64,000 nt of DNA from Psychroflexus sediminis (GTDB lineage Bacteria > Bacteroidota > Bacteroidia > Flavobacteriales > Flavobacteriaceae). Under the pieces are notes generated by a model that saw only the letters and a program-made list of their open reading frames with translations, ran no database searches and was not told the DNA's origin. The translations under genes were made by a program, and so were the position numbers. Positions 1-64,000 of the stretch are shown here, piece after piece (position 1 is the stretch's first letter; each line of letters starts with the position of its first letter). The stretch lies in contig NZ_FNCW01000003.1 in the NCBI RefSeq assembly GCF_900099815.1, positions 62,001-126,000 on the forward strand. Direction: 5' to 3'.

Positions 1-84
1 TAAAATAAGATTAAGCCGAATATTTAAATATCATAATTCAAACTAAGTTAAATAGAAGGGAATTTACAGAGTTTTAAACATTAA

Positions 85-117
85 AAATCCCCATTAGAAA
101 AATTCTAATGGGGATTT
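85..117. terminator. Bidirectional Rho-independent terminator after rho
   Basis: A perfect 15-bp inverted repeat (arms 85-99 and 103-117, core ATCCCCATTAGAA) with a 3-nt loop is flanked by A-run and T-run. It lies 20 bp past the rho stop on the minus strand. The T-run on the plus side suggests it also stops transcripts entering from the left edge. Confidence 0.85.
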
Positions 118-136
118 TTTTGTTGAAGAAAAAATC

Positions 137-1963
<1,827 letters not shown>

Positions 1964-2024
1964 TGATATTTTTTGAAATTAAATGGTTTCGAGGGAGATT
2001 CGAATTTAAATTGATGATTTGTAA

Positions 2025-2040
2025 ACGCTTAGGAAAGCGT
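2025..2040 (-). promoter_or_regulatory. Small hairpin in the rho leader
   Basis: Perfect 6-bp inverted repeat ACGCTT / AAGCGT with a 4-nt loop, about 60 bp upstream of the rho start. A weak -7-like box (TAAAGTTG on the minus strand, 2065-2072) lies just upstream, which would place the hairpin in the 5' leader. No U-run follows, so it is not a plain terminator. A regulatory role is speculative. Confidence 0.25.
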
Positions 2041-2107
2041 AAGTCCGAAGACATTGCAATTATACAACTTTATTTTATTTATAAATATTAATTCTCAAAT
2101 ATTCTCT

Positions 2108-2115
2108 TATTTTTG
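2108..2115 (+). promoter_or_regulatory. -7 box for the DUF4293 gene
   Basis: TATTTTTG matches the Bacteroidetes sigma-A -7 consensus TAnnTTTG and lies 18 bp before the ATG. No clear TTG -33 element is seen at the usual distance. Confidence 0.5.
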
Positions 2116-2133
2116 CTGTTCAACAATTAACAA

Positions 2134-2544
2134 ATGATACAAAGAATTCAAAGCTTTTATTTACTTATAGCTATTTTGCTTAACGGAGTGCTTAGTTTTT
2201 ATTTGCCCTTATGGATTACTTCAGAAAATGTAGAAATCTATGCGCTATCTCAACCAGTAGCCATATCTTTGTTTTTAGTATCGGTTTTGATTTCGATCAT
2301 TACTTTATTTTCATTTAAGAAAAGAAAACGTCAATTCGTTTTAGGACGAATTAATATCATATTAAACTTTGTTTTAGTAGGTGTTTTTGCATATTGGACG
2401 CTAAGTTTACCTGGAGAGATGGATATCTCAGAGAAGGGTATTGGGATGCTTCTTCCAATAATTTCTATCGTTTTTATTGCTCTGGCCAACAAGGCTATCA
2501 AGAAGGACGAAGATCTTGTAAAATCTGTGGATCGATTGCGATAA
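2134..2544 (+). CDS. DUF4293 family membrane protein
   Basis: A 136-residue protein with four hydrophobic helices (about 7-27, 42-62, 71-90, 101-121) and a charged C-terminal tail, resembling DUF4293, a Bacteroidetes-restricted inner-membrane family of unknown function. It is divergent from rho, an arrangement I recall from other flavobacterial genomes. It has its own -7 box and its own terminator, so it is probably a single-gene unit. No catalytic motif is visible, and I do not assign a function. Confidence 0.8.
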   Translation: MIQRIQSFYLLIAILLNGVLSFYLPLWITSENVEIYALSQPVAISLFLVSVLISIITLFSFKKRKRQFVLGRINIILNFVLVGVFAYWTLSLPGEMDISEKGIGMLLPIISIVFIALANKAIKKDEDLVKSVDRLR

Positions 2545-2575
2545 ACCTGAAATCTTAGTAATGTTAGTGCATGAA

Positions 2576-2599
2576 AACCCCGAGCAGCCACTCGGGGTT
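2576..2599. terminator. Rho-independent terminator after DUF4293 gene
   Basis: Inverted repeat AACCCCGAG / CTCGGGGTT with a 6-nt loop followed by TTTT, 32 bp past the stop codon. Confidence 0.88.
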
Positions 2600-2747
2600 T
2601 TTTGCGTTTGGGTTTTCCTTTTTTTATGCTGATTATGCCTGCATTAGAAGTCAATCTTTAAGAAAGTAAGCTTAAAACCTTCACGTTGACTTAAACCCGG
2701 GAGCTCTTATGGAAGATAGCTTTAAGAAGTACGAATTATTATAAACT

Positions 2748-2765
2748 AGGCTTCAACTGAAGCCT
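2748..2765. repeat. Perfect 8-bp inverted repeat
   Basis: AGGCTTCA and TGAAGCCT separated by AC. There is no U-run on either side, so it is not a good terminator. It belongs to the palindrome cluster of this gene-free stretch. Confidence 0.6.
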
Positions 2766-2953
2766 TACATAAATAAATTTAATGCGAAACAGAATCATGG
2801 CCCTGAGAAAAATTTGATAAGCTGATAATTGAAAAAAGACTTTCGCTTTTTAATTTTTCGGAACCTGCCTTAGTGGTGCAGTTACTTCCAAGCTATTTTA
2901 GTTTTTCAGATTCTTTTGTTCAATACAAACGAGGAAAATGGACTGTTTGTTGG

Positions 2954-2985
2954 GATGTAATTATCAATCCTGAAGGGATTACATC
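2954..2985. repeat. Interrupted palindrome GATGTAAT...ATTACATC
   Basis: Arms GATGTAAT (2954-2961) and ATTACATC (2978-2985). Inside, AATCC (2966-2970) pairs with GGATT (2976-2980), so two competing pairings are possible. This resembles short intergenic palindromes I recall from other Bacteroidetes genomes, but that cannot be confirmed here. Confidence 0.55.
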
Positions 2986-2987
2986 TT

Positions 2988-3056
2988 TATAGAAATTAAA
3001 CGGCGTGATTGTTCGACCCCATCGGGGTCGTATTAAATTCATTGACAATTTCTATA
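2988..3056. repeat. 69-bp nested inverted-repeat element
   Basis: Outer 10-bp perfect inverted repeat TATAGAAATT (2988-2997) and AATTTCTATA (3047-3056). It encloses an inner hairpin CGACCCC (3014-3020), loop ATC, GGGGTCG (3024-3030). The nested architecture, with terminal repeats around a GC-rich hairpin in an AT-rich stretch, is typical of a small palindromic mobile repeat. Confidence 0.6.
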
Positions 3057-3211
3057 TACATTTGAAATCTTCAGATTCTTTTATTCAATCCATGCAAACA
3101 GATAATAGCCCACAGATTCGATATTTTTATATTTCCGAAAAGATAATAGTAACCCAAAACACAAAATAGAACAGGATCTATTAATTTTATAAAGCATAAG
3201 CTAGCTATGAT

Positions 3212-3718
3212 TTAGCTTTTCCCTCTTTTCCCAAAGTCAATCACTTCCAACTCTTTGATCTTGCCTGTATCCAAAACGAATTTCAGCATGGTTCTTTTGA
3301 GATGAAAACCATGAATACCCACAGCTCCCGGATTCATGTGGAGCAGCCCCAAATGCTTGTCATTCATGACCTTCAGTATATGAGAATGCCCGCTGATAAA
3401 TAATTTTGGCGGATTGGCTTTGATTTCGTCTTTAACCTCTCTGCTGTATCGGTTGGGATAACCGCCAATATGGGTCATCCAGACCTCAACACCTTCAAGA
3501 GTAAAACGCTGGTTCAAGGGGAATTCACTTCTCAACTCGTGTCCGTCAATATTACCATACACAGCCCTCAGGGGTTTTATTGCTTTTAGGGCATCTGAAA
3601 CGCTGTGGTCACCAATATCACCTGCATGCCAGACCTCATCGGCTTTGGAGGCCCAGTCCAAAATTCTGTCATCTATATAGCCGTGGGTGTCGCTTAAGAG
3701 CAAAATAGCTTTAGCCAT
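3212..3718 (-). CDS. Metallophosphoesterase of the YfcE/MJ0936 type
   Basis: A 168-residue single-domain calcineurin-like phosphodiesterase. It carries the full metal-binding series: SDTHG near residue 9, HAGDIGD near 35, GNIDGHE near 56, a conserved THIGG, and GHSH near 110. Relatives act on phosphodiester bonds and bind two metals (often Mn2+ or Ni2+), but their natural substrates are mostly unknown. The protein is soluble with no signal peptide. It is divergent from truA and appears monocistronic. Confidence 0.85.
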   Translation of the reverse strand: MAKAILLLSDTHGYIDDRILDWASKADEVWHAGDIGDHSVSDALKAIKPLRAVYGNIDGHELRSEFPLNQRFTLEGVEVWMTHIGGYPNRYSREVKDEIKANPPKLFISGHSHILKVMNDKHLGLLHMNPGAVGIHGFHLKRTMLKFVLDTGKIKELEVIDFGKRGKS

Positions 3719-3771
3719 CTTTTTTGAGGCAAGATAAATAAAGCTTTAGGTTTTGATCTATTCTCTATCCT

Positions 3772-3779
3772 TATATTTG
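3772..3779 (+). promoter_or_regulatory. Promoter for truA-ABC exporter
   Basis: TATATTTG matches the -7 consensus. A TTG at 3753-3755 lies 16 bp upstream, close to the usual -33 spacing, making this the best two-part promoter in the window. It lies 22 bp before the GTG start of truA. Confidence 0.6.
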
Positions 3780-3801
3780 TGTTTTTAAAATTTTTCTAAC
3801 T

Positions 3802-4566
3802 GTGAGATATTACCTTCAACTTTCCTATTTGGGAACCCATTATCATGGTTGGCAAAAACAGCTGGATAAAGTAAGCGTTCAGTCTCAGGTAAACCACGCT
3901 TTACAGACGGCTTTGCAGGAAACAGTGGATGTGGTGGGAGCAGGCCGGACAGATACCGGGGTTCATGCGTCAGGTTATGTGGCTCATTTTGACAGCCAAC
4001 AACGGATCACCGATTACAAAAAATACATTTTCAAACTGAATAGCATATTGCCGCCAGACATCGCTGTCCATGATCTGAAAAGAGTAGGAGAAGATTTTCA
4101 TGCGCGTTTTGATGCGACTTCGAGAACTTATGAATATTCTATAGTTCAGTTTAAGGATCCTTTTTCTATTGGCAGGAGTTATTTTGTGAAAAATGAATTG
4201 GATGTAGAACCTATGCAAAAAGCTTCTAATCTCTTATTTAATCATAAAAATTTCCAATCTTTTTCTAAAGTTAAAACCGATGTTTATACATTTGACTGCG
4301 AAATAAAAAAAGCGATTTGGCATCAACATGAACATCATCTTCTTTTTGAAATTTCGGCCAATCGATTTTTGAGAAATATGGTAAGAGCTATCGTTGGAAC
4401 TTTAGTTGAAGTGGGATTACATAAAATTTCAGTAGAGGATTTTAACGATATTATTCTTGCCCAAGACAGGTCCAGAGCAGGTAAATCCGTTCCTGCTCAT
4501 GCTTTGGTTTTGAAAAAAATAGAGTATCCTGAAAAAGAACTTGCTAATAAAAGAAATGGAAAATAA
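3802..4566 (+). CDS. truA: tRNA pseudouridine(38-40) synthase TruA
   Basis: Isomerises uridines at positions 38-40 in the anticodon arm of tRNAs. The catalytic Asp is residue 51 in GAGRTDTGVHASG, and the second half holds the conserved RFLRNMVRAIVGTL segment. At 254 residues it has the usual length. The start is GTG at 3802, giving MRYYLQLSY, which matches the family's N terminus; no in-frame ATG fits. The gene overlaps the next one by 11 nt, so the two are probably translationally coupled. Confidence 0.96.
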   Translation: MRYYLQLSYLGTHYHGWQKQLDKVSVQSQVNHALQTALQETVDVVGAGRTDTGVHASGYVAHFDSQQRITDYKKYIFKLNSILPPDIAVHDLKRVGEDFHARFDATSRTYEYSIVQFKDPFSIGRSYFVKNELDVEPMQKASNLLFNHKNFQSFSKVKTDVYTFDCEIKKAIWHQHEHHLLFEISANRFLRNMVRAIVGTLVEVGLHKISVEDFNDIILAQDRSRAGKSVPAHALVLKKIEYPEKELANKRNGK

Positions 4567-6322
4567 TAGCGGTAACGCCTTCGATACAAAACTCTTTAAG
4601 AGACTCTTAAAGTATACAAATCCTTACAAAAAGACGTTTTATTTTGTAGGTTTTGCAGCCATTGCCTTGTCTGGGCTAGGGGTGCTTAGACCTTATTTAT
4701 TGAAATTGACCATCGATAAAGGCATTACTCAAAACGATGCCGATAGCCTGGTGTTCTATGTGAGTTCAATGCTGGTGGTTCTCATTTTTGAAGTCATTTT
4801 TCAATTCAGCTTTATTTTTTATGCCAACTGGCTTGGCCAGGAAGTGATTAGGGATATTCGTGTGAAACTTTACAAACACATGATGAATTTCAAAAAGCAA
4901 TACTTTGATAATTCTTCTGTGGGTAGACTTGTAACGCGTGCGGTAAGTGATATCGAAACCATCGCCAGTATCTTTAGTCAGGGCCTGTTTATGATTATCA
5001 GCGATTTGCTGAAAATGCTTGTGGTGCTCGTGTTTATGTTTTGGCAAAGCTGGCAGCTGACTTTGCTTGTTTTAACGGTTTTACCTTTTATCATTTATGC
5101 AACCCGTGTGTTTCAAAAGAAAATGAAAATCGCTTTTGAAGAGGTGAGAACGCAGGTTTCCAACCTCAATTCCTATGTACAGGAGCATCTCACGGGGATG
5201 AAAATCGTTCAAATATTCAACCGGGAAGAGGAAGAATATGAACGCTTTAAGGACATCAATAGAAAGCATAGAAAAGGATGGATAAAAACCGTGTGGTACA
5301 ATGCCATTTTCTTTCCGATTGCAGAAATGTCCACATCGATTACCATAGGATTAATCGTCTGGTTTGGTGGTTTGCGTGTTGTAGAATCAGATACATTATC
5401 CCTGGGTATCATTGTCATGTTTATCGAATTGGCGCAGATGCTTTTCCGTCCTTTAAGACAAATAGCAGATAAATTCAATTCACTGCAGATGGGGATGGTA
5501 GCTGCCAACCGTGTATTCAAAATTTTAGATACCGACTCTCAAATTGAAAATACAGGGACTCTTGTTCCTAAGAAACTAAAAGGACACATTGTTTTTGAAG
5601 AAGTAAGGTTCAGTTATATACCCGATGAAGAAATTCTAAAAGGGATATCTTTTGAAGTTCAGCCTGGAGAAACCGTTGCTATTGTTGGTGCTACCGGTGC
5701 AGGAAAAAGTACGGTCATCAATCTGCTGAGCCGTTTTTATGAAATCGATAGCGGAACTATCAGGGTAGATGGAGAAGAGCTTAATGATTATGAAATCACC
5801 GCGTTACGTAGCCAAATAGCGGTAGTTTTACAGGATGTCTTCCTCTTCGCAGATAGTATTTTGAATAATATCACACTAAATAAAGAAAGGATTACCGAAG
5901 AGCAGGTGATTGCAGCGGCCAAAGAAATTGGGGTTCATGAGTTCATTACTACTTTACCCAACAGCTATCATTATAACGTAAAAGAAAGAGGTGTGATGTT
6001 ATCCTCTGGTCAGCGTCAACTCATTGCCTTTTTGAGAGCTTATGTTTCCAATCCTAGCGTATTGGTTTTGGATGAAGCTACTTCTTCAGTAGATAGCTAC
6101 AGCGAACAGCTCATACAGGAAGCGACAGATAAATTGACCAAAAGCAGAACGTCTATAGTGATTGCGCATAGACTGGCAACCATCAAAAATGCAGATAAAA
6201 TTATCGTCATGGATCTGGGCAAAATCGTAGAAACAGGAACACATTCTGAGTTGCTGAAAAAGGAAAGTGGTTATTACAAAAATCTATACGAAGCTCAGTT
6301 TCAGCATGAAGAAGTGAATTAG
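4556..6322 (+). CDS. ABC exporter, fused permease-ATPase (MsbA/MdlB-like)
   Basis: A half-transporter of 588 residues that would work as a dimer in the inner membrane. The first about 320 residues carry six hydrophobic helices, followed by the nucleotide-binding domain with Walker A GATGAGKST, signature LSSGQ (Ser for the usual second Gly-rich position), Walker B VLVLDEAT and switch AHRLAT. Substrate cannot be read from sequence; relatives export lipids or drugs. I chose ATG 4556 over a TTG 15 nt upstream. Its stop overlaps the convergent cdaA stop by 4 nt. Confidence 0.92.
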   Translation: MENNSGNAFDTKLFKRLLKYTNPYKKTFYFVGFAAIALSGLGVLRPYLLKLTIDKGITQNDADSLVFYVSSMLVVLIFEVIFQFSFIFYANWLGQEVIRDIRVKLYKHMMNFKKQYFDNSSVGRLVTRAVSDIETIASIFSQGLFMIISDLLKMLVVLVFMFWQSWQLTLLVLTVLPFIIYATRVFQKKMKIAFEEVRTQVSNLNSYVQEHLTGMKIVQIFNREEEEYERFKDINRKHRKGWIKTVWYNAIFFPIAEMSTSITIGLIVWFGGLRVVESDTLSLGIIVMFIELAQMLFRPLRQIADKFNSLQMGMVAANRVFKILDTDSQIENTGTLVPKKLKGHIVFEEVRFSYIPDEEILKGISFEVQPGETVAIVGATGAGKSTVINLLSRFYEIDSGTIRVDGEELNDYEITALRSQIAVVLQDVFLFADSILNNITLNKERITEEQVIAAAKEIGVHEFITTLPNSYHYNVKERGVMLSSGQRQLIAFLRAYVSNPSVLVLDEATSSVDSYSEQLIQEATDKLTKSRTSIVIAHRLATIKNADKIIVMDLGKIVETGTHSELLKKESGYYKNLYEAQFQHEEVN

Positions 6323-7098
6323 CTTAAGTCTTCTTTAATCTGTTCGGTCAATTTTTCTAAATCATCAAAAATATTGAATTCTCCATTTTTCAGATAAGAG
6401 ATCTGTCCGGTTTCTTCACTGACGACCAAAGCTACAGCATCCGTTTTTTCACTAATTCCTACAGCGGCACGATGTCTTAGACCAAATCTCAAAGGTATAT
6501 CTCTGTCATTACTCACCGGCAATATGACCCGGGTAGCTGTAATTCTTCCATCTTCAATTACTATTGCGCCATCGTGAAGCGTGCTGTTTTTATAAAAAAT
6601 GGATTCGATGATGGGTCTGTTAACCTTGATATCCATATCATCCCCTGTATTTTTTATAAACTCAAGCTTTGTATTTCTTTTGATGACTATTAAGGCACCC
6701 GTTTTGGTTGTTCCCAGCTTTCTGCAGGCTTCCACTATAATATCAACATAATTTAGGGTCTGATTTTCTGTTTTGGAAAAATTTAGCCGCAACCAGTTAT
6801 TCTTACTGCTAAAGTTGGTCGAGCCTATCATCAGTAAAAATTTCCTGATTTCTTGTTGAAAGACAACGATGAGCGCAAACATGCCTACACCTATAAATTC
6901 ACCTAAGACACTACTCAGCATCTCCATCTGAAGCAACTCAGTGAGCTTCCAGATCAGGTAAATAATGACGATGCCTATAAAAATATTGATGGCTGCAGAG
7001 CCTTTTACAAGTTTGTAGACATAATATAAAAGTACAGAAACCAATAAGACATCCAGGATATCTAAAAATCTAAACTCTAAAAAATCTAAACCTATCAT
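6319..7098 (-). CDS. cdaA: Diadenylate cyclase CdaA (DisA_N domain)
   Basis: Makes the second messenger c-di-AMP from two ATP. Three membrane helices occupy about residues 10-90, then the DAC domain with its two hallmark motifs, Asp176-Gly-Ala and Arg208-His-Arg210. The 259-residue length and membrane anchor are those of CdaA rather than DisA or CdaS. It sits 3 bp after folP on the minus strand, so the two are one unit. The glmM and ybbR neighbours found in Firmicutes are absent. Confidence 0.93.
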   Translation of the reverse strand: MIGLDFLEFRFLDILDVLLVSVLLYYVYKLVKGSAAINIFIGIVIIYLIWKLTELLQMEMLSSVLGEFIGVGMFALIVVFQQEIRKFLLMIGSTNFSSKNNWLRLNFSKTENQTLNYVDIIVEACRKLGTTKTGALIVIKRNTKLEFIKNTGDDMDIKVNRPIIESIFYKNSTLHDGAIVIEDGRITATRVILPVSNDRDIPLRFGLRHRAAVGISEKTDAVALVVSEETGQISYLKNGEFNIFDDLEKLTEQIKEDLS

Positions 7099-7101
7099 GC
7101 T

Positions 7102-7929
7102 TTAGTGTTCTGTCAATTTTTGGTACAAGATAACGCATTGTTTGGCTTCTAGAACATCGTGTACTCTCAGGATGGAACTTCCGTTCATCAAAGCTGTCAT
7201 ATTAAGTGCTGTAGTTCCATTCAAAGCATCTTTGGCCTCTATAGACAAGCTTTTATAAATCATAGATTTACGCGAAACTCCTGTCAGTACGGGTAAATCA
7301 AGATTTTTCAAAGCTTTCAAATGATTTAAGAGTTCAAAATTTTGAGAAATATTTTTAGCAAAACCAAATCCCGGGTCAATGATTAAGTCCGTAATGCCTT
7401 TGCTTCTTGCTGCTGAAATCCTTTCAGAAAAATATAAAATGACCTCGTGAACCAAGTTGTCGTAATCTGTAAACTCTTTCATTGTCTGCGGAGTTCCCTG
7501 CATGTGCATCATGATGTAAGGTACTTGATAACTTGCAATTAAATCCAGCATGTCGTCATCTAGTTTTCCTGCAGAGATATCGTTGATGATATGCGCACCT
7601 TGATCTATACTTTCTTTGGCTACTTGACTTCTAAAGGTGTCTACCGATATAATAAGCTCCGGAAATTCTTTGGTCACCTGTTGTAAAACTGACCTTTGTC
7701 TGCGCAATTCTTCATCCACACCGATGTCCTCTGCGCCAGGTCTCGAACTGTAAGCACCAATATCCAGAATGTCCATGCCGTCTCGAATATGTCTCTCCAC
7801 CTGTTCAAGCGCGTCTTTGTCGGTTTTGAATTTACCGCCGTCATAAAACGAATCTGGGGTTAAATTGAGCACACCCATGATTTTAGGTGTTGATAAATCG
7901 AGTAAATGTCCTTTACAATTGATGGTCAT
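7102..7929 (-). CDS. folP: Dihydropteroate synthase
   Basis: Joins p-aminobenzoate to dihydropterin pyrophosphate in folate synthesis; it is the target of sulfonamides. Family landmarks are all present: GVLNLTPDSF, DIGAYSSRPGA, NDISAG, DPGFGF and GVSRKS, in 275 residues forming a TIM barrel. It is the first gene of a two-gene unit with cdaA. The -7 box ends only 5 bp before the ATG, so the message may be leaderless or nearly so. Confidence 0.96.
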   Translation of the reverse strand: MTINCKGHLLDLSTPKIMGVLNLTPDSFYDGGKFKTDKDALEQVERHIRDGMDILDIGAYSSRPGAEDIGVDEELRRQRSVLQQVTKEFPELIISVDTFRSQVAKESIDQGAHIINDISAGKLDDDMLDLIASYQVPYIMMHMQGTPQTMKEFTDYDNLVHEVILYFSERISAARSKGITDLIIDPGFGFAKNISQNFELLNHLKALKNLDLPVLTGVSRKSMIYKSLSIEAKDALNGTTALNMTALMNGSSILRVHDVLEAKQCVILYQKLTEH

Positions 7930-7934
7930 ACACG

Positions 7935-7942
7935 CAAATTTA
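7935..7942 (-). promoter_or_regulatory. -7 box for folP-cdaA
   Basis: TAAATTTG on the minus strand fits TAnnTTTG. It is only 5 bp from the folP ATG, implying a start of transcription at or very near the start codon. Confidence 0.45.
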
Positions 7943-8033
7943 TAATTTTAAAAGCTTTGTGAGCTCATTTTTTCAACTCCTTTTAGTTTTCTTTTTGGAT
8001 TTTAAACTAAATTGGATGCTAAATTATAAAATT

Positions 8034-8267
8034 ATGGACCTGACTGAACCCGATTTTCAATCGCTTTATGAGGACTACTCTATTCTGATCGGTATTCTTC
8101 TTTTTCTTCTTGTTGTGGATGTTGTTTTGAAACTCATTGCCTTATGGCAATCCGCCAGACGTAAGCAAGTCGCCTGGTTCATTTTCCTGGCACTCATCAA
8201 CTCTTTAGGCATCCTGCCTGCCATTTATTTGATTGTCAACAGAAATAAAGAGAAGTTTAGGTCTTAA
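8034..8267 (+). CDS. Small two-helix membrane protein (DUF5652-like)
   Basis: A 77-residue protein with two hydrophobic helices (about 17-38 and 48-68) and a positively charged end. The layout resembles DUF5652 or the PLDc_N-like region of small membrane proteins; I cannot give a function. The frame stays open to a GTG at 7959 and includes an ATG at 8016, so the start is uncertain. ATG 8034 gives the most natural protein, with a short acidic N terminus. The 3' end overlaps the convergent gldG gene by 11 nt. Confidence 0.6.
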   Translation: MDLTEPDFQSLYEDYSILIGILLFLLVVDVVLKLIALWQSARRKQVAWFIFLALINSLGILPAIYLIVNRNKEKFRS

Positions 8268-9918
8268 TGTGCTTGTATTTTTGACGCCTCCAGTAATAAA
8301 AAATAACTCCAAAAATCAAAATTGACAAGACTGGAACTGCCAAATTGAAGATTTGCCAGGTTAGTTTTTTCTGTTCTAAAGTTTTTAAGTCCATTTCATC
8401 CAGACGTATGGATTTATTTCTGAGGTTCACTAAATCTATATCGCCTAGAAGATAATTGACTGTATTCAGTAAAAAAGTTTTGTTTCCGTAGGTCAATCCC
8501 GTATAGCGATCAAAGCCTAATTCCAAGGCTTTTCCCGATTGAACCTGATTTTTGATGACATCGCCATCAGAAATAAAAACTTGCTGAGTTTCAGGACTTT
8601 TTTCCAATGGATTTGAAACTTGAAAAGGTTTGAGCTTTGCCTTATAAGCAGAGGTGAATTCTCCTTCTACCAGGACTGCTAAAGGAAACTGACCGGTTTT
8701 GTAAAGTCTTGGATCCGGTTCTTGAGTGATTTCATTTAGATTTATTTCTGAAGGGACACCTACTGTTCTGGAAAGCTCAGAACTCTTCAGCAGGATGGTT
8801 TGTTCTAGCCTGGACGGTAAGGTGTCGATGGGATTGGCAAATTCAAATTTAACCGGATTCAGATTGGACGTGATAGGGTGTTTTTGTCCTAGGTTTCCAA
8901 GTGGATCATAAAACCAGGGGAAACGCGTCAGTTGAGTGGCATTACCACTTCCCGAAGCCAGAACAATTGGAGCCGAGTAGAGATCATTCACCAGCTGAGG
9001 GTTGATTCTTATGCCGTATTTAAAAAATAAGGAGTATAAATTCAAATCTTTTGGCAGAGCTATTGTCGACTTGGATGCTTTATATAATTGATCTTTTTCT
9101 ACATTCACATGTTCTGTAAGCCATAGCGCTTTACCACCGCTCATGATATATTGATCGAGGGCATAGACTTTCTCTTCGCTAAAAGCTTCAGAAGGCTTAG
9201 CATCGATGATGAGATCATAAGTTTTGAGCAGTTCCAATGTCCGTTCAGGAGCCGTATTTACCGAGTCCAGTGTAAAAGGGGCTATCAAATAATAAGCCTT
9301 CAGCGTACTCAGAAAATCTGAAATGTACCTGTCTTCCAATTCACCCTGACCCTTGATGATGGCGATTTTTTTATGCCGCTCCCGCGTTAACTTAATTAAA
9401 GAACTTACAAAGGCATATTCCAGATTTTCAACGGATTTCTGAATTAATTCAGAGTTGCTTTGCGTAAGGGTTTTTTGAATAAGCTGAATGGAAGTCTGCT
9501 GGTTTTTGTAGTTTGCTACAGCCCACGGAAATATGAGGCGCTCGGTCATTTTTCCGTTTTCCCGGATATTGAGCGACTCTGGTGGCATGCCTTGTTCGTA
9601 AAAACGATTGGCTACTTTCAGGGCTTCCAAATCACCTTTTAAAGGATCTACAAATTCAAATTTTATATTGGAATTATAAGCCTGAAGCTCTTCCAGCATA
9701 TAGCGCGTTTCTGTTTGAAGTCTTTTGAATTCTGAAGGCAAATCTCCCGTGAGATAGACCTGAATAAATATCGGATTTTCGATAGAATCTATCAATTCCA
9801 GAGTTGAGTCTGATAAGGTATATCTTGCGTCTGAGGTAAAATCCAAACGGAAGAAATATTCAGAAGCCAGTAAATTAGCCAGCAGGATTATAAGGACTAT
9901 TCCGAAGATTTTTTTCAT
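8257..9918 (-). CDS. gldG: Gliding-motility ABC transporter auxiliary protein GldG
   Basis: The extracytoplasmic component of the GldA-GldF-GldG transporter needed for gliding in Flavobacterium johnsoniae. It is 553 residues with an N-terminal membrane anchor (about 4-19), a large ABC-auxiliary domain (from LTGDLPSEFKRL onward, with a middle GldG/IFT52-like part) and a C-terminal helix near 525-545 followed by a basic tail. It overlaps gldF by 4 nt, so subunits are probably co-translated. The ATPase gldA is not in this window, as is common in the family. Confidence 0.93.
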   Translation of the reverse strand: MKKIFGIVLIILLANLLASEYFFRLDFTSDARYTLSDSTLELIDSIENPIFIQVYLTGDLPSEFKRLQTETRYMLEELQAYNSNIKFEFVDPLKGDLEALKVANRFYEQGMPPESLNIRENGKMTERLIFPWAVANYKNQQTSIQLIQKTLTQSNSELIQKSVENLEYAFVSSLIKLTRERHKKIAIIKGQGELEDRYISDFLSTLKAYYLIAPFTLDSVNTAPERTLELLKTYDLIIDAKPSEAFSEEKVYALDQYIMSGGKALWLTEHVNVEKDQLYKASKSTIALPKDLNLYSLFFKYGIRINPQLVNDLYSAPIVLASGSGNATQLTRFPWFYDPLGNLGQKHPITSNLNPVKFEFANPIDTLPSRLEQTILLKSSELSRTVGVPSEINLNEITQEPDPRLYKTGQFPLAVLVEGEFTSAYKAKLKPFQVSNPLEKSPETQQVFISDGDVIKNQVQSGKALELGFDRYTGLTYGNKTFLLNTVNYLLGDIDLVNLRNKSIRLDEMDLKTLEQKKLTWQIFNLAVPVLSILIFGVIFYYWRRQKYKHIKT

Positions 9919-10646
9919 TCTGAAGTAGACTTTAGGTGAATACGGGTAAGTGCGAGAAAGAAAACGGTGATGCTCAAGAAATAAATCAGGTTTCTACTGT
10001 CCAGAATACCTCTGGTGATACTGTTATAATGATAACTCAATCCAAAATAATCCAACGTATAAAGTTCAGAATCACCAATAGAAATCGAACTTAAGCCATT
10101 AAATCCAAAATATAAAAACAGACTGATGACGGTTCCTGAAATAAAAGCTACAATCTGATTAGGACTCAAAGAAGAGGCGAAAATTCCAATGGAAGTAAAA
10201 CAGGATATGAATAAAACGACTCCCAGATAGGAACTAAAGATCACCCCGTAGTCCACAGCAACACCTGCTGCAGCCAGTTCAGTTAAACTTATTAAATAAA
10301 ATAAGGTGGGCAGGACGGCAATCAGGCTCAAGGCCAGGCAGCCCAGAAATTTCCCCAAAATCAATTGATTAAGGCTCAAAGGTTTGGTTAGCAAAAGTTC
10401 CAGGGTACCTTGTTTCTTTTCTTCTGAAAAGCTTCGCATACAGATCGCAGGAATCAAAAAGGCAAACACCCGGGGCAGGGCTTCAAAAAAAGGAATGAGA
10501 TTGACGTAACCTGAATTGAAAATATTGAACTCGCCTGGAATAATCCAGATTAAGCTGCCTATAGAAATCAAAAAGAGTCCTACGACAATAAAACCAACGG
10601 GAGTTGAAAAAAAGCTATTGAATTCTTTAGTGAATATCGCTAACAT
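9915..10646 (-). CDS. gldF: Gliding-motility ABC transporter permease GldF
   Basis: ABC-2 type permease of 243 residues with six predicted membrane helices. The cytoplasmic segment SFSEEKKQGTLELLLTKPL is the typical motif of this permease class. It partners GldG downstream and a GldA encoded elsewhere. It starts 1 bp after the stop of the preceding monooxygenase-fold gene and overlaps gldG by 4 nt, placing it in a four-gene unit. Confidence 0.93.
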   Translation of the reverse strand: MLAIFTKEFNSFFSTPVGFIVVGLFLISIGSLIWIIPGEFNIFNSGYVNLIPFFEALPRVFAFLIPAICMRSFSEEKKQGTLELLLTKPLSLNQLILGKFLGCLALSLIAVLPTLFYLISLTELAAAGVAVDYGVIFSSYLGVVLFISCFTSIGIFASSLSPNQIVAFISGTVISLFLYFGFNGLSSISIGDSELYTLDYFGLSYHYNSITRGILDSRNLIYFLSITVFFLALTRIHLKSTSE

Positions 10647-10647
10647 A

Positions 10648-10944
10648 CTATTTTAATTCAATGCGTTTATCCAAACTCCAGGCTTCAGCTTTTTGAGAAA
10701 AGCCAGCTCTGGTAGCCTTCCAGACTTCAGCAAATAAAGCGGAGTGTCTATATGCGTTCAAATGCGATTCGGATTGCCAGTAACTGTAAGTGAAAAACAA
10801 GGACCTGTCCTTCTGATCTTGATAAAGCTCCAGGCGTTGACAGCCCTCAAAATGGCGAATTTTTTCTTTATTTTTTTGAAATAAATGCAGAAAGCCTTCT
10901 ACAGCTTCGGGTTCAAATTTCATTTTTACGATCCTTATAAGCAT
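10648..10944 (-). CDS. Antibiotic biosynthesis monooxygenase-fold (ABM) protein
   Basis: A 98-residue ferredoxin-like alpha+beta protein. The pattern of strand MLIRIVKMKF, helix, FEGCQRLELYQD, FFTYSYWQSESHLNAYRHS is that of the ABM/DUF4188 dimeric barrel, which includes quinol monooxygenases and many proteins of unknown role. No cofactor site can be assigned. It has 1-bp gaps to both neighbours, so it is co-transcribed with the SAM-cleaving enzyme upstream and gldFG downstream. Confidence 0.78.
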   Translation of the reverse strand: MLIRIVKMKFEPEAVEGFLHLFQKNKEKIRHFEGCQRLELYQDQKDRSLFFTYSYWQSESHLNAYRHSALFAEVWKATRAGFSQKAEAWSLDKRIELK

Positions 10945-10945
10945 T

Positions 10946-11776
10946 CTATAAAAATTTAACGGTGAGTGTATCCAAATATTTTAAGCCGAAAAGACTAGAA
11001 GCACATCCAACACTTAAGGGATTACTTTTATAAATGGCAAGTTCCAGAAAATCCGACGAATTGAACAGAGCAATTTTTTTTCCTTCCATCTCTCTGTTTT
11101 CCTTTGGCACATTGAAGTTAATCGCTTCAGAATAATTGGAATACACATTTTTAAATTGAGTAGACCTGGCAGAAATAAGCACCTGTCTCCCTTTGGCTAC
11201 AGACTTAAAAAGTCTTTTGCTGATATTGGAAACCACATTCCCAAAATTATCGATATAAATGATATGACCAATAATCTGGTCTTCTAGTTGATTTACAATG
11301 GGCTTGACGTGAGTGAGCTCATTCATATGAGTCATGGTCCTGCCGATAACGTCCAGGTCTCCCCCTCTGCAGATGTGAGCGGCTACACTTATAAACACAT
11401 CGAGAATTTTAGACTTTCTTTCAAAATTATCGTGAATGTTGATTTCTACAATTTTATCTGGTTTTATTTCAGAAGAAATTAGTGAAAGAATTCCATTGTC
11501 GGCACAAATAAAGTAATGACCATCGAGAAAAATAGCTAGATGTTTATTTTCTGGAGTCAATTCAGAATCCACTCCTATGATATGAATCGAATTTTTAGGG
11601 AAATTATGATAAGCATTTTTGATGATATAAGCAGCTTCCGTGTAATTGAAGGGTGAAATTTCGTGAGAAATATCTTCGATGTGGACCTGTTCTAGCTCAC
11701 AAAGCAAGGCGCCCTTAACAGCCGCCACAGAGTGATCTTTGAGTCCGAAATCTGTAGTAAGAGTAATGATGGGCAT
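10946..11776 (-). CDS. SAM hydroxide adenosyltransferase (DUF62)
   Basis: Hydrolyses S-adenosylmethionine to adenosine and methionine; related to fluorinases and chlorinases. The 276-residue protein starts with LTTDFGLKDHSVAAVKG, the DUF62 signature, and contains the conserved GVDSEL and NFGNVVSN segments. It lacks a halogenase-like context, so the hydroxide form is far more likely. It is the first gene of the unit ending with gldG. Confidence 0.88.
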   Translation of the reverse strand: MPIITLTTDFGLKDHSVAAVKGALLCELEQVHIEDISHEISPFNYTEAAYIIKNAYHNFPKNSIHIIGVDSELTPENKHLAIFLDGHYFICADNGILSLISSEIKPDKIVEINIHDNFERKSKILDVFISVAAHICRGGDLDVIGRTMTHMNELTHVKPIVNQLEDQIIGHIIYIDNFGNVVSNISKRLFKSVAKGRQVLISARSTQFKNVYSNYSEAINFNVPKENREMEGKKIALFNSSDFLELAIYKSNPLSVGCASSLFGLKYLDTLTVKFL

Positions 11777-11824
11777 TTAATAGATAGTTAATAATTGGAA
11801 GCTAAATTTCGTCAAAAAAAAACG

Positions 11825-11832
11825 TAAATTTG
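11825..11832 (+). promoter_or_regulatory. -7 box for phoH-purC
   Basis: TAAATTTG matches TAnnTTTG exactly. It overlaps a TTG codon (11830) that would otherwise look like the phoH start, and so rules that start out. A TTG lies 27 bp upstream, too far for a normal -33 element. Confidence 0.6.
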
Positions 11833-11871
11833 CTATGCGAATTTATTATTTTTAACCAAAAATCGGCGCTT

Positions 11872-12825
11872 TTGAATGAACTTATTTTAGAACTCTCAGA
11901 AATCAACCCAAGAGAATTTTTTGGACACAACAATGTAAATATTGAACTTGTTAAGAAATACTACCCCCAGCTTAAGCTTGTAGCGAGAGGAAATAAGATA
12001 AAAGTCTTTGGCGATGAAGAGCGTCTTGAAGAATTTGAGCAGCGTTTCCAGATGCTGACAGATCATTTTACTAAATTCAACTCCTTAGATGAAAATGCGA
12101 TAGAGAGAATTTTAACCAGCCAGTCCAAAGCAGATTATGATGCCCCCATTTCTTCAGGAGATGTTTTAGTGCATGGTGTAGGAGGCAGGCTCATCAAAGC
12201 TCAAACAGCCAATCAGCGAAAACTGGTCGAACAGATGAATACCAACGATATGGTGTTTGCTATTGGTCCTGCTGGTACTGGAAAAACCTATACTGGAGTG
12301 GCTTTAGCCGTGCAGGCTCTGAAAAATAAACAAGTCCGTAGAATCATTCTTACCCGTCCTGCTGTAGAAGCTGGAGAAAATTTAGGATTTTTACCTGGTG
12401 ACCTCAGGGAAAAACTGGATCCTTACATGCAGCCGCTCTATGATGCTTTAAGAGATATGATCGCACCAGAAAAATTGGAGAGCTATATCGAAAAAGGAAC
12501 TATTCAGATTGCTCCACTGGCTTTTATGCGAGGAAGAACCTTAGATAATGCCTTTGTGATTCTGGATGAAGCCCAAAACACCACTCATCCCCAGATGAAA
12601 ATGTTTCTCACGAGGATGGGTAAAAATGCCAAATTCATGATTACAGGAGATCCGGGTCAGGTAGATTTGCCAAAACGCGCCATTTCTGGCCTTAAAGAAG
12701 CGCTGCTGGTGTTGAAGGATATCAAAGGAATTGGCATGATTTACCTGGATGATAAAGATGTGATTCGCCACCGACTCGTCAAAAAAGTAATTTCAGCTTA
12801 TAAAGCTATAGAAAATCAGGATTAA
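11872..12825 (+). CDS. phoH: PhoH family ATPase
   Basis: P-loop NTPase related to helicase domains, with a probable role in RNA metabolism (YbeZ-type, often with YbeY). It has an N-terminal KH-like part (about 1-75), Walker A GPAGTGKTYTG near residue 138 and Walker B FVILDEAQN near 230. The frame remains open to TTG 11830, but that codon lies inside the -7 box. TTG 11872 gives 317 residues starting NELILELSEINPREFFG, which matches family N termini. purC follows after 3 bp. Confidence 0.9.
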   Translation: MNELILELSEINPREFFGHNNVNIELVKKYYPQLKLVARGNKIKVFGDEERLEEFEQRFQMLTDHFTKFNSLDENAIERILTSQSKADYDAPISSGDVLVHGVGGRLIKAQTANQRKLVEQMNTNDMVFAIGPAGTGKTYTGVALAVQALKNKQVRRIILTRPAVEAGENLGFLPGDLREKLDPYMQPLYDALRDMIAPEKLESYIEKGTIQIAPLAFMRGRTLDNAFVILDEAQNTTHPQMKMFLTRMGKNAKFMITGDPGQVDLPKRAISGLKEALLVLKDIKGIGMIYLDDKDVIRHRLVKKVISAYKAIENQD

Positions 12826-12828
12826 ACT

Positions 12829-13779
12829 ATGAGTGCTACACTTTTATCAACTCAGTTTCAACTTCCCGATCAAATCGATTTTTATAAAGGGAAAGTCAGA
12901 GAGGTCTATACATTGGCTCAAAATAAAATAGTGATTGTTGCGACAGATCGACTCAGTGCTTTCGATGTGGTCCTGCCACAAGGCATCCCTTATAAGGGTC
13001 AGATTTTAAATGAAATTGCTTCCGAAATGCTTCAAGCAACCCAGGACCTTGTTCCCAACTGGCTGGAAGCAGTTCCAGATCCTAATGTAAGTGCAGGGGT
13101 GAAGTGCCAGCCTTTCAAAGTTGAAATGGTAGTTAGAAATTATTTGGTTGGTCATGCTGCCAGGGAATATTTTGCTGGTAAACGCGAACTTTGTGGTGTA
13201 GAATTTGAAGAAGGCTTAAAGCTGAACGCTAAGTTTGATGCCCCAATTATCACCCCGACAACCAAAGCAGAGCAAGGCGAACATGATCAAGATATTTCCA
13301 GAGAAGAAATTCTCGATCAGGGGATTGTAAGTCAGGCCGATTACGAGGTTTTAGAGGATTATGCGCTCAAATTATTTCACAGAGGAACGGAACTCGCTGA
13401 TAAAAGAGGTTTGCTGTTGGTGGACACCAAATATGAATTTGGTAAAACTCCCGAGGGTAAAATTGTAGTTATTGATGAAATTCATACCCCGGATTCTTCA
13501 CGCTATTTCTATAAAGAAGGCTATGAGGAGCGACAGGCTAAAGGTGAAAAGCAAAAGCAATTGTCCAAGGAATTTGTCAGAGAATGGCTAATGGAAAACG
13601 GTTTCCAGGGAAAAGAAGGACAGGAAATTCCTGAGCTTACACCAGAAGTGGTCAATTCCATAAGCGAAAGATATATCGAGCTTTACGAGAAAATCACCGG
13701 AAAACGCTTTCAAAAGGCAGATGTGAATTCCATGGAAACCCGAATTTTGAGCAATATTGAAGACTATTTGAAGTCCTAA
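12829..13779 (+). CDS. purC: SAICAR synthase
   Basis: Phosphoribosylaminoimidazole-succinocarboxamide synthase, joining CAIR and aspartate with ATP in purine synthesis. It has GKVREVYTL near residue 20, [13 protein letters not shown], the conserved [12 protein letters not shown] region and the C-terminal [13 protein letters not shown]. At 316 residues it is of the longer class seen in Bacteroidetes and eukaryotes. It follows phoH by 3 bp. Its stop shares the tetranucleotide CTAA with the convergent DUF4174 gene. Confidence 0.96.
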
Positions 13780-14177
13780 TTTCTTTTCATTTCGGCTCTT
13801 CGCATCGGCATGCTATCTACAATTTCAAAAACTTGCTGAGGCTGTACCGGAATTCTAAAAGTTTGTTTTATGGTTTTGTCCAAACCGATTAAATACAGCT
13901 GAGGAGCAGAGGCAGCCTTAAAATCCGGCTTGTTTTTTTCAATAAAGGCTTCGCTTTTTTCACTTGAATTAAAAATTGCTTTTACATCTCCGTCTATTAG
14001 TGTAAAAATAGCTAGCTTTCTTTCTTCTAGTTCTTCGGTGTCTTCCTTTAAAGTATCGATTTGCTGTTTTACTTCTGCCGTAAATTCTGAACTGCTAATA
14101 ACAATAATGCGCCTGTCGTTAAATCCCTGTGGTATATTCATAAGACTGATAAAAAATATTAATATAAGTGTTTTCAT
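13776..14177 (-). CDS. DUF4174 domain protein, probably exported
   Basis: A 133-residue protein with a hydrophobic N terminus ([18 protein letters not shown]), probably a signal peptide, and a compact domain beginning [11 protein letters not shown]. The pattern of strand, helix, [12 protein letters not shown] matches DUF4174, which looks like a thioredoxin-fold variant without the CxxC. It follows the ECF sigma gene by 2 bp, so it may be its target or regulator; this is inference only. Its function is unknown. Confidence 0.75.
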
Positions 14178-14179
14178 GA

Positions 14180-14734
14180 TTATTTTTGCTTCTGATTGAT
14201 AATTTCAGCAAGGAGTTTTTTGGCTCTAAGCAGCCTGACTTTTACATTTGTTAAGGGTTGTTCTGTGCGAATAGCAATTTCTTTATAACTCATTTCTTTG
14301 AAGAATCTCAATTCAATGACTTCTCTGTAATGGGGTTGCAATTCCTTGATTTGTCTTAACAGGTTGCTTAGATTTTGCTCATTAATGATTTTATCTTCGA
14401 CGGTTGGTTCAATATCTGCAATCTGAGAAACTCCTTTCGAATCAATTTCTGAAGTTTTCAGCTTTTGTTTTCGTGTAAGGTCGATATGAATATTTTTAGA
14501 TATTGTTATTAACCAGGTTTTAAATTTAAAAGTCTCTTCGTAAGTTTCAATTCTATCGAAAGCTCTGGCAAACGTCTGTACAGTAACTTCTTCAGCCTCA
14601 TAAGCATCCTTAGTGCGTTTTAATTGAAACTTGTAAACATCCTCCCAAAAATAATTCAGTAAAATCCTGAAAGCCTTTTGATCAGACTGTTTTGCCCTAA
14701 AAATGAGTTCGTCTATGTTTGGTTTCACTGCCAC
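14180..14734 (-). CDS. ECF-type RNA polymerase sigma factor
   Basis: A 184-residue sigma-70 family protein with region 2 (about 20-90, including DAYEAEEVTVQTFARAF and TWLITISKN) and region 4 (about 125-178, YREVIELRFFKEMSYKEIA). It lacks regions 1 and 3, as in ECF sigma factors. No anti-sigma factor is recognisable next to it, which is unusual. It overlaps the glycosyltransferase gene upstream by 10 nt and is followed by the DUF4174 gene, so it is co-transcribed with both. Confidence 0.9.
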   Translation of the reverse strand: MAVKPNIDELIFRAKQSDQKAFRILLNYFWEDVYKFQLKRTKDAYEAEEVTVQTFARAFDRIETYEETFKFKTWLITISKNIHIDLTRKQKLKTSEIDSKGVSQIADIEPTVEDKIINEQNLSNLLRQIKELQPHYREVIELRFFKEMSYKEIAIRTEQPLTNVKVRLLRAKKLLAEIINQKQK

Positions 14735-15825
14735 GATTTTTGTTTTTTGAATCTGCTATTGACACCAAGGCCAATTTGCAAGCATAGTAAACAGGCTTCT
14801 AAGATAGGCCATATAAATAAAACCGATTTTGAGACCTTCAAAGTCTTGCCATAATTTACGATGAGCAGGCTTTTGCAGATGACATAAATTACTAAAATAA
14901 CTGCTGCAATTTTTGAGAAATGGGTAAAAAGTAACAGCACACAAGTTAACCAAAACACAGCATGAGAAATATGATAAAGCCCCAGGAATAACTGGTTAGT
15001 TGGTTTGTAATAAGGCGCTGTTGAATAATGTCTGAGCTTTTGTTTCCACCAGGACCTCCAAGAAGTTTTTGGCTGACTTATCACGAAACTATCGGAACTA
15101 AGGCTCACTGTTATCGTAGATTTATCTGAAATCTGCTGTATTAATAAATCATCGTCTCCAGAAGTTAGATGTTTTTCATTTTCAAAATTTTCGCTGTCTA
15201 AAAAAAGGTTTTTAGTATACATCACATTTCGGCCTACACCCATATAAGCCTTATTATCTATGGCCTGAGATAAATATAAACCTGCTGTTTGCAAAGTTTC
15301 AAATTGTATGATGAAATTTAAAAATGAAGAATGCTGTAGATACGGAGAGTAACCAAGCACACAGGATGTTGATGGTGACAACTGAGCACACATGCTTGAA
15401 ATCCAGTTTTCGGAAACTGGTCGGCAGTCTGCATCTGTTAATAAAATCCTTTCGAAACTTGAAGCCAGTACGCCTGTTTTTAGGGCATCTCGCTTAGAGT
15501 TTGATGTGTTTTCCCAAGGTCGAATCAGCTTGAGATTAGCGAAGTTCTCCTGATATTTTTTGATGATTTCTGAAGTTAAATCCGTTGAAAAGTCATCAAC
15601 GATGATCACTTCAAACTCAAAATACTTTTGATTTAAAACGAATTTAAGGTTTTTTGAAAGGTTTTCTGCTTCATTTTTGGCACAGATAACTATGCTAACC
15701 GGGGTCTTGGTATTTTTATGCGGAGAGGGTGGGGATGTATGTTTTGAAAATAGACCGACAATCTTAAATTGCTGAATCAGAATATAAACAGTTGAAATCA
15801 AAAAAAGGAGAAGAATGATTTTCAA
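14725..15825 (-). CDS. Membrane-bound family 2 glycosyltransferase
   Basis: A 366-residue inner-membrane glycosyltransferase. An N-terminal helix (about 2-16) is followed by a GT-A domain with VSIVICAKNEAENL, the nucleotide-sugar site IIVDDFST, the DxD-like LLTDADCRP, the acceptor motif SGDDD and a QxxRW-like KQKLRHYS. Three C-terminal helices follow (about 275-345). This layout is that of processive or lipid-directed GT2 enzymes, but donor and acceptor cannot be told. It lies in an operon with a small membrane protein before it and an ECF sigma factor after it. Confidence 0.87.
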   Translation of the reverse strand: MKIILLLFLISTVYILIQQFKIVGLFSKHTSPPSPHKNTKTPVSIVICAKNEAENLSKNLKFVLNQKYFEFEVIIVDDFSTDLTSEIIKKYQENFANLKLIRPWENTSNSKRDALKTGVLASSFERILLTDADCRPVSENWISSMCAQLSPSTSCVLGYSPYLQHSSFLNFIIQFETLQTAGLYLSQAIDNKAYMGVGRNVMYTKNLFLDSENFENEKHLTSGDDDLLIQQISDKSTITVSLSSDSFVISQPKTSWRSWWKQKLRHYSTAPYYKPTNQLFLGLYHISHAVFWLTCVLLLFTHFSKIAAVILVIYVICKSLLIVNYGKTLKVSKSVLFIWPILEACLLCLQIGLGVNSRFKKQKSWQ

Positions 15826-15843
15826 CCATTTGAGTTTTAAGTG

Positions 15844-16050
15844 TTATTTGGTTTTATCCACACCGCTGCAGTCAGTCTGTTCATCCGGGGTTTTACCACA
15901 ATAACTGCAAGATTCACCACTTTTGTTTAAAAAGGGGCTTTGACTTGCACAGGTTCCAGCAAATTTCCCATCTTTTTTACCCCAAATTTTTATAGCTATA
16001 CCAGCGACAGCTAAACCTAAAAGCACGATAGTTATAAGTAATAATTTCAT
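15844..16050 (-). CDS. Small Cys-rich membrane-anchored protein
   Basis: A 68-residue protein with one N-terminal membrane helix (about 3-22), then a short tail with four Cys residues: one in GTCASQSP, two in SCSYCG and one in DCSGVD. The Cys spacing suggests a metal site or disulfides; the CxxC is close to redox or zinc motifs. I recall small flavobacterial proteins of this layout but cannot name a function. It lies 18 bp upstream of the glycosyltransferase. Confidence 0.7.
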   Translation of the reverse strand: MKLLLITIVLLGLAVAGIAIKIWGKKDGKFAGTCASQSPFLNKSGESCSYCGKTPDEQTDCSGVDKTK

Positions 16051-16135
16051 ACTGCAAATTTAATACATGTAGAACTAATCCAAACAAAATTGAGGTTTTA
16101 TCTTGTTTTTTTAACGTTAACTTGAAGAAATAGGT

Positions 16136-17149
16136 TTAAAACACATTGACTTCAGTTTCCAGAGCAATACCGAATTTATTTTTGACTTCTTTTTGAACAC
16201 GTTTTGCTACTTTTTCAATATCTTTTCCACTTGCAGTTCCATAATTCACCAGTACTAAAGCTTGTTTGGAATGAACACCCGCATCTCCTTTTCTGAAACC
16301 TTTCAAGCCCGCTTTTTCAATAAGCCAGCCCGCCGGTATTTTTACTGTATTTTCATCAATTTTAAAATTGGGAACCTCGGGAAACTCAATTTGAATTTGT
16401 TTTAAAATTGAATTCGGAACCACGGGATTTTTAAAAAAGCTTCCACTATTGCCAATTTCTTGCGGATTTGGTAGCTTTGATTGTCGTATTGCAATCACAG
16501 CATCAGATACTTCCTGAATGCTAGGTGAAGTAATGCCTTTGGCACTGAGTTCGGCCTGGATAGAACCATAATCTATATGCAGCTGATGATTATTCTTAGA
16601 CAATTTGAAAACCACACTGGTAATGATATACTGGTTCTTGAATTTAGATTTGAAGATTGAATCTCTATATCCGAATTGGCAATCTTCTGTATAAAATTTT
16701 TCTTTTGAAAGGGTTTGTCTATTGATGGTTTCACAATAGACCATGACATCTTTGAGTTCAACCCCGTAGGCGCCTATATTTTGAATTGGTGACGTCCCAA
16801 CATTTCCGGGAATAAGTGATAAATTTTCCAGCCCCCCAAAATTATGATCTAAACAGAAATTGACAAAATCATGCCAGTTTTCACCAGCACAGGCTTTTAT
16901 CAGAACATGCTCAGGTTGGTCATCCAACACTTCAATGCCTTTGAGATCAAGGTGAAGAACTGTTTTTTTAATGTTTTGGGTAAGAAGCATATTACTGCCT
17001 CCTCCCAAAACAAATAATTCTGAAGTATAAAAGCGTTTCAATATTTCTAAAAGCTCCTCTTCATTCTGGACAGAGATGAACTGATGTGCTTTCACATCTA
17101 TTCCAAAGGTATTGTAGGGCTTTAAAGAAATATCTTTTTCAAGCTTCAT
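16136..17149 (-). CDS. murB: UDP-N-acetylenolpyruvoylglucosamine reductase
   Basis: FAD enzyme that reduces the enolpyruvyl group to give UDP-MurNAc in peptidoglycan synthesis. It has the FAD-site segment LGGGSNMLL near residue 48, IPGNVGTSPIQNIGAYG, the catalytic Ser237 in SGSFFKNP, and the C-terminal Glu in ALETEV. At 337 residues with the extra middle region, it is the type I (E. coli) form. It starts directly at the aminotransferase stop, so the two genes form one unit. Confidence 0.95.
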   Translation of the reverse strand: MKLEKDISLKPYNTFGIDVKAHQFISVQNEEELLEILKRFYTSELFVLGGGSNMLLTQNIKKTVLHLDLKGIEVLDDQPEHVLIKACAGENWHDFVNFCLDHNFGGLENLSLIPGNVGTSPIQNIGAYGVELKDVMVYCETINRQTLSKEKFYTEDCQFGYRDSIFKSKFKNQYIITSVVFKLSKNNHQLHIDYGSIQAELSAKGITSPSIQEVSDAVIAIRQSKLPNPQEIGNSGSFFKNPVVPNSILKQIQIEFPEVPNFKIDENTVKIPAGWLIEKAGLKGFRKGDAGVHSKQALVLVNYGTASGKDIEKVAKRVQKEVKNKFGIALETEVNVF

Positions 17150-18343
17150 TTATCTATTATTATAAGCTTGCAATCCCATTTTTAAAATAGAAACTGCTTT
17201 CATTAAATTTTGTTTTTCCAAAACGTAGGCAATTCGTATTTGATTTAAACCCATACCTGGAGACGAATAGAAACCAGCCGCTGGAGCTACCATGACGGTT
17301 TCACCATTTACATCAAATTCTGATAACAGCCATTTTGCAAAATCCTCGGTATCTTCCACCGGTAGCTGGACAACGCAATAAAATGCACCCTTGGGTTTTG
17401 CAACTTCAACCCCATCTATAGCCTCCAAAGCTTCGATAAGTGTATCTCTTCGTTCTTTATATTCCTCATTCACTTCCAGGAAATAATCATCGGTGGTATC
17501 TAGAGCAGCTTCACTTGCAATTTGAGCAAAGGTAGGGGGGCTTAACCTGGCTTGAGCAAATTTGAGTGCTGTGGCCATCAATTCTTTGTTTTTGGAGACC
17601 ATGCAGCCTATGCGAGCACCGCACATGCTGTAGCGTTTAGAGACAGAATCTACCATAATGGCATGATCTTTTAACTCGGGTAAGCTCATTATTGAGTGGT
17701 GTTCTACACCATCATACACGAATTCCCTGTAAACTTCATCAGCTACGATGAATATATCATGTTTTAGGGCCAGGTCTGCTAATTTTTGAATTTCATCTTG
17801 AGTATACAAATACCCAGTTGGGTTACCTGGATTACAAATGATTATAGCCTTGGTTCTGTCTGTGATTTGAGCTTCAAATTCACTGATAGGAGGGAGGGCG
17901 AAATTATTCTCAAAATGAGATTCCACAGGTTTAACTGTGACGCCTGAAGCTACAGCAAAACCGTTATAGTTAGCATAAAAAGGCTCAGGAATGATGACTT
18001 CATCACCAGGGTCGGTAATACTGCCCATTGTGAATAAAAGTGCTTCAGAGCCGCCTGTAGTAACTATAAGATCTTCAGCCTTGACCTCAATTCCATTTTT
18101 TACATAATATTTGGCAAGTTTTGTTTTGTAAGAATCAAACCCGGAAGAGGGACTGTAAGACAAAATATCCAGATCACTGTTCTTAACAGCATCCAGAGCT
18201 ACTTTGGGCGTAGCAATGTCAGGTTGACCGATATTTAAAAAATATATTTTTTTTCCTTCTTCTATAGCTTTATCTGCAAACGGGGCCAATTTTCTAATTG
18301 GAGATTCAGGCATTTCGAGACCTTTAAAGGATAGTTTGGGCAT
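17150..18343 (-). CDS. Class I aminotransferase
   Basis: A PLP enzyme of 397 residues, fold type I. The Schiff-base Lys is residue 236 in SVSKRYSMCGARIG; NPGNPTGYLY and the C-terminal IRIAYV Arg segment are also present. It is closest to the aspartate/aromatic (AspC/AatA-like) group. Exact substrates cannot be told from sequence. It directly precedes murB with no gap. Confidence 0.9.
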   Translation of the reverse strand: MPKLSFKGLEMPESPIRKLAPFADKAIEEGKKIYFLNIGQPDIATPKVALDAVKNSDLDILSYSPSSGFDSYKTKLAKYYVKNGIEVKAEDLIVTTGGSEALLFTMGSITDPGDEVIIPEPFYANYNGFAVASGVTVKPVESHFENNFALPPISEFEAQITDRTKAIIICNPGNPTGYLYTQDEIQKLADLALKHDIFIVADEVYREFVYDGVEHHSIMSLPELKDHAIMVDSVSKRYSMCGARIGCMVSKNKELMATALKFAQARLSPPTFAQIASEAALDTTDDYFLEVNEEYKERRDTLIEALEAIDGVEVAKPKGAFYCVVQLPVEDTEDFAKWLLSEFDVNGETVMVAPAAGFYSSPGMGLNQIRIAYVLEKQNLMKAVSILKMGLQAYNNR

Positions 18344-18480
18344 AGTTTTATTTTTTTACAAATGTGGTGATTTTAAATAGTAACTGCAAGATTCCTAATG
18401 TTCAAAAGCATTTAAAAAAGCTTTAAAGACTTGCTAATTTTCCTTCTGAAGCAAGATTTAGACTTATCTTTATATTTTAT

Positions 18481-19821
18481 ATGATGAGAAGCAAAACATT
18501 TATTTATCTCATTCTAATAATTTGGAATTTCGATTTGGCCTATTCTCAAAGTCAATTTGAATTTGATGATCAAGATAAAAGAGCTGTTACATTAAAATTC
18601 GACTCTGTTAACAATCTGATTATTCTTTCAACCTTGTTAAATGGAGAATTCATCAATTTCTTAGTCGATACCGGAGTCAATAAAACCAAAGTTTTTGCTC
18701 AGCCAAAAGATTCAAGTCTTCTGGAAAATGCAGAATATATATCCATGCGAAGTCTTGGGAGTTCGGAGCCTGTAAAAGGCTATAAAACCCAAAATAACAC
18801 TATCGATTTCGGTCCCATTACGGGTAAAAATCAGGAAGTTTATTACATCACCGACCCTCGCTTTGATCTGGCTGGTAAATTAGGTGTCAATGTTCAGGGC
18901 ATCATTGGCTATGAATTGTTTAAAGGCTTTATTGTTCGACTGAATTATAATAATGAAAGTCTCAGGCTATATCAACGCCATAAGTTTAACAGAAAACTGC
19001 GAAGATTTGATAACATCAATTTCAGACTTATCCGTAAAAAACCTCATATCAAAACCGCTGTTGAATTTTTAAACGGCTCTGAAAAGGATCTGGTGTTCCT
19101 TTTAGATACAGGGTCCAGTGATTCTTTCTGGCTGTTCGAAGATAAAGATGTACCCGTTCCCGAAAAGGCTTTTACCGATTTTGTGGGCTATGGATTGGAA
19201 CTTGCTATAGAGGGAAAGCGAACCAAATTTAAATCTGCCAAAATTGGTGACTATAAGTTGCCAGCGCCAAGAGTTGCCTACATAGATTCAATTTCTGCAC
19301 AATTGTTTACTGCAGATCGATTTAAAGATGGCATTATAGGTTCTGAAATTTTAAGAAGATTTGTCTGGTTTTTTGATTATGAGAGTCGAAATTTATATCT
19401 GAGATCAAATCGAAATTTTAACGATAATACCAATTATGACCGCAGCGGCTTAATTTTGATGTACGTGGGTGATGAAATCACCAAGACAAGAATACCCGTT
19501 ATGGTGAGAGTTGATGACGAAACAAACTATAACTCCTCAAATGCAGAAAATAAATTTGAAATAAGACTTCAAATCTCTAAGATTCTTCAAGTTTCTCAGA
19601 TTCGACCTAACTCTCCAGCTGCAGGTATTGATATCAAAATAGGCGACAGAATTTTAAAACTAAACGGAAAAACAGTCAATAATATGTCGCTGGAAGACAT
19701 CAATACTTTATTGAGCAGCGAAGAAGGTAAACGCATAAAAATACAGATTAAAAGAGGTGATAATATTCTGAAGAGAGAACTTTTTTTAAGCTCTCAGCTT
19801 AATAAACTTTCCGATAATTAG
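18481..19821 (+). CDS. Exported aspartyl protease with two DTG motifs and PDZ
   Basis: A 446-residue protein. A signal peptide covers about residues 1-22 and ends AYSQ. Two retropepsin-like lobes follow, each with its own DTG motif (Asp63 in LVDTGVNKT and Asp209 in LLDTGSSDS), each followed by the IIG[YS]E turn seen in such proteases. A PDZ domain occupies about 367-430 (SPAAGIDIKIGDRILKLNG). Active site and domain order suggest a periplasmic or surface protease that recognises C-terminal peptides, but activity is unproven. It starts ATGATG, so 18484 is equally possible. Confidence 0.82.
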   Translation: MMRSKTFIYLILIIWNFDLAYSQSQFEFDDQDKRAVTLKFDSVNNLIILSTLLNGEFINFLVDTGVNKTKVFAQPKDSSLLENAEYISMRSLGSSEPVKGYKTQNNTIDFGPITGKNQEVYYITDPRFDLAGKLGVNVQGIIGYELFKGFIVRLNYNNESLRLYQRHKFNRKLRRFDNINFRLIRKKPHIKTAVEFLNGSEKDLVFLLDTGSSDSFWLFEDKDVPVPEKAFTDFVGYGLELAIEGKRTKFKSAKIGDYKLPAPRVAYIDSISAQLFTADRFKDGIIGSEILRRFVWFFDYESRNLYLRSNRNFNDNTNYDRSGLILMYVGDEITKTRIPVMVRVDDETNYNSSNAENKFEIRLQISKILQVSQIRPNSPAAGIDIKIGDRILKLNGKTVNNMSLEDINTLLSSEEGKRIKIQIKRGDNILKRELFLSSQLNKLSDN

Positions 19822-19832
19822 GGCAAACAATG

Positions 19833-19858
19833 ACTTTTCCTTTAAGGGAAGTGTTTTT
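19833..19858 (+). terminator. Possible weak terminator after the protease gene
   Basis: Imperfect inverted repeat (ACTTTTCC / GGGAAGT) followed by GTTTTTT, 11 bp after the stop. The stem has mismatches, so the call is tentative. Confidence 0.35.
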
Positions 19859-20117
19859 TGTTCTGCTTGAGGTAAAGACGCTTAAGGGTTTCCGGACAGG
19901 TCCTTTGCGTCCAAAGTCTTAGATAGCTCTTGTACGGGCCTTTTTTATTTTGACCAAAAACCAGGAGAGAAATAATACACAAAAAAAAGCGAAAAGTTTT
20001 ACATGAAGTAAATGTACTCCACAATTTTATACCTTAATTTCTCTTCATATTCTAAATCTTAATTTTTTTAGTTTACAGACTTATGAGTAATTTCGCCATT
20101 CAAAATAATTTCTAAGC
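19842..20117. other. Intergenic stretch before valS with short structured part
   Basis: Between the protease gene and valS there is no convincing gene. GACGC and GCGTC bracket an inner AAGG/CCTT pairing at about 19876-19911, which could fold. On the minus strand a 60-codon frame (19842-20024) reads like a signal peptide plus a short basic tail, but it starts only with TTG. I treat it as unproven. Confidence 0.35.
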
Positions 20118-22745
20118 ATGTCAAGCAAACTTGAATATAATTCAAAAGAATCTGAGCAAAAATGGTATTCCTTCTGGGAAAAACACGAATTTTTTCATTC
20201 GGAAGTAGATGAAAGGGAAGCTTATTCTATAGTCATTCCTCCACCAAATGTTACAGGGGTATTACATATGGGGCATATGCTCAACAATACTATTCAGGAT
20301 GTTCTTGTAAGACGAGCAAGATTGCTTGGGAAAAACGCCTGTTGGGTACCTGGGACGGACCATGCGTCTATCGCTACTGAAGCCAAGGTTGTCGCTAAGC
20401 TAAAGGAAAAGGGCATTTCAAAATCAGATTTATCTCGAGAAGAATTCTTAAGCCACGCCTGGGAATGGACCAATGATTATGGAGGCAGAATATTGAATCA
20501 ACTCAAGAAACTTGGCGCATCCTGTGACTGGCAGAGAACCAAATTTACCCTGGATGATGACATGTATGAATCTGTAATTCAATCGTTTATAGATTTACAC
20601 AACAAGGGTTTGATTTACAGAGGTTACCGCATGGTAAACTGGGATCCTGAAGCTCAAACGACCTTGTCTGATGAAGAAGTCATTTACAAGGAAAAACAGG
20701 GTAAGCTCTATTATATTTCCTACAGTTTAGAAAATTCAGATGAAAAATTAACCATAGCTACTACACGACCAGAAACCATATTTGGAGACTCGGCCATCTG
20801 TATTAATCCAAACGATGAGCGTTTTAGCCATCTTAAGGGGAAAAAAGCTATCGTTCCGCTTGTTGGGAGAAGTATTCCAATTATTGAAGATGAATACGTG
20901 GATATGGAGTTTGGTACAGGTTGCCTGAAGGTGACACCAGCTCATGATGAGAACGATAAAATTCTGGGCGATAAACATCAACTTGAAGTCTATGATATTT
21001 TTAATCCCGATGCGACCTTAAACAGCTTCGGAATGAAGTATGACGGCCAGGATCGTTTTGAAGCCAGGAAAAACTTTGTTAAAGATCTAGAACAAGAGGG
21101 GTTTATAGTGAAGGTTGAAGAGTATACCAATAAAGTGGGAACTTCAGAACGAACCAAAGCTATCATCGAGCCCAGGCTCTCCGACCAGTGGTTTTTGAAG
21201 ATGAAAGACCTTGCTCAGCCTGCCATAGATGCTGTTCTGAAGAGCAATGAGATACAATTGCATCCCAAGAAGTTTGAAAATACGTACAAACATTGGATGG
21301 AAAATATTCGGGATTGGAATATATCTCGCCAGTTATGGTGGGGACATCAGATACCCGCTTTCTTCTATGGCGATGGAGAAAACGATTATGTGGTTGCCAA
21401 AACCAATGAAGAAGCTTTGGTGATGGCAAAAGAAAAATCTGGAAAAGACTTGAGCTTACAGGACCTTAGACAGGACGAAGACGTTTTGGATACCTGGTTT
21501 TCCTCCTGGCTCTGGCCAATGAGTGTTTTTGATGGCATCAGAAACCCGGAAAATAAAGAATTTCAATATTACTATCCTACCAATGATTTAGTGACCGGAC
21601 CAGATATTTTATTCTTCTGGGTAGCACGTATGATCATGGCAGGTTATGAATACACCAACCAAAAGCCTTTTGAAAACGTGTATCTCACAGGTTTAGTGAG
21701 AGACAAGAAAAGGCAAAAAATGTCTAAATCTTTAGGGAATTCACCAGATGCCCTGGAGCTAATAGAAAATTACAGTGCAGATGGTGTTAGAGTTGGACTG
21801 CTTCTCAGTAATGCAGCAGGCAACGATTTGCTGTTTGATGAATCCCTTTGTCAACAGGGGAAAGGATTTAGTAATAAGATATGGAATGCCTTCAAACTGA
21901 TTAGGTCCTGGGAGATAGATGCTGATATTGAGCAGCCAGAATCTTCTAAAAAGGCTATAGAATGGTACGACTCAGTTTTTCAGGATAAGCTCAGGGAACT
22001 GGAAGACCATTACAGTAAGTATAGAATGTCTGATGCCTTAATGGCCAGTTATAAGTTGGTTTGGGACGATTTTTGTTCCTGGTTTTTAGAAATTATAAAA
22101 CCTGCATATCAACAGCCTATAGATAAATCAACTCTCGACTCGGCAATTGGATTTTTTGAAGATAATTTAAAAATTCTACATCCTTTCATGCCGTTTGTCA
22201 CCGAAGAGCTATGGCATCAAATCGCTGAACGAAAGCCAACCGAAGCCTTAACTGTTTCTACCTGGCCAGTACAAAAACCATACGATGCTCATCTTATTTC
22301 TGAATTTGACTTTGCTTCTGAAGTTATTTCAGGAATAAGAAGCATAAGAAAGGAGAAAAACATAGCTTTTAAAAACCAAATCGATCTGGTTGTCCTTAAT
22401 AATGAATCCGTTACAACAGCCTTAGATGATGTTATTCTTAAAATGGGAAATATTCAGAATCTGACCTATACAGATTCGCCCGTGGACGGCAGTCTAACAT
22501 TTAGGGTAAAGTCCAATGAATATTTTATACCTGTGGAAGGTGCTATTGATGTTGAAGCTGAAAAAGAAAAGCTGAAAGAGGAACTGAAATATTATGAGGG
22601 TTTTTTGAAATCTGTTGAGAAAAAACTTTCCAATGAACGATTTGTAAGTAATGCGCCAGAACAGGTCGTTAATATTGAGAAACAAAAGAAGGAAGATGCT
22701 TTAGCTCAAATTGAAACGATTACCAAAAGTTTGAGTAGTCTTTAA
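20118..22745 (+). CDS. valS: Valyl-tRNA synthetase
   Basis: Class I aminoacyl-tRNA synthetase that charges tRNA-Val and edits misactivated threonine. It has HMGH near residue 52 in PPPNVTGVLHMGH, an editing domain around 185-330 with TTRPETIFGD, and KMSKS at 534-538. The C-terminal coiled coil (about 810-875) is the tRNA-binding arm. At 875 residues it is of usual bacterial length. No T-box or other leader structure is seen. A terminator follows. Confidence 0.98.
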   Translation: MSSKLEYNSKESEQKWYSFWEKHEFFHSEVDEREAYSIVIPPPNVTGVLHMGHMLNNTIQDVLVRRARLLGKNACWVPGTDHASIATEAKVVAKLKEKGISKSDLSREEFLSHAWEWTNDYGGRILNQLKKLGASCDWQRTKFTLDDDMYESVIQSFIDLHNKGLIYRGYRMVNWDPEAQTTLSDEEVIYKEKQGKLYYISYSLENSDEKLTIATTRPETIFGDSAICINPNDERFSHLKGKKAIVPLVGRSIPIIEDEYVDMEFGTGCLKVTPAHDENDKILGDKHQLEVYDIFNPDATLNSFGMKYDGQDRFEARKNFVKDLEQEGFIVKVEEYTNKVGTSERTKAIIEPRLSDQWFLKMKDLAQPAIDAVLKSNEIQLHPKKFENTYKHWMENIRDWNISRQLWWGHQIPAFFYGDGENDYVVAKTNEEALVMAKEKSGKDLSLQDLRQDEDVLDTWFSSWLWPMSVFDGIRNPENKEFQYYYPTNDLVTGPDILFFWVARMIMAGYEYTNQKPFENVYLTGLVRDKKRQKMSKSLGNSPDALELIENYSADGVRVGLLLSNAAGNDLLFDESLCQQGKGFSNKIWNAFKLIRSWEIDADIEQPESSKKAIEWYDSVFQDKLRELEDHYSKYRMSDALMASYKLVWDDFCSWFLEIIKPAYQQPIDKSTLDSAIGFFEDNLKILHPFMPFVTEELWHQIAERKPTEALTVSTWPVQKPYDAHLISEFDFASEVISGIRSIRKEKNIAFKNQIDLVVLNNESVTTALDDVILKMGNIQNLTYTDSPVDGSLTFRVKSNEYFIPVEGAIDVEAEKEKLKEELKYYEGFLKSVEKKLSNERFVSNAPEQVVNIEKQKKEDALAQIETITKSLSSL

Positions 22746-22771
22746 AACTGAAATCTTATTAAAATCCTAAA

Positions 22772-22804
22772 AAAAAAGACCAGTTTAATCGACTGGTCTT
22801 TTTT
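22772..22804. terminator. Bidirectional terminator between valS and ACBP gene
   Basis: GACCAGT and ACTGGTC arms with a 7-nt loop, extended by an A-run on the left and a T-run on the right. It serves the two convergent units. Confidence 0.88.
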
Positions 22805-23108
22805 ATTCTAGCGGGAATTCATCTTCTAAATGAAGACGAGCCAGTTGTATGTATCTTATTTTAGACTCTCTTTTAGTAAATCTTTTTACCTGAAATATGG
22901 CATTTGCTTTGAAAGCATCTACCAGTTGTTCCCCGTTGATGGGGTTTTGGGTGACTTTAAGGTCAGATTCATTCTTAGCCTGTTTGTAGTAAGCATAAAA
23001 ATAAAGAAGAACATCCTGAGGAAATTTCTGTTCGGTCTCACTTACCTTGATATAGGCAAGTTCGAATAAACGGTCTAAGTCTTCTTCAGAATACCTTTCC
23101 AAATCCAT
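22803..23108 (-). CDS. Acyl-CoA-binding protein
   Basis: A 101-residue four-helix protein matching the ACBP family: LFELAYIKVSE, PQDVLLYFYAYYKQA (the family's central signature), then NPINGEQLVDAFKANAI. Such proteins bind medium and long acyl-CoA thioesters in the cytoplasm. The C-terminal part (RFTKRESKIRYIQL) departs from the usual LKGMSKEEAMKAYI region but keeps its spacing. It starts 1 bp after psd and is the last gene of a phospholipid operon. Confidence 0.85.
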   Translation of the reverse strand: MDLERYSEEDLDRLFELAYIKVSETEQKFPQDVLLYFYAYYKQAKNESDLKVTQNPINGEQLVDAFKANAIFQVKRFTKRESKIRYIQLARLHLEDEFPLE

Positions 23109-23109
23109 T

Positions 23110-23769
23110 CTAAGCTTTTTTAGAGATAATAGACTTTCCTCCTTTTACTTTATCATTTATGCTAACAGATATCTCGCTATTCACCGGTAGAAATAGATCT
23201 ACACGAGAACCAAATTTGATGAATCCTGAATCTTGGCCCTGAATGGCCATTTCGCCTTTCTTAGCATAATTTACAATTCGCTTTGCAACTGCACCTGCTA
23301 TTTGTCTGTACAGAATATTTCCAAAATTTTTTGTCTCTATTACCACAGTCGTTCTTTCGTTTTCTTCGCTGGATTTTGGATGCCAGGCCACCAGAAATTT
23401 ACCCGGATGATATTTGCTGTATAAAATTTTCCCTCCAATAGGATAACGCGTGACATGTACATTAATCGGTGACATGAAAATGGATACCTGCAGTCGTTCT
23501 CCTTTGAAATATTCAAGTTCATTGACCTTTTCTATGGCAACGACTTTACCGTCTACAGGAGACAGAATCTGATTTTCATTTTTATTAACCCGGACTTTAG
23601 GGTTTCTGAAAAACTGGGCTATAAGAATGAATATGACAAAGCTGATAATAAAAATGATCGTGATGATCAGTTGATTTTCTTTGCCAAGAAATGAATTTGC
23701 CAGGAGATTGATGGTAATTAAACCAATTAAACTCCATACTAGAATTTTATAGCCTTCTTTATGAAACAT
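23110..23769 (-). CDS. psd: Phosphatidylserine decarboxylase proenzyme, short form
   Basis: Makes phosphatidylethanolamine from phosphatidylserine, using a pyruvoyl group formed by self-cleavage. The cleavage site is Gly187-Ser188 in KFGSRVDLF, giving a 32-residue alpha chain. Two N-terminal helices (about 9-27 and 33-53) anchor it. The His of INVHVTRYP is conserved. At 219 residues it is of the archaeal-type/short class. It shares an 11-nt overlap with cdsA. Confidence 0.94.
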   Translation of the reverse strand: MFHKEGYKILVWSLIGLITINLLANSFLGKENQLIITIIFIISFVIFILIAQFFRNPKVRVNKNENQILSPVDGKVVAIEKVNELEYFKGERLQVSIFMSPINVHVTRYPIGGKILYSKYHPGKFLVAWHPKSSEENERTTVVIETKNFGNILYRQIAGAVAKRIVNYAKKGEMAIQGQDSGFIKFGSRVDLFLPVNSEISVSINDKVKGGKSIISKKA

Positions 23770-24559
23770 AATCTAAGAGTAAAATAAATATAAAAACAAA
23801 TGTACTGGAAAAAAGCATACTATCCATTCTGTCGAAGATCCCGCCGTGTCCAGGCATGATTTTACCACTGTCTTTCACATCTGCTTTTCTTTTGAATTTG
23901 GACTGAACTAAGTCTCCAAGGGTGCCAAATATGCTGACGATAATTGCAAGCATCACCCAGGCCCACCATGATAATAAATCGATATAAATAAAAATAAGGT
24001 AACTCACGATGACTGAAGCTATAGCTCCTCCAAAAAATCCCTCAATTGTTTTTTTGGGAGAAATCCTTTCGAACAGCTTATTCTTTCCAAAATTCTTTCC
24101 TACCAGGTAAGCAAAGGAGTCATTTGTCCATATGAGGACAAAAGTTCCAACAAGGACGTATTCGTAGTTTTCCTTATAAACAGGAATCATGGTTAAGAAG
24201 ATGATAGAAGGAACAATATAAAAAAGGGTAAGCAAATGCTTTCTGCCATCGAAAATGGGAATATCATTTAAGGTATACAAATCTTTCAATAAAAACAGCT
24301 TAACCACCAAAGTCATTGCCATATAAGTGATGAGAAGTGGAAGATAGACTTCTGTGAAATTAAAATAATAAAGCAATACCACTAAGGATACGTAAGAAAT
24401 TATATTTCTAAAACGAAGTAGCGTTTGAAACTCTTTTAAACAAATAAAACCGACTATGGTAAAAAAAAGAAGCAGGAGATAGTGACTCAAAAAAGCAGTA
24501 GAAACTATGATAATAATATATAAAGCACCAGTAATACTCCTTTTAAGAATTTCGGACAT
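23759..24559 (-). CDS. cdsA: Phosphatidate cytidylyltransferase
   Basis: Makes CDP-diacylglycerol from phosphatidate and CTP, the common precursor of bacterial phospholipids. It has eight or so membrane helices over 266 residues and ends with the family signature, KFKRKADVKDSGKIMPGHGG followed by DRMDS (about 215-245). It sits 3 bp after the LUD gene, and its stop overlaps the psd start by 11 nt. The order cdsA-psd places consecutive pathway genes together. Confidence 0.95.
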   Translation of the reverse strand: MSEILKRSITGALYIIIIVSTAFLSHYLLLLFFTIVGFICLKEFQTLLRFRNIISYVSLVVLLYYFNFTEVYLPLLITYMAMTLVVKLFLLKDLYTLNDIPIFDGRKHLLTLFYIVPSIIFLTMIPVYKENYEYVLVGTFVLIWTNDSFAYLVGKNFGKNKLFERISPKKTIEGFFGGAIASVIVSYLIFIYIDLLSWWAWVMLAIIVSIFGTLGDLVQSKFKRKADVKDSGKIMPGHGGIFDRMDSMLFSSTFVFIFILLLDYVS

Positions 24560-24562
24560 TTG

Positions 24563-25168
24563 CTATAAATCTTCTAGAAGGAGCAAATATAAATTTTTTG
24601 GAATACTTCCATAGCTCATAAAATCAGAATCTTTTTTTTCATCAAAGGTTTTGATAGTTGTGATGTTTGTAGGAAGGTTTCTGTCCTGTCGTTTGTTGAT
24701 TTGTTGAAGACCTTCACCGATGGTTTTTATGAGTTGGCTAGTTTTAGCAATAATTATGAAATTTGGAGGTAAGTCTGATAGTTTTTTATCTCCCATCTGA
24801 CTTGAACTTACTAATATAGCGCCCGTATTAGAAATTAAAAACTCACAATCTGAAAGAAAGAAACAAGCTTCTAAATTCTTATTAAAGGTAAGTTTTGTAT
24901 GATCAAATTTAGAATAGATGTCTGGTTTGCTGCAATATACCTCGCATTCATCCCATTCGTTTTCTTTTAATATTTCGGAAAAATTCAGCCTTAATTCGTT
25001 TTCGTTTTCACAGTATAAAAACTTACCGCCATTTTTTTTGAAATTTAGCATAAACTCCTCATCGATAGGGATTTCAGGTCTAGGCATGAATTTACCTATC
25101 TCGTTACCGTTCTCGTCAGTGACTTCTTCTTCGGTATCAATACCTAAAATGCGTTTTAAGAAGTTCAT
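24563..25168 (-). CDS. LUD-domain protein (LutC/YkgG-like)
   Basis: A 201-residue protein whose centre and end (about 90-200) resemble the LUD domain of lactate-utilisation proteins: CFFLSDCEFLISNTGAILVS, then LPPNFIIIAKTSQLI. It lacks the iron-sulfur partners LutA and LutB, so lactate use is not supported. The frame could extend to TTG 25192, but that codon overlaps the -7 box; ATG 25168 gives MNFLKRILGID. It is the first gene of the cdsA-psd-ACBP unit. Confidence 0.78.
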   Translation of the reverse strand: MNFLKRILGIDTEEEVTDENGNEIGKFMPRPEIPIDEEFMLNFKKNGGKFLYCENENELRLNFSEILKENEWDECEVYCSKPDIYSKFDHTKLTFNKNLEACFFLSDCEFLISNTGAILVSSSQMGDKKLSDLPPNFIIIAKTSQLIKTIGEGLQQINKRQDRNLPTNITTIKTFDEKKDSDFMSYGSIPKNLYLLLLEDL

Positions 25169-25189
25169 AAAAATTGCATAAATTTTATC

Positions 25190-25197
25190 CAAATATA
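25190..25197 (-). promoter_or_regulatory. -7 box for the LUD-cdsA-psd-ACBP operon
   Basis: TATATTTG on the minus strand fits TAnnTTTG and lies 21 bp before the ATG at 25168. It shows that this operon is separate from ftsH upstream, whose terminator lies just behind. Confidence 0.6.
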
Positions 25198-25216
25198 CAT
25201 ATATTTAAATATAAAG

Positions 25217-25253
25217 AAAAACCTGAATATGATTAAATCAAAATCAGGTTTTT
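25217..25253 (-). terminator. Terminator of the rsfS-ftsH operon
   Basis: AAAAACCTGA / TCAGGTTTTT arms, 10 bp each, with a 17-nt loop, 28 bp past the ftsH stop on the minus strand. Confidence 0.75.
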
Positions 25254-25281
25254 TAATTTTTATTAATAGTCGATTAATACG

Positions 25282-27351
25282 TTAAGAATCACTTTTTATT
25301 TTATCGTCTTTTTTTGAGTCTTTCTCCTCTTCATTAGACTCTTCATTAGACTCTTCAGGGGAAGAGGCCTTTTCATTCTGATCTTCAACTTTCTTTTTAT
25401 AGGTATTGATCATTTCAGGTTTTTTGAAAGGACGCTCCCCGAAAATTTCAATTAAGTTATCTTTAAAAATGACTTCCTTTTCTAAAAGTAATTCAGCTAA
25501 TTCTGTCAATTGATCCTTGTGTTTCTCAAGAATAGCGATTGCTCTTATATATTGCTCTTCAATGAGTTTTGAAATTTCTTCATCTATCAATTCCGACGTC
25601 TTATCACTATAGGGTTTTGTGAAGTTATAATCAGATTGTCCCGAAGAATCGTAATAGGTCAAATTTCCTATTTTATCATTGAGGCCATAAATAGTAACCA
25701 TGGCCTTAGCCTGCTTAGTTACCTTTTCTAAATCACTTAAAGCTCCTGTAGAAATTTTGTTGAAAATCACTTTTTCTGCTGCACGACCACCCATGGTTGC
25801 ACACATTTCATCAAGAATTTGCTCTGATCTTACAATCTGTCTTTCTTCAGGTAAGTACCAGGCCGCTCCAAGAGATTGTCCGCGGGGGACTATGGTTACC
25901 TTTACAAGCGGAGCAGCATATTCCAGCATCCAGCTTACTGTAGCATGACCAGCTTCATGAAAGGCTATGGTTTTTTTCTCCTCCACGGTCATGATTTTGT
26001 TTTTCTTTTCCAAACCACCAACAATTCTGTCAACAGCATCAAGGAAATCTTGTTTGCCTACAGCTTTGCTGTTATTTCTTGCAGCAATTAATGCCGCTTC
26101 ATTACAAAGGTTTGCAATATCCGCTCCAGAAAATCCGGGAGTTTGTTTGGCCAAGAATTCTGTTTCCAGTTCGTCAGCAACCTTTTTGAGAGGTTTTAAA
26201 TGGACCTCAAAAATTTCTTCACGCTCCCTTACATCTGGTAGGTCAACGTAAATTTGTCGGTCAAATCGACCAGCTCTCATCAGAGCTTTATCCAAAACAT
26301 CGGCACGGTTGGTCGCTGCGATTACAATCACATTGGTGTTGGTCCCAAACCCATCCATTTCCGTTAAGAGCTGATTTAATGTGTTCTCGCGCTCGTCATT
26401 TGATCCGGACATATTGCCTTTTCCCCGGGATCTTCCTATAGCATCAATCTCATCTATAAAAATAATCGATGGTGATTTATCTTTAGCTTGCTTGAATAAA
26501 TCTCTTACTCTTGAAGCACCAACTCCAACAAACATTTCAACGAAATCGGAACCAGATAAAGAGAAAAAGGGGACACCTGCTTCACCCGCAACAGCTTTTG
26601 CCAGTAAGGTTTTACCTGTACCAGGAGGGCCTACTAAAAGAGCGCCTTTAGGTATTTTACCACCAAGATTAGTGTATTTATCCGGGTGTTTAAGAAAATC
26701 AACGATTTCTTGTACCTCATCTTTAGCGCCTTCTAAACCAGCTACATCTTTAAATGAAGTTTTGATATCTTTCTTTTCATCAAACAATTTGGCTTTGGAT
26801 TTTCCTATGTTGAAAATTTGACCACCAGGGCCACCGCCGCCGCCTTTGCTCATACGTCTCATGATAAATATCCAAATACCAACAATCAGTATAATAGGAA
26901 GAAGACCGATTAATATTTCACTAAAATAATTAGACCTTGTATCGTAATAAATACTGGTGTCTAAATTCTGTTCTTCTTTTATTTTTTCAATTTTGTTCTC
27001 GAAGTTTTGTAAATCACCAAATTCGAATGTGTAATCCGGACCGCCAGAAGAAGCAAATACCTGATCTTCATTTGTCCCTTTATGCTGTGGTTCTTTTTCA
27101 GCTTCAGCGGTTAAATAAACTTCAGCGACTCTAGAGTTTTTAATGATATTTATTTTTTCAACATCACCACTTCTTAAGAACTGCTCAAATTGCGCTATAC
27201 TCGTTTGTTTGGGTTCACTAAAACCACTTCCTCCAAAAAATTGAACTCCAAAGAATATGAGGATGATACCTATATAAATCCAATACGAATTAAACTTTGG
27301 TTTTTTTGGATCCTTATTTGCATTTTTTTTCTGTGTTGCTTTATTCGCCAT
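25282..27351 (-). CDS. ftsH: ATP-dependent zinc metalloprotease FtsH
   Basis: Membrane-anchored AAA+ protease that degrades membrane and regulatory proteins. It has two membrane helices (about 23-39 and 146-164) around a periplasmic domain, Walker A GPPGTGKT near residue 240, the SRH with [19 protein letters not shown], and the zinc site HEAGH at 465-469. The C-terminal tail (about 650-689) is a run of Glu, Lys, Asp and Ser with no fold. It forms an operon with rsfS, 17 bp apart. Confidence 0.97.
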
Positions 27352-27368
27352 TCTCTCTTTCTCTTATT

Positions 27369-27740
27369 TTAGTAATTAGACTCGATAGATGTTATTTTTG
27401 CATCTCCCCACAAACTCTCGATATCGTAGTATTCTCGAACTTGTTTTTGGAAAATATGGACGACTACATCTACGTAGTCCATAAGTACCCATTGGGAATT
27501 TTCTAAGCCTTCTACATGCCAGGGCTTGTCTTGCAGTGCTTTACTTACAACTTTTCTTACGGAACTTTCGATGGCATCTACCTGAGTATTGGAATTACCC
27601 GAACACACGATAAAGTAATCGCATACGGTGTTTTCAATGTCTCTTAAATCTATAATTTCAATCTGATTACCCTTAACGTCTTCTATTCCTTGAATTATAT
27701 AGGTGATCAATTGGTCAATTTGCTCTTTCTTTGTACTCAT
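27369..27740 (-). CDS. rsfS: Ribosomal silencing factor RsfS
   Basis: Binds ribosomal protein uL14 and stops subunit joining in stationary phase. The 123-residue protein contains the family pattern CDYFIVCSGNSNTQVDAI, then KPWHVEGLENSQWVLMDYVD and HIFQKQVREYYDIE, each as in RsfS/Iojap. It is the first gene before ftsH and shares a mirrored promoter stretch with birA. Confidence 0.95.
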   Translation of the reverse strand: MSTKKEQIDQLITYIIQGIEDVKGNQIEIIDLRDIENTVCDYFIVCSGNSNTQVDAIESSVRKVVSKALQDKPWHVEGLENSQWVLMDYVDVVVHIFQKQVREYYDIESLWGDAKITSIESNY

Positions 27741-27758
27741 CTAAAAATTTAAATTTTA

Positions 27759-27793
27759 ACGCAAAAATAGGTTTTTAATACCTTTTTTTGCGT
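27759..27793. promoter_or_regulatory. Inverted repeat between divergent rsfS and birA
   Basis: Two 14-bp arms (27759-27772 and 27780-27793) pair with one mismatch around a 7-nt centre. On the minus strand the left arm holds TATTTTTG (27762-27769), a full -7 box for rsfS. On the plus strand the mirrored arm gives TACCTTTT, a near box for birA. It may be a paired divergent promoter, an operator, or both. Confidence 0.5.
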
Positions 27794-27829
27794 CAGTTAA
27801 CAAAAGATTATTCGATATCCAACATCTTT

Positions 27830-28567
27830 ATGAAAGTAGTCAAAGTTGATGCCATAAGTTCTACCAATAGTTTCCTTAAAGCCTTTGTGAAAACCCATTC
27901 TGAAAAACAAATGTATTGCGTGGTTGCACATCATCAAGTTGCAGGTAGGGGCCAGCGCGGAACAGCCTGGGAGAGTGAGGCTGGTAAAAACCTGACCTTT
28001 AGCGTCTATTTACCCGGCTTAAAATCTATTCACAAAGAAACTTTCAAATTGAGTGCATTGGTGGCTCTGGCAGTCAAAAAAGTCCTGACCGTGTATGACA
28101 TGCCAAAACTTGCCATCAAATGGCCAAACGACATCCTGTCACGTCAATATAAAATAGGAGGAATTCTCATAGAGAACATCTTCACTCAAGGTCGTGAAGG
28201 GGCTAGCATTGTAGGAATTGGGCTAAATGTTAATCAGACTTCGTTTTCGAACTTGCCAAAAGCCTCTTCAATGCGAATTTTAAGCGGTAATAGTTTTAAC
28301 CTTGAAGCCTTATTGGACGATATTTTAGTTGAATTTGAAAAACTCCCTGCTTTATTCAATGAATCGAGTTATAGACAAGTTATTTCAGAATATTATGCCG
28401 CCCTTTATAAATATAACAAAGTGACTATGCTTCAATTTCCTGATGGAAGTCTAGCTCAAGGACTCATCAGAGGGGTGGATAGTTATGGAAGGCTTAGTGT
28501 TGAATTTGAAGAGGACAGGCTGGAAGCTTTCGACATCAAGGAAATTCAGATTAAATTTTCTGAATGA
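27830..28567 (+). CDS. birA: Biotin--[acetyl-CoA-carboxylase] ligase
   Basis: Attaches biotin to the carboxylase carrier protein through biotinyl-5'-AMP. It has the catalytic GRGQRGTAWES near residue 45, KWPNDI near 101 and IGGILIEN. A small C-terminal SH3-like part follows. It lacks the N-terminal DNA-binding helix-turn-helix, so it is not a repressor. The frame is open to TTG 27788, but that codon sits in the palindrome; ATG 27830 gives 245 residues and the conserved VKVDAISSTNSFLK start. Confidence 0.92.
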   Translation: MKVVKVDAISSTNSFLKAFVKTHSEKQMYCVVAHHQVAGRGQRGTAWESEAGKNLTFSVYLPGLKSIHKETFKLSALVALAVKKVLTVYDMPKLAIKWPNDILSRQYKIGGILIENIFTQGREGASIVGIGLNVNQTSFSNLPKASSMRILSGNSFNLEALLDDILVEFEKLPALFNESSYRQVISEYYAALYKYNKVTMLQFPDGSLAQGLIRGVDSYGRLSVEFEEDRLEAFDIKEIQIKFSE

Positions 28568-28594
28568 CTTATAAGGTCCTCGTCTGCATTTTGC

Positions 28595-29719
28595 TTAAAA
28601 GACATAACCAATTCTTAAGTCAAAAAAATCAGCTACATGCCGGTGAGCTTTCAAACTGAAGCCTGCAAGGATGTGTTTTGAAAAATTATAGGTTAGCCCG
28701 TAGCGCTGGTAGATGTCGTCATTGATTCTGTAATCATTGTAGTAGTAAATGCCGATTTGTTGACTGAAGCTTACTTTTCCAAGCCAAAATTCATGACCTA
28801 TCAGGGCGGCAGCCTGAACAAAATCATCCTCTTGATGATCCAAACTGATTTGTTCTCTTCTGGAATAATCTAAAATCAATTCACTTCCAACAGAAACAGC
28901 GCTTCTTCTACCTATCCATTGACTGTATTGTCCAGAAAGTCCGAGGACATAAAACTTATCTCGGTCACCTACACTTGCGTTACTCCAGCCTGAAAAATGA
29001 GTGACTGAAATTCTTGAAAGTTTATCTGGCGGCTTTCTGTTTTCAATTTTCTGAAAATCAGGAAAAACAATAGGCTCCAGGCTTTTATTAATTCTGAAAC
29101 TAATAGAAGGAAAATTGATTCCCTTGTTTGGAGCTCTTATACCTCCGTTGGACGTATGATTGTATTTAGCCTGAAGTCCAATATTCCATACATTTGTCAA
29201 GCGATAATTGATACCAGCTCCAAGCATGAGAGCAAAACTCAGGTCTGTGCTGTAAGACAAGTTTTGAGGATTCTGTTCAGCATCATAGGCTTTGCTAAGA
29301 TAAATACCCCCTAAACCTGCGCTGAAAAATAGATTTGTTCTCTTATGAGTTCTGAAATAGGGCTCTACAAAACCCATAGCCAAAATGCCGTCTCCGAGAA
29401 TGTCGGGATTGTCCCAGTTCCAGTAGGCGAGGCTAAGCCCAAGTCTTGGGAGGCAATTGCAAAATTCCCAGGCATTTTTTGTCAGAAGTATTTTGCTCCA
29501 CTCTAAGCCTAATCCCAAGGGATACGCATCATCCAATTCTCTAAGATTTTCGGAATGCTTGAGTATATAGCCGTAGTCAAAACTCATCCCGACTAGTGTT
29601 GGTCTTCTGTCGATACCCCTATCCTGATTTTGTGAATATAGCAGAGGCTTGAAGTTTATAAATGATAATAAGGCTATAATGAATAACTTGTTCATAACAT
29701 TCTTAAAAAATCTGAACAT
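28595..29719 (-). CDS. PagL-like lipid A deacylase, outer-membrane protein
   Basis: A 374-residue beta-barrel-type protein with a signal peptide (NKLFIIALLSF through LLYSQ). The segment KYNHTSNGG contains the His-x-Ser of PagL 3-O-deacylases, which remove an acyl chain from lipid A in the outer membrane. The protein is about twice PagL length, with repeated barrel-strand patterns in the C-terminal half. The ATG at 29695 (MNKLF) would give a more regular signal peptide than the one at 29719. Function is inferred from the motif alone. Confidence 0.7.
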   Translation of the reverse strand: MFRFFKNVMNKLFIIALLSFINFKPLLYSQNQDRGIDRRPTLVGMSFDYGYILKHSENLRELDDAYPLGLGLEWSKILLTKNAWEFCNCLPRLGLSLAYWNWDNPDILGDGILAMGFVEPYFRTHKRTNLFFSAGLGGIYLSKAYDAEQNPQNLSYSTDLSFALMLGAGINYRLTNVWNIGLQAKYNHTSNGGIRAPNKGINFPSISFRINKSLEPIVFPDFQKIENRKPPDKLSRISVTHFSGWSNASVGDRDKFYVLGLSGQYSQWIGRRSAVSVGSELILDYSRREQISLDHQEDDFVQAAALIGHEFWLGKVSFSQQIGIYYYNDYRINDDIYQRYGLTYNFSKHILAGFSLKAHRHVADFFDLRIGYVF

Positions 29720-29873
29720 AAATGTAAATCCAAATATTTTATAATGAGCTGATTTTATTGTATTTAGGTTTACAATTTATTGTAAAATATCATGGAAATT
29801 TGTATATTATAAATATTCTGAAATAAATATCAGAAAAAAGCAGAGGAGATGAATTATTTATAATTGAATTATC

Positions 29874-29881
29874 TATATTTG
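29874..29881 (+). promoter_or_regulatory. -7 box for rpsU
   Basis: TATATTTG fits TAnnTTTG and lies 43 bp before the ATG. It is preceded by a very AT-rich stretch that could act as an UP-like element. No good TTG -33 is seen. Confidence 0.5.
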
Positions 29882-29924
29882 CAATTCGAAAATTTTAAGT
29901 CAACTGTAAATAATTAATCATTAT

Positions 29925-30119
29925 ATGTTAGTAGTTAAAGTAAAAGATGGTGAAAAAATTGAAAGAGCTCTAAAGCGTCTAAAACGTAAGTTTAGAGATA
30001 CTAAAGTTCTTCAAACACTTCGTGATAAAAAACAATTCACGAAAAAATCTGTTGAAAAAAGACAAAGTTTAAAGAAAGCTCAGTATATCCAGTCTTTGAG
30101 AGAGAAGGATAATATGTAG
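29925..30119 (+). CDS. rpsU: 30S ribosomal protein bS21
   Basis: A 64-residue basic protein with the bS21 pattern of ERALKRLKRKF followed by KKQFTKKSVEKRQSLKKA. It belongs to the small ribosomal subunit and helps in initiation; in Bacteroidetes ribosomes it contributes to hiding the anti-Shine-Dalgarno. It is monocistronic with its own promoter and terminator. Confidence 0.96.
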   Translation: MLVVKVKDGEKIERALKRLKRKFRDTKVLQTLRDKKQFTKKSVEKRQSLKKAQYIQSLREKDNM

Positions 30120-30140
30120 TAGTTTTTTATTTTTATACAA

Positions 30141-30166
30141 ACCCTGTGATATTCATATCACAGGGT
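30141..30166. terminator. Bidirectional terminator after rpsU
   Basis: Perfect 12-bp arms ACCCTGTGATAT / ATATCACAGGGT with a 2-nt loop, followed by ATTTTTG on the plus strand. It also closes the convergent DUF2797 gene. Confidence 0.88.
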
Positions 30167-30174
30167 ATTTTTGT

Positions 30175-30972
30175 TTAAGTTAACACCTCGAAGTCCACGA
30201 CGTAACCTTCGCTGTTCCTCACGTTGAACACCACGCCGTTCTCAAAAACCAGGTATTGTCCTTTTATACCTTTTAATCTCCCTTTGAAATGATTATTCTT
30301 TTCCAGATTAAGGCTTTTTAATTTAGTTGGATACTCGATCACTGGAAAATTAATATTGAATTCTTCACTGGAGGCCAGATAATACGCCTTTGCTTCATCC
30401 GGGATAAATTCCTTGAGCTTTTCTCTCTCATCTACCAAATTCTTGTCTTCAATTTCATTTTTGAGCATACTGCGCCAATTGGTTTTATCGGCTACATGTT
30501 TTTTTAAGGCGACTTCTGTAATTCCTGCCAGATAGCGATTAGGGGTTTCTAAAATGGCAATGGCCTCGTGTGCCCCCTGGTCAATCCAGCGGGTTGGAAT
30601 CTGACTTTTGCGTGTGACCCCCACTTTTACATTGCTGGAATTGGCCAGATAAACGATATGAGGTTGTAATTGAACCTTTATTTCGTAAGCCAAATCCCGA
30701 TCTTCCTCATCCAGGTGTGCTTTGCTCAACTCTGGATGCATGATCCAGTCACCGGCATTGGGTATTTCCTGAAAACAGTCATAACAAAAGCCCTGTCTAA
30801 ATATTTTTTTATTTTTTCCGCAATTCAGACACTGATATTCTACAAAATAGATCGCTATTTCTCTATCTAAAAGTTGATTAAGGTGGACCACGTCATCATT
30901 GAATTCCAAAAAATAATCAACTTCTTCATTATTCTCCGTTTTCATTTTTTTTAAGACTCCTCTATATTGCAT
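30175..30972 (-). CDS. DUF2797 protein with a four-Cys zinc site
   Basis: A 265-residue cytoplasmic protein. Four Cys arranged CxxC...CxxC (CLNCGKNK, FCYDC at about 48-68) suggest a structural zinc. The central part with VGVTRKSQIPTRWIDQGA resembles a GIY-YIG-like fold, as suggested for DUF2797. Function is unknown. It is divergent from the GH3 gene, with 70 bp between starts. Confidence 0.8.
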   Translation of the reverse strand: MQYRGVLKKMKTENNEEVDYFLEFNDDVVHLNQLLDREIAIYFVEYQCLNCGKNKKIFRQGFCYDCFQEIPNAGDWIMHPELSKAHLDEEDRDLAYEIKVQLQPHIVYLANSSNVKVGVTRKSQIPTRWIDQGAHEAIAILETPNRYLAGITEVALKKHVADKTNWRSMLKNEIEDKNLVDEREKLKEFIPDEAKAYYLASSEEFNINFPVIEYPTKLKSLNLEKNNHFKGRLKGIKGQYLVFENGVVFNVRNSEGYVVDFEVLT

Positions 30973-31042
30973 TTTTTATTAAGTTTGGTGAATTCTTTCT
31001 GAACTTTCAAAAGAAGAATTTAGTATTAAATTTTGCCTGTCT

Positions 31043-32560
31043 ATGCCGATACCAATTGTAAATTCAATTGCTTCTTGGATTTTAAAGAAGCGTATTCACC
31101 ATATGGAACTGTTTAAAAAGCATCCCAATGAGGTTCAAAATGAATTGTTATTGGATCTAATTTTCAAAGCCCAAAATACGGAAATTGGAAAAACCTATGG
31201 CTTCCATGAGATAAAAAATTACGATACCTTTAGGGAAAGACTTCCCGTGCAAACTTATGAAGATCTAGAAGCTACTTTTGAACGGTGTAGACAAGGTGAA
31301 GCTAACATTATATGGCCAACCCCTATCACCATGTTTGCAAAATCCAGTGGTACCACAGGTGCAAAAAGTAAATTTATCCCTGTAAGCCAAGAATCATTAG
31401 AAGATTGTCATTACGCCGCCAGCAAGGATTTGCTTTGTATTTACCTCAATAATAATCCAGACTCCAAATTATTTACGGGAAAAAGCTTAAGACTTGGTGG
31501 AAGTAAAGAGATTTATCAGGATAAAGGAACTTCTTATGGAGATCTATCCGCTTTACTTATTTACAATATGCCATTTTGGGCTACTTATAGCAGTACACCA
31601 GGGAATTCGGTTTCTCTGATGAGCGACTGGGAAACCAAGATGCAAGCTATTGTTGATGAAACCATAAAAGAACGCGTAACAAGTTTGGCAGGAGTCCCTT
31701 CCTGGATGCTTGTGTTGCTCAATGATGTTCTTGAAACTACAGGTAAAACTGCGATAGATGAAGTCTGGCCGGATTTAGAAGTTTATTTTCACGGAGGAGT
31801 AAGTTTTGAGCCCTACAAAAATCAATATGAGCAGCTCATTTCTAATAAAAACATGAAGTATTACGAAATTTATAATGCTTCCGAAGGTTTTTTTGCTGCT
31901 CAGGATAGCAACGATTCCAAAGATTTACTCCTGATGCTCGATTACGGCATTTTCTTCGAATTTATTCCGATGTCCACTTACGGGACACCTCATGAAAAGG
32001 TCATTAATTTAAGCGAAGTCGAAATTGGTAAGAATTACGCTATCGTGATTACAACCAATTCCGGTTTATGGCGTTATAAGATTGGAGATACGATTAGATT
32101 TACCTCTTTAAGTCCCCATAGAATACGGGTAACTGGAAGGACAAAACATCACATCAATGCTTTTGGAGAAGAACTCATTATTGAAAATGCTGAAGCTGCC
32201 ATCAATAAAACAGCTTCCGAACTCAATTGTGAAGTTATGGAATACACTGCCGCTCCTGTTTTTATGAGCGGTAATAAAAAAGGGGCACATGAATGGATTT
32301 TAGAATTTAAAACACCACCAGAAAGCCTGGATGACTTCCGGATTCACCTGGATAAAAATCTTCAGGAGATCAATAGTGACTACGAAGCCAAGCGTTATAA
32401 TAATATGACCTTAGATTTGCTGAAAATTCATCAAGCCAAGCCAAAGCTTTTTCAGCAATGGCTAAAGCGGCACAACAAATTGGGGGGGCAGCATAAGATA
32501 CCGCGACTATCCAATAGTCGCGAACACCTGGAAGAATTACTGGCTCTTAATAGAATTTGA
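31043..32560 (+). CDS. GH3-family acyl-adenylating protein
   Basis: A 505-residue member of the family named for plant GH3 auxin- and jasmonate-amido synthetases. The three ATP motifs are visible: KSSGTTGAKSKFIPV near residue 98, YNASEGFFAAQ near 277 and YKIGDTIRF near 345, with the RTKHHINAFGEEL hinge. It should activate a carboxylate as an acyl-adenylate and pass it to an amine. The substrate is unknown in bacteria. It leads into a unit with the small membrane protein and the Smr gene (31-bp gap). Confidence 0.87.
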   Translation: MPIPIVNSIASWILKKRIHHMELFKKHPNEVQNELLLDLIFKAQNTEIGKTYGFHEIKNYDTFRERLPVQTYEDLEATFERCRQGEANIIWPTPITMFAKSSGTTGAKSKFIPVSQESLEDCHYAASKDLLCIYLNNNPDSKLFTGKSLRLGGSKEIYQDKGTSYGDLSALLIYNMPFWATYSSTPGNSVSLMSDWETKMQAIVDETIKERVTSLAGVPSWMLVLLNDVLETTGKTAIDEVWPDLEVYFHGGVSFEPYKNQYEQLISNKNMKYYEIYNASEGFFAAQDSNDSKDLLLMLDYGIFFEFIPMSTYGTPHEKVINLSEVEIGKNYAIVITTNSGLWRYKIGDTIRFTSLSPHRIRVTGRTKHHINAFGEELIIENAEAAINKTASELNCEVMEYTAAPVFMSGNKKGAHEWILEFKTPPESLDDFRIHLDKNLQEINSDYEAKRYNNMTLDLLKIHQAKPKLFQQWLKRHNKLGGQHKIPRLSNSREHLEELLALNRI

Positions 32561-32591
32561 GCCTATCTTTGTTTTTTAAAAATTTTAGGCA

Positions 32592-32801
32592 ATGATCGAT
32601 ACCAAGAAGCAAGCTTTATATACTGTATTTATAGTCATAGGAAGTTTACTTATTATCTATGACCTCACCGGTGAAAATGAAAATGTTTACTTAAAGGTTG
32701 GCGGTTTACTTTTACTCATGATAGGATTATATAATTCTACAAAGCAATGGGCAAAAGATAATCCCAAAGACGACCAAGATACCCCTGAAGATGAGCAGTA
32801 A
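32592..32801 (+). CDS. Small two-helix membrane protein
   Basis: A 69-residue protein with two hydrophobic helices (about 9-25 and 34-47) and a hydrophilic, acidic C terminus. I do not recognise the family. Its stop overlaps the Smr gene's start by 11 nt, so translation is probably coupled. It follows the GH3 gene by 31 bp. Confidence 0.7.
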   Translation: MIDTKKQALYTVFIVIGSLLIIYDLTGENENVYLKVGGLLLLMIGLYNSTKQWAKDNPKDDQDTPEDEQ

Positions 32802-33333
32802 AACCTTTCGCGTTGGCGATAAAGTAGAACTTTTGGATGATGATGTGGCTGGAGTGGTGACAAAAGTGGAAGGGGATGAGGTGACCTTTGAAACTTCTGA
32901 TGGTTTCGAAATGAAAGTCCCATTTTCTTTTCTAGTAAAAACAGAAGGGAAACTGGAAATTGATCTTAGCGATGACAGTTTACTTCAAAAGCTAAAGTCA
33001 GATTTAAACCCTAAACGAAAAAGACCTTCACAAAAACCTAAACGCCAGCAGCCTGCGATGGAAGTGGATCTTCATATTCATAATATTGTGGACAAAACCG
33101 CACAGCTTTCCAATTTTGAAATGCTCAATATACAGCTGGAACACAGCCGGAAGAAAATCGAATTTGCCATCGAAAGACGAATCAAACGCATCGTCTTCAT
33201 TCATGGTGTAGGGGACGGGGTTTTAAAAGCAGAATTACACACGCTTTTCAGGCGCTATGATCAGATTGAATTTTACGATGCCGACTATCAAAAATATGGT
33301 CTGGGAGCTACAGAAATTTATATCTACGATTAA
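32791..33333 (+). CDS. Smr-domain protein (DUF2027-like N terminus)
   Basis: A 180-residue protein with an N-terminal SH3-like part (VGDKVELLDDDVAGVVTKV), a basic linker (about 70-88) and a C-terminal Smr domain from residue 90 (VDLHIHN, then IVFIHGVGDGVLKAEL). The Smr domain is a nuclease or RNA-binding module as in MutS2, but no MutS part is present. The DLH and HGxGxG motifs needed for nuclease activity are intact. It is translationally coupled to the small membrane protein. Confidence 0.87.
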   Translation: MSSKTFRVGDKVELLDDDVAGVVTKVEGDEVTFETSDGFEMKVPFSFLVKTEGKLEIDLSDDSLLQKLKSDLNPKRKRPSQKPKRQQPAMEVDLHIHNIVDKTAQLSNFEMLNIQLEHSRKKIEFAIERRIKRIVFIHGVGDGVLKAELHTLFRRYDQIEFYDADYQKYGLGATEIYIYD

Positions 33334-33394
33334 TCAACAAAAGACGCTTCAGATTTTAAACTGAATTTGAAGCCTTCTAAAATAGATTTAATCT

Positions 33395-33402
33395 TAAATT
33401 TG
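33395..33402 (+). promoter_or_regulatory. -7 box for the dual immunophilin gene
   Basis: TAAATTTG fits TAnnTTTG and lies 17 bp before the ATG. A TTTG at 33366-33369 is 25 bp upstream, slightly far for a -33 element. Confidence 0.55.
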
Positions 33403-33419
33403 CAAAAAAAATATAACTT

Positions 33420-34352
33420 ATGGAAAACGGAATATACGCGCATTTCAATACGGAAAAAGGCAAAATTACAGTTCAACTGACTTATGATAAAACCCCGGGA
33501 ACAGTTGGGAATTTTATCGGATTAGCTGAAGGTAAAATTGAGAACTCGGCCAAAGACTTAGGTACTCCTTATTACGATGGCACAAAATTTCACAGGGTTA
33601 TCGAGAATTTTATGATTCAGGGCGGAGATCCCAAAGGCAATGGAACTGGAGGACCTGGTTATCAGTTTGATGATGAAATTCATCCTGACTTAAAGCATAA
33701 CCGGCCTGGAGTTTTGTCTATGGCCAATGCAGGCCCAGGGACCAACGGGAGCCAGTTTTTCATCACTCACGAACCAACACCCTGGCTTGATGGAAAACAC
33801 AGTGTTTTTGGATATGTTGTGGAAGGTCAGGACGTAGTCGATAGTATTGAAGTGAACGACAAATTGAATTCATTAGAAATAGAACGCGTTGGTGAAGAAG
33901 CTGAAGCTTTTGATGCTGTAGAGCGTTTTGAAAAGTTCAAGTCGTCAAAAGCTGAAAGAGAAGCTGAGCTAAAAGCTGAAGCCTCTAAAAAACTTGATGA
34001 AATATCAAAGGGTTATAAAGAAACCGAAAGCGGTTTGCGTTACCAGATTATCAATGAAGGTTCCGGTCCAAAACCTGAAAAAGGCCAAAATGTAAGCGTT
34101 CATTATAAAGGAAGTTTAGTCGATGGAACCGTGTTCGATTCGTCTTACAAAAGGAAACAGCCTATTGAATTTCCTGTAGGAGCAGGACACGTCATTGAAG
34201 GCTGGGACGAAGGACTTCTGCTATTGAATAAGGGCACTAAAGCTCAATTCGTGATTCCTCCGCATCTGGCTTACGGCGACAGAGAAGTGGGAGGCGTGAT
34301 TCCAGCCAACTCAATTTTGGTTTTCGACCTGGAATTGGTTGATATTAAGTAA
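33420..34352 (+). CDS. Cyclophilin-FKBP fusion peptidyl-prolyl isomerase
   Basis: A 310-residue protein joining two unrelated isomerase folds. Residues 1-160 are a cyclophilin ([49 protein letters not shown]). A charged linker covers about 165-200, and an FKBP domain about 205-310 ([36 protein letters not shown]). This is the dual-family immunophilin (CFBP) layout, cyclophilin first, first described from Flavobacterium. No signal peptide is present, so it acts in the cytoplasm on proline-limited folding. Confidence 0.95.
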
Positions 34353-34367
34353 AGCCTTAAATAAATA

Positions 34368-34404
34368 AAAACCCCCTTAATTTATCTAAAATTAAGGGGG
34401 TTTT
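34368..34404. terminator. Bidirectional terminator between immunophilin and sdaA
   Basis: Perfect 14-bp arms (34368-34381 and 34391-34404, core ACCCCCTTAAT) around a 9-nt loop, A-run on one side and T-run on the other. Confidence 0.9.
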
Positions 34405-34406
34405 GT

Positions 34407-35846
34407 TTAGCAGTCACTCATATTCACTTTGATGGCGAGCCCGCCTTCAGAGGTTTCCTTATATTTTGAAGTCATGTCCTGAGCGGTGTCCCACATGGTA
34501 GCGATGACTTTGTCCAGAGGAACTTTGGCTTTGGAGGCATCTGATTCCATAGCGATTTCAGCGGCGTTTATGGCTTTGATGGCTCCCATCGCATTGCGTT
34601 CTATACAGGGGATCTGAACCAGTCCTGCTATGGGATCGCAGGTCATTCCCAGGTGATGTTCCATAGCGATTTCACTGGCCATCAGCACCTGCTCAGGTGT
34701 GCCGCCCATAACTTCGGTAAGGGCGCCTGCGGCCATAGCCGAGGAAACACCGATTTCTGCCTGGCAACCTCCCATGGCGGCCGAAATTGTTGCTCCTTTT
34801 TTGAATAAGCTTCCGATTTCACCAGCGACGAGCATAAACTGCTTTAAATGCTCAAAAGTGGCGTTATGATTTTCGATGACCATATAATACATCATCACCG
34901 CCGGTAAAGTTCCGGAGCTCCCATTGGTTGGAGCGGTGACGACCCGGCCAAGTGATGCGTTGACTTCATTTACAGAGATGGCAAAACAACTTACCCATTG
35001 CAAAATCTGCCTAAATTTTACTTCTTTGGTTCTTATGGTTTCCAGCCATTGCTGTGGTGTATCGTAAGTTTCAAATTTATGCTCAAGAAGATTTTTATTC
35101 ATTTTGGCTGCTCTTCTGTTCACATTCAGTCCACCAGGTAGAGTACCTTCAGTATGGCAACCTATATACATAGATTCCAGCATCACATTCCAAATTTTCT
35201 CTAAGCCAGAATGGATTTCCTCCTCACTTCTAAGAGACTTTTCATTTTCTAAAACAATTTCAGAAATGATTTTTTGCTCTTTTTTACAATGCTCAATCAA
35301 TTCCACAGCAGAATTGATTTGAAAGGGGAAGCCTTTTAATTCTTCTTGTTTTTGTTTGGCATTTTCCCGATCTTCTTTTACCACAAAACCACCACCTATG
35401 GAGTAAAATGTAGATTCTACAGATTTTCCGTTTTCTAGAGTTCCAATATAAGTGATGCCGTTGGGATGAAATTCTTTAAAATCTTTCTTGAAAATGATAT
35501 CATCTTTAAAATCAAAATCGATAAAACGGGAATTATCTAAATTTAACCGACCTTCATTCTTGACCCGGTCGATTTCTACATCTATATGTGTGATATCCAT
35601 GGTCACAGGATCATGACCACATAGACCTAAAATAGCCGCAATGTCGGTCGCATGCCCTTTACCAGTCAAAGACAATGAACCGTAGAGGTGTATTTCAATG
35701 GTTTTGATTTTATCCAAAAGCTCATCTTCCTTCAGTTCTTCAATCCAACGTTGAGACGCACGCCATGGACCAAGTGTATGAGAACTTGAGGGTCCAATAC
35801 CGATTTTCATCATATCGAAAACACTAATGCATTCAATTTTCTTCAT
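34407..35846 (-). CDS. sdaA: L-serine ammonia-lyase, iron-sulfur type
   Basis: Deaminates L-serine to pyruvate with a [4Fe-4S] cluster. The single 479-residue chain fuses the beta (GPSSSHTLGPWRAS) and alpha parts. Cluster Cys candidates are in GLNV-region CHTEGTLPGG and in TCDPIAGLVQIPC. The last residue is Cys479 (NMSDC), which in the Legionella enzyme enters the active site as the fourth cluster ligand. The gene is divergent from dnaK and monocistronic. Confidence 0.94.
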   Translation of the reverse strand: MKKIECISVFDMMKIGIGPSSSHTLGPWRASQRWIEELKEDELLDKIKTIEIHLYGSLSLTGKGHATDIAAILGLCGHDPVTMDITHIDVEIDRVKNEGRLNLDNSRFIDFDFKDDIIFKKDFKEFHPNGITYIGTLENGKSVESTFYSIGGGFVVKEDRENAKQKQEELKGFPFQINSAVELIEHCKKEQKIISEIVLENEKSLRSEEEIHSGLEKIWNVMLESMYIGCHTEGTLPGGLNVNRRAAKMNKNLLEHKFETYDTPQQWLETIRTKEVKFRQILQWVSCFAISVNEVNASLGRVVTAPTNGSSGTLPAVMMYYMVIENHNATFEHLKQFMLVAGEIGSLFKKGATISAAMGGCQAEIGVSSAMAAGALTEVMGGTPEQVLMASEIAMEHHLGMTCDPIAGLVQIPCIERNAMGAIKAINAAEIAMESDASKAKVPLDKVIATMWDTAQDMTSKYKETSEGGLAIKVNMSDC

Positions 35847-35949
35847 TCGTTTTAAGCTTTGTTTATGAATTTACAAATATTCAAGTTTTTTTCGAGATTA
35901 AATTCATAATCTTTTAAAATGATGCGTTTTGTATGAAATACATTCAGGG

Positions 35950-35962
35950 TGACACTCTGTCA
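35950..35962 (+). promoter_or_regulatory. Palindrome TGACA-CTC-TGTCA upstream of dnaK
   Basis: A perfect 5-bp inverted repeat with a 3-nt spacer, 71 bp before the dnaK start. A -7-like TAGTTGTG (35966-35973, one mismatch) follows directly, so the palindrome would sit in the promoter. It could be a stress operator; no repressor is known from the window. Confidence 0.4.
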
Positions 35963-36033
35963 TATTAGTTGTGATGGCATAAAGATTGACTTTTATGAAT
36001 CGAAATCAATTATTAAGAATAAAAAAAACAATT

Positions 36034-37941
36034 ATGGGTAAGATTATAGGTATAGATTTAGGAACGACCAACTCTTGTGTCTCCGTTATGGAGGGAAATG
36101 AGCCAACGGTTATTCCTAATGCTGAAGGAAAAAGAACTACACCATCTGTTATAGCTTTTGTAGAAGGTGGTGAAATTAAAGTAGGTGACCCTGCAAAACG
36201 TCAGGCCGTTACCAATCCAGAAAAAACGATTTCTTCTATTAAAAGATTCATGGGAAATAAGTTTTCTGAATCCAAAAAAGAAGTAGAAAGAGTCCCTTAT
36301 AAAGTGGTAAAAGGTGAAAATGATACCGCTCGTGTCGATATCGACGGTAGAATGTATACACCTCAAGAACTTTCTGCCATGATTCTTCAGAAAATGAAGA
36401 AAACCGCAGAAGACTATTTAGGTCAGGAAGTGACTGAAGCTGTGATTACAGTTCCGGCATATTTCAATGATTCTCAAAGACAAGCCACTAAGGAAGCTGG
36501 AGAAATCGCAGGTTTAAAAGTGAGCAGAATTATCAATGAACCTACAGCTGCTGCTTTAGCTTACGGTCTGGACAAAAAAGATACAGACCAGAAAATTGCT
36601 GTATTTGACTTTGGTGGTGGAACGCATGATGTTTCTATCTTGGAATTAGGAGACGGCGTATTTGAAGTATTAGCTACTGATGGTGACACTCACCTGGGTG
36701 GTGACGATGTTGATGAAGTGGTCATCGATTGGTTAGCCGAAGAATTTATCAAAGATGAAGATATCGATCTTAGAAAAGATGCCATGGCACTTCAGAGATT
36801 AAAAGAAGCAGCCGAAAAAGCAAAAATTGAATTATCATCTTCCAATTCAACTGAAATTAACCTGCCATATGTCACTGCGACACAAAGTGGTCCTAAACAC
36901 CTGGTAAGAACTTTATCAAGATCAAAATTTGAACAATTAATTTCAGACCTGGTCAAAAGAACAATCACACCATGTGAAAAAGCCTTAAAAGCTGCAGGAT
37001 TAAAAACCAGTGATATCGATGAAGTTATCCTAGTAGGTGGTTCAACACGTATTCCAGCAGTACAAAAAGCGGTGGAAGATTTCTTCGGAAAGAAACCTAG
37101 TAAAGGTGTAAATCCGGATGAAGTTGTTGCTATCGGTGCAGGAATTCAAGGTGGTGTATTAACTGGAGATGTGAAAGATGTATTGTTACTCGATGTAACA
37201 CCGCTATCTCTTGGTATCGAAACTATGGGTGGTGTAATGACCAAGCTTATAGAAGCCAATACCACTATTCCATCTAAAAAGTCTCAGGTATTCTCAACAG
37301 CACAGGACAATCAGCCAAGTGTAGAGATTCACGTGTTACAAGGTGAACGACCAATGGCAACGGATAACAAAACGATTGGTAGATTCCACTTAGATGGTAT
37401 TCCACCAGCAAAACGAGGAGTTCCTCAAATCGAAGTTACTTTTGATATTGATGCCAATGGTATTATCAAAGTAAGTGCTACCGATAAAGCAACTGGAAAA
37501 TCTCAGGACATTAGAATTGAAGCTTCTTCCGGATTGACTGAAGAGGAAATCAAGAAAATGAAGCAGGAAGCTGAAGCCAATGCTGAGGCTGATAAAAAGG
37601 CTAAGGAAAAAGTAGACAAGCTAAATGAAGCTGATGCAATGATTTTCCAAACTGAAAGTCAAATGAAAGAATTTGGTGACAAAATTTCTGATGACAAGAA
37701 GAAGCCTATCGAAGATGCTTTAGAAGAATTGAAAGCAGCTTACGAAACTAAAGAGCTTGAGAAAGTTACTCCAGCTTTGGAGAAATTGAATGAAGCCTGG
37801 AAAACTGTTTCTGAAGAAATGTACAAGGCACAAGCTGAATCTCAGCAAGGTGGTGGTGAGCAGCCAGGACCTGATGCTGACGATTCCAAAGGAAACGGCG
37901 ACAGCGATGTTGAAGACGTAGACTTCGAAGAAGTCAAATAG
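36034..37941 (+). CDS. dnaK: Molecular chaperone DnaK
   Basis: Hsp70 chaperone of 635 residues. The ATPase domain ([27 protein letters not shown]) is followed by the DLLLLD-type linker [12 protein letters not shown], the substrate-binding domain and an acidic C-terminal tail ending DVDFEEVK. An in-frame ATG at 35986 would add 16 residues, but the family starts at [10 protein letters not shown], so I chose 36034. Its grpE and dnaJ partners are not next to it. Directly after the stop lies a second copy of its last 16 nt. Confidence 0.98.
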
Positions 37942-37984
37942 CCTGTACTGAGCGAACTCGAAGTATAAACTTCGAAGAAGTCAA
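37922..37984 (+). repeat. Duplicated dnaK 3' end with hairpin between copies
   Basis: ACTTCGAAGAAGTCAA occurs at 37922-37937, inside the dnaK C-terminal codons, and again at 37969-37984, 47 bp downstream and out of frame. Between them is a short hairpin unit TACTGAGCGAACTCGAAGTA (37946-37965), resembling small palindromic repeats found scattered in many bacterial genomes. The arrangement suggests an insertion that duplicated its target. Confidence 0.6.
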
Positions 37985-38010
37985 GTAAATAATTAGATTC
38001 TAATTTTTTC

Positions 38011-38040
38011 AAAAGCCTGCGATTTTAATCGCAGGCTTTT
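38011..38040. terminator. Terminator shared by dnaK and the Nramp-like gene
   Basis: Perfect 14-bp arms AAAAGCCTGCGATT / AATCGCAGGCTTTT with a 2-nt loop and a long T-run, 69 bp past the dnaK stop and 35 bp past the convergent gene's stop. Confidence 0.9.
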
Positions 38041-38075
38041 TTTATTCACAGGTTAGCCTGGGATTTAAGCCTAGG

Positions 38076-39305
38076 TTATAAGGTGAATTCATAAACGATA
38101 TACAGTAATCCAAAGCAAATTAAAAGAAACAGGCAGATTTTGGAAAACAGCAAATAACCTGAACTCATTCTGATCGGATTTTTTTTATGGGTCATCAATT
38201 TCAAATTGAACCAGGCCAAAACGGGAGAAGCCAAAAATGATAATCCTGACGCAAAATCAACTAAAACGGTAAAGGTGCTTTTTAAAGCATAAAGAATCAT
38301 AAGGGCTATCATGGGAATCCCAATGATAAAAATACGGTAGGCATTGGTTTCCTTTAGGCTTTGATTATCTTTTTGTGTCAACTTGGACATCACTCTGGGA
38401 AATGCATCGGTTACCGTTAAAGTGGTGCTGAACATAGTCACGAAAGCGATAAACGCAATTAAAACCCTGCTCCATTCGCCTAAAGTCTGCGCATACATTT
38501 CGATCAATTGTCCAGAAAATGCAACACTGCTGGAAGCAAAACTGATGTCGCTGTTATTCATGAGAAAAAGGCCCATCAGGAAGAATAAAATACCCAGCAA
38601 AGCAGCTGACAAATAGCCTAAGTTGAAATCGAAACCAGCTTCTTTTATGCTGGGCTGCTGCTGAGTTTGTTTAGATTTTTCCTGAATCCAGATGGAATGC
38701 CATACAGATGCATCAATAGGAATAGGCATCCAGCCCATTAAAGCTATAACGAAGCCCATTCCACTAAGCGTCCATAAATTCGATGTTTTATTAAAGCTGA
38801 TAGTCGAAAAGTCGACCTGAAAAGCAGCGATAATCACTGAAAACAGGGTGGAAATGGTTAAAAAACTGACCACGATTTTCATCAATACATCCAGTTTTTT
38901 GTACTTACCGATGAGTAGGATAAGAATACATAAGAGCAACAGAATAAGACTCCACGTAAAATTTGACCAGCCAAATCCAAATAAATATTCGGCTAAACCC
39001 GCAGAAACAATAGTCACCGCAGCCTGAATGATAAACATTGTAGAGACGGTTATCAAGGCAAAAACATTGACATACCACCGGCCGAGTATTTTGTATCCCT
39101 CTATTAAATTTTTACCGGTGGTTGCTGCATACCTTGATCCAAATTCCATAAAAGGATATTTGGTAAGGCAGGCAATTATAATAGCAAAGATCAAAACTAC
39201 ACCATAATCGGCTCCTGCCCGGGTGGCTTGAACCAAATGTGACACCCCTATTGCAGCACCAGCTAACAAAAACCCCGGGCCAATGTGTTTTAATACACCT
39301 TTCAA
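38076..39305 (-). CDS. Nramp-like transporter with non-canonical metal site
   Basis: A 409-residue membrane protein with about eleven helices and the Nramp fold. It aligns with MntH without gaps across helix 1, but the metal-binding DPGN is replaced by GVSH (residues 20-23). In helix 6 the MPH motif is replaced by PID near residues 196-198, just before a conserved WHS. Asp is therefore lost in helix 1 and gained in helix 6. The substrate may not be Mn or Fe. It is monocistronic and convergent with dnaK. Confidence 0.85.
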   Translation of the reverse strand: MKGVLKHIGPGFLLAGAAIGVSHLVQATRAGADYGVVLIFAIIIACLTKYPFMEFGSRYAATTGKNLIEGYKILGRWYVNVFALITVSTMFIIQAAVTIVSAGLAEYLFGFGWSNFTWSLILLLLCILILLIGKYKKLDVLMKIVVSFLTISTLFSVIIAAFQVDFSTISFNKTSNLWTLSGMGFVIALMGWMPIPIDASVWHSIWIQEKSKQTQQQPSIKEAGFDFNLGYLSAALLGILFFLMGLFLMNNSDISFASSSVAFSGQLIEMYAQTLGEWSRVLIAFIAFVTMFSTTLTVTDAFPRVMSKLTQKDNQSLKETNAYRIFIIGIPMIALMILYALKSTFTVLVDFASGLSFLASPVLAWFNLKLMTHKKNPIRMSSGYLLFSKICLFLLICFGLLYIVYEFTL

Positions 39306-39415
39306 ATTCTATGTTTTTTAATTAACAATTGTATTACTATTTTTTGAATATGTTTAATTTTCAATCCTAAAATCATAAAGTGAAACTACTCTTTAACATT
39401 GCAGCTAATTTTAAT

Positions 39416-39423
39416 TACTTTTG
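39416..39423 (+). promoter_or_regulatory. -7 box for the pyrR-pyrB run
   Basis: TACTTTTG fits TAnnTTTG and lies 21 bp before the pyrR ATG. A TTG at 39399-39401 is 14 bp upstream, slightly close for a -33 element. The leader is too short for a PyrR attenuator. Confidence 0.55.
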
Positions 39424-39444
39424 TAAACCAAACTAACTTCAACG

Positions 39445-39984
39445 ATGAGTCAAAAATTGCTTCTTAATGCGAAGGAAATCAATATCATTCTTCAGCGCTT
39501 AGCTTGTCAACTTGTTGAAAATCATAGAAATTTTGAAAATTCTGTACTTATTGGCATTCAGCCAAGAGGAAGTTTTTTGGCGAATAGGCTTTTCGAGATT
39601 TTAAAAATGGATTACGGTTTAACTGCGCTAGCTTACGGGAAGCTGGATATTACATTCTATCGGGATGATTTCAGACGTGGAGACAAGGTTTTAAAAGCCA
39701 ATGAGACTGACATTGATTTTATCATCGAAAACAAGCATGTGGTTTTGATTGATGATGTGTTGTTCACAGGGAGAAGTATACGTTCGGCTTTAACGGCTTT
39801 ACAGTCTTTCGGAAGGCCCTCCAAAATTGAATTGCTGACATTAATCGATAGACGCTTTAGCCGACACTTACCTATTCAACCCGATTATAACGGCAGAAAA
39901 GTGGATGCTATAAATAATGAACATGTAAAAGTCTGTTGGAAAGAGAACGATGGAGAAGACGCTATATATGTCTTGAAAAACTAA
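39445..39984 (+). CDS. pyrR: PyrR: pyrimidine regulator / uracil phosphoribosyltransferase
   Basis: A 179-residue type I phosphoribosyltransferase with the PRPP motif VVLIDDVLFTGRSIRSA near residue 95 and the PyrR-typical ALAYGKLDITFYRDDF. In Gram-positive bacteria PyrR binds pyr mRNA to cause attenuation; here there is almost no leader and no antiterminator, so regulation of this promoter by attenuation is not supported. It is followed by pyrB after 9 bp. Confidence 0.93.
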   Translation: MSQKLLLNAKEINIILQRLACQLVENHRNFENSVLIGIQPRGSFLANRLFEILKMDYGLTALAYGKLDITFYRDDFRRGDKVLKANETDIDFIIENKHVVLIDDVLFTGRSIRSALTALQSFGRPSKIELLTLIDRRFSRHLPIQPDYNGRKVDAINNEHVKVCWKENDGEDAIYVLKN

Positions 39985-39993
39985 TCACAAATC

Positions 39994-40932
39994 ATGAAAG
40001 AACTTAGTGTTTCAAATTTATTGGGAATCAAATACCTTACTACAGAGGATCTTCATCTTATTTTTGAAACTGCAGACCAGTTTAAAGAAGTCATCAACAG
40101 ACCCATAAAAAAAGTTCCTAGCTTAAGAGATATTACCATCGCCAATCTTTTTTTTGAGAACAGTACAAGAACCAGATTATCTTTCGAACTCGCTGAAAAA
40201 AGACTGAGTGCAGATGTGATCAACTTTTCAGCTTCTTCTTCTTCAGTTACCAAAGGAGAAACACTTGTAGACACAGTCAATAATATACTGGCAATGAAAG
40301 TGGATATCGTAGTGATGCGTCATCCCAATCCAGGGGCTGGAGTTTTTCTTTCAAAACATGTGAAAGCCAGTATCATCAACGCTGGTGACGGAGCGCATGA
40401 GCATCCCACACAAGCCTTGCTGGATGCCTTTTCGATTCGAGAAAAATACGGCGATGTAGCGGGCAAAAAAATAGTTATTGTGGGGGATATTATGCACTCC
40501 AGAGTAGCCTTAAGTAATATTTTTACCTTAAAAAAATTAGGGGCAGAGGTGAAAGTTTGTGGACCCACTTCGCTCATTCCAAAGCATATCGAAAGCCTAG
40601 GCGTAAAAGTAGAACACAATCTCGTCAAGGCTTTACAGTGGTGTGATATTGCAAATATGTTGCGAGTTCAGCATGAACGCATGGAACATTCTTATTTTCC
40701 CAGTACAAGAGAGTACGTTCAGCAATATGGTATTAATAAAGCATTGCTTGAAACCTTAACAAAGCCCATAACCATCATGCATCCAGGCCCCATTAACCGA
40801 GGTGTAGAGATTACTAGTGATGTGGCAGATTCTGAGCATTCCATTATTTTAAATCAAGTAGAAAATGGCGTTGCCATTCGTATGGCCGTCGTGTATCTGC
40901 TTGCTTCAAAAATCAAAAATTATGAAAACTGA
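39994..40932 (+). CDS. pyrB: Aspartate carbamoyltransferase catalytic chain
   Basis: Joins carbamoyl phosphate to aspartate, the first committed step of pyrimidine synthesis. It has the carbamoyl-phosphate site STRTR in ENSTRTRLSFE near residue 55, HPTQALLDAF near 136 and HPGPINRGVE near 268. At 312 residues it is a complete catalytic chain; no regulatory subunit pyrI follows. The stop overlaps the next gene by 11 nt. Confidence 0.97.
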   Translation: MKELSVSNLLGIKYLTTEDLHLIFETADQFKEVINRPIKKVPSLRDITIANLFFENSTRTRLSFELAEKRLSADVINFSASSSSVTKGETLVDTVNNILAMKVDIVVMRHPNPGAGVFLSKHVKASIINAGDGAHEHPTQALLDAFSIREKYGDVAGKKIVIVGDIMHSRVALSNIFTLKKLGAEVKVCGPTSLIPKHIESLGVKVEHNLVKALQWCDIANMLRVQHERMEHSYFPSTREYVQQYGINKALLETLTKPITIMHPGPINRGVEITSDVADSEHSIILNQVENGVAIRMAVVYLLASKIKNYEN

Positions 40933-41254
40933 AGAGAAAGACAATTATATTATTTTAAGAGATGAGCGAGATGATGTAGAAGATTTTGCCGATTTTCTTA
41001 CTCGAATTCATGATAAGTTTAAAGATAAAAACCTCGTCATTGATATTCAGAAATATGGCCAACTTACTTTAGATGAGCTTTTGAAATTTCTGAAACTTTC
41101 AATAATTCACAGAAAAGGTAAAAAGTCATTGGTGATTGTGAATGATACGATCAACATCGATGCAGTACCGGGAGAAATTCATGTGGTCCCTACCTTGCAG
41201 GAGGCAGAAGATTTGATCGGCTTAGAAGAAATAGAAAGAGATTTGGGGTTTTGA
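40922..41254 (+). CDS. 110-residue protein between pyrB and rnz
   Basis: A 110-residue acidic cytoplasmic protein of alternating strands and helices: YIILRDERDDVEDFADFL, LVIDIQKYGQLTLDELL, SLVIVNDTI, LQEAEDLIGLEEIERD. The pattern recalls a STAS-like fold, but there is no clear phosphorylated Ser, so the resemblance is tentative. The frame begins well upstream, but ATG 40922 fits the 11-nt overlap with pyrB. It lies 1 bp before rnz. Confidence 0.7.
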   Translation: MKTEEKDNYIILRDERDDVEDFADFLTRIHDKFKDKNLVIDIQKYGQLTLDELLKFLKLSIIHRKGKKSLVIVNDTINIDAVPGEIHVVPTLQEAEDLIGLEEIERDLGF

Positions 41255-41255
41255 T

Positions 41256-42167
41256 ATGATGCAACTTACCATTTTAGGTTGTCACTCAGCAACACCAAGA
41301 GCAAATGCCCATCCCACCTCCCAGGTTTTGGATATGAATGGTGAGCTGATGCTTATTGACTGCGGTGAGGGTACTCAGGTTCGTTTAAGAAGACACAAGA
41401 TCAAGTTTTCTCGAATACGACATATTTTTATATCACATTTACATGGCGATCATTATTTTGGGCTTATTGGCTTGTTGTCTACATTTAGTTTGCTCAGCAG
41501 AACAGCAGAATTACACATTTACGCTCCACAGGGGCTTGAGGAAATCATAAAGCTTCAACTGAGAGTGAGCCATGCCTATACCTCCTATACCCTTATTTTC
41601 CATCAGTTGGACTCTAAGAAGCCAGAACTTATTTTAGACACTGACAAGTTGACCGTTCATACGATACCCTTATCACATCGCATCTATACCAATGGATTTT
41701 TATTTAAAGCAAAACCCGGAGACAGGAAGCTGCTTATTGACAAAGTCCAAAATTTGGATATAGATAAAGCCTATTATAAAAGCATAGTAAAAGGTAAGGA
41801 TGTTGAAACACGGGATGGTTTATTTATTAAAAATCAGGATTTAACAGAGGATCCCAAGCCTGCTCCAAGTTATGCGTTTTGTAGCGATACGGTTTTTAAA
41901 CCCGATATTGTTCCCCAGATCACAGGTACGACTTTGCTTTATCACGAGTCGACATTTCTTGAAGAGCAAGAACATCTGTGTGAAAAAACCAAACATTCCA
42001 CGGCTAAGCAAGCAGGAATCATCGCTCAAAAGGCGGGAGTTCAAAAATTGATCTTAGGCCATTTCTCTTCGCGGTATAAAGATTTATCTTTATTTGAAAA
42101 AGAAGCACAGGTTGTTTTTGATAATGCTGAAAATGCAGAAACCGGTAAAATTTTCAGGTTCGAATAG
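41256..42167 (+). CDS. rnz: Ribonuclease Z
   Basis: Cuts the 3' trailer from tRNA precursors. A metallo-beta-lactamase fold of 303 residues with the zinc motif HLHGDH at 61-66, and a later YHESTF and GHFSSRY. GCHSATPRANAHPTS at the N terminus is typical of short-form RNase Z. The start is ATGATG, so 41259 is also possible. Confidence 0.95.
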   Translation: MMQLTILGCHSATPRANAHPTSQVLDMNGELMLIDCGEGTQVRLRRHKIKFSRIRHIFISHLHGDHYFGLIGLLSTFSLLSRTAELHIYAPQGLEEIIKLQLRVSHAYTSYTLIFHQLDSKKPELILDTDKLTVHTIPLSHRIYTNGFLFKAKPGDRKLLIDKVQNLDIDKAYYKSIVKGKDVETRDGLFIKNQDLTEDPKPAPSYAFCSDTVFKPDIVPQITGTTLLYHESTFLEEQEHLCEKTKHSTAKQAGIIAQKAGVQKLILGHFSSRYKDLSLFEKEAQVVFDNAENAETGKIFRFE

Positions 42168-42224
42168 TCTCAATATTTTCTGAATTGCATTGCTACTGAA
42201 ACTATAATTTTCTAATTTGCTAAC

Positions 42225-42875
42225 ATGGAAAACAAATTACACGATTACAGAAAATCCTACGAAAAAGCCAGCCTGATTCGTGAAAATTTAGATGAAAATC
42301 CGATTCAGCAGTTCAGAACCTGGTTTTATGATGTTGAACGATTTGGAGGTATAGATGAGGCCAATGCCATGACAATTTCAACACTTGGAGATGACGGCTT
42401 TCCTAAAAGCAGAATTGTTCTCCTGAAGTCCTATGATGAACACGGGTTTGTGTTTTACACGAATTACGAAAGTGAAAAAGGACAGGCTTTGCAGAACAAT
42501 CCCCAGACGTGTTTGTCCTTTTTTTGGCCAAACACCGAAAGACAAGTTATTATAAAAGGGATGGCAGAAAAAGTTCCGGAAAATAGATCAGATAGTTATT
42601 TCGCATCGAGACCCAAGGGAAGTCAGCTTGGCGCCCTGGTTTCCAATCAAAGCAGTGTCATTAAAAACCGTCAGGTTCTGGAAGACGAGTTGGAAGCTTT
42701 AGAAAAGAAGTATGCCGACAAGGAGGTTCCCCGGCCGGAAAACTGGGGAGGATTTTTGGTCAGACCAGAATCTATAGAATTTTGGCAGGGCCGACCCAAC
42801 CGACTTCATGACAGGTTTTTGTATACAAAATCAGATTCAGGTTACGATTGGAAAATTGAACGTTTAGCACCTTAG
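42225..42875 (+). CDS. pdxH: Pyridoxamine 5'-phosphate oxidase
   Basis: FMN enzyme that makes pyridoxal phosphate from its pyridoxine or pyridoxamine forms. Family segments are present: HDYRKSYEKASL, RIVLLKSYDEHGFVFYTNYE, SFFWPNTERQVIIKG and IEFWQGRPNRLHDRF, in 216 residues. It leads the run into the polyphosphate genes (1-bp gap to the next). Confidence 0.96.
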   Translation: MENKLHDYRKSYEKASLIRENLDENPIQQFRTWFYDVERFGGIDEANAMTISTLGDDGFPKSRIVLLKSYDEHGFVFYTNYESEKGQALQNNPQTCLSFFWPNTERQVIIKGMAEKVPENRSDSYFASRPKGSQLGALVSNQSSVIKNRQVLEDELEALEKKYADKEVPRPENWGGFLVRPESIEFWQGRPNRLHDRFLYTKSDSGYDWKIERLAP

Positions 42876-42876
42876 T

Positions 42877-43362
42877 ATGAAGCGATTAATTTTTGTAAGA
42901 CATGGTAAGTCATCCTGGGATTTCCCCGTGGGAGATAAAGACAGACCTTTGAAAAAGAGAGCTTATAAGGACGCAGAACATGTTATTACAGCGTTTAAAG
43001 CCCATTTGGATTTTCACCTTGAAATCTTTTCAAGTCCTGCAAAACGGGCCAGAACTACAGCAGAACTGTTTAAAACCAAACTCAATATTGAAGACCAATA
43101 TTTTCATATAAGCCCTGAATTGTACACCTTTGATGCAGAAGTAGTACTTGAGTTCATTAAAAACACAGAGAATAATTTTGACAGTCTTATGCTATTTGGT
43201 CATAACCCTGCTTATACAGAATTGGTGAACAGACTCGGCAGTTTAAGGCTAGACAATTTACCAACCACTGGTTTAGTTAGCATCGTTTTCCAAAGTGAAT
43301 CCTGGAGTCAGATTCAGACCGGAGATACTCGATTATACTTAGCCCCGAAACATCTACGCTAA
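42877..43362 (+). CDS. SixA-type histidine phosphatase
   Basis: A 161-residue branch-1 histidine phosphatase with the catalytic RHGKSSW near residue 8 and the second His in LFGHNPAYTE. SixA proteins dephosphorylate phosphohistidine, for example on phosphotransfer proteins. Its stop and the ppk1 start share one base (TAATG). Its position before a kinase that works through phosphohistidine is suggestive but proves nothing. Confidence 0.88.
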   Translation: MKRLIFVRHGKSSWDFPVGDKDRPLKKRAYKDAEHVITAFKAHLDFHLEIFSSPAKRARTTAELFKTKLNIEDQYFHISPELYTFDAEVVLEFIKNTENNFDSLMLFGHNPAYTELVNRLGSLRLDNLPTTGLVSIVFQSESWSQIQTGDTRLYLAPKHLR

Positions 43363-45431
43363 TGCGCAATAATAAATATGATAACAGAGAATTGAGTTGG
43401 TTGAAATTCAATCAGCGGGTTTTGCAGGAAGCTGCAGATTCTAGTGTTCCCTTAATCGAAAGGCTGAGGTTTTTAGGAATCTTTTCCAATAACTTAGACG
43501 AATTTTTTAAAGTGCGTTATGCCACTGTAAAACGAATAGATCTTGCAGGGAAAGCCGGGAAAAAGGTGCTTGGCGGATTTAATGCCAGCAGACTGCTCAA
43601 GGAGATCACCCAAATTGTGATTAAGAAACAAGCGGAAAGTCTGGAGATTCTCGCTTCGATTCAGGACCAGCTTAAAGAACATGATATTTATGTCATTGAT
43701 GAAAATCAAGTGACTTCAGAGCAAGCTAAATTCCTAAAGGAATTTTTTCTTCAAAAGGTGAGTCCGGCTCTGGTCACCATTATGTTGAACGAGATCGATA
43801 AGGTTCCAAACCTGAAAGACTCCAAGGCTTATCTGGCCGTGAAGATGGTTCAGCTGGAAAGAGACCGGCTGCAAAATCAGTATATTTTGATAGAGATTCC
43901 TTCAAGTGTAGAGCGATTTGTAGAGATTCCTTCTACAAACGGGAAAAAGTATATCATCTTGCTGGATGATCTGATTCGCTATAATCTCAATGTTATTTTC
44001 AACATTTTCGATTATGATAGTATATCGGCTCACATGGTCAAAATCACCAGAGATGCTCAGCTTGATCTGGAAGGAGACCTGAGCAAAAGTTATATCGAAA
44101 AACTGATGGATAGCGTGAAGGATAGAATTGAAGGAGATCCCGTTCGTTTTGTCTACGATAAGGAAATTGAACAGGACACGCTTGATTTTCTACTGAAAAA
44201 GATGGGAATCGATACGACAGACAGTTTAATTCCCGGTGGTAAGTACCATAACCGTCGGGACTATATGAATTTTCCCGACCTCGGCGCTAAGCATCTGGTG
44301 TACGATAAAATTGAACCTTTGCCCATACCAGGACTTGAAATACAGGGCAGTCTCCTGGAAAAAATAGCTAAAAAGGATTTTCTTCAGCATGTGCCTTACC
44401 AAACCTTTTCTTACACGGTCAAATTTTTGAGAGAAGCAGCTTTAGACCCTAAAGTCAAATCCATCAAAATAACCATTTACAGGTTAGCTGCAGTTTCGCA
44501 TATAGCCAGTTCACTTATCAATGCTGCTAAAAACGGTAAGCGGGTCACGGTTTCTATCGAGCTTCAGGCCCGTTTTGATGAAGCCAATAACATCAAGTAT
44601 GCTGAAAAAATGGAGCGCGAAGGCGTCAAGCTTATTTTTGGGGTGACAGGCCTGAAAGTGCATTGCAAAACCTGTATCATCGAGCGTTTGGAAAATAACA
44701 AAATCAAATATTACGGGTTTATCAGCACCGGAAATTTCAATGAAAATACGGCTAAGATTTATACAGATTACACCCTGTTTACAGCACATCAAGGCATTCT
44801 GAAAGATATCGATAAAGTTTTCGACTTCTTTGAAGTGAACTATAAGATTAAAAGATACAAGCACCTTATTGTTTCGCCGCATTACTCACGTTCAAAATTT
44901 TCAGATCTGATCGATCAGGAAATTGAAAATCATGAAGCAGGTAAGAAATCCGGAATCTCCATCAAAATGAATAGTTTGTCGGATTATGGTTTGATTGATA
45001 AGCTTTATGAAGCGAGTCAGGTCGGTGTGAAAATCAAACTGATCATTAGAGGTATAAACTGCCTGATACCTCAGGTAAAGGGAATGAGCGAAAACATAGA
45101 GGCCATTAGTATTGTAGATAAATTCCTGGAACACCCAAGGCTTTACATTTTTCAAAATGATGAACACCCTAGAGTTTTTATATCTTCTGCCGATTGGATG
45201 ACAAGAAATATAGATCATCGGGTGGAAGTCACCTGCCCTATCTATGACGAAGACATCAAGAAAGAATTGATAGAAACCTTTGATATCTGCTGGAAGGATA
45301 ATAGTAAAGCCAGAGATTTCTCTTCAAAAAAAGACAATGCTTACAGAGAAAAGCTCGGCCCGGATTTCAGAAGTCAGTTCGAGACCTATACCTATTATCA
45401 GGAAAAACTCAAGAAATCAGTAAATAAATAA
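43362..45431 (+). CDS. ppk1: Polyphosphate kinase 1
   Basis: Makes polyphosphate from ATP through a phosphohistidine. The catalytic His is residue 434 in GLKVHCKTC; RELSWLKFNQRV opens the protein and FISSADWMTRNIDHRVEV closes it, in 689 residues. It follows the SixA-type gene without a gap and precedes the exopolyphosphatase-family gene by 6 bp. Confidence 0.97.
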   Translation: MRNNKYDNRELSWLKFNQRVLQEAADSSVPLIERLRFLGIFSNNLDEFFKVRYATVKRIDLAGKAGKKVLGGFNASRLLKEITQIVIKKQAESLEILASIQDQLKEHDIYVIDENQVTSEQAKFLKEFFLQKVSPALVTIMLNEIDKVPNLKDSKAYLAVKMVQLERDRLQNQYILIEIPSSVERFVEIPSTNGKKYIILLDDLIRYNLNVIFNIFDYDSISAHMVKITRDAQLDLEGDLSKSYIEKLMDSVKDRIEGDPVRFVYDKEIEQDTLDFLLKKMGIDTTDSLIPGGKYHNRRDYMNFPDLGAKHLVYDKIEPLPIPGLEIQGSLLEKIAKKDFLQHVPYQTFSYTVKFLREAALDPKVKSIKITIYRLAAVSHIASSLINAAKNGKRVTVSIELQARFDEANNIKYAEKMEREGVKLIFGVTGLKVHCKTCIIERLENNKIKYYGFISTGNFNENTAKIYTDYTLFTAHQGILKDIDKVFDFFEVNYKIKRYKHLIVSPHYSRSKFSDLIDQEIENHEAGKKSGISIKMNSLSDYGLIDKLYEASQVGVKIKLIIRGINCLIPQVKGMSENIEAISIVDKFLEHPRLYIFQNDEHPRVFISSADWMTRNIDHRVEVTCPIYDEDIKKELIETFDICWKDNSKARDFSSKKDNAYREKLGPDFRSQFETYTYYQEKLKKSVNK

Positions 45432-45437
45432 TCTCTT

Positions 45438-46337
45438 ATGCTTTCCATCAAAAAATTTGCTGCCATAGATATTGGTTCCAATGCTGTTCGTCTTCTTATT
45501 TCTACGATAACAGAGCCCGATAATAAACCCGTGAACTTTAAGAAAACCTCCCTGGTAAGAGTACCTATCAGACTGGGTCAGGACGTGTTTACACAATCTT
45601 ACATCTCCGATGAAAGTACCGAGCGTATGGTAGATACCATGAAAGCCTTCAGTTTACTTATGAAATCCCATAAAATTGAAGCCTACAGGGCTTGCGCGAC
45701 TTCAGCAATGAGAGATGCTCGAAATGGACAGGCGGTTGCCGAGAAAATAGCTACGGATTGTAATATTGATATCGATATCATAGATGGAACCGATGAAGCG
45801 GCCATAATTGCCGCTACAGATTTGCATAGCCTGGTAGATAACAATAAGACTTATCTGTATGTAGATGTTGGCGGGGGAAGTACAGAGTTTACATTATTTT
45901 CTAATGGAAAGACGATTGATTCAAAATCTTTTAAGCTGGGCACCGTCAGGATTTTGAATAACACCATTTCAGAAGATGTTTGGACAGAGGCTGAACACTG
46001 GGTTAAATCTGTAACCAAGGCCTTTTCAAGGATTGAAATGGTAGGCTCGGGCGGTAACATCAACAATATTTTTAAGTCTAGTAATAAAAAAACAGGAAAG
46101 CCTTTGTCGTTTTTCTACTTGAGTTCATATTATCAATTATTGAATTCTCTTACTTATGAAGAGCGAATTTCGGAACTCAGTCTTAATGAAGACAGAGCCG
46201 ATGTAATAATACCGGCGACAAAAATTTATTTATCAGCTATGAACTGGAGCAGGTCAAGATCTGTGCATGTTCCCAAAATAGGTCTCGTAGACGGGATTAT
46301 TAAGTCACTATATCAAAATTCAAAAGTCGGGGATTGA
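45438..46337 (+). CDS. Ppx/GppA-family phosphatase
   Basis: A 299-residue actin-like ATPase-fold protein with AAIDIGSNAVRLLI and VDVGGGSTEF, as in exopolyphosphatase and guanosine pentaphosphatase. The C-terminal HD-type domain of E. coli Ppx is missing, which is usual for the short bacterial form. Together with ppk1 it sets polyphosphate levels, or degrades pppGpp. It ends the long co-directional run. Confidence 0.92.
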   Translation: MLSIKKFAAIDIGSNAVRLLISTITEPDNKPVNFKKTSLVRVPIRLGQDVFTQSYISDESTERMVDTMKAFSLLMKSHKIEAYRACATSAMRDARNGQAVAEKIATDCNIDIDIIDGTDEAAIIAATDLHSLVDNNKTYLYVDVGGGSTEFTLFSNGKTIDSKSFKLGTVRILNNTISEDVWTEAEHWVKSVTKAFSRIEMVGSGGNINNIFKSSNKKTGKPLSFFYLSSYYQLLNSLTYEERISELSLNEDRADVIIPATKIYLSAMNWSRSRSVHVPKIGLVDGIIKSLYQNSKVGD

Positions 46338-46369
46338 GAAAACGATTGATAGCGGGATAGAATTCAGGA

Positions 46370-46879
46370 TTATTTCTCTGGAGGGTATTTCTCCAAAACT
46401 TTGCCAACTAGCATTCTGAAAAACTCTCTGCGTTCTTTTCCCTGTAGGTTTTCATCAAAATTTGCTTCTACAACGCCTTGCCAAAAAAGATTGTTGGTAA
46501 GACCATCAGCAAATTCTATCGTCAAGGCTATACTGCGTTCCGGCTGAGGTGAAATTACTCCATTTACACCTCCAGCACTACCGCCAACCCCAATTCCAAA
46601 ATTGCTATTGGAAACACGATTAAAGACTTCGGCGTAAAAATTGATTTTAAAATCTGGAATTAATTTTTTTTCAAAACCTTTGGCAATTAAGGTGTCTTCT
46701 ATTGCTAAGAAAACACGATCCTCATCTAATTTAGCCAAGCCCGAGTTGTTTACAGCATAGAAGGCAAAACTTTTGTATTCATCAAATTCCACATCAGAGG
46801 CATAATCGGTAAATACTTTGGGAGAACTACAGGAAAAGAGAATAATAGAAATTAGAAATACGCTAAAACTGACTTTCAT
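46370..46879 (-). CDS. DUF4136 lipoprotein
   Basis: A 169-residue exported protein with a lipoprotein signal (LISIILFSCSSPKV, acylated Cys near 17) and one DUF4136 domain (FDEYKSFAFYAV to the end). The glycine-rich FGIGVGGSAGG lies in the middle. Such proteins sit on the outer membrane; the role is unknown. It is a probable single-gene unit. Confidence 0.85.
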   Translation of the reverse strand: MKVSFSVFLISIILFSCSSPKVFTDYASDVEFDEYKSFAFYAVNNSGLAKLDEDRVFLAIEDTLIAKGFEKKLIPDFKINFYAEVFNRVSNSNFGIGVGGSAGGVNGVISPQPERSIALTIEFADGLTNNLFWQGVVEANFDENLQGKERREFFRMLVGKVLEKYPPEK

Positions 46880-46933
46880 TTTTATTTAAAATTAGGAATT
46901 AGATTTTAATACCAAATCCTTTTTTACTAAACA

Positions 46934-47413
46934 TTATAAATCTTGTCTCATTTTTTGAACCTTTTCTTTAAGTTGTTCCATATATACCAGAAGTTGCTTT
47001 TGCAGATTTTGATCTTTCACCCCTAAGATTTGTGCTGCAAGAATACCTGCGTTTTTTGCTCCATTAAGGGCAACCGTAGCTACAGGAACGCCACTTGGCA
47101 TTTGTAAAATGGAGAGAATAGAATCCCATCCGTCAATCGAATTGCTGGATTTTACAGGGACACCAATGACAGGGAGGGGAGTAAGGGAGGCCACCATTCC
47201 GGGAAGGTGTGCTGCACCTCCGGCCCCAGCAATAATCACGTCTATTCCTCTTTTATGTGCCTGTTTTCCAAAATCCATCATATATTCTGGAGTTCGGTGA
47301 GCAGAAACAATATCAACCTCTGTTTCGATATTGAATTCTTTTAAAATATCGATGGCCTCTTGCATGACTGGAAGATCGCTTTTGCTTCCCATGATGATTG
47401 CAACTTTATTCAT
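46934..47413 (-). CDS. purE: N5-carboxyaminoimidazole ribonucleotide mutase
   Basis: Isomerises N5-CAIR to CAIR in purine synthesis. The 159-residue class I enzyme has [10 protein letters not shown], the catalytic SAHRTPE and [13 protein letters not shown]. It follows purK by 4 bp, so the two consecutive steps are in one operon. purC elsewhere in the window uses its product. Confidence 0.96.
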
Positions 47414-47417
47414 AAGC

Positions 47418-48581
47418 TTAGGATGTTTTTGAAATGACTTTAATTTTCGATTTTACCGTTTCGGCCATCGTTCGAGCTTCACTCAAATCTGAATGAATTA
47501 TATTGACGTGTCCCATTTTTCTAAAGGGTCTTGTTTCGCGTTTTCCATAAATGTGCGGAGTTACACCCGGCATAGCCATTATATTTTCGATGCCTTTATA
47601 GACGACATCTCCCGTGTGATTTTCATCACCAACCAAATTGACCATCACAGAATTGGTTTTGCTTTCGGTGCTGCCAAGAGGTAAATCTAAAATCGCTCTC
47701 AAATGCTGCTCAAACTGATTGGTAAAACTCCCTTCAATACTGAAGTGGCCGCTATTATGCGGTCTTGGTGCAACTTCATTGACCAGAACTTCATCAGATG
47801 GGGTCACAAACATTTCAACGGCCAAAAGACCAACGTGCTCAAATTTACTCGAGACTAAATGAGCCAGTGCTCTGGCTTTCTCTGCCAGACTGTTTTCTAT
47901 TCTTGCCGGACATAAGACATATTCGACCTGATTGGCTTCAGGATGAAATTCCATTTCTACCACAGGGTAGGTCTTGATTTCTCCAGAAACACTCCGGGCT
48001 ACAATAACTGCAATTTCGGTTTTAAAATCGACAAGCTCTTCAGCAATGCATTCTGCATCGGGGAGCTGACTTAGGTCTCTTTCAGATTTAATAAGGCTCA
48101 CCCCTTTACCATCATACCCCCCCGTGCTGCTTTTCCAAACAAAGGGGAAGCTTATTTTTCCTTCTGATACGGCGGTTTTAAGATTTTTTAAGTTCGAAAA
48201 CACCTCAAAGTCAGCTGTTGGAATCTGATTGGATTTGTAAAATCTTTTCTGAACCGCTTTATTCTGAATTTTTTGTAAGGTAGCCGCTGACGGATATACG
48301 TTTTTGCCTAAAGCTTCTAAATCCTCTAAAGCTTTTACATTGACGGATTCAATTTCAAAAGTGAGCAGGTCGACCTTCTTCCCAAAAGCCATAACCTTAT
48401 CATAATCCATAAGGCTTCCCGTTTCAAAATGATTGCAAGCCAGTCTGGAAGGGGCTTCCGGGTTGGCATCCATCACGTAGGTTTGAATGTCAAATTTGCG
48501 GGTGTCATAAAGCAGCATTTTACCCAATTGCCCTCCGCCTAAAATTCCGAGTTTAAAATCTGAAGAAAAATAATGTGTCAT
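47418..48581 (-). CDS. purK: N5-carboxyaminoimidazole ribonucleotide synthase
   Basis: ATP-grasp enzyme that carboxylates AIR with bicarbonate. The 387-residue protein has the N-terminal [13 protein letters not shown] nucleotide-binding turn, [17 protein letters not shown] as the grasp loop and [16 protein letters not shown] as the metal site. It is first of two genes with purE. Confidence 0.96.
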
Positions 48582-48698
48582 GCTACAAAAATAATAGATT
48601 TACAGGCTGTTCTCGTGATTTTCTAAAATAATTTCGATTTTGAAAAGTTAGTAGTAAAGCAATTTCGTTTTCAGTAATATTGTGTAAATGTCCATTTT

Positions 48699-49847
48699 AT
48701 GAAATTTTTCGAAAATACCGTAAAAGTCAGGCTTTTTATTCTCTTTACTTCTATTCTGGTTATTGCCGTGGTGGTTTGGAATATATCGGTGTTTTACGAA
48801 GGTGTAAAAGAAGAAGAACGAGAAAAGATGAGAATATGGTCTTCGGCTCAGGCTTCAGTCAATAGAGCAGGAGATGAACAGGACCTTAGCCTGGAATTGG
48901 AGATTTTAAATACCATAAACGATATTCCCATGTTTATTGTGAACGAATCTGACGGGTTTCAGGAAATCAATAATATTTCAGACCAAATTGCAACTGATTC
49001 TTTACGGTTGCGACATTTCTTTGAATCTATAAAAGGTCAAAATCAACCTATTGTCATCGATTTGGGGAATTCTGGTCAGCAGTATTTGTATTATGGAGAC
49101 TCTTCTATTCTGACTAAAATAAAATACTATCCTTTTATCTTATTGCTTATCATTTTCTTGTTGATCAGTCTTGTTTATCTGTATTATGTCACTGCCAAAA
49201 ACAGTGAAAAGAACAAGCTATGGGCAGGGATGGCCAAAGAGACCGCACATCAAATAGGGACCCCGCTGTCATCACTGGTAGGCTGGATGGAGATTCTGAG
49301 ATCAGAAAATGTCAACCCGGATTACATTCTGGAAATTGAAAAAGATATTGACAGACTTAGAACGATCACGGAACGCTTTTCTAAAGTAGGCTCAAAATTC
49401 ACCCTGGAAGTGTCCAGTCTCAATGCTGCAGTCGAGAATTCATATAATTATTTAAGCGATAGAAGTTCTAAATTGATTCAGTTTTCGATTGACTTGCCAT
49501 CTGAGGAGTTTTATTGCAAAGTGAATCCTGTCCTACTAAGCTGGACCATAGAAAACCTGACTAAAAATGCCATTGATGCCATGAAAGGTCGCGGTAGTGT
49601 AAAAATTTCTCTCTTTGAAGACAAAAACTTTTATAAAATTCACGTCTGTGATACGGGAAGGGGTATACCCAGTTCAAAGTTTAAAGCCATTTTCCAGCCT
49701 GGTTATTCGACAAAAGAACGAGGCTGGGGGCTTGGGCTTTCACTGTCCAAACGTATCATAGAAGACTATCATTCCGGAAAGATACGTGTCCTCTCCAGTT
49801 CTTCAGAAGCAGGAACTATTTTTGAAATCAAACTGCCTAAAACTTAG
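48699..49847 (+). CDS. Orphan membrane sensor histidine kinase
   Basis: A 382-residue kinase with two helices (about 11-33 and 145-163) around an extracytoplasmic sensor of about 110 residues. The phosphorylated His is 184 in [14 protein letters not shown], followed by the N box [15 protein letters not shown] and [13 protein letters not shown]. No response regulator lies beside it. The sensor part has no recognisable domain. Its stop overlaps the convergent obg stop by 4 nt. Confidence 0.9.
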
Positions 49848-50860
49848 TCAGCAGCTTTGTCTTCATTCAGGGTTTTCCAGAGCAAATCTTTCAGTTCCAT
49901 CAAGCCCTGTTGCGCTATCGAAGAGATAAACACATGGGGAATATGTCCAAAGGCGTCTTTTATTTCTTGAGCCAATTCAGTCTTGAGTTCTTCATCGAGT
50001 AAATCTGCTTTAGAAATAGCAATGACTCTGGATTTATCCAGGAGTTCAGGATTATAGCGTCGCAATTCGTCCAAAAGGATTTCATACTGTTCTTTTACGC
50101 TTGAAGCATCGGCAGGAATAAGAAATAACAGAGTAGAATTTCTTTCAATATGTCTCAAAAACCTATATCCCAGTCCTTTTCCTTCCGCAGCGCCTTCGAT
50201 AATCCCAGGAATATCAGCCATTACAAAAGTTTTGTAATTTCTATACTCCACAATCCCAAGATTGGGTTTTAAGGTTGTGAATTCGTAGTTAGCAATTTTA
50301 GGTTTAGCTGCGGTGACCACCGATAGTAAAGTGGATTTGCCAGCATTGGGGAAACCAACCAGACCTACATCGGCCAGAAGTTTTAATTCTAAGGTGAGGT
50401 CTTTCTCCTCCCCGGGAATTCCTGGTTGAGCAAAACGTGGCGTTTGGTTAGTCGAGCTTTTGAAATGTGCATTTCCTTTCCCACCCATGCCGCCTTCTAC
50501 CGCAATGTATTCTTCTTCGTGCTCCGTCATTTCTTTAATGACTTCATTGGTTTCAGTATCCCTGATCACCGTTCCTAATGGAACTTCGATATATTGATCT
50601 TCACCATCTGCGCCAGTACTGGTTTGCTTGCTGCCGTGTTCGCCATGTGTGGCTTTTATGTGTCTTTTGAACTTTAAGTGGAATAGAGTCCAGAGGTCTT
50701 TATTGGCTTTAAAAATAACATGACCGCCACGACCACCATCACCGCCATCAGGTCCGCCTTTGGGAATGTATTTTTCCCTTCTCAGGTGTGCGGAGCCTTT
50801 ACCTCCGTTTCCAGATTTTAAATGGAGTTTTATGTAATCTACAAAATTTCCTTCTGTCAT
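49844..50860 (-). CDS. obg: GTPase Obg/CgtA
   Basis: Essential GTPase linked to 50S assembly and stress signalling. The glycine-rich OBG fold (about 5-160, with [12 protein letters not shown]) is followed by the G domain with [18 protein letters not shown] and SKADLLD. At 338 residues it lacks the extra C-terminal domain of some Obg proteins. It is downstream of hpt-adk and probably co-transcribed (24-bp gap). Confidence 0.96.
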
Positions 50861-50884
50861 AGTCTTAAGCTAAACGCTCTGTTT

Positions 50885-51457
50885 TTATAAAGAATCAATC
50901 ACTTTACTGATGCGGTCTGTAATTTCCGAAATGGAGCCTACTCCGTTTACACCGTAGTATTTGTCTTCTTTTTTGTAAAATTCTTTGAGGACTTCAGTTT
51001 CCTCATAATATACTTTTATTCTGTTTCGAATGACCTCTTCGTTGGAATCGTCTTTTCTCCCCGAAGTCTTACCGCGTTCTAAAAGGCGTTCTACCAAGAC
51101 TTCATCCGGCACTTCCAAAGCGATCATGGCATCGATTTGCGAACCTTTAGACTGCATCAATTCACTTAAAGACTCTGCCTGGGCTTTGGTTCTTGGAAAC
51201 CCGTCGAAAATGAAACCCTTGCTGTCGAGATGTTCTTCTACTTTGGCCTTCAGCATTTTGATGGTGACTTCATCGGGAACCAGCTCTCCTTTATCCATAT
51301 AGGATTTGGCTAGTTTGCCCAGTTCCGTCTGGTTTTGGATGTGGTGTCTGAACATATCTCCTGTAGAGATATGCTTGAGATCGTATTTTTCTTTCAGATT
51401 TTCTGCCTGAGTTCCCTTTCCAGCTCCAGGAGGGCCAAATAGCACGATGTTAATCAT
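50885..51457 (-). CDS. adk: Adenylate kinase, short type
   Basis: Interconverts AMP, ADP and ATP. The 190-residue protein has GPPGAGKGTQAENL, the AMP-site FDGFPRT and a short lid (LLERGKTSGRKDDSNE), so it is the lid-less short class. It overlaps hpt by 8 nt. Confidence 0.97.
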   Translation of the reverse strand: MINIVLFGPPGAGKGTQAENLKEKYDLKHISTGDMFRHHIQNQTELGKLAKSYMDKGELVPDEVTIKMLKAKVEEHLDSKGFIFDGFPRTKAQAESLSELMQSKGSQIDAMIALEVPDEVLVERLLERGKTSGRKDDSNEEVIRNRIKVYYEETEVLKEFYKKEDKYYGVNGVGSISEITDRISKVIDSL

Positions 51458-51989
51458 TTGAATTTGATTTTAGTTGATATATTTCTGGTATATTTCTTCC
51501 TAAGCCGTTGTAATCTAAACCGTAACCTACAATGAACTTATTGGGTATTTCTATACCTACATAATCCACTGGAAATGTTTTTTTGTAAGCTTCGGGTTTT
51601 AAAAACAGACTTGCAATCCTGTAGGAAGCCACACCTTCATTTTTTAGAACGTCAACAATATGTTCCAGCGTATTTCCCGTATCTACAATGTCTTCCACTA
51701 CAATCACATCCCTGCCTCTCAAATTTCCGGCTCCCAGTAGAGTTGAAACTTCTCCGGAAGAAGAGATGCCTTCATAGGAAGCCAGTTTCGTAAAGCTTAT
51801 CTCGCAGTCACCTTCATAGTACTTCATTAAATCGGATAAAAACATAAAAGCACCATTAAGAATTCCGAGAAAAACCGGGGTTTTAGCAGTGTAGTCTGCA
51901 CTGATGCGTTCTGCGAGTTCTTTGACTGATTGTTGTAATGTATTTTGATCAAGATAGGGCTCAAATTCCAAATCGTGAAGCTTCACCAT
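51450..51989 (-). CDS. hpt: Hypoxanthine phosphoribosyltransferase
   Basis: Salvages hypoxanthine and guanine with PRPP. The 179-residue type I enzyme has VIVVEDIVDTGNTLEHI as PRPP site, FLGILNGAFMFLSDLM and the aspartate-containing VDYVGIEIPNKFIVGYG. First gene of the hpt-adk-obg unit. Confidence 0.95.
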   Translation of the reverse strand: MVKLHDLEFEPYLDQNTLQQSVKELAERISADYTAKTPVFLGILNGAFMFLSDLMKYYEGDCEISFTKLASYEGISSSGEVSTLLGAGNLRGRDVIVVEDIVDTGNTLEHIVDVLKNEGVASYRIASLFLKPEAYKKTFPVDYVGIEIPNKFIVGYGLDYNGLGRNIPEIYQLKSNSND

Positions 51990-52057
51990 GTCATAAATTT
52001 TATGAACTGCAAATATAGGAATTCAAAACCTATTAAGTGGAGTCCGTAAACCTAAAT

Positions 52058-52092
52058 AAAAAACTCCCCATTTCAGTTTTGAAAAAGGGAGT
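52058..52092 (-). terminator. Terminator of the htrA gene
   Basis: ACTCCC / GGGAGT arms with an inner TTTC/GAAA pairing. On the minus strand it is followed by TTTTTTATTT, 28 bp past the stop. Confidence 0.7.
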
Positions 52093-52119
52093 CAGTGACT
52101 TTAATATACGTTTCAGACT

Positions 52120-53529
52120 TTATCTGAACACATAGGTTTTTTCTTGTCCACCGGGACTTAAAAAGGTAATTAACATAGGCTCATCCGGATTTTTATTGTT
52201 GATGATAGACTTGACGTCTTCTATGGAATTTACTTCTTTTTCGTTTATTTTTGTAATAACCAAACCACTGATATCCGTTTTGGTAAAGCTATTGGGTAAC
52301 ATTTTATTGATTATGACTCCAGAGGCGGAACCATATTTTTCCAGTTCAGCTTCAGAAAGTTCAGTGACTTCTATACCGATATCTTTGATTTGATAGACTT
52401 TAAAAATATCGAGAATGACATCGGTCTGTCGCTCATCATTATCTCTTAAGTAAGTGATACTAACGGTTTCTCCTGGATTTTTGGAACTCAGATAGCCGGT
52501 CATATCCGCAAATTTTCTTATTTTGATATCATCTATATATTTGATGATATCACCTTTTTGCAGTCCGGCTTCAGAAGCTCCGCTTCCAGGCTCAACACTA
52601 CTTATATAGAATCCCTGTGAACTTTCTACATCCAGTTCTTTGGCAATTATGCTGTTCAGGTCGCTGCCGGTTACTCCTAAAATGGCTTTTCTTACGTTTC
52701 CAAATTCAAGTAAATCTTCAACGATTTTTTTGGCATTATTACTTGGGATGGCAAATGAATACCCAATAAAGGAACCGGTTTGAGAGGTGATAGCGGTATT
52801 GATTCCTATCAGTTCGCCACGTGTATTCACCAGGGCGCCGCCACTATTACCCGGGTTTACAGCCGCATCGGTTTGTAAGAACGATTGAAATTGATTATCA
52901 GATCTTCCCAGATCTCTTGCTGTTGCACTTATAATTCCTGCTGTTACAGTAGAGGTGAGGTTAAATGGATTTCCTACTGCCAGAACCCACTCACCAATTT
53001 CAACAGCGTTAGAATCTCCGAAAGGCAGATAGTCTAAGTCCGTTGCATCAATTTTGAGTAAAGCTATGTCGCTATCTGCTGCCGTTCCCAAAACTTCTGC
53101 AATATAGGTCTCGTTATTATTCAAGGTGACCTGTACTTCAGAAGCTCCTTTGATCACATGATTATTGGTTACAATTAAGCCATCTGGACTTAAGATAACG
53201 CCTGAGCCAGCACCTCTTATGGCTTTTCGAACATCTCCGCTTCCGTAATAATATTCAAAGGCGCTTCGCGCTTGTCGCGTTGTAGTGATGTTCTTGACGT
53301 GGACCACTGCGTTAACTGTTTTCTTGGCGGCTTCAGTAAAATTCAATTCTGAATTTTCTCCGACGTAAGAAGCCAGGTGTGTAGAGGCCGCATTATTTTC
53401 CTTTTGCCATGGAATTTCATAGTCTTGCTGCGTTATCGGTTCAGGCTCTTCAAGGAAAAACTTGTAGCCTCCGATACTTAAAACGCTTGCGAACAATGCA
53501 ATGGATACTAATTGAACACTTTTCTTCAT
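52120..53529 (-). CDS. htrA: DegP/HtrA-type periplasmic serine protease
   Basis: A 469-residue trypsin-like protease and chaperone of the envelope. It has an N-terminal membrane signal or anchor (about 4-21), the catalytic His124 (TNNHVI), Asp154 (DSDIALLKI) and Ser229 (NPGNSGGAL), and two PDZ domains (about 285-375 and 390-469). The Q-linker with YYYGSGDV before the protease core is ordinary for the group. A frame exists to 53577, but MKKSVQLVSIALF at 53529 is a normal signal start. Confidence 0.93.
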   Translation of the reverse strand: MKKSVQLVSIALFASVLSIGGYKFFLEEPEPITQQDYEIPWQKENNAASTHLASYVGENSELNFTEAAKKTVNAVVHVKNITTTRQARSAFEYYYGSGDVRKAIRGAGSGVILSPDGLIVTNNHVIKGASEVQVTLNNNETYIAEVLGTAADSDIALLKIDATDLDYLPFGDSNAVEIGEWVLAVGNPFNLTSTVTAGIISATARDLGRSDNQFQSFLQTDAAVNPGNSGGALVNTRGELIGINTAITSQTGSFIGYSFAIPSNNAKKIVEDLLEFGNVRKAILGVTGSDLNSIIAKELDVESSQGFYISSVEPGSGASEAGLQKGDIIKYIDDIKIRKFADMTGYLSSKNPGETVSITYLRDNDERQTDVILDIFKVYQIKDIGIEVTELSEAELEKYGSASGVIINKMLPNSFTKTDISGLVITKINEKEVNSIEDVKSIINNKNPDEPMLITFLSPGGQEKTYVFR

Positions 53530-53616
53530 TTGATGATATGATTTTAAATTAAAGTTACTTTCATGTTTTCTATTCAAAACTGAATTTAACCGATTTTTAA
53601 CCCCTGAACTTCCTTT

Positions 53617-53634
53617 TATATTTGTCTATATTTG
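53617..53634 (+). promoter_or_regulatory. Two -7 boxes in tandem before dapF
   Basis: TATATTTG at 53617-53624 and again at 53627-53634, 10 bp apart, one helical turn. The second is 19 bp from the ATG. Either box fits TAnnTTTG exactly. Confidence 0.55.
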
Positions 53635-53653
53635 CAAGTTCTAAACCCAAGTG

Positions 53654-54439
53654 ATGGATTTACATTTCTATAAATACCAAGGCACAGGAAACGATTTTGT
53701 TTTAATAGATAACAGAAAGTCTAGATTCAAAAACGATACCAAAATTATAAAAGAGGTTTGCGACAGGCGTTTTGGTGTTGGTGCAGACGGGTTAATTCTA
53801 TTGGAGGATTCCTCCATGGATTTATGCGATTTCAAAATGCTTTACTTCAATGCTGATGGCAATGAAAGTACGATGTGTGGAAATGGAGGCAGGTGTATAG
53901 TCGCTTTTGCAAAAAAATTGGGACTCATCGATTCTGAGACTACTTTTGAAGCTGTAGATGGATTACATTCAGCAATTGTAAAAGGGGATTCGGTCAATTT
54001 GAAAATGGTAGATGTTCCAATGGTTAACTTGAGCAGAGAGGCTTCTTTCCTGGACACGGGTTCGCCGCATCATGTAGCTTTTGTCGATGACGTATACGAT
54101 TTCGATGTATTTACGCAGGGAAGACGCATTAGGAATTTGCCAAATTACAAGACTATTAAAGGAACTAATGTCAATTTTATACAAGTTATAGATGATGTTC
54201 TGCACGTTAGAACTTATGAGCGAGGAGTAGAAGACGAGACCTTTTCGTGTGGAACAGGAGTTACAGCTGCTGCTATCACTGCCAAAATGTCCAATAAAAT
54301 CGATCAACTTCCTGTGAAAGTACAGACCAAAGGCGGTGTTCTGGAAGTAGATTTCGAAATTGAAGGTCCCAACGCTGTTAGTAATATCTGGCTAAAAGGT
54401 CCGGCCAGGCTGGTTTTTGAAGGAGATTATTATGATTAA
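53654..54439 (+). CDS. dapF: Diaminopimelate epimerase
   Basis: Converts LL-DAP to meso-DAP for peptidoglycan and lysine. The two active-site Cys are 75 (MCGNGGRC) and 199 (SCGTGVTA). At 261 residues it is complete. ATG 53654 is preferred to the GTG at 53651. The last 8 nt overlap the acetyltransferase gene. Confidence 0.96.
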   Translation: MDLHFYKYQGTGNDFVLIDNRKSRFKNDTKIIKEVCDRRFGVGADGLILLEDSSMDLCDFKMLYFNADGNESTMCGNGGRCIVAFAKKLGLIDSETTFEAVDGLHSAIVKGDSVNLKMVDVPMVNLSREASFLDTGSPHHVAFVDDVYDFDVFTQGRRIRNLPNYKTIKGTNVNFIQVIDDVLHVRTYERGVEDETFSCGTGVTAAAITAKMSNKIDQLPVKVQTKGGVLEVDFEIEGPNAVSNIWLKGPARLVFEGDYYD

Positions 54440-54959
54440 ATTAAAGAGCAAACACATCTTATTAAGGGCTTTAACTCCGGAAGATCTAGATTTTCTGGAG
54501 TTGGTTGAAAATGATGAGCATCTATGGTATCTCAGTGATACTTTGCAGCCTTTCTCCAGATCTGTTTTAAAAGAATACCTGGACCACTCTCACAGAGATA
54601 TTTACGAAGCCAAACAAATGCGGCTAGTGGTGGGTTTGCATAATAAACAACCCATTGGTTTTATTGACCTTTATGATTTCGACCCTAAGCATAAAAGAGC
54701 GGGTTTGGGGATACTTATTTTGGAAGATTATCAATCTAAAGGCTACGGGACGGAAGCTTTGGAACTCATGCTCGATTATGCGTTTGATGTCCTGGACCTG
54801 CATCAGTTGTATGCAACAATTATTGAAGAAAATACGCGAAGCCTTAAGTTATTTAAAAGTTTTGGCTTTGAAATGATTGGTTTAAAAAAAGACTGGAGAT
54901 ACATTTCCGGTCATTTCCAGGGTGAATATTTTTTACAAAAAATAAAACATGTACATTAA
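54432..54959 (+). CDS. GNAT-family N-acetyltransferase (RimJ-like)
   Basis: A 175-residue acetyltransferase with the acetyl-CoA binding loop EDYQSKGYGTEALELML near residue 93. The RimJ/RimL subfamily features YATIIEENTRSLKLFKSFGF are clear. It lies between dapF and mltG with overlaps of 8 and 11 nt. An AGGAG Shine-Dalgarno at 54421-54425 precedes the ATG, which is rare in this window. Its substrate is unknown; peptidoglycan or a ribosomal protein are both conceivable. Confidence 0.87.
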   Translation: MIKLKSKHILLRALTPEDLDFLELVENDEHLWYLSDTLQPFSRSVLKEYLDHSHRDIYEAKQMRLVVGLHNKQPIGFIDLYDFDPKHKRAGLGILILEDYQSKGYGTEALELMLDYAFDVLDLHQLYATIIEENTRSLKLFKSFGFEMIGLKKDWRYISGHFQGEYFLQKIKHVH

Positions 54960-55992
54960 AAAAATACTGATAGCAGCTTCTATTGTGGGGCTTGTTGTGC
55001 TTGGTGGAATAAGTATTTATATCTATACTATAATTTTTTCGCCTAATACCGCATTCGAAACCGATACACAGTCGGTTTATATATCTTCGGATAATTCTAT
55101 ACAAGAGGTTGTAAACCAACTGAATCCTTTATTGAAAGACACCGATAACTTTATCACAGTCGCCAAGAAAAAAGGATACGCCGGCAATGTGAAAGCCGGG
55201 CATTTTCTTTTGAAAAAAGGAATGAACAACAATGAAATCATAAACACACTCAGGTCTAGAAATGTTCCAGTTCAAGTGAGTTTCAACAATCAGCACCGAC
55301 TGGAAAATTTGGCCGGGAGAGTCGCTGAGCAAATAGAAGCCGATAGTCTGGAGGTCTTGTTAGCATTGACTTCAAAAACCTTCCTGGATTCTCTTGAGAT
55401 TAGTGCATTGGAAAGTTTGAAGTATTACATTCCCAATACTTATGAATTCTACTGGAACACTTCAGGTGAAGAGTTTCGTGATAGAATGGTGAATTATTAT
55501 GATGAATTCTGGAATGCCCAAAGACTTAAAAAGGCTGAAGATATCGATTTGTCTCCTCAGGAAGTTATGTCTCTGGCGGCCATCGTTCAAAAGGAAACGG
55601 CTCAGGTGGAAGAACGTCCGAGGGTTGCCGGGGTTTACTTAAACAGATTGCGAAGAGGAATGAAACTCCAGGCAGATCCAACAGTGATTTTTGCCCTTCA
55701 ATATGAAAATCAGGATTTCGAAACCCCCATCAAACGGGTGCTTTATAAAGATCTGGAAATGGATTCACCTTATAACACTTATAAGTATACCGGCGTGCCT
55801 CCCGGACTTATTGCCATGCCGGATATTTCTTCCATAGATGCAGTGCTCAACGCCGAGTCTCACGACTATCTTTATTTTGCTGCCAATCCTGAAAATCCCG
55901 GTTATCATCAATTTGCAAAAACCTTGGCTCAGCACAATCGCAATGCGAGGCTGTATCAAAAGTGGGTTAACAAACAAGAAATATATAGATAA
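54949..55992 (+). CDS. mltG: Endolytic murein transglycosylase MltG
   Basis: Cuts nascent glycan strands and sets their length. The 347-residue protein has an N-terminal membrane helix (about 5-28), a LysM-like subdomain and the YceG catalytic part with Glu216 in IVQKETAQVEERPRVAGV and LQADPTVIFAL. It is the last gene of the dapF unit. Confidence 0.93.
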   Translation: MYIKKILIAASIVGLVVLGGISIYIYTIIFSPNTAFETDTQSVYISSDNSIQEVVNQLNPLLKDTDNFITVAKKKGYAGNVKAGHFLLKKGMNNNEIINTLRSRNVPVQVSFNNQHRLENLAGRVAEQIEADSLEVLLALTSKTFLDSLEISALESLKYYIPNTYEFYWNTSGEEFRDRMVNYYDEFWNAQRLKKAEDIDLSPQEVMSLAAIVQKETAQVEERPRVAGVYLNRLRRGMKLQADPTVIFALQYENQDFETPIKRVLYKDLEMDSPYNTYKYTGVPPGLIAMPDISSIDAVLNAESHDYLYFAANPENPGYHQFAKTLAQHNRNARLYQKWVNKQEIYR

Positions 55993-56016
55993 AAACATTG
56001 AGTTTTTACATCAGCA

Positions 56017-56049
56017 AAAAGCCCTTAGGAATTTATCCTAAGGGCTTTT
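56017..56049. terminator. Bidirectional terminator between mltG and ABC-F gene
   Basis: Perfect 14-bp arms AAAAGCCCTTAGGA / TCCTAAGGGCTTTT with a 5-nt loop. Confidence 0.9.
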
Positions 56050-56070
56050 GATTTATGCGATGCTCGGGAT

Positions 56071-57702
56071 TTAAACCCCCACAGCATACATTTTTTCACG
56101 CTGTTCTTTGATCTTAGGATCAGACATATACTCATCGAAGGTGGAGAATTTATCGATGATGCCGTTTGGCGTAAGTTCTATCACTCTATTACCAACAGTC
56201 TGTGCAAATTGATGATCGTGAGTGGTCAGTAAAATATTTCCTTTGAAATTGTTCAGTGAATTATTGAAGGCCGTAATGGTTTCCAGATCCAAGTGATTGG
56301 TAGGTTCATCTAAGATTAAGACATTCGCTCTGGTCATCATCATTCGACTTACCATGCACCTTACTTTTTCACCACCAGACAGGACATCGCAGGTTTTTAG
56401 AGCTTCATCTCCACTGAAAAGCATTTTTCCTAAAAATCCCCGGATGTGGACTTCTTCTCTTTCTTCTTCGGTTTTGGCCCACTGTCTCAACCAGTCCACC
56501 AGTGAGAGTTTACTTTCAAAATATTCGCTGTTGTCGTTTGGCAGATAAGATTGATTGGTAGTCACCCCCCATTTGTAAGAACCCGTGTCAGGTTCGGTTT
56601 TACCATTGATGATTTCGTAAAATGCAGTAGTCGCTCTAGAGTCTTTTGAGTAAATCACTACTTTGTCTCCTTTGTTGAGGTTGACATGAACCTTGGTGAA
56701 TATCTTCTCGCCATCAATACTAGCCGATAAGTTTTCAGCATGTAAGATTTGATCTCCAGCTTCCCTTTCTTTTTCGAAAATAATAGCGGGATACCTTCTG
56801 TTGGAGGGTTTTATGTTTTGAAAATCCAATTTATCCAGCATTTTCTTTCTGGAGGTCGCCTGTTTGGATTTGGCAACATTGGCGCTGAAGCGTTCTATAA
56901 ACTGTTGAAGCTCTTTTTTCTTTTCCTCAGCTTTTTTATTTTGCTGGGCTCTTTGTTTGGCTGCTAATTGGGAAGATTCATACCAAAAGGTATAATTACC
57001 GCTATAATGAGTTATTTTCCCGAAATCAATATCAGAAATATGCGTACATACCGCATCTAAAAAGTGACGGTCGTGAGAAACCACGATGACTGTATTGTCA
57101 AAATTGGCTAAAAAGTTTTCTAACCAGGTTATGGTTTCGTAATCCAAATCGTTGGTAGGCTCATCCATGATCAGCACATCGGGATTTCCAAAAATCGCTT
57201 TGGCCAAAAGTACTCTTACCCGTTGTTGGCCATCGAGGTCTTTGACCAGGGTGTAATGAAGGTCGGAACCTATACCCAGGTTGGAAAGTAAGGCCGCAGC
57301 ATTGCTTTCTGCATTCCATCCGTCCATTTCTTCAAATTCAACTTGTAATACTCCCACGCGTTCGCCGTCTGCATCATTGAAGTCCTCCTTGGCATAGATA
57401 TCATCCATCTCTTTTTTAATTTTAAAAAGAGGCTCATTACCCATCATCACTGTTTCCAGGACATTAAAATCATCATACATAGAGTGATCCTGTTCCAGTA
57501 CAGACATACGTTTGCCCGGTTCCAGGTGAACATGCCCGGAAGTAGGATCCATTTTTCCTGAAATAATATTTAAGAACGTAGACTTACCAGCGCCGTTAGC
57601 ACCAATAATACCATAACAATTGCCAGAAGTGAAACTGGTATTGACTTCGTCAAAAAGGATGCGCTTACCAAATTGAACAGAAAGATTTGAAACTGAAAGC
57701 AT
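56071..57702 (-). CDS. ABC-F family ATPase with degenerate second Walker A
   Basis: A 543-residue soluble protein with two ATPase domains joined by a basic linker, as in translation factors of the ABC-F family. In domain 1 the Walker A GANGAGKST (34-42) is intact but the signature reads LDGQQ. In domain 2 the Walker A is replaced by SKDSRATTAF (352-361), without the GK[ST], while signature LSGGE and DEPTNHLD are intact. It is of the YbiT-like group in length and motifs. Confidence 0.9.
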   Translation of the reverse strand: MLSVSNLSVQFGKRILFDEVNTSFTSGNCYGIIGANGAGKSTFLNIISGKMDPTSGHVHLEPGKRMSVLEQDHSMYDDFNVLETVMMGNEPLFKIKKEMDDIYAKEDFNDADGERVGVLQVEFEEMDGWNAESNAAALLSNLGIGSDLHYTLVKDLDGQQRVRVLLAKAIFGNPDVLIMDEPTNDLDYETITWLENFLANFDNTVIVVSHDRHFLDAVCTHISDIDFGKITHYSGNYTFWYESSQLAAKQRAQQNKKAEEKKKELQQFIERFSANVAKSKQATSRKKMLDKLDFQNIKPSNRRYPAIIFEKEREAGDQILHAENLSASIDGEKIFTKVHVNLNKGDKVVIYSKDSRATTAFYEIINGKTEPDTGSYKWGVTTNQSYLPNDNSEYFESKLSLVDWLRQWAKTEEEREEVHIRGFLGKMLFSGDEALKTCDVLSGGEKVRCMVSRMMMTRANVLILDEPTNHLDLETITAFNNSLNNFKGNILLTTHDHQFAQTVGNRVIELTPNGIIDKFSTFDEYMSDPKIKEQREKMYAVGV

Positions 57703-57810
57703 AATAAAGCTGAATTTTTTGCAAAAGTACTCATTTTATTATAATGCCTAAAGAATTATTGGCCTGCTTTTTTTAACGGTGGCTTAACATGTTTACAGTT
57801 TATGTAAAAC

Positions 57811-57818
57811 TAGTTTTG
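57811..57818 (+). promoter_or_regulatory. -7 box for the thioredoxin-like lipoprotein gene
   Basis: TAGTTTTG fits TAnnTTTG. It lies only 2 bp before a possible ATG at 57821, which it excludes, and 17 bp before the ATG at 57836. Confidence 0.5.
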
Positions 57819-57835
57819 TAATGTTAATGGATTAT

Positions 57836-59242
57836 ATGAAGTATCTTTTTGCTGGTTTTCTAATGGTTTGTTTCAGTTGTTCTTCAGAACAGGAAAACGA
57901 TCTAACTTTTATTGGTGGCCGAGTTGTCAATCCCAATTCTAGCTATGTCACTTTAGAGCATAATGATGAGGTTATTGACACCATTCCTTTAGATTCAAAT
58001 AATAATTTTGGTTACGAGTTTGCGCAGGAGGAAGAGTCGATTTATACCTTTAAACATTATCCGGAGAGTCAAAATATTTATTTAAAACCAGGAGACAGTG
58101 CAGTTTTGAGAGTCAATACTCTGGAATTCGATGAATCCTTAAGTTTTGGCGGGAGTTCTTCAGCAGAGAATAACTTTCTGATCAATATGTTTCTTTTGAA
58201 CGAACATGACAACGAACTGATCCTGTCATATTACAAAATTTCCCCACAGCGTTTTATTGAAAAAACGGACTCTATCATGAGTCTTCGCCTTAAAAATTTT
58301 AAAAGCTTAAAGGCAGAATCAGAATTCACAGCCTACTTTGAAAACATAGCGGAAAGCACGATTGAATATGAGCATTATGACATGAGAGAGCGTTATGCGT
58401 TTTTGATGAAAAAATATATTCCGAGTAAGTTTGACGAGTTCCCAGACTATTATTTTGATTACAGAGAAGCGGTAAATTTTAATCATCCCGATTTGGTATC
58501 AAATTTCAGTTATATGCGGTTCTTAGATAATTACTTAAGAAATAAGTCTATCGAAATTTGCGAAACTGAAAATAGAGATTGCTTCGATTTGAACGATCAT
58601 CAAAATTTGAAACGCCGACTGAATCTTGTTCATGATTTATTTGACAATGAATATTTGAAATCCAATTTCTTTAACCGCTTCATCAGAAGGGAGATTGTTT
58701 TTTCTAAAACTGAAGAGCAATTGAAAGAAACCTTGGCCCTGATTGACAAATTTGATCTTTCTGCCCTGGATAAAGAAGAACTACATCAATTGACGACTAT
58801 TCAAAGTAAATATCTGGTTGGAAAAAACTTAAAAGATTTGAGTCTGAGGACCCCGGCCATGGATACTGTTCAGCTTTATCAAATTTCAAAAGCTAAGCCG
58901 ATTGTGATGTACACCTGGTCAGCCCTGACTTTTGAAAGTAAAAAAAACAATCTCAAAAAGATTAAAGAACTTCGCGAAAAATACCCTGAACTCGATTTTA
59001 TAAGTATCAACTTAGATTTCCAGAATCTCAATTTATGGAGAAATGCGCTCAAGCGATTTAATCACCCTTCACAAACTGAATTTCAGGTCGTTTCTGATGT
59101 GCCTCCCAATACCTATGGATTCTTTAAAAATTATCTCAATCGGGTTTACGTTTTAGATGAAAATTATAGCCTGACTAATAATTCCTTGAGTTTATTTGAT
59201 CCAAAGCTTGAAAGTCATATCCTTGAAGTGTTAAATCGATAA
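57836..59242 (+). CDS. Lipoprotein with thioredoxin-like C-terminal domain
   Basis: A 468-residue exported protein. MKYLFAGFLMVCFSCSS is a lipoprotein signal with acylated Cys at residue 15. The N-terminal part resembles the DUF4369 fold found at the start of many Bacteroidetes TlpA-like proteins. The C-terminal part (from about 335, IVMYTWSALTFES, then LDFISINLDFQN) has the thioredoxin fold, but the CxxC is missing, so it should not be redox-active. The earlier ATG at 57821 is ruled out by the promoter box. Confidence 0.7.
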   Translation: MKYLFAGFLMVCFSCSSEQENDLTFIGGRVVNPNSSYVTLEHNDEVIDTIPLDSNNNFGYEFAQEEESIYTFKHYPESQNIYLKPGDSAVLRVNTLEFDESLSFGGSSSAENNFLINMFLLNEHDNELILSYYKISPQRFIEKTDSIMSLRLKNFKSLKAESEFTAYFENIAESTIEYEHYDMRERYAFLMKKYIPSKFDEFPDYYFDYREAVNFNHPDLVSNFSYMRFLDNYLRNKSIEICETENRDCFDLNDHQNLKRRLNLVHDLFDNEYLKSNFFNRFIRREIVFSKTEEQLKETLALIDKFDLSALDKEELHQLTTIQSKYLVGKNLKDLSLRTPAMDTVQLYQISKAKPIVMYTWSALTFESKKNNLKKIKELREKYPELDFISINLDFQNLNLWRNALKRFNHPSQTEFQVVSDVPPNTYGFFKNYLNRVYVLDENYSLTNNSLSLFDPKLESHILEVLNR

Positions 59243-59336
59243 CCGGATTAAATCGTTGATTATTAGATTTTTATTCCATTTATAAGTCATTCCACTATCA
59301 TTTTGCCAAAGCGGTTTTTAATACATAAAATAAGCC

Positions 59337-59344
59337 TACCTTTG
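59337..59344 (+). promoter_or_regulatory. -7 box for typA
   Basis: TACCTTTG fits TAnnTTTG and lies 23 bp before the ATG. Confidence 0.55.
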
Positions 59345-59367
59345 CACACTTAAAATTACGCCTTTTT

Positions 59368-61164
59368 ATGAATATCAAGAACATTGCGATTATCGCTCAC
59401 GTTGACCACGGCAAGACAACTTTGGTGGACAAAATTATGCATTACTGTAAATTGTTTCGTGACAACGAATCCACAGGAGATCTTATACTAGATAATAACG
59501 ATCTCGAGCGGGAGAGAGGGATAACGATTGTCTCCAAAAACGTTTCTGTAGTTTACAAAGACACAAAAATCAATATTATAGACACTCCTGGTCACGCCGA
59601 TTTTGGCGGGGAAGTAGAGCGAGTGCTTAACATGGCCGATGGTGTTTTACTTTTAGTAGATGCCTTTGAAGGACCTATGCCACAAACGCGTTTTGTGCTT
59701 CAAAAAGCTCTGGACCTGGGGCTTAAGCCTTGTGTGGTCATCAATAAAGTCGATAAGCCAAACTGTACTCCAGATGAGGTTCATGAGAAAGTATTTGACT
59801 TGATGTATGAGCTTGGTGCTGAAGAATGGCAACTGGATTTTCCAGCGGTATATGGTTCGGCATTGAACAACTGGATGAGTGAGAGTCCAGATGAAAAAAC
59901 AGATAATATCGAGCCTTTGCTCGATATGGTTATAGAACATATAGAGTCTCCTGAAGTAAAAGAAGGAAATACGCAAATGCTGATTACGTCTTTAGACTTC
60001 TCTTCTTATACGGGCAGAATCGCTATAGGTCGTTTGCACAGGGGAACTTTAAAAGAAAATATGCCGGTTTCATTGGTGAAACGTGACGGTAGTATTACTA
60101 AAACTCGTATCAAAGAGCTTCACACCTTTGAGGGTGTTGGAAGACGCAGAGTGGAGGAAATTCAGGCTGGTGACATTTGTGCCATTGTTGGCCTTGAAGG
60201 TTTTGAGATTGGTGATACGGTTGCCGATATCGAAAATCCTGAAGGTTTGAAATCTATTGCGATCGACGAACCAACGATGAGTATGCTGTTCACGATCAAT
60301 GATTCTCCTTTCTTCGGAAAAGATGGAAAATTCGTGACTTCCAGACACATCAAGGATCGTTTGACTAAAGAACTGGAAAAGAACTTAGCTCTAAGGGTAG
60401 AAGAAACTGATTCTGCAGATAAATTCAACGTTTTCGGACGAGGCGTTATGCACTTATCGGTTTTGATTGAAACCATGCGTAGAGAAGGTTACGAACTTCA
60501 AATTGGTCAGCCACAGGTTATCATCAAAGAAATTGACGGCGTGAAGTGTGAGCCTATTGAAGAACTGACTATCGATTTACCTGAGAATATTTCAGGGAAA
60601 TCTGTTGAGATGGTGACTTTGCGCAAAGGTGAAATGCTGAGCATGGAAGGAAAAGGAGACCGGATGACTATTCAGTTTTTAATACCTTCTCGTGGAATCA
60701 TTGGTTTAAGAAACCAGTTGATGACCGCTACAGCCGGTGAAGCGATTATGGCTCACCGCTTTAAAGAATTTCAACCGCTTAAAGGGGATATTCCACAGCG
60801 TCAGAATGGATCTTTAGTATCCATGGAAAAAGGAAAAGCCATTCCTTATTCTATCGATAAACTTCAGGACAGAGGTAAGTTTTTTGTAGACCCGGGCGAA
60901 GAGATTTACGAGGGTCAGGTCATTGGTGAAAACTCAAGGTCTGATGATATGACTGTGAATATCACAAAAACTAAAAAACTATCTAACGTGAGATCTTCCG
61001 GTGCAGATGATAAAGCTAAAATTGTTCCGGCGAAGAAATTCTCCCTGGAAGAAGCTTTGGAATACATCCAGAAAGATGAATACGTGGAAGTAACCCCACA
61101 TTTTTTAAGAATACGTAAAATCTATTTGACCGAAACCGATCGTAAACGTTTCAAAATCATCTAG
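59368..61164 (+). CDS. typA: Ribosome-associated GTPase TypA/BipA
   Basis: Translation-factor GTPase related to EF-G, needed for ribosome assembly and growth at low temperature. It has AHVDHGKTT near residue 10, RERGITI and [12 protein letters not shown] in the G domain. Domain II, the EF-G-like part and the BipA C-terminal domain complete 598 residues. It is monocistronic, closed by a strong terminator. Confidence 0.97.
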
Positions 61165-61187
61165 CAGATCGTTTTATATAAAGTTGA

Positions 61188-61217
61188 AAAGCCTGTTCAA
61201 ATTTTTGAACAGGCTTT
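61188..61217. terminator. Bidirectional terminator after typA
   Basis: Perfect 14-bp arms (61188-61201, 61204-61217; core AAAGCCTGTTCAA) with a 2-nt loop, then TTTTTTTT. Confidence 0.9.
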
Positions 61218-61251
61218 CTTTTTTTTATTTGTATTATGCGATTTCTAATCT

Positions 61252-61959
61252 TTAATTTTGATCAGAATTTTTAAGATTTAAGTTATGATGAAAACTAAAC
61301 TGTAATTGATTTTTGGAAAAGGTTTCCGTTTCTTGTCTCATCCATCCGAATTGAACTTTAGCGCTGTTACTTATGATGTAGCCCAGCCCAAAGTAAGTTC
61401 GATTCCTATCAAAAAGTTCAACTTCACTTATACCATTGTTTCGTTCTCCATTGATGAATAATTCGTTGTAAAAAGCGGTGTAAAAGGTTTTAGGCACAAG
61501 CTCTTTTGAATTTAATCCTACATTGATAAATAGGTTATACCTTAAGCGTGTTCTAAAATCCTGATTTTCTATCCAGCGTTGTTCGTATCTAAACCTATGA
61601 GTCAAATGAACTCTCTGTAAAATCTTTTGGCCGAAAAGAGCTTCTTGATAAATCCTATTTTCATTGATTGTCGATGAACTTCTCCCAGGACTTCCAGTAG
61701 TAATATTGGCATAGCCAAGTGTAAATAATACAGAAGAATCATCAGTCCTATAAGTAACTCCAGACCTTAATAAGAGCTGTTCCAAATCTCCAATGCTATT
61801 CCAGTTTCTGTATTGAAAATCACCCTGGACACCAAAATTGGATTCTTCAAAATTGACATTATAAAAGTACATATACCAACTTCCAAGTTTGGATTCTTCA
61901 ACTTGAGATAAGGCAGTAAACGATAATAAAAGCCCAAGGCTTAGAAATAAATATTTCAT
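61252..61959 (-). CDS. DUF2490 outer-membrane barrel protein
   Basis: A 235-residue protein with a signal peptide ending TALSQ (about residue 19) and alternating strand patterns to the C-terminal FSFHHNLNL. This is the DUF2490 pattern found in Bacteroidetes porin-like proteins. Pairs like GVQGDFQYRNW and RLRYNLFINVGLN mark strands. No catalytic residues; function unknown. Confidence 0.82.
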   Translation of the reverse strand: MKYLFLSLGLLLSFTALSQVEESKLGSWYMYFYNVNFEESNFGVQGDFQYRNWNSIGDLEQLLLRSGVTYRTDDSSVLFTLGYANITTGSPGRSSSTINENRIYQEALFGQKILQRVHLTHRFRYEQRWIENQDFRTRLRYNLFINVGLNSKELVPKTFYTAFYNELFINGERNNGISEVELFDRNRTYFGLGYIISNSAKVQFGWMRQETETFSKNQLQFSFHHNLNLKNSDQN

Positions 61960-62017
61960 TATTATGAGTTTTGATTTGGAATAAAAATGATCTGTAAATC
62001 TAGAAAAATAAAGGCTT

Positions 62018-62524
62018 TTATATTTCTAAAAGACCATCAAACATCAATTTAATATCTTCCGGTAAAACGATGAGGTCATCGACAAACTCCACATCTGTTT
62101 TATAAAAATTGGCTTCAGAAATGATGGAGGCCTGTTGAGCCTTAAGGCTCATTTGCAGGGATATTAAGGCGTGTTCACCTCGCGGTGCTTTGGGGGTAAA
62201 GGTGATGGGCAAAACCCTTTTTCCAAAGAGTTCTCCGGAATCGGTTATCCATTCCAGCATGTTTTTAAGGACTGCCGGGATGTTGTGATTGTACTCCGGA
62301 GTGGAGATGAGCACCAGATCCGCCTGTGTGATACGATCGCGCAGTAGATTTATGATTTCAGGCATTCCGGCATTAAGCCGTTCCGTCGTAAATAAGGGAA
62401 AACGATAAAGCCCTTCGTAGACTTCAGCCGTATGTTTATCGGAAAGGTGTTCAGCGATAGCCTTAAGGAATTTGACATTACTGCTGTCTCTGGAAGCGGA
62501 ACCGGAAATACATAAAATCTTCAT
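62018..62524 (-). CDS. NADPH-dependent FMN reductase family protein
   Basis: A 168-residue flavodoxin-fold protein with CISGSASRDSSN as the FMN phosphate loop and STPEYNHNIPAVLKNMLEW as the second flavin-binding segment. Relatives reduce FMN, azo dyes or quinones. Its substrate is unknown. It is 43 bp after the LytTR regulator. Confidence 0.87.
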   Translation of the reverse strand: MKILCISGSASRDSSNVKFLKAIAEHLSDKHTAEVYEGLYRFPLFTTERLNAGMPEIINLLRDRITQADLVLISTPEYNHNIPAVLKNMLEWITDSGELFGKRVLPITFTPKAPRGEHALISLQMSLKAQQASIISEANFYKTDVEFVDDLIVLPEDIKLMFDGLLEI

Positions 62525-62566
62525 TTTTTATGTTGAATATAAGCAATTTCAAAAGCATGGAGAACA

Positions 62567-63316
62567 TTAACCTATCCAGATTTTAAAGTCTTTCACCCGT
62601 TCCCGACTTACAATAACAGGCTGGTCAAGAGCTTTCAAATTGATTTTGATTCTACTGGTGGAATAGCTCAGCATATCCTGAATTGCCAAATAATGAATGA
62701 TATGGCTTCGATTTATTCTGAAAAAATCTTTGGGGGACAATTTAGGCTCAAGCTGGTTGAGGGATTCATCGATGACGTAATGCTTTCCTTCATAAGTCAC
62801 CAGGGAAGTCGCCTTATCTGAACTTTCAAAACAGGCAATCTCATCGGCGGAATAGGTTTTAAGCTTTTCGCCCACTTTCACAGAAAAACGAGTCTTATAT
62901 TCAGCATCGTTTTGGGACTTCAGCAAAAGACTTTTCAGCAATTTGGCGTCGATGGATTCTGAGGATTTTCTCTTTTCAAACTTCTTAAGAGCTGATTTGA
63001 GTTCCTCCTTATCAATTGGTTTGAGGAGGTAGTCAATGCTATTGAGTTTAAAGGCTTTCAGGGCATATTCATCGTAAGCCGTCGTGAAAATTAAATCGGA
63101 TTCGATATGGACCTGTTCAAAAATTTCAAAAGACAAGCCATCACTCAATTGAATATCTAGAAAAATCAAGTCAACTTTAGGTTCTTTCTGAAACCATTCT
63201 ATCGCCTCTTCTACCGAATGTAATTTTTTGAAAACAATATAATCAAGTGCAGTGAGTATTCTCTCAAGTCTTCTTGCTGCCGGTTTTTCATCTTCTACGA
63301 TAACTATCTTGCTCAT
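62567..63316 (-). CDS. LytTR-family response regulator
   Basis: A 249-residue regulator. The receiver domain (1-118) has the phosphorylated Asp54 in LIFLDIQLSDG and the Lys of LLKPIDKEEL. The C-terminal LytTR DNA-binding domain (about 145-245) has the usual FFRINRSHIIHY. Its start overlaps the kinase stop by 4 nt, so the two form a pair. Confidence 0.93.
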   Translation of the reverse strand: MSKIVIVEDEKPAARRLERILTALDYIVFKKLHSVEEAIEWFQKEPKVDLIFLDIQLSDGLSFEIFEQVHIESDLIFTTAYDEYALKAFKLNSIDYLLKPIDKEELKSALKKFEKRKSSESIDAKLLKSLLLKSQNDAEYKTRFSVKVGEKLKTYSADEIACFESSDKATSLVTYEGKHYVIDESLNQLEPKLSPKDFFRINRSHIIHYLAIQDMLSYSTSRIKINLKALDQPVIVSRERVKDFKIWIG

Positions 63317-64000
63317 AAGTTTTGAGTTTGAATGAGAGGTAATTTTACTCTAAAGGTATCAGAATCTTTTTCAATTTCGATTGGACTTTCAGTATACCTT
63401 TCAAATCGCTTCCTGATGTTCATCAAACCTATTCCGTTTCTTTTGGAGTCATTAGCCTTTGGGTTCGCATTGTTTTGAATAACGAAATGTTCTTTAGTTT
63501 GATAAATCTGGATGATTAATGGAGACTTTTCTGTCACTTTGTTGTGTTTTACGGCATTTTCAATTAAAAGCTGAAGAGAAAGCGGAACTGTATCATAAGA
63601 TTCGTCTGGGACTTCAATGCTGTATTCCAAACTGTCTTCAAACCGGGTAGAGAGCAGATTCAAATAGACTCTGGCAAAATCCAGTTCAGAAGAAATACTT
63701 ACCAGATCTTCCTGTCGCTGGTCCAACACGTAGCGATACACTTTAGACAGGCTTGTGGTAAATTCAGTAGCCCGTTTAGGGTCTTCTTCAATTAAGGAGG
63801 CTAAGACACTCAGGCTGTTGAACAAAAAGTGCGGATCGAGCTGATCCTGAAGCGCTTTATGCTTGGCTTTGGTATGTTCAATAATTTCTTTCTGAACTTT
63901 CAGTTCGGACTCAACTCCAAATTTGTAAAAGTAGTAGGTATGAAAAGCCAGGCTAACAATAAGCGAAATTATTGCTACAAAAATATAGTTGAATAGGCTT
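63313..64000 (-). CDS. LytS-type histidine kinase, 5' end beyond the window
   Basis: The 3' end of a kinase gene; the frame continues past the right edge. Translating to the edge shows a membrane helix (SLFNYIFVAIISLIVSLAFH), then a coiled coil and the LDPHFLFNSLSVLASL signature with the phosphorylated His. The ATPase part has IENAVKHNK and GIGLMNIRKRFE. The frame's first full codon lies at 63997-63999; an apparent TTG start at 63825 is inside the His motif and false. Partner of the overlapping LytTR regulator. Confidence 0.9.
   Translation of the reverse strand, partial: SLFNYIFVAIISLIVSLAFHTYYFYKFGVESELKVQKEIIEHTKAKHKALQDQLDPHFLFNSLSVLASLIEEDPKRATEFTTSLSKVYRYVLDQRQEDLVSISSELDFARVYLNLLSTRFEDSLEYSIEVPDESYDTVPLSLQLLIENAVKHNKVTEKSPLIIQIYQTKEHFVIQNNANPKANDSKRNGIGLMNIRKRFERYTESPIEIEKDSDTFRVKLPLIQTQNL

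Follow-up and report, generated by a model that had tools for sequence, protein, structure and literature searches.

What does a protein of the Nramp family carry once the motif that binds the metal has been replaced? This question is raised by a gene of Psychroflexus sediminis that lies in a 64-kb stretch of DNA, here called the window. An initial annotation described its product as an Nramp-like transporter lacking the metal-binding motif and suggested that its ion and coupling may differ from Mn2+/H+ symport.

A maintained gene for a protein of the Nramp fold

Judged from its sequence, the gene at 38076-39305 is real, maintained, and under purifying selection, given that comparison with six Psychroflexus orthologues gave dN values of 0.09 to 0.13 against dS values of 1.0 to 2.8, which are near or at saturation (saturated above 1). 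The TTG start is found at the identical place in the six orthologues. In Psychroflexus salis, the orthologue (L014:5986-7224) is divided into two ORFs of 276 and 123 aa, reflecting either a frameshift or an error of the draft assembly. The gene is solitary in the window, lying tail to tail with an ORF at 35986-37941 and head to head with an ORF at 39445-39984, whose start is about 140 bases from its own. From their translations, we judged these flanking ORFs to be DnaK-like and PyrR-like, respectively; neither is pxpA or pxpB. No Rfam family reached its gathering score anywhere in the 64-kb window.

Table 1. Features of the transporter gene, in positions of the window
Feature	Position	Strand	Remark
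GxSH-clade Nramp-related transporter gene	38076..39305	minus	409 aa, TTG start; intact ORF
Helix-1 motif G20-V21-S22-H23 replacing DPGN	39237..39248	minus	gapless alignments; G, S, H in 119/119
Lys49, helix 2, at DraNramp position 85	39159..39161	minus	119/119
Helix-6 break W192-M193-P194-I195-P196-I197-D198 replacing A-T-V-M-P-H-V	38712..38732	minus	W, M, P194, D/E198 each 119/119
Helix-8 pair D300 + R304	38394..38408	minus	both 119/119

The window protein matched the broad Nramp model of Pfam, PF01566, with 46.1 bits (cut-off, 29.8) and the NCBIfam model NF037982, typed as an equivalog, with 66.8 bits (cut-off, 50), both of which place it among the Nramp divalent metal transporters. PF01566 is described as comprising Slc11, an orphan outgroup, and NRMT (PMC9606685, PMC10606218). 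Neither of the curated MntH models (NF001923 and TIGR01197) matched the window protein up to an E value of 1; a canonical control (L164) scored above both cut-offs. Across 74 full-length members of the clade described below, 71 matched PF01566 at an E value of ≤0.001, and matches to the amino-acid-permease family PF13520 were weak and confined to 4 of the 74. NRAT gave the best single match in the PDB sequence search (E value, 0.019; 4e-5 by profile), and the Pfam search found no second domain on the 409-aa protein. One relative from the phylum of Salinisphaera (L192:1453-2745), which reads GGSH, scored below the cut-offs of both Pfam Nramp (22 versus 29.8 bits) and NF037982 (40.5 versus 50 bits), so such genes may go unnamed by annotation pipelines.

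The predicted structures point to an Nramp/LeuT fold of eleven helices. In PDB searches, Nramp chains came first both for the window protein's AF2 model (74 rows, pLDDT 81.9, pTM 0.85) and for that of a relative from Salinisphaera (57 rows, pLDDT 85.7, pTM 0.84), with the YcsG model 9a52 also among the matches. VIA-align superposed the window model on DraNramp 6c3i_B with a Z score of 38.2 and an rmsd of 3.2 Å over 379 residues. The amino-acid carrier AdiC reached a Z score of 32.6, level with the lower Nramps, so the fold alone is no argument for metal. Helix 6 is broken in or beside the W-M-P stretch in both models, and helix 1 is drawn unbroken through GVSH (pLDDT there, 64 to 85), whereas in Nramps the centre of this helix is described as unwound (PMC8806188). 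We take the unbroken helix 1 as a hint only, given the shallow alignments and the moderate pLDDT.

Replacement of the metal site and the proton path

One genome per species was scanned, which yielded 78 loci with best-segment identities of 39 to 85% to the window protein. Five with split, over-long, or cut ORFs (L014, L069, L073, L074, and L076) were left out before counting, and the remaining 73 BLAST relatives and the window protein gave 74 full-length sequences, all of which have G20, S22, and H23. A profile made from these 74 rows, all of which carry the motif though they were gathered by overall similarity, was then used, after loci from whole-genome searches had been added, to choose 119 unique sequences (window included) by profile score alone (>300 bits; ORFs of <330 aa left out); no score falls between 95 and 340 bits. 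When profile matches of any length were considered (n = 115), GxSH was present in 113, and the other 2 were cut ORFs without that part. As far as these sequences tell, GVSH in helix 1 is neither chance nor decay, since G20, S22, and H23 are kept clade-wide.

Helix 1 aligned without gaps to the solved Nramps, both to NRAT 8ont with HMMER and to DraNramp with MAFFT, with GVSH (residues 20 to 23) at the place of DPGN. In the gapless alignment, a 28-residue helix-1 stretch of the window protein is set against IGPGFLLAGAAIGVSHLVQATRAGADYG. The residue-by-residue correspondence proposed initially was thus confirmed, and the translation contains no DPG, hence no intact DPGN elsewhere in the protein. 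For helix 6, the initial annotation had read PID in place of MPH. Met230 and His232 are indeed lost in either register, and an acidic residue does stand in the helix-6 break, but the alignments (HMMER against NRAT, also by profile, and MAFFT against DraNramp) keep the proline in register and set I195-P196-I197 at the place of MPH, with Asp198 one residue past it at DraNramp Val233; NRAT reads TPY at this place. The PID register amounts to a shift by one that is anchored on a later HS, and MAFFT opened a one-residue gap just after D198, which leaves the register uncertain by one. The profile alignment with EleNRMT is gapped in this region and does not settle it.

In DraNramp numbering, all 119 sequences have G at 56, S at 58, H at 59, K at 85, W-M-P at 227 to 229, D at 333, and R at 337. 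Position 233 is D in 102 and E in 17, and position 57 is V in 99, G in 10, A in 6, and T in 4. The place of M230 is taken by I (81 sequences), A (32), T (5), or S (1) and that of Q378 by T (88), A (19), M (10), or S (2). M193, which is invariant and two residues from the M230 place, could act as a soft ligand. The acids of the proton path are replaced as well, E134 by T in 94/119 and D131 by A in 99/119 (T98 and A95 in the window protein). N82 is kept in 77/119 and is Cys in the window protein, and His at position 237 was found in 75/119, window included, in this alignment. At the place of R352/R353, the alignment is unsure, giving F326/I327 in one version and Y323/R324 in the other, with R at 353 in 26/119.

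In DraNramp, N59 is reported as a direct metal ligand, along with networks of N82 at the outer gate, Q89 at the inner gate, and Q378 (PMC10185341). By sequence comparison, then, the side chains of the canonical metal site (D56, N59, M230, and Q378, with H232 and E134 beside them) have been replaced, and another set is invariant. The description of an Nramp-like transporter without its metal-binding motif therefore applies to the whole clade (119/119) and not just to the window protein. Mn2+/H+ symport through the usual site is very unlikely, given the clade-wide loss of the metal motif and of the proton-path acids. This agrees with the suggestion of a different ion or coupling as far as the usual mechanism goes.

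A separate clade and its relatives

The initial annotation had proposed a phylogeny that includes NRMT and NRAT. Our trees took in NRMT, whereas NRAT was compared by motif and alignment only. In these trees, the GxSH rows were monophyletic, both among 74 rows (30 rows, support 100) and in a careful tree of 52 (21 rows, 100/100). The nearest groups were two for which we coined the names GSGE (1 row) and GAGD (3 rows). The GTGS, GPGS, and GPGT rows, the NRMT side, and the canonical Nramps formed one set with support of 100/99, a fork that separates GxSH from GPGT. Forcing GxSH together with canonical Nramp cost 42 log units and was rejected (p-AU 0.0006), as was forcing it together with canonical Nramp plus NRMT (p-AU 0.003). 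These trees are to be read with the very long branches of the GSGE row and of the NRMT-side rows in mind, for which the program issued a warning. From the sequences, GxSH is a separate deep clade that falls neither within canonical Nramp or NRMT nor within the YcsG/PxpT-like clade.

The clade shares some features with each of its relatives. With canonical Nramp/MntH/SLC11 (DraNramp, BfraNramp), it has in common the fold, the Pfam family, and the gapless helix-1 GPx...GA frame, but it is without DPGN, MPH, E134/D131, and Q378 and forms a clade of its own. With NRMT (EleNRMT, Mg2+), it shares the fold and the absence of Met at 230, and the Nramp proton path is reported missing from EleNRMT (PMC12873925), as in GxSH. 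However, NRMT has E at 134 (3/3 rows, one of them EleNRMT), where most GxSH sequences have Thr; GxSH also differs by its helix-1 Gly and branches further out in the tree. The published motifs (PMC8806188) are DxxG-TxxA/T for NRMT and DxxN-AxxT for NRAT (Al3+); the window protein reads GVSH and WMPI, unlike either. The YcsG/PxpT/MntG group (GPGT) resembles GxSH in its Nramp fold, its Gly at D56, and its lack of the canonical ligands at 59, 230, and 232, but, unlike GxSH, it has GPGT in helix 1, V-P-Y in helix 6, a kept Q378, N/D at 134, and, at the loci retrieved, pxpA/pxpB nearly always adjoining. GAGD and GSGE share with GxSH the Gly at D56 and the Lys at 85 (GAGD, 3/3; GSGE, 1/1; canonical, 0/6), but they have Asp or Glu at N59 instead of His and a different helix-6 sequence.

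This comparison also bears on the initial proposal that a new helix-6 Asp balances the one lost from helix 1, which we did not find supported. Gly at the D56 place is usual in the related clades (GPGT, 17/17; GTGS, 9/9; GPGS, 5/5; GSGE, 1/1; GAGD, 2/2 rows with letters there), and among these clades Asp occurs at the D198 place only in the one GSGE row.

Nramp-related proteins without DPGN and MPH, paraphyletic to the canonical Nramps, have been described by Ray, Berry, and Gaudet (PMC12873925), who distinguish a 'G-motif 3' group, to which MntG belongs, from an NRMT-like group and call the other groups entirely uncharacterised. The general existence of such groups is therefore already in print as a 2026 preprint, and the GxSH clade may already sit in that tree under another name. 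The GxSH signature was not found in print within our search of open-access text, which gave no match for GVSH together with Nramp and does not extend to figures such as the clade logos of PMC12873925. GVSH is a marker of an old, wide, and unstudied branch of a known superfamily.

Members of the branch were found in Bacteroidota, Balneolota, Planctomycetota, and Pseudomonadota, and in bins of Planctomycetota and Neomarinimicrobiota. PF01566 matched in 99 of 120 sampled Flavobacteriaceae genomes. The scores of the listed rows fall into classes, one of which (57 to 74 bits) has at least 42 rows among the matches listed; 20 of these were retrieved, and all 20 read GVSH. The GxSH profile matched 51 of the 296 genomes of the phylum sample at an E value of ≤1e-30. 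In the sample from the Salinisphaera phylum, 20/249 matched at ≤1e-6, 12 of them with >300 bits. A partial GxSH gene, 52% identical to that of the window, was seen on a 3-kb contig of a Halothece MAG (L074), a cyanobacterial bin in which it is possibly misbinned. The named genera carrying GxSH loci are mostly ones that we take to be marine or saline. We do not count salt as a common factor among the results, given that the scan favours close kin.

Genomic context and possible cargo

Gene neighbourhood failed to indicate a substrate. The window gene's position between DnaK-like and PyrR-like ORFs recurs in Psychroflexus, and a pyrimidine link suggested by the head-to-head PyrR-like ORF was rejected, as the arrangement was seen only at Psychroflexus loci. 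In Balneolaceae, the gene mostly next after the GxSH gene encodes a beta-propeller protein, in part with an HlyIII gene between. At 20 Flavobacteriaceae loci (L111-L130), an ECF sigma factor gene precedes the GxSH gene in 17, the two often sharing a few bases, and lipA follows in 18. We examined the sigma-lipA interval in ten genomes. It holds no GxSH gene in three (G314, G001, and G032), about 0.9 kb of other sequence in G007, and a GxSH gene in G117; in the remaining five, among them that of the window, lipA was found without a sigma gene beside it. The GxSH gene looks inserted into an older operon, given that the sigma-lipA order exists with and without it, and a lipoate or iron link was dropped because the sigma-lipA order occurs without the gene. 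Neither a metal gene nor an organic-pathway gene was seen among the identified neighbours, which were few in Pseudomonadota.

The P. sediminis genome (99.95% complete, 36 contigs) contains two PF01566 matches. The second (L079; G000:C25:187049-188101), at 272 bits, was rejected as a canonical Nramp since it reads GPGT; it is of the YcsG/PxpT-like kind. It adjoins a DUF2891 gene, with neither pxpA nor pxpB beside it, and the one LamB_YcsF (pxpA-like) match of the genome is on another contig (C20). At the flavobacterial GPGT loci L084-L110, pxpA was present in 26/27 and pxpB in 25/27, by Pfam names in the retrieved flanks, which fits the 5-oxoproline operon known from Bacillus and Corynebacterium. 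On this basis, we took the GPGT clade as the PxpT kind, PxpT being placed by its operon and not by sequence. Corynebacterium PxpT is reported to be needed for growth on 5-oxoproline (PMC13274462), and Bacillus subtilis YcsG (MntG), of the GPGT kind by its operon, is reported to import Mn2+ and to raise cellular Mn (PMC10448178). The PF01566 search showed no DPGN-type Nramp in the window genome, and a ZnuA-type binding protein was not found there, so Mn2+ entry must rely on something else; ZIP and FeoB genes are present. Flavobacterial Nramps of the DPGN type at L081-L083 are 625 to 630 aa long and thereby exceed the other rows by some 200 residues.

In the reading that we favour, to which we assign a probability of roughly 0.4, the window protein would be a LeuT-fold carrier that does not move Mn2+ through the usual site and lacks a proton path of the Nramp kind, and its cargo is slightly likelier to be a small polar or charged organic solute than a divalent metal. 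As in the relatives, transport would proceed through alternating access centred on helices 1 and 6. H23, W192, M193, and D198 would be at or near the central site, given that DraNramp positions 59 and 227 to 233 lie there. K49, on helix 2 between N82 of the outer-gate network and Q89 of the inner-gate network, would line the way between the gates, since positions 82, 85, and 89 are on one face of the helix. The organic solute is favoured because an invariant Lys is predicted beside the site and the known metal ligands are lost, and PxpT, with 5-oxoproline, may serve by analogy as a precedent among Nramp-related proteins. What counts against the organic reading is that His23, Asp/Glu198, and Met193 would all be capable of holding a metal and are invariant, in a genome in which no DPGN Nramp was seen.

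These same residues make a second reading nearly as likely, namely that the protein carries divalent metal by means of a rebuilt site, in which H23 (at the N59 place), D/E198, perhaps M193, and backbone carbonyls would bind Mn2+, Fe2+, Zn2+, or hydrated Mg2+, and which would be uncoupled from protons like NRMT and the clade B Nramp. H23, M193, and D/E198 are each kept in 119/119, and N59, whose place H23 takes, is a direct ligand in DraNramp (PMC10185341). In BfraNramp, the metal is reported to be shifted towards helix 3 and transport to work without proton coupling (PMC12873925). Although D56G abolishes Mn2+ transport by DraNramp (PMC13060092), YcsG/MntG is a reported Mn2+ importer (PMC10448178), so loss of D56 by itself is compatible with a metal cargo. 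A rebuilt site would nevertheless have to work with I, A, T, or S in all 119 sequences for the soft ligand M230, with E134 lost, with T, A, M, or S for Q378, and with an invariant Lys at 85; a sign of a metal regulon is likewise missing from the Rfam search of the window and from the identified neighbours.

The Nramp-like part of plant EIN2 is an example of this fold in a non-carrier. A receptor or structural membrane protein of this sort would suit the solitary gene and the helix 1 that both models leave unbroken, where Nramps are unwound (PMC8806188), but we consider it improbable, given that the invariant charged residues in helices 1, 2, 6, and 8 resemble a working site and that no second domain was found. 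An ordinary MntH-type Mn2+/H+ symporter that tolerates an altered motif is hardly credible. PF01566 and NF037982 do file the protein with the divalent metal transporters, but it has neither DPGN nor MPH nor the acids of the proton path, neither MntH model recognises it, and membership is rejected by the tree.

A bolder version of the organic-solute reading is that GxSH is a carrier family within PF01566 that moves no metal at all, with an unbroken helix 1 and a network of S22-H23, K49, W192, D198, and D300-R304 that would bind a polar or charged organic solute. We regard this version as rather doubtful. If it were true, the divalent-metal label, which databases assign to GxSH proteins on overall similarity, would be wrong for the whole branch, and the Nramp family would have gained metal transport late. 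With a site that is invariant yet different and a wide spread, the clade lends itself well to testing what cargo the Nramp fold had before Mn2+. At one locus (L220), two GxSH genes of 417 and 421 aa stand in tandem, 165 bases apart.
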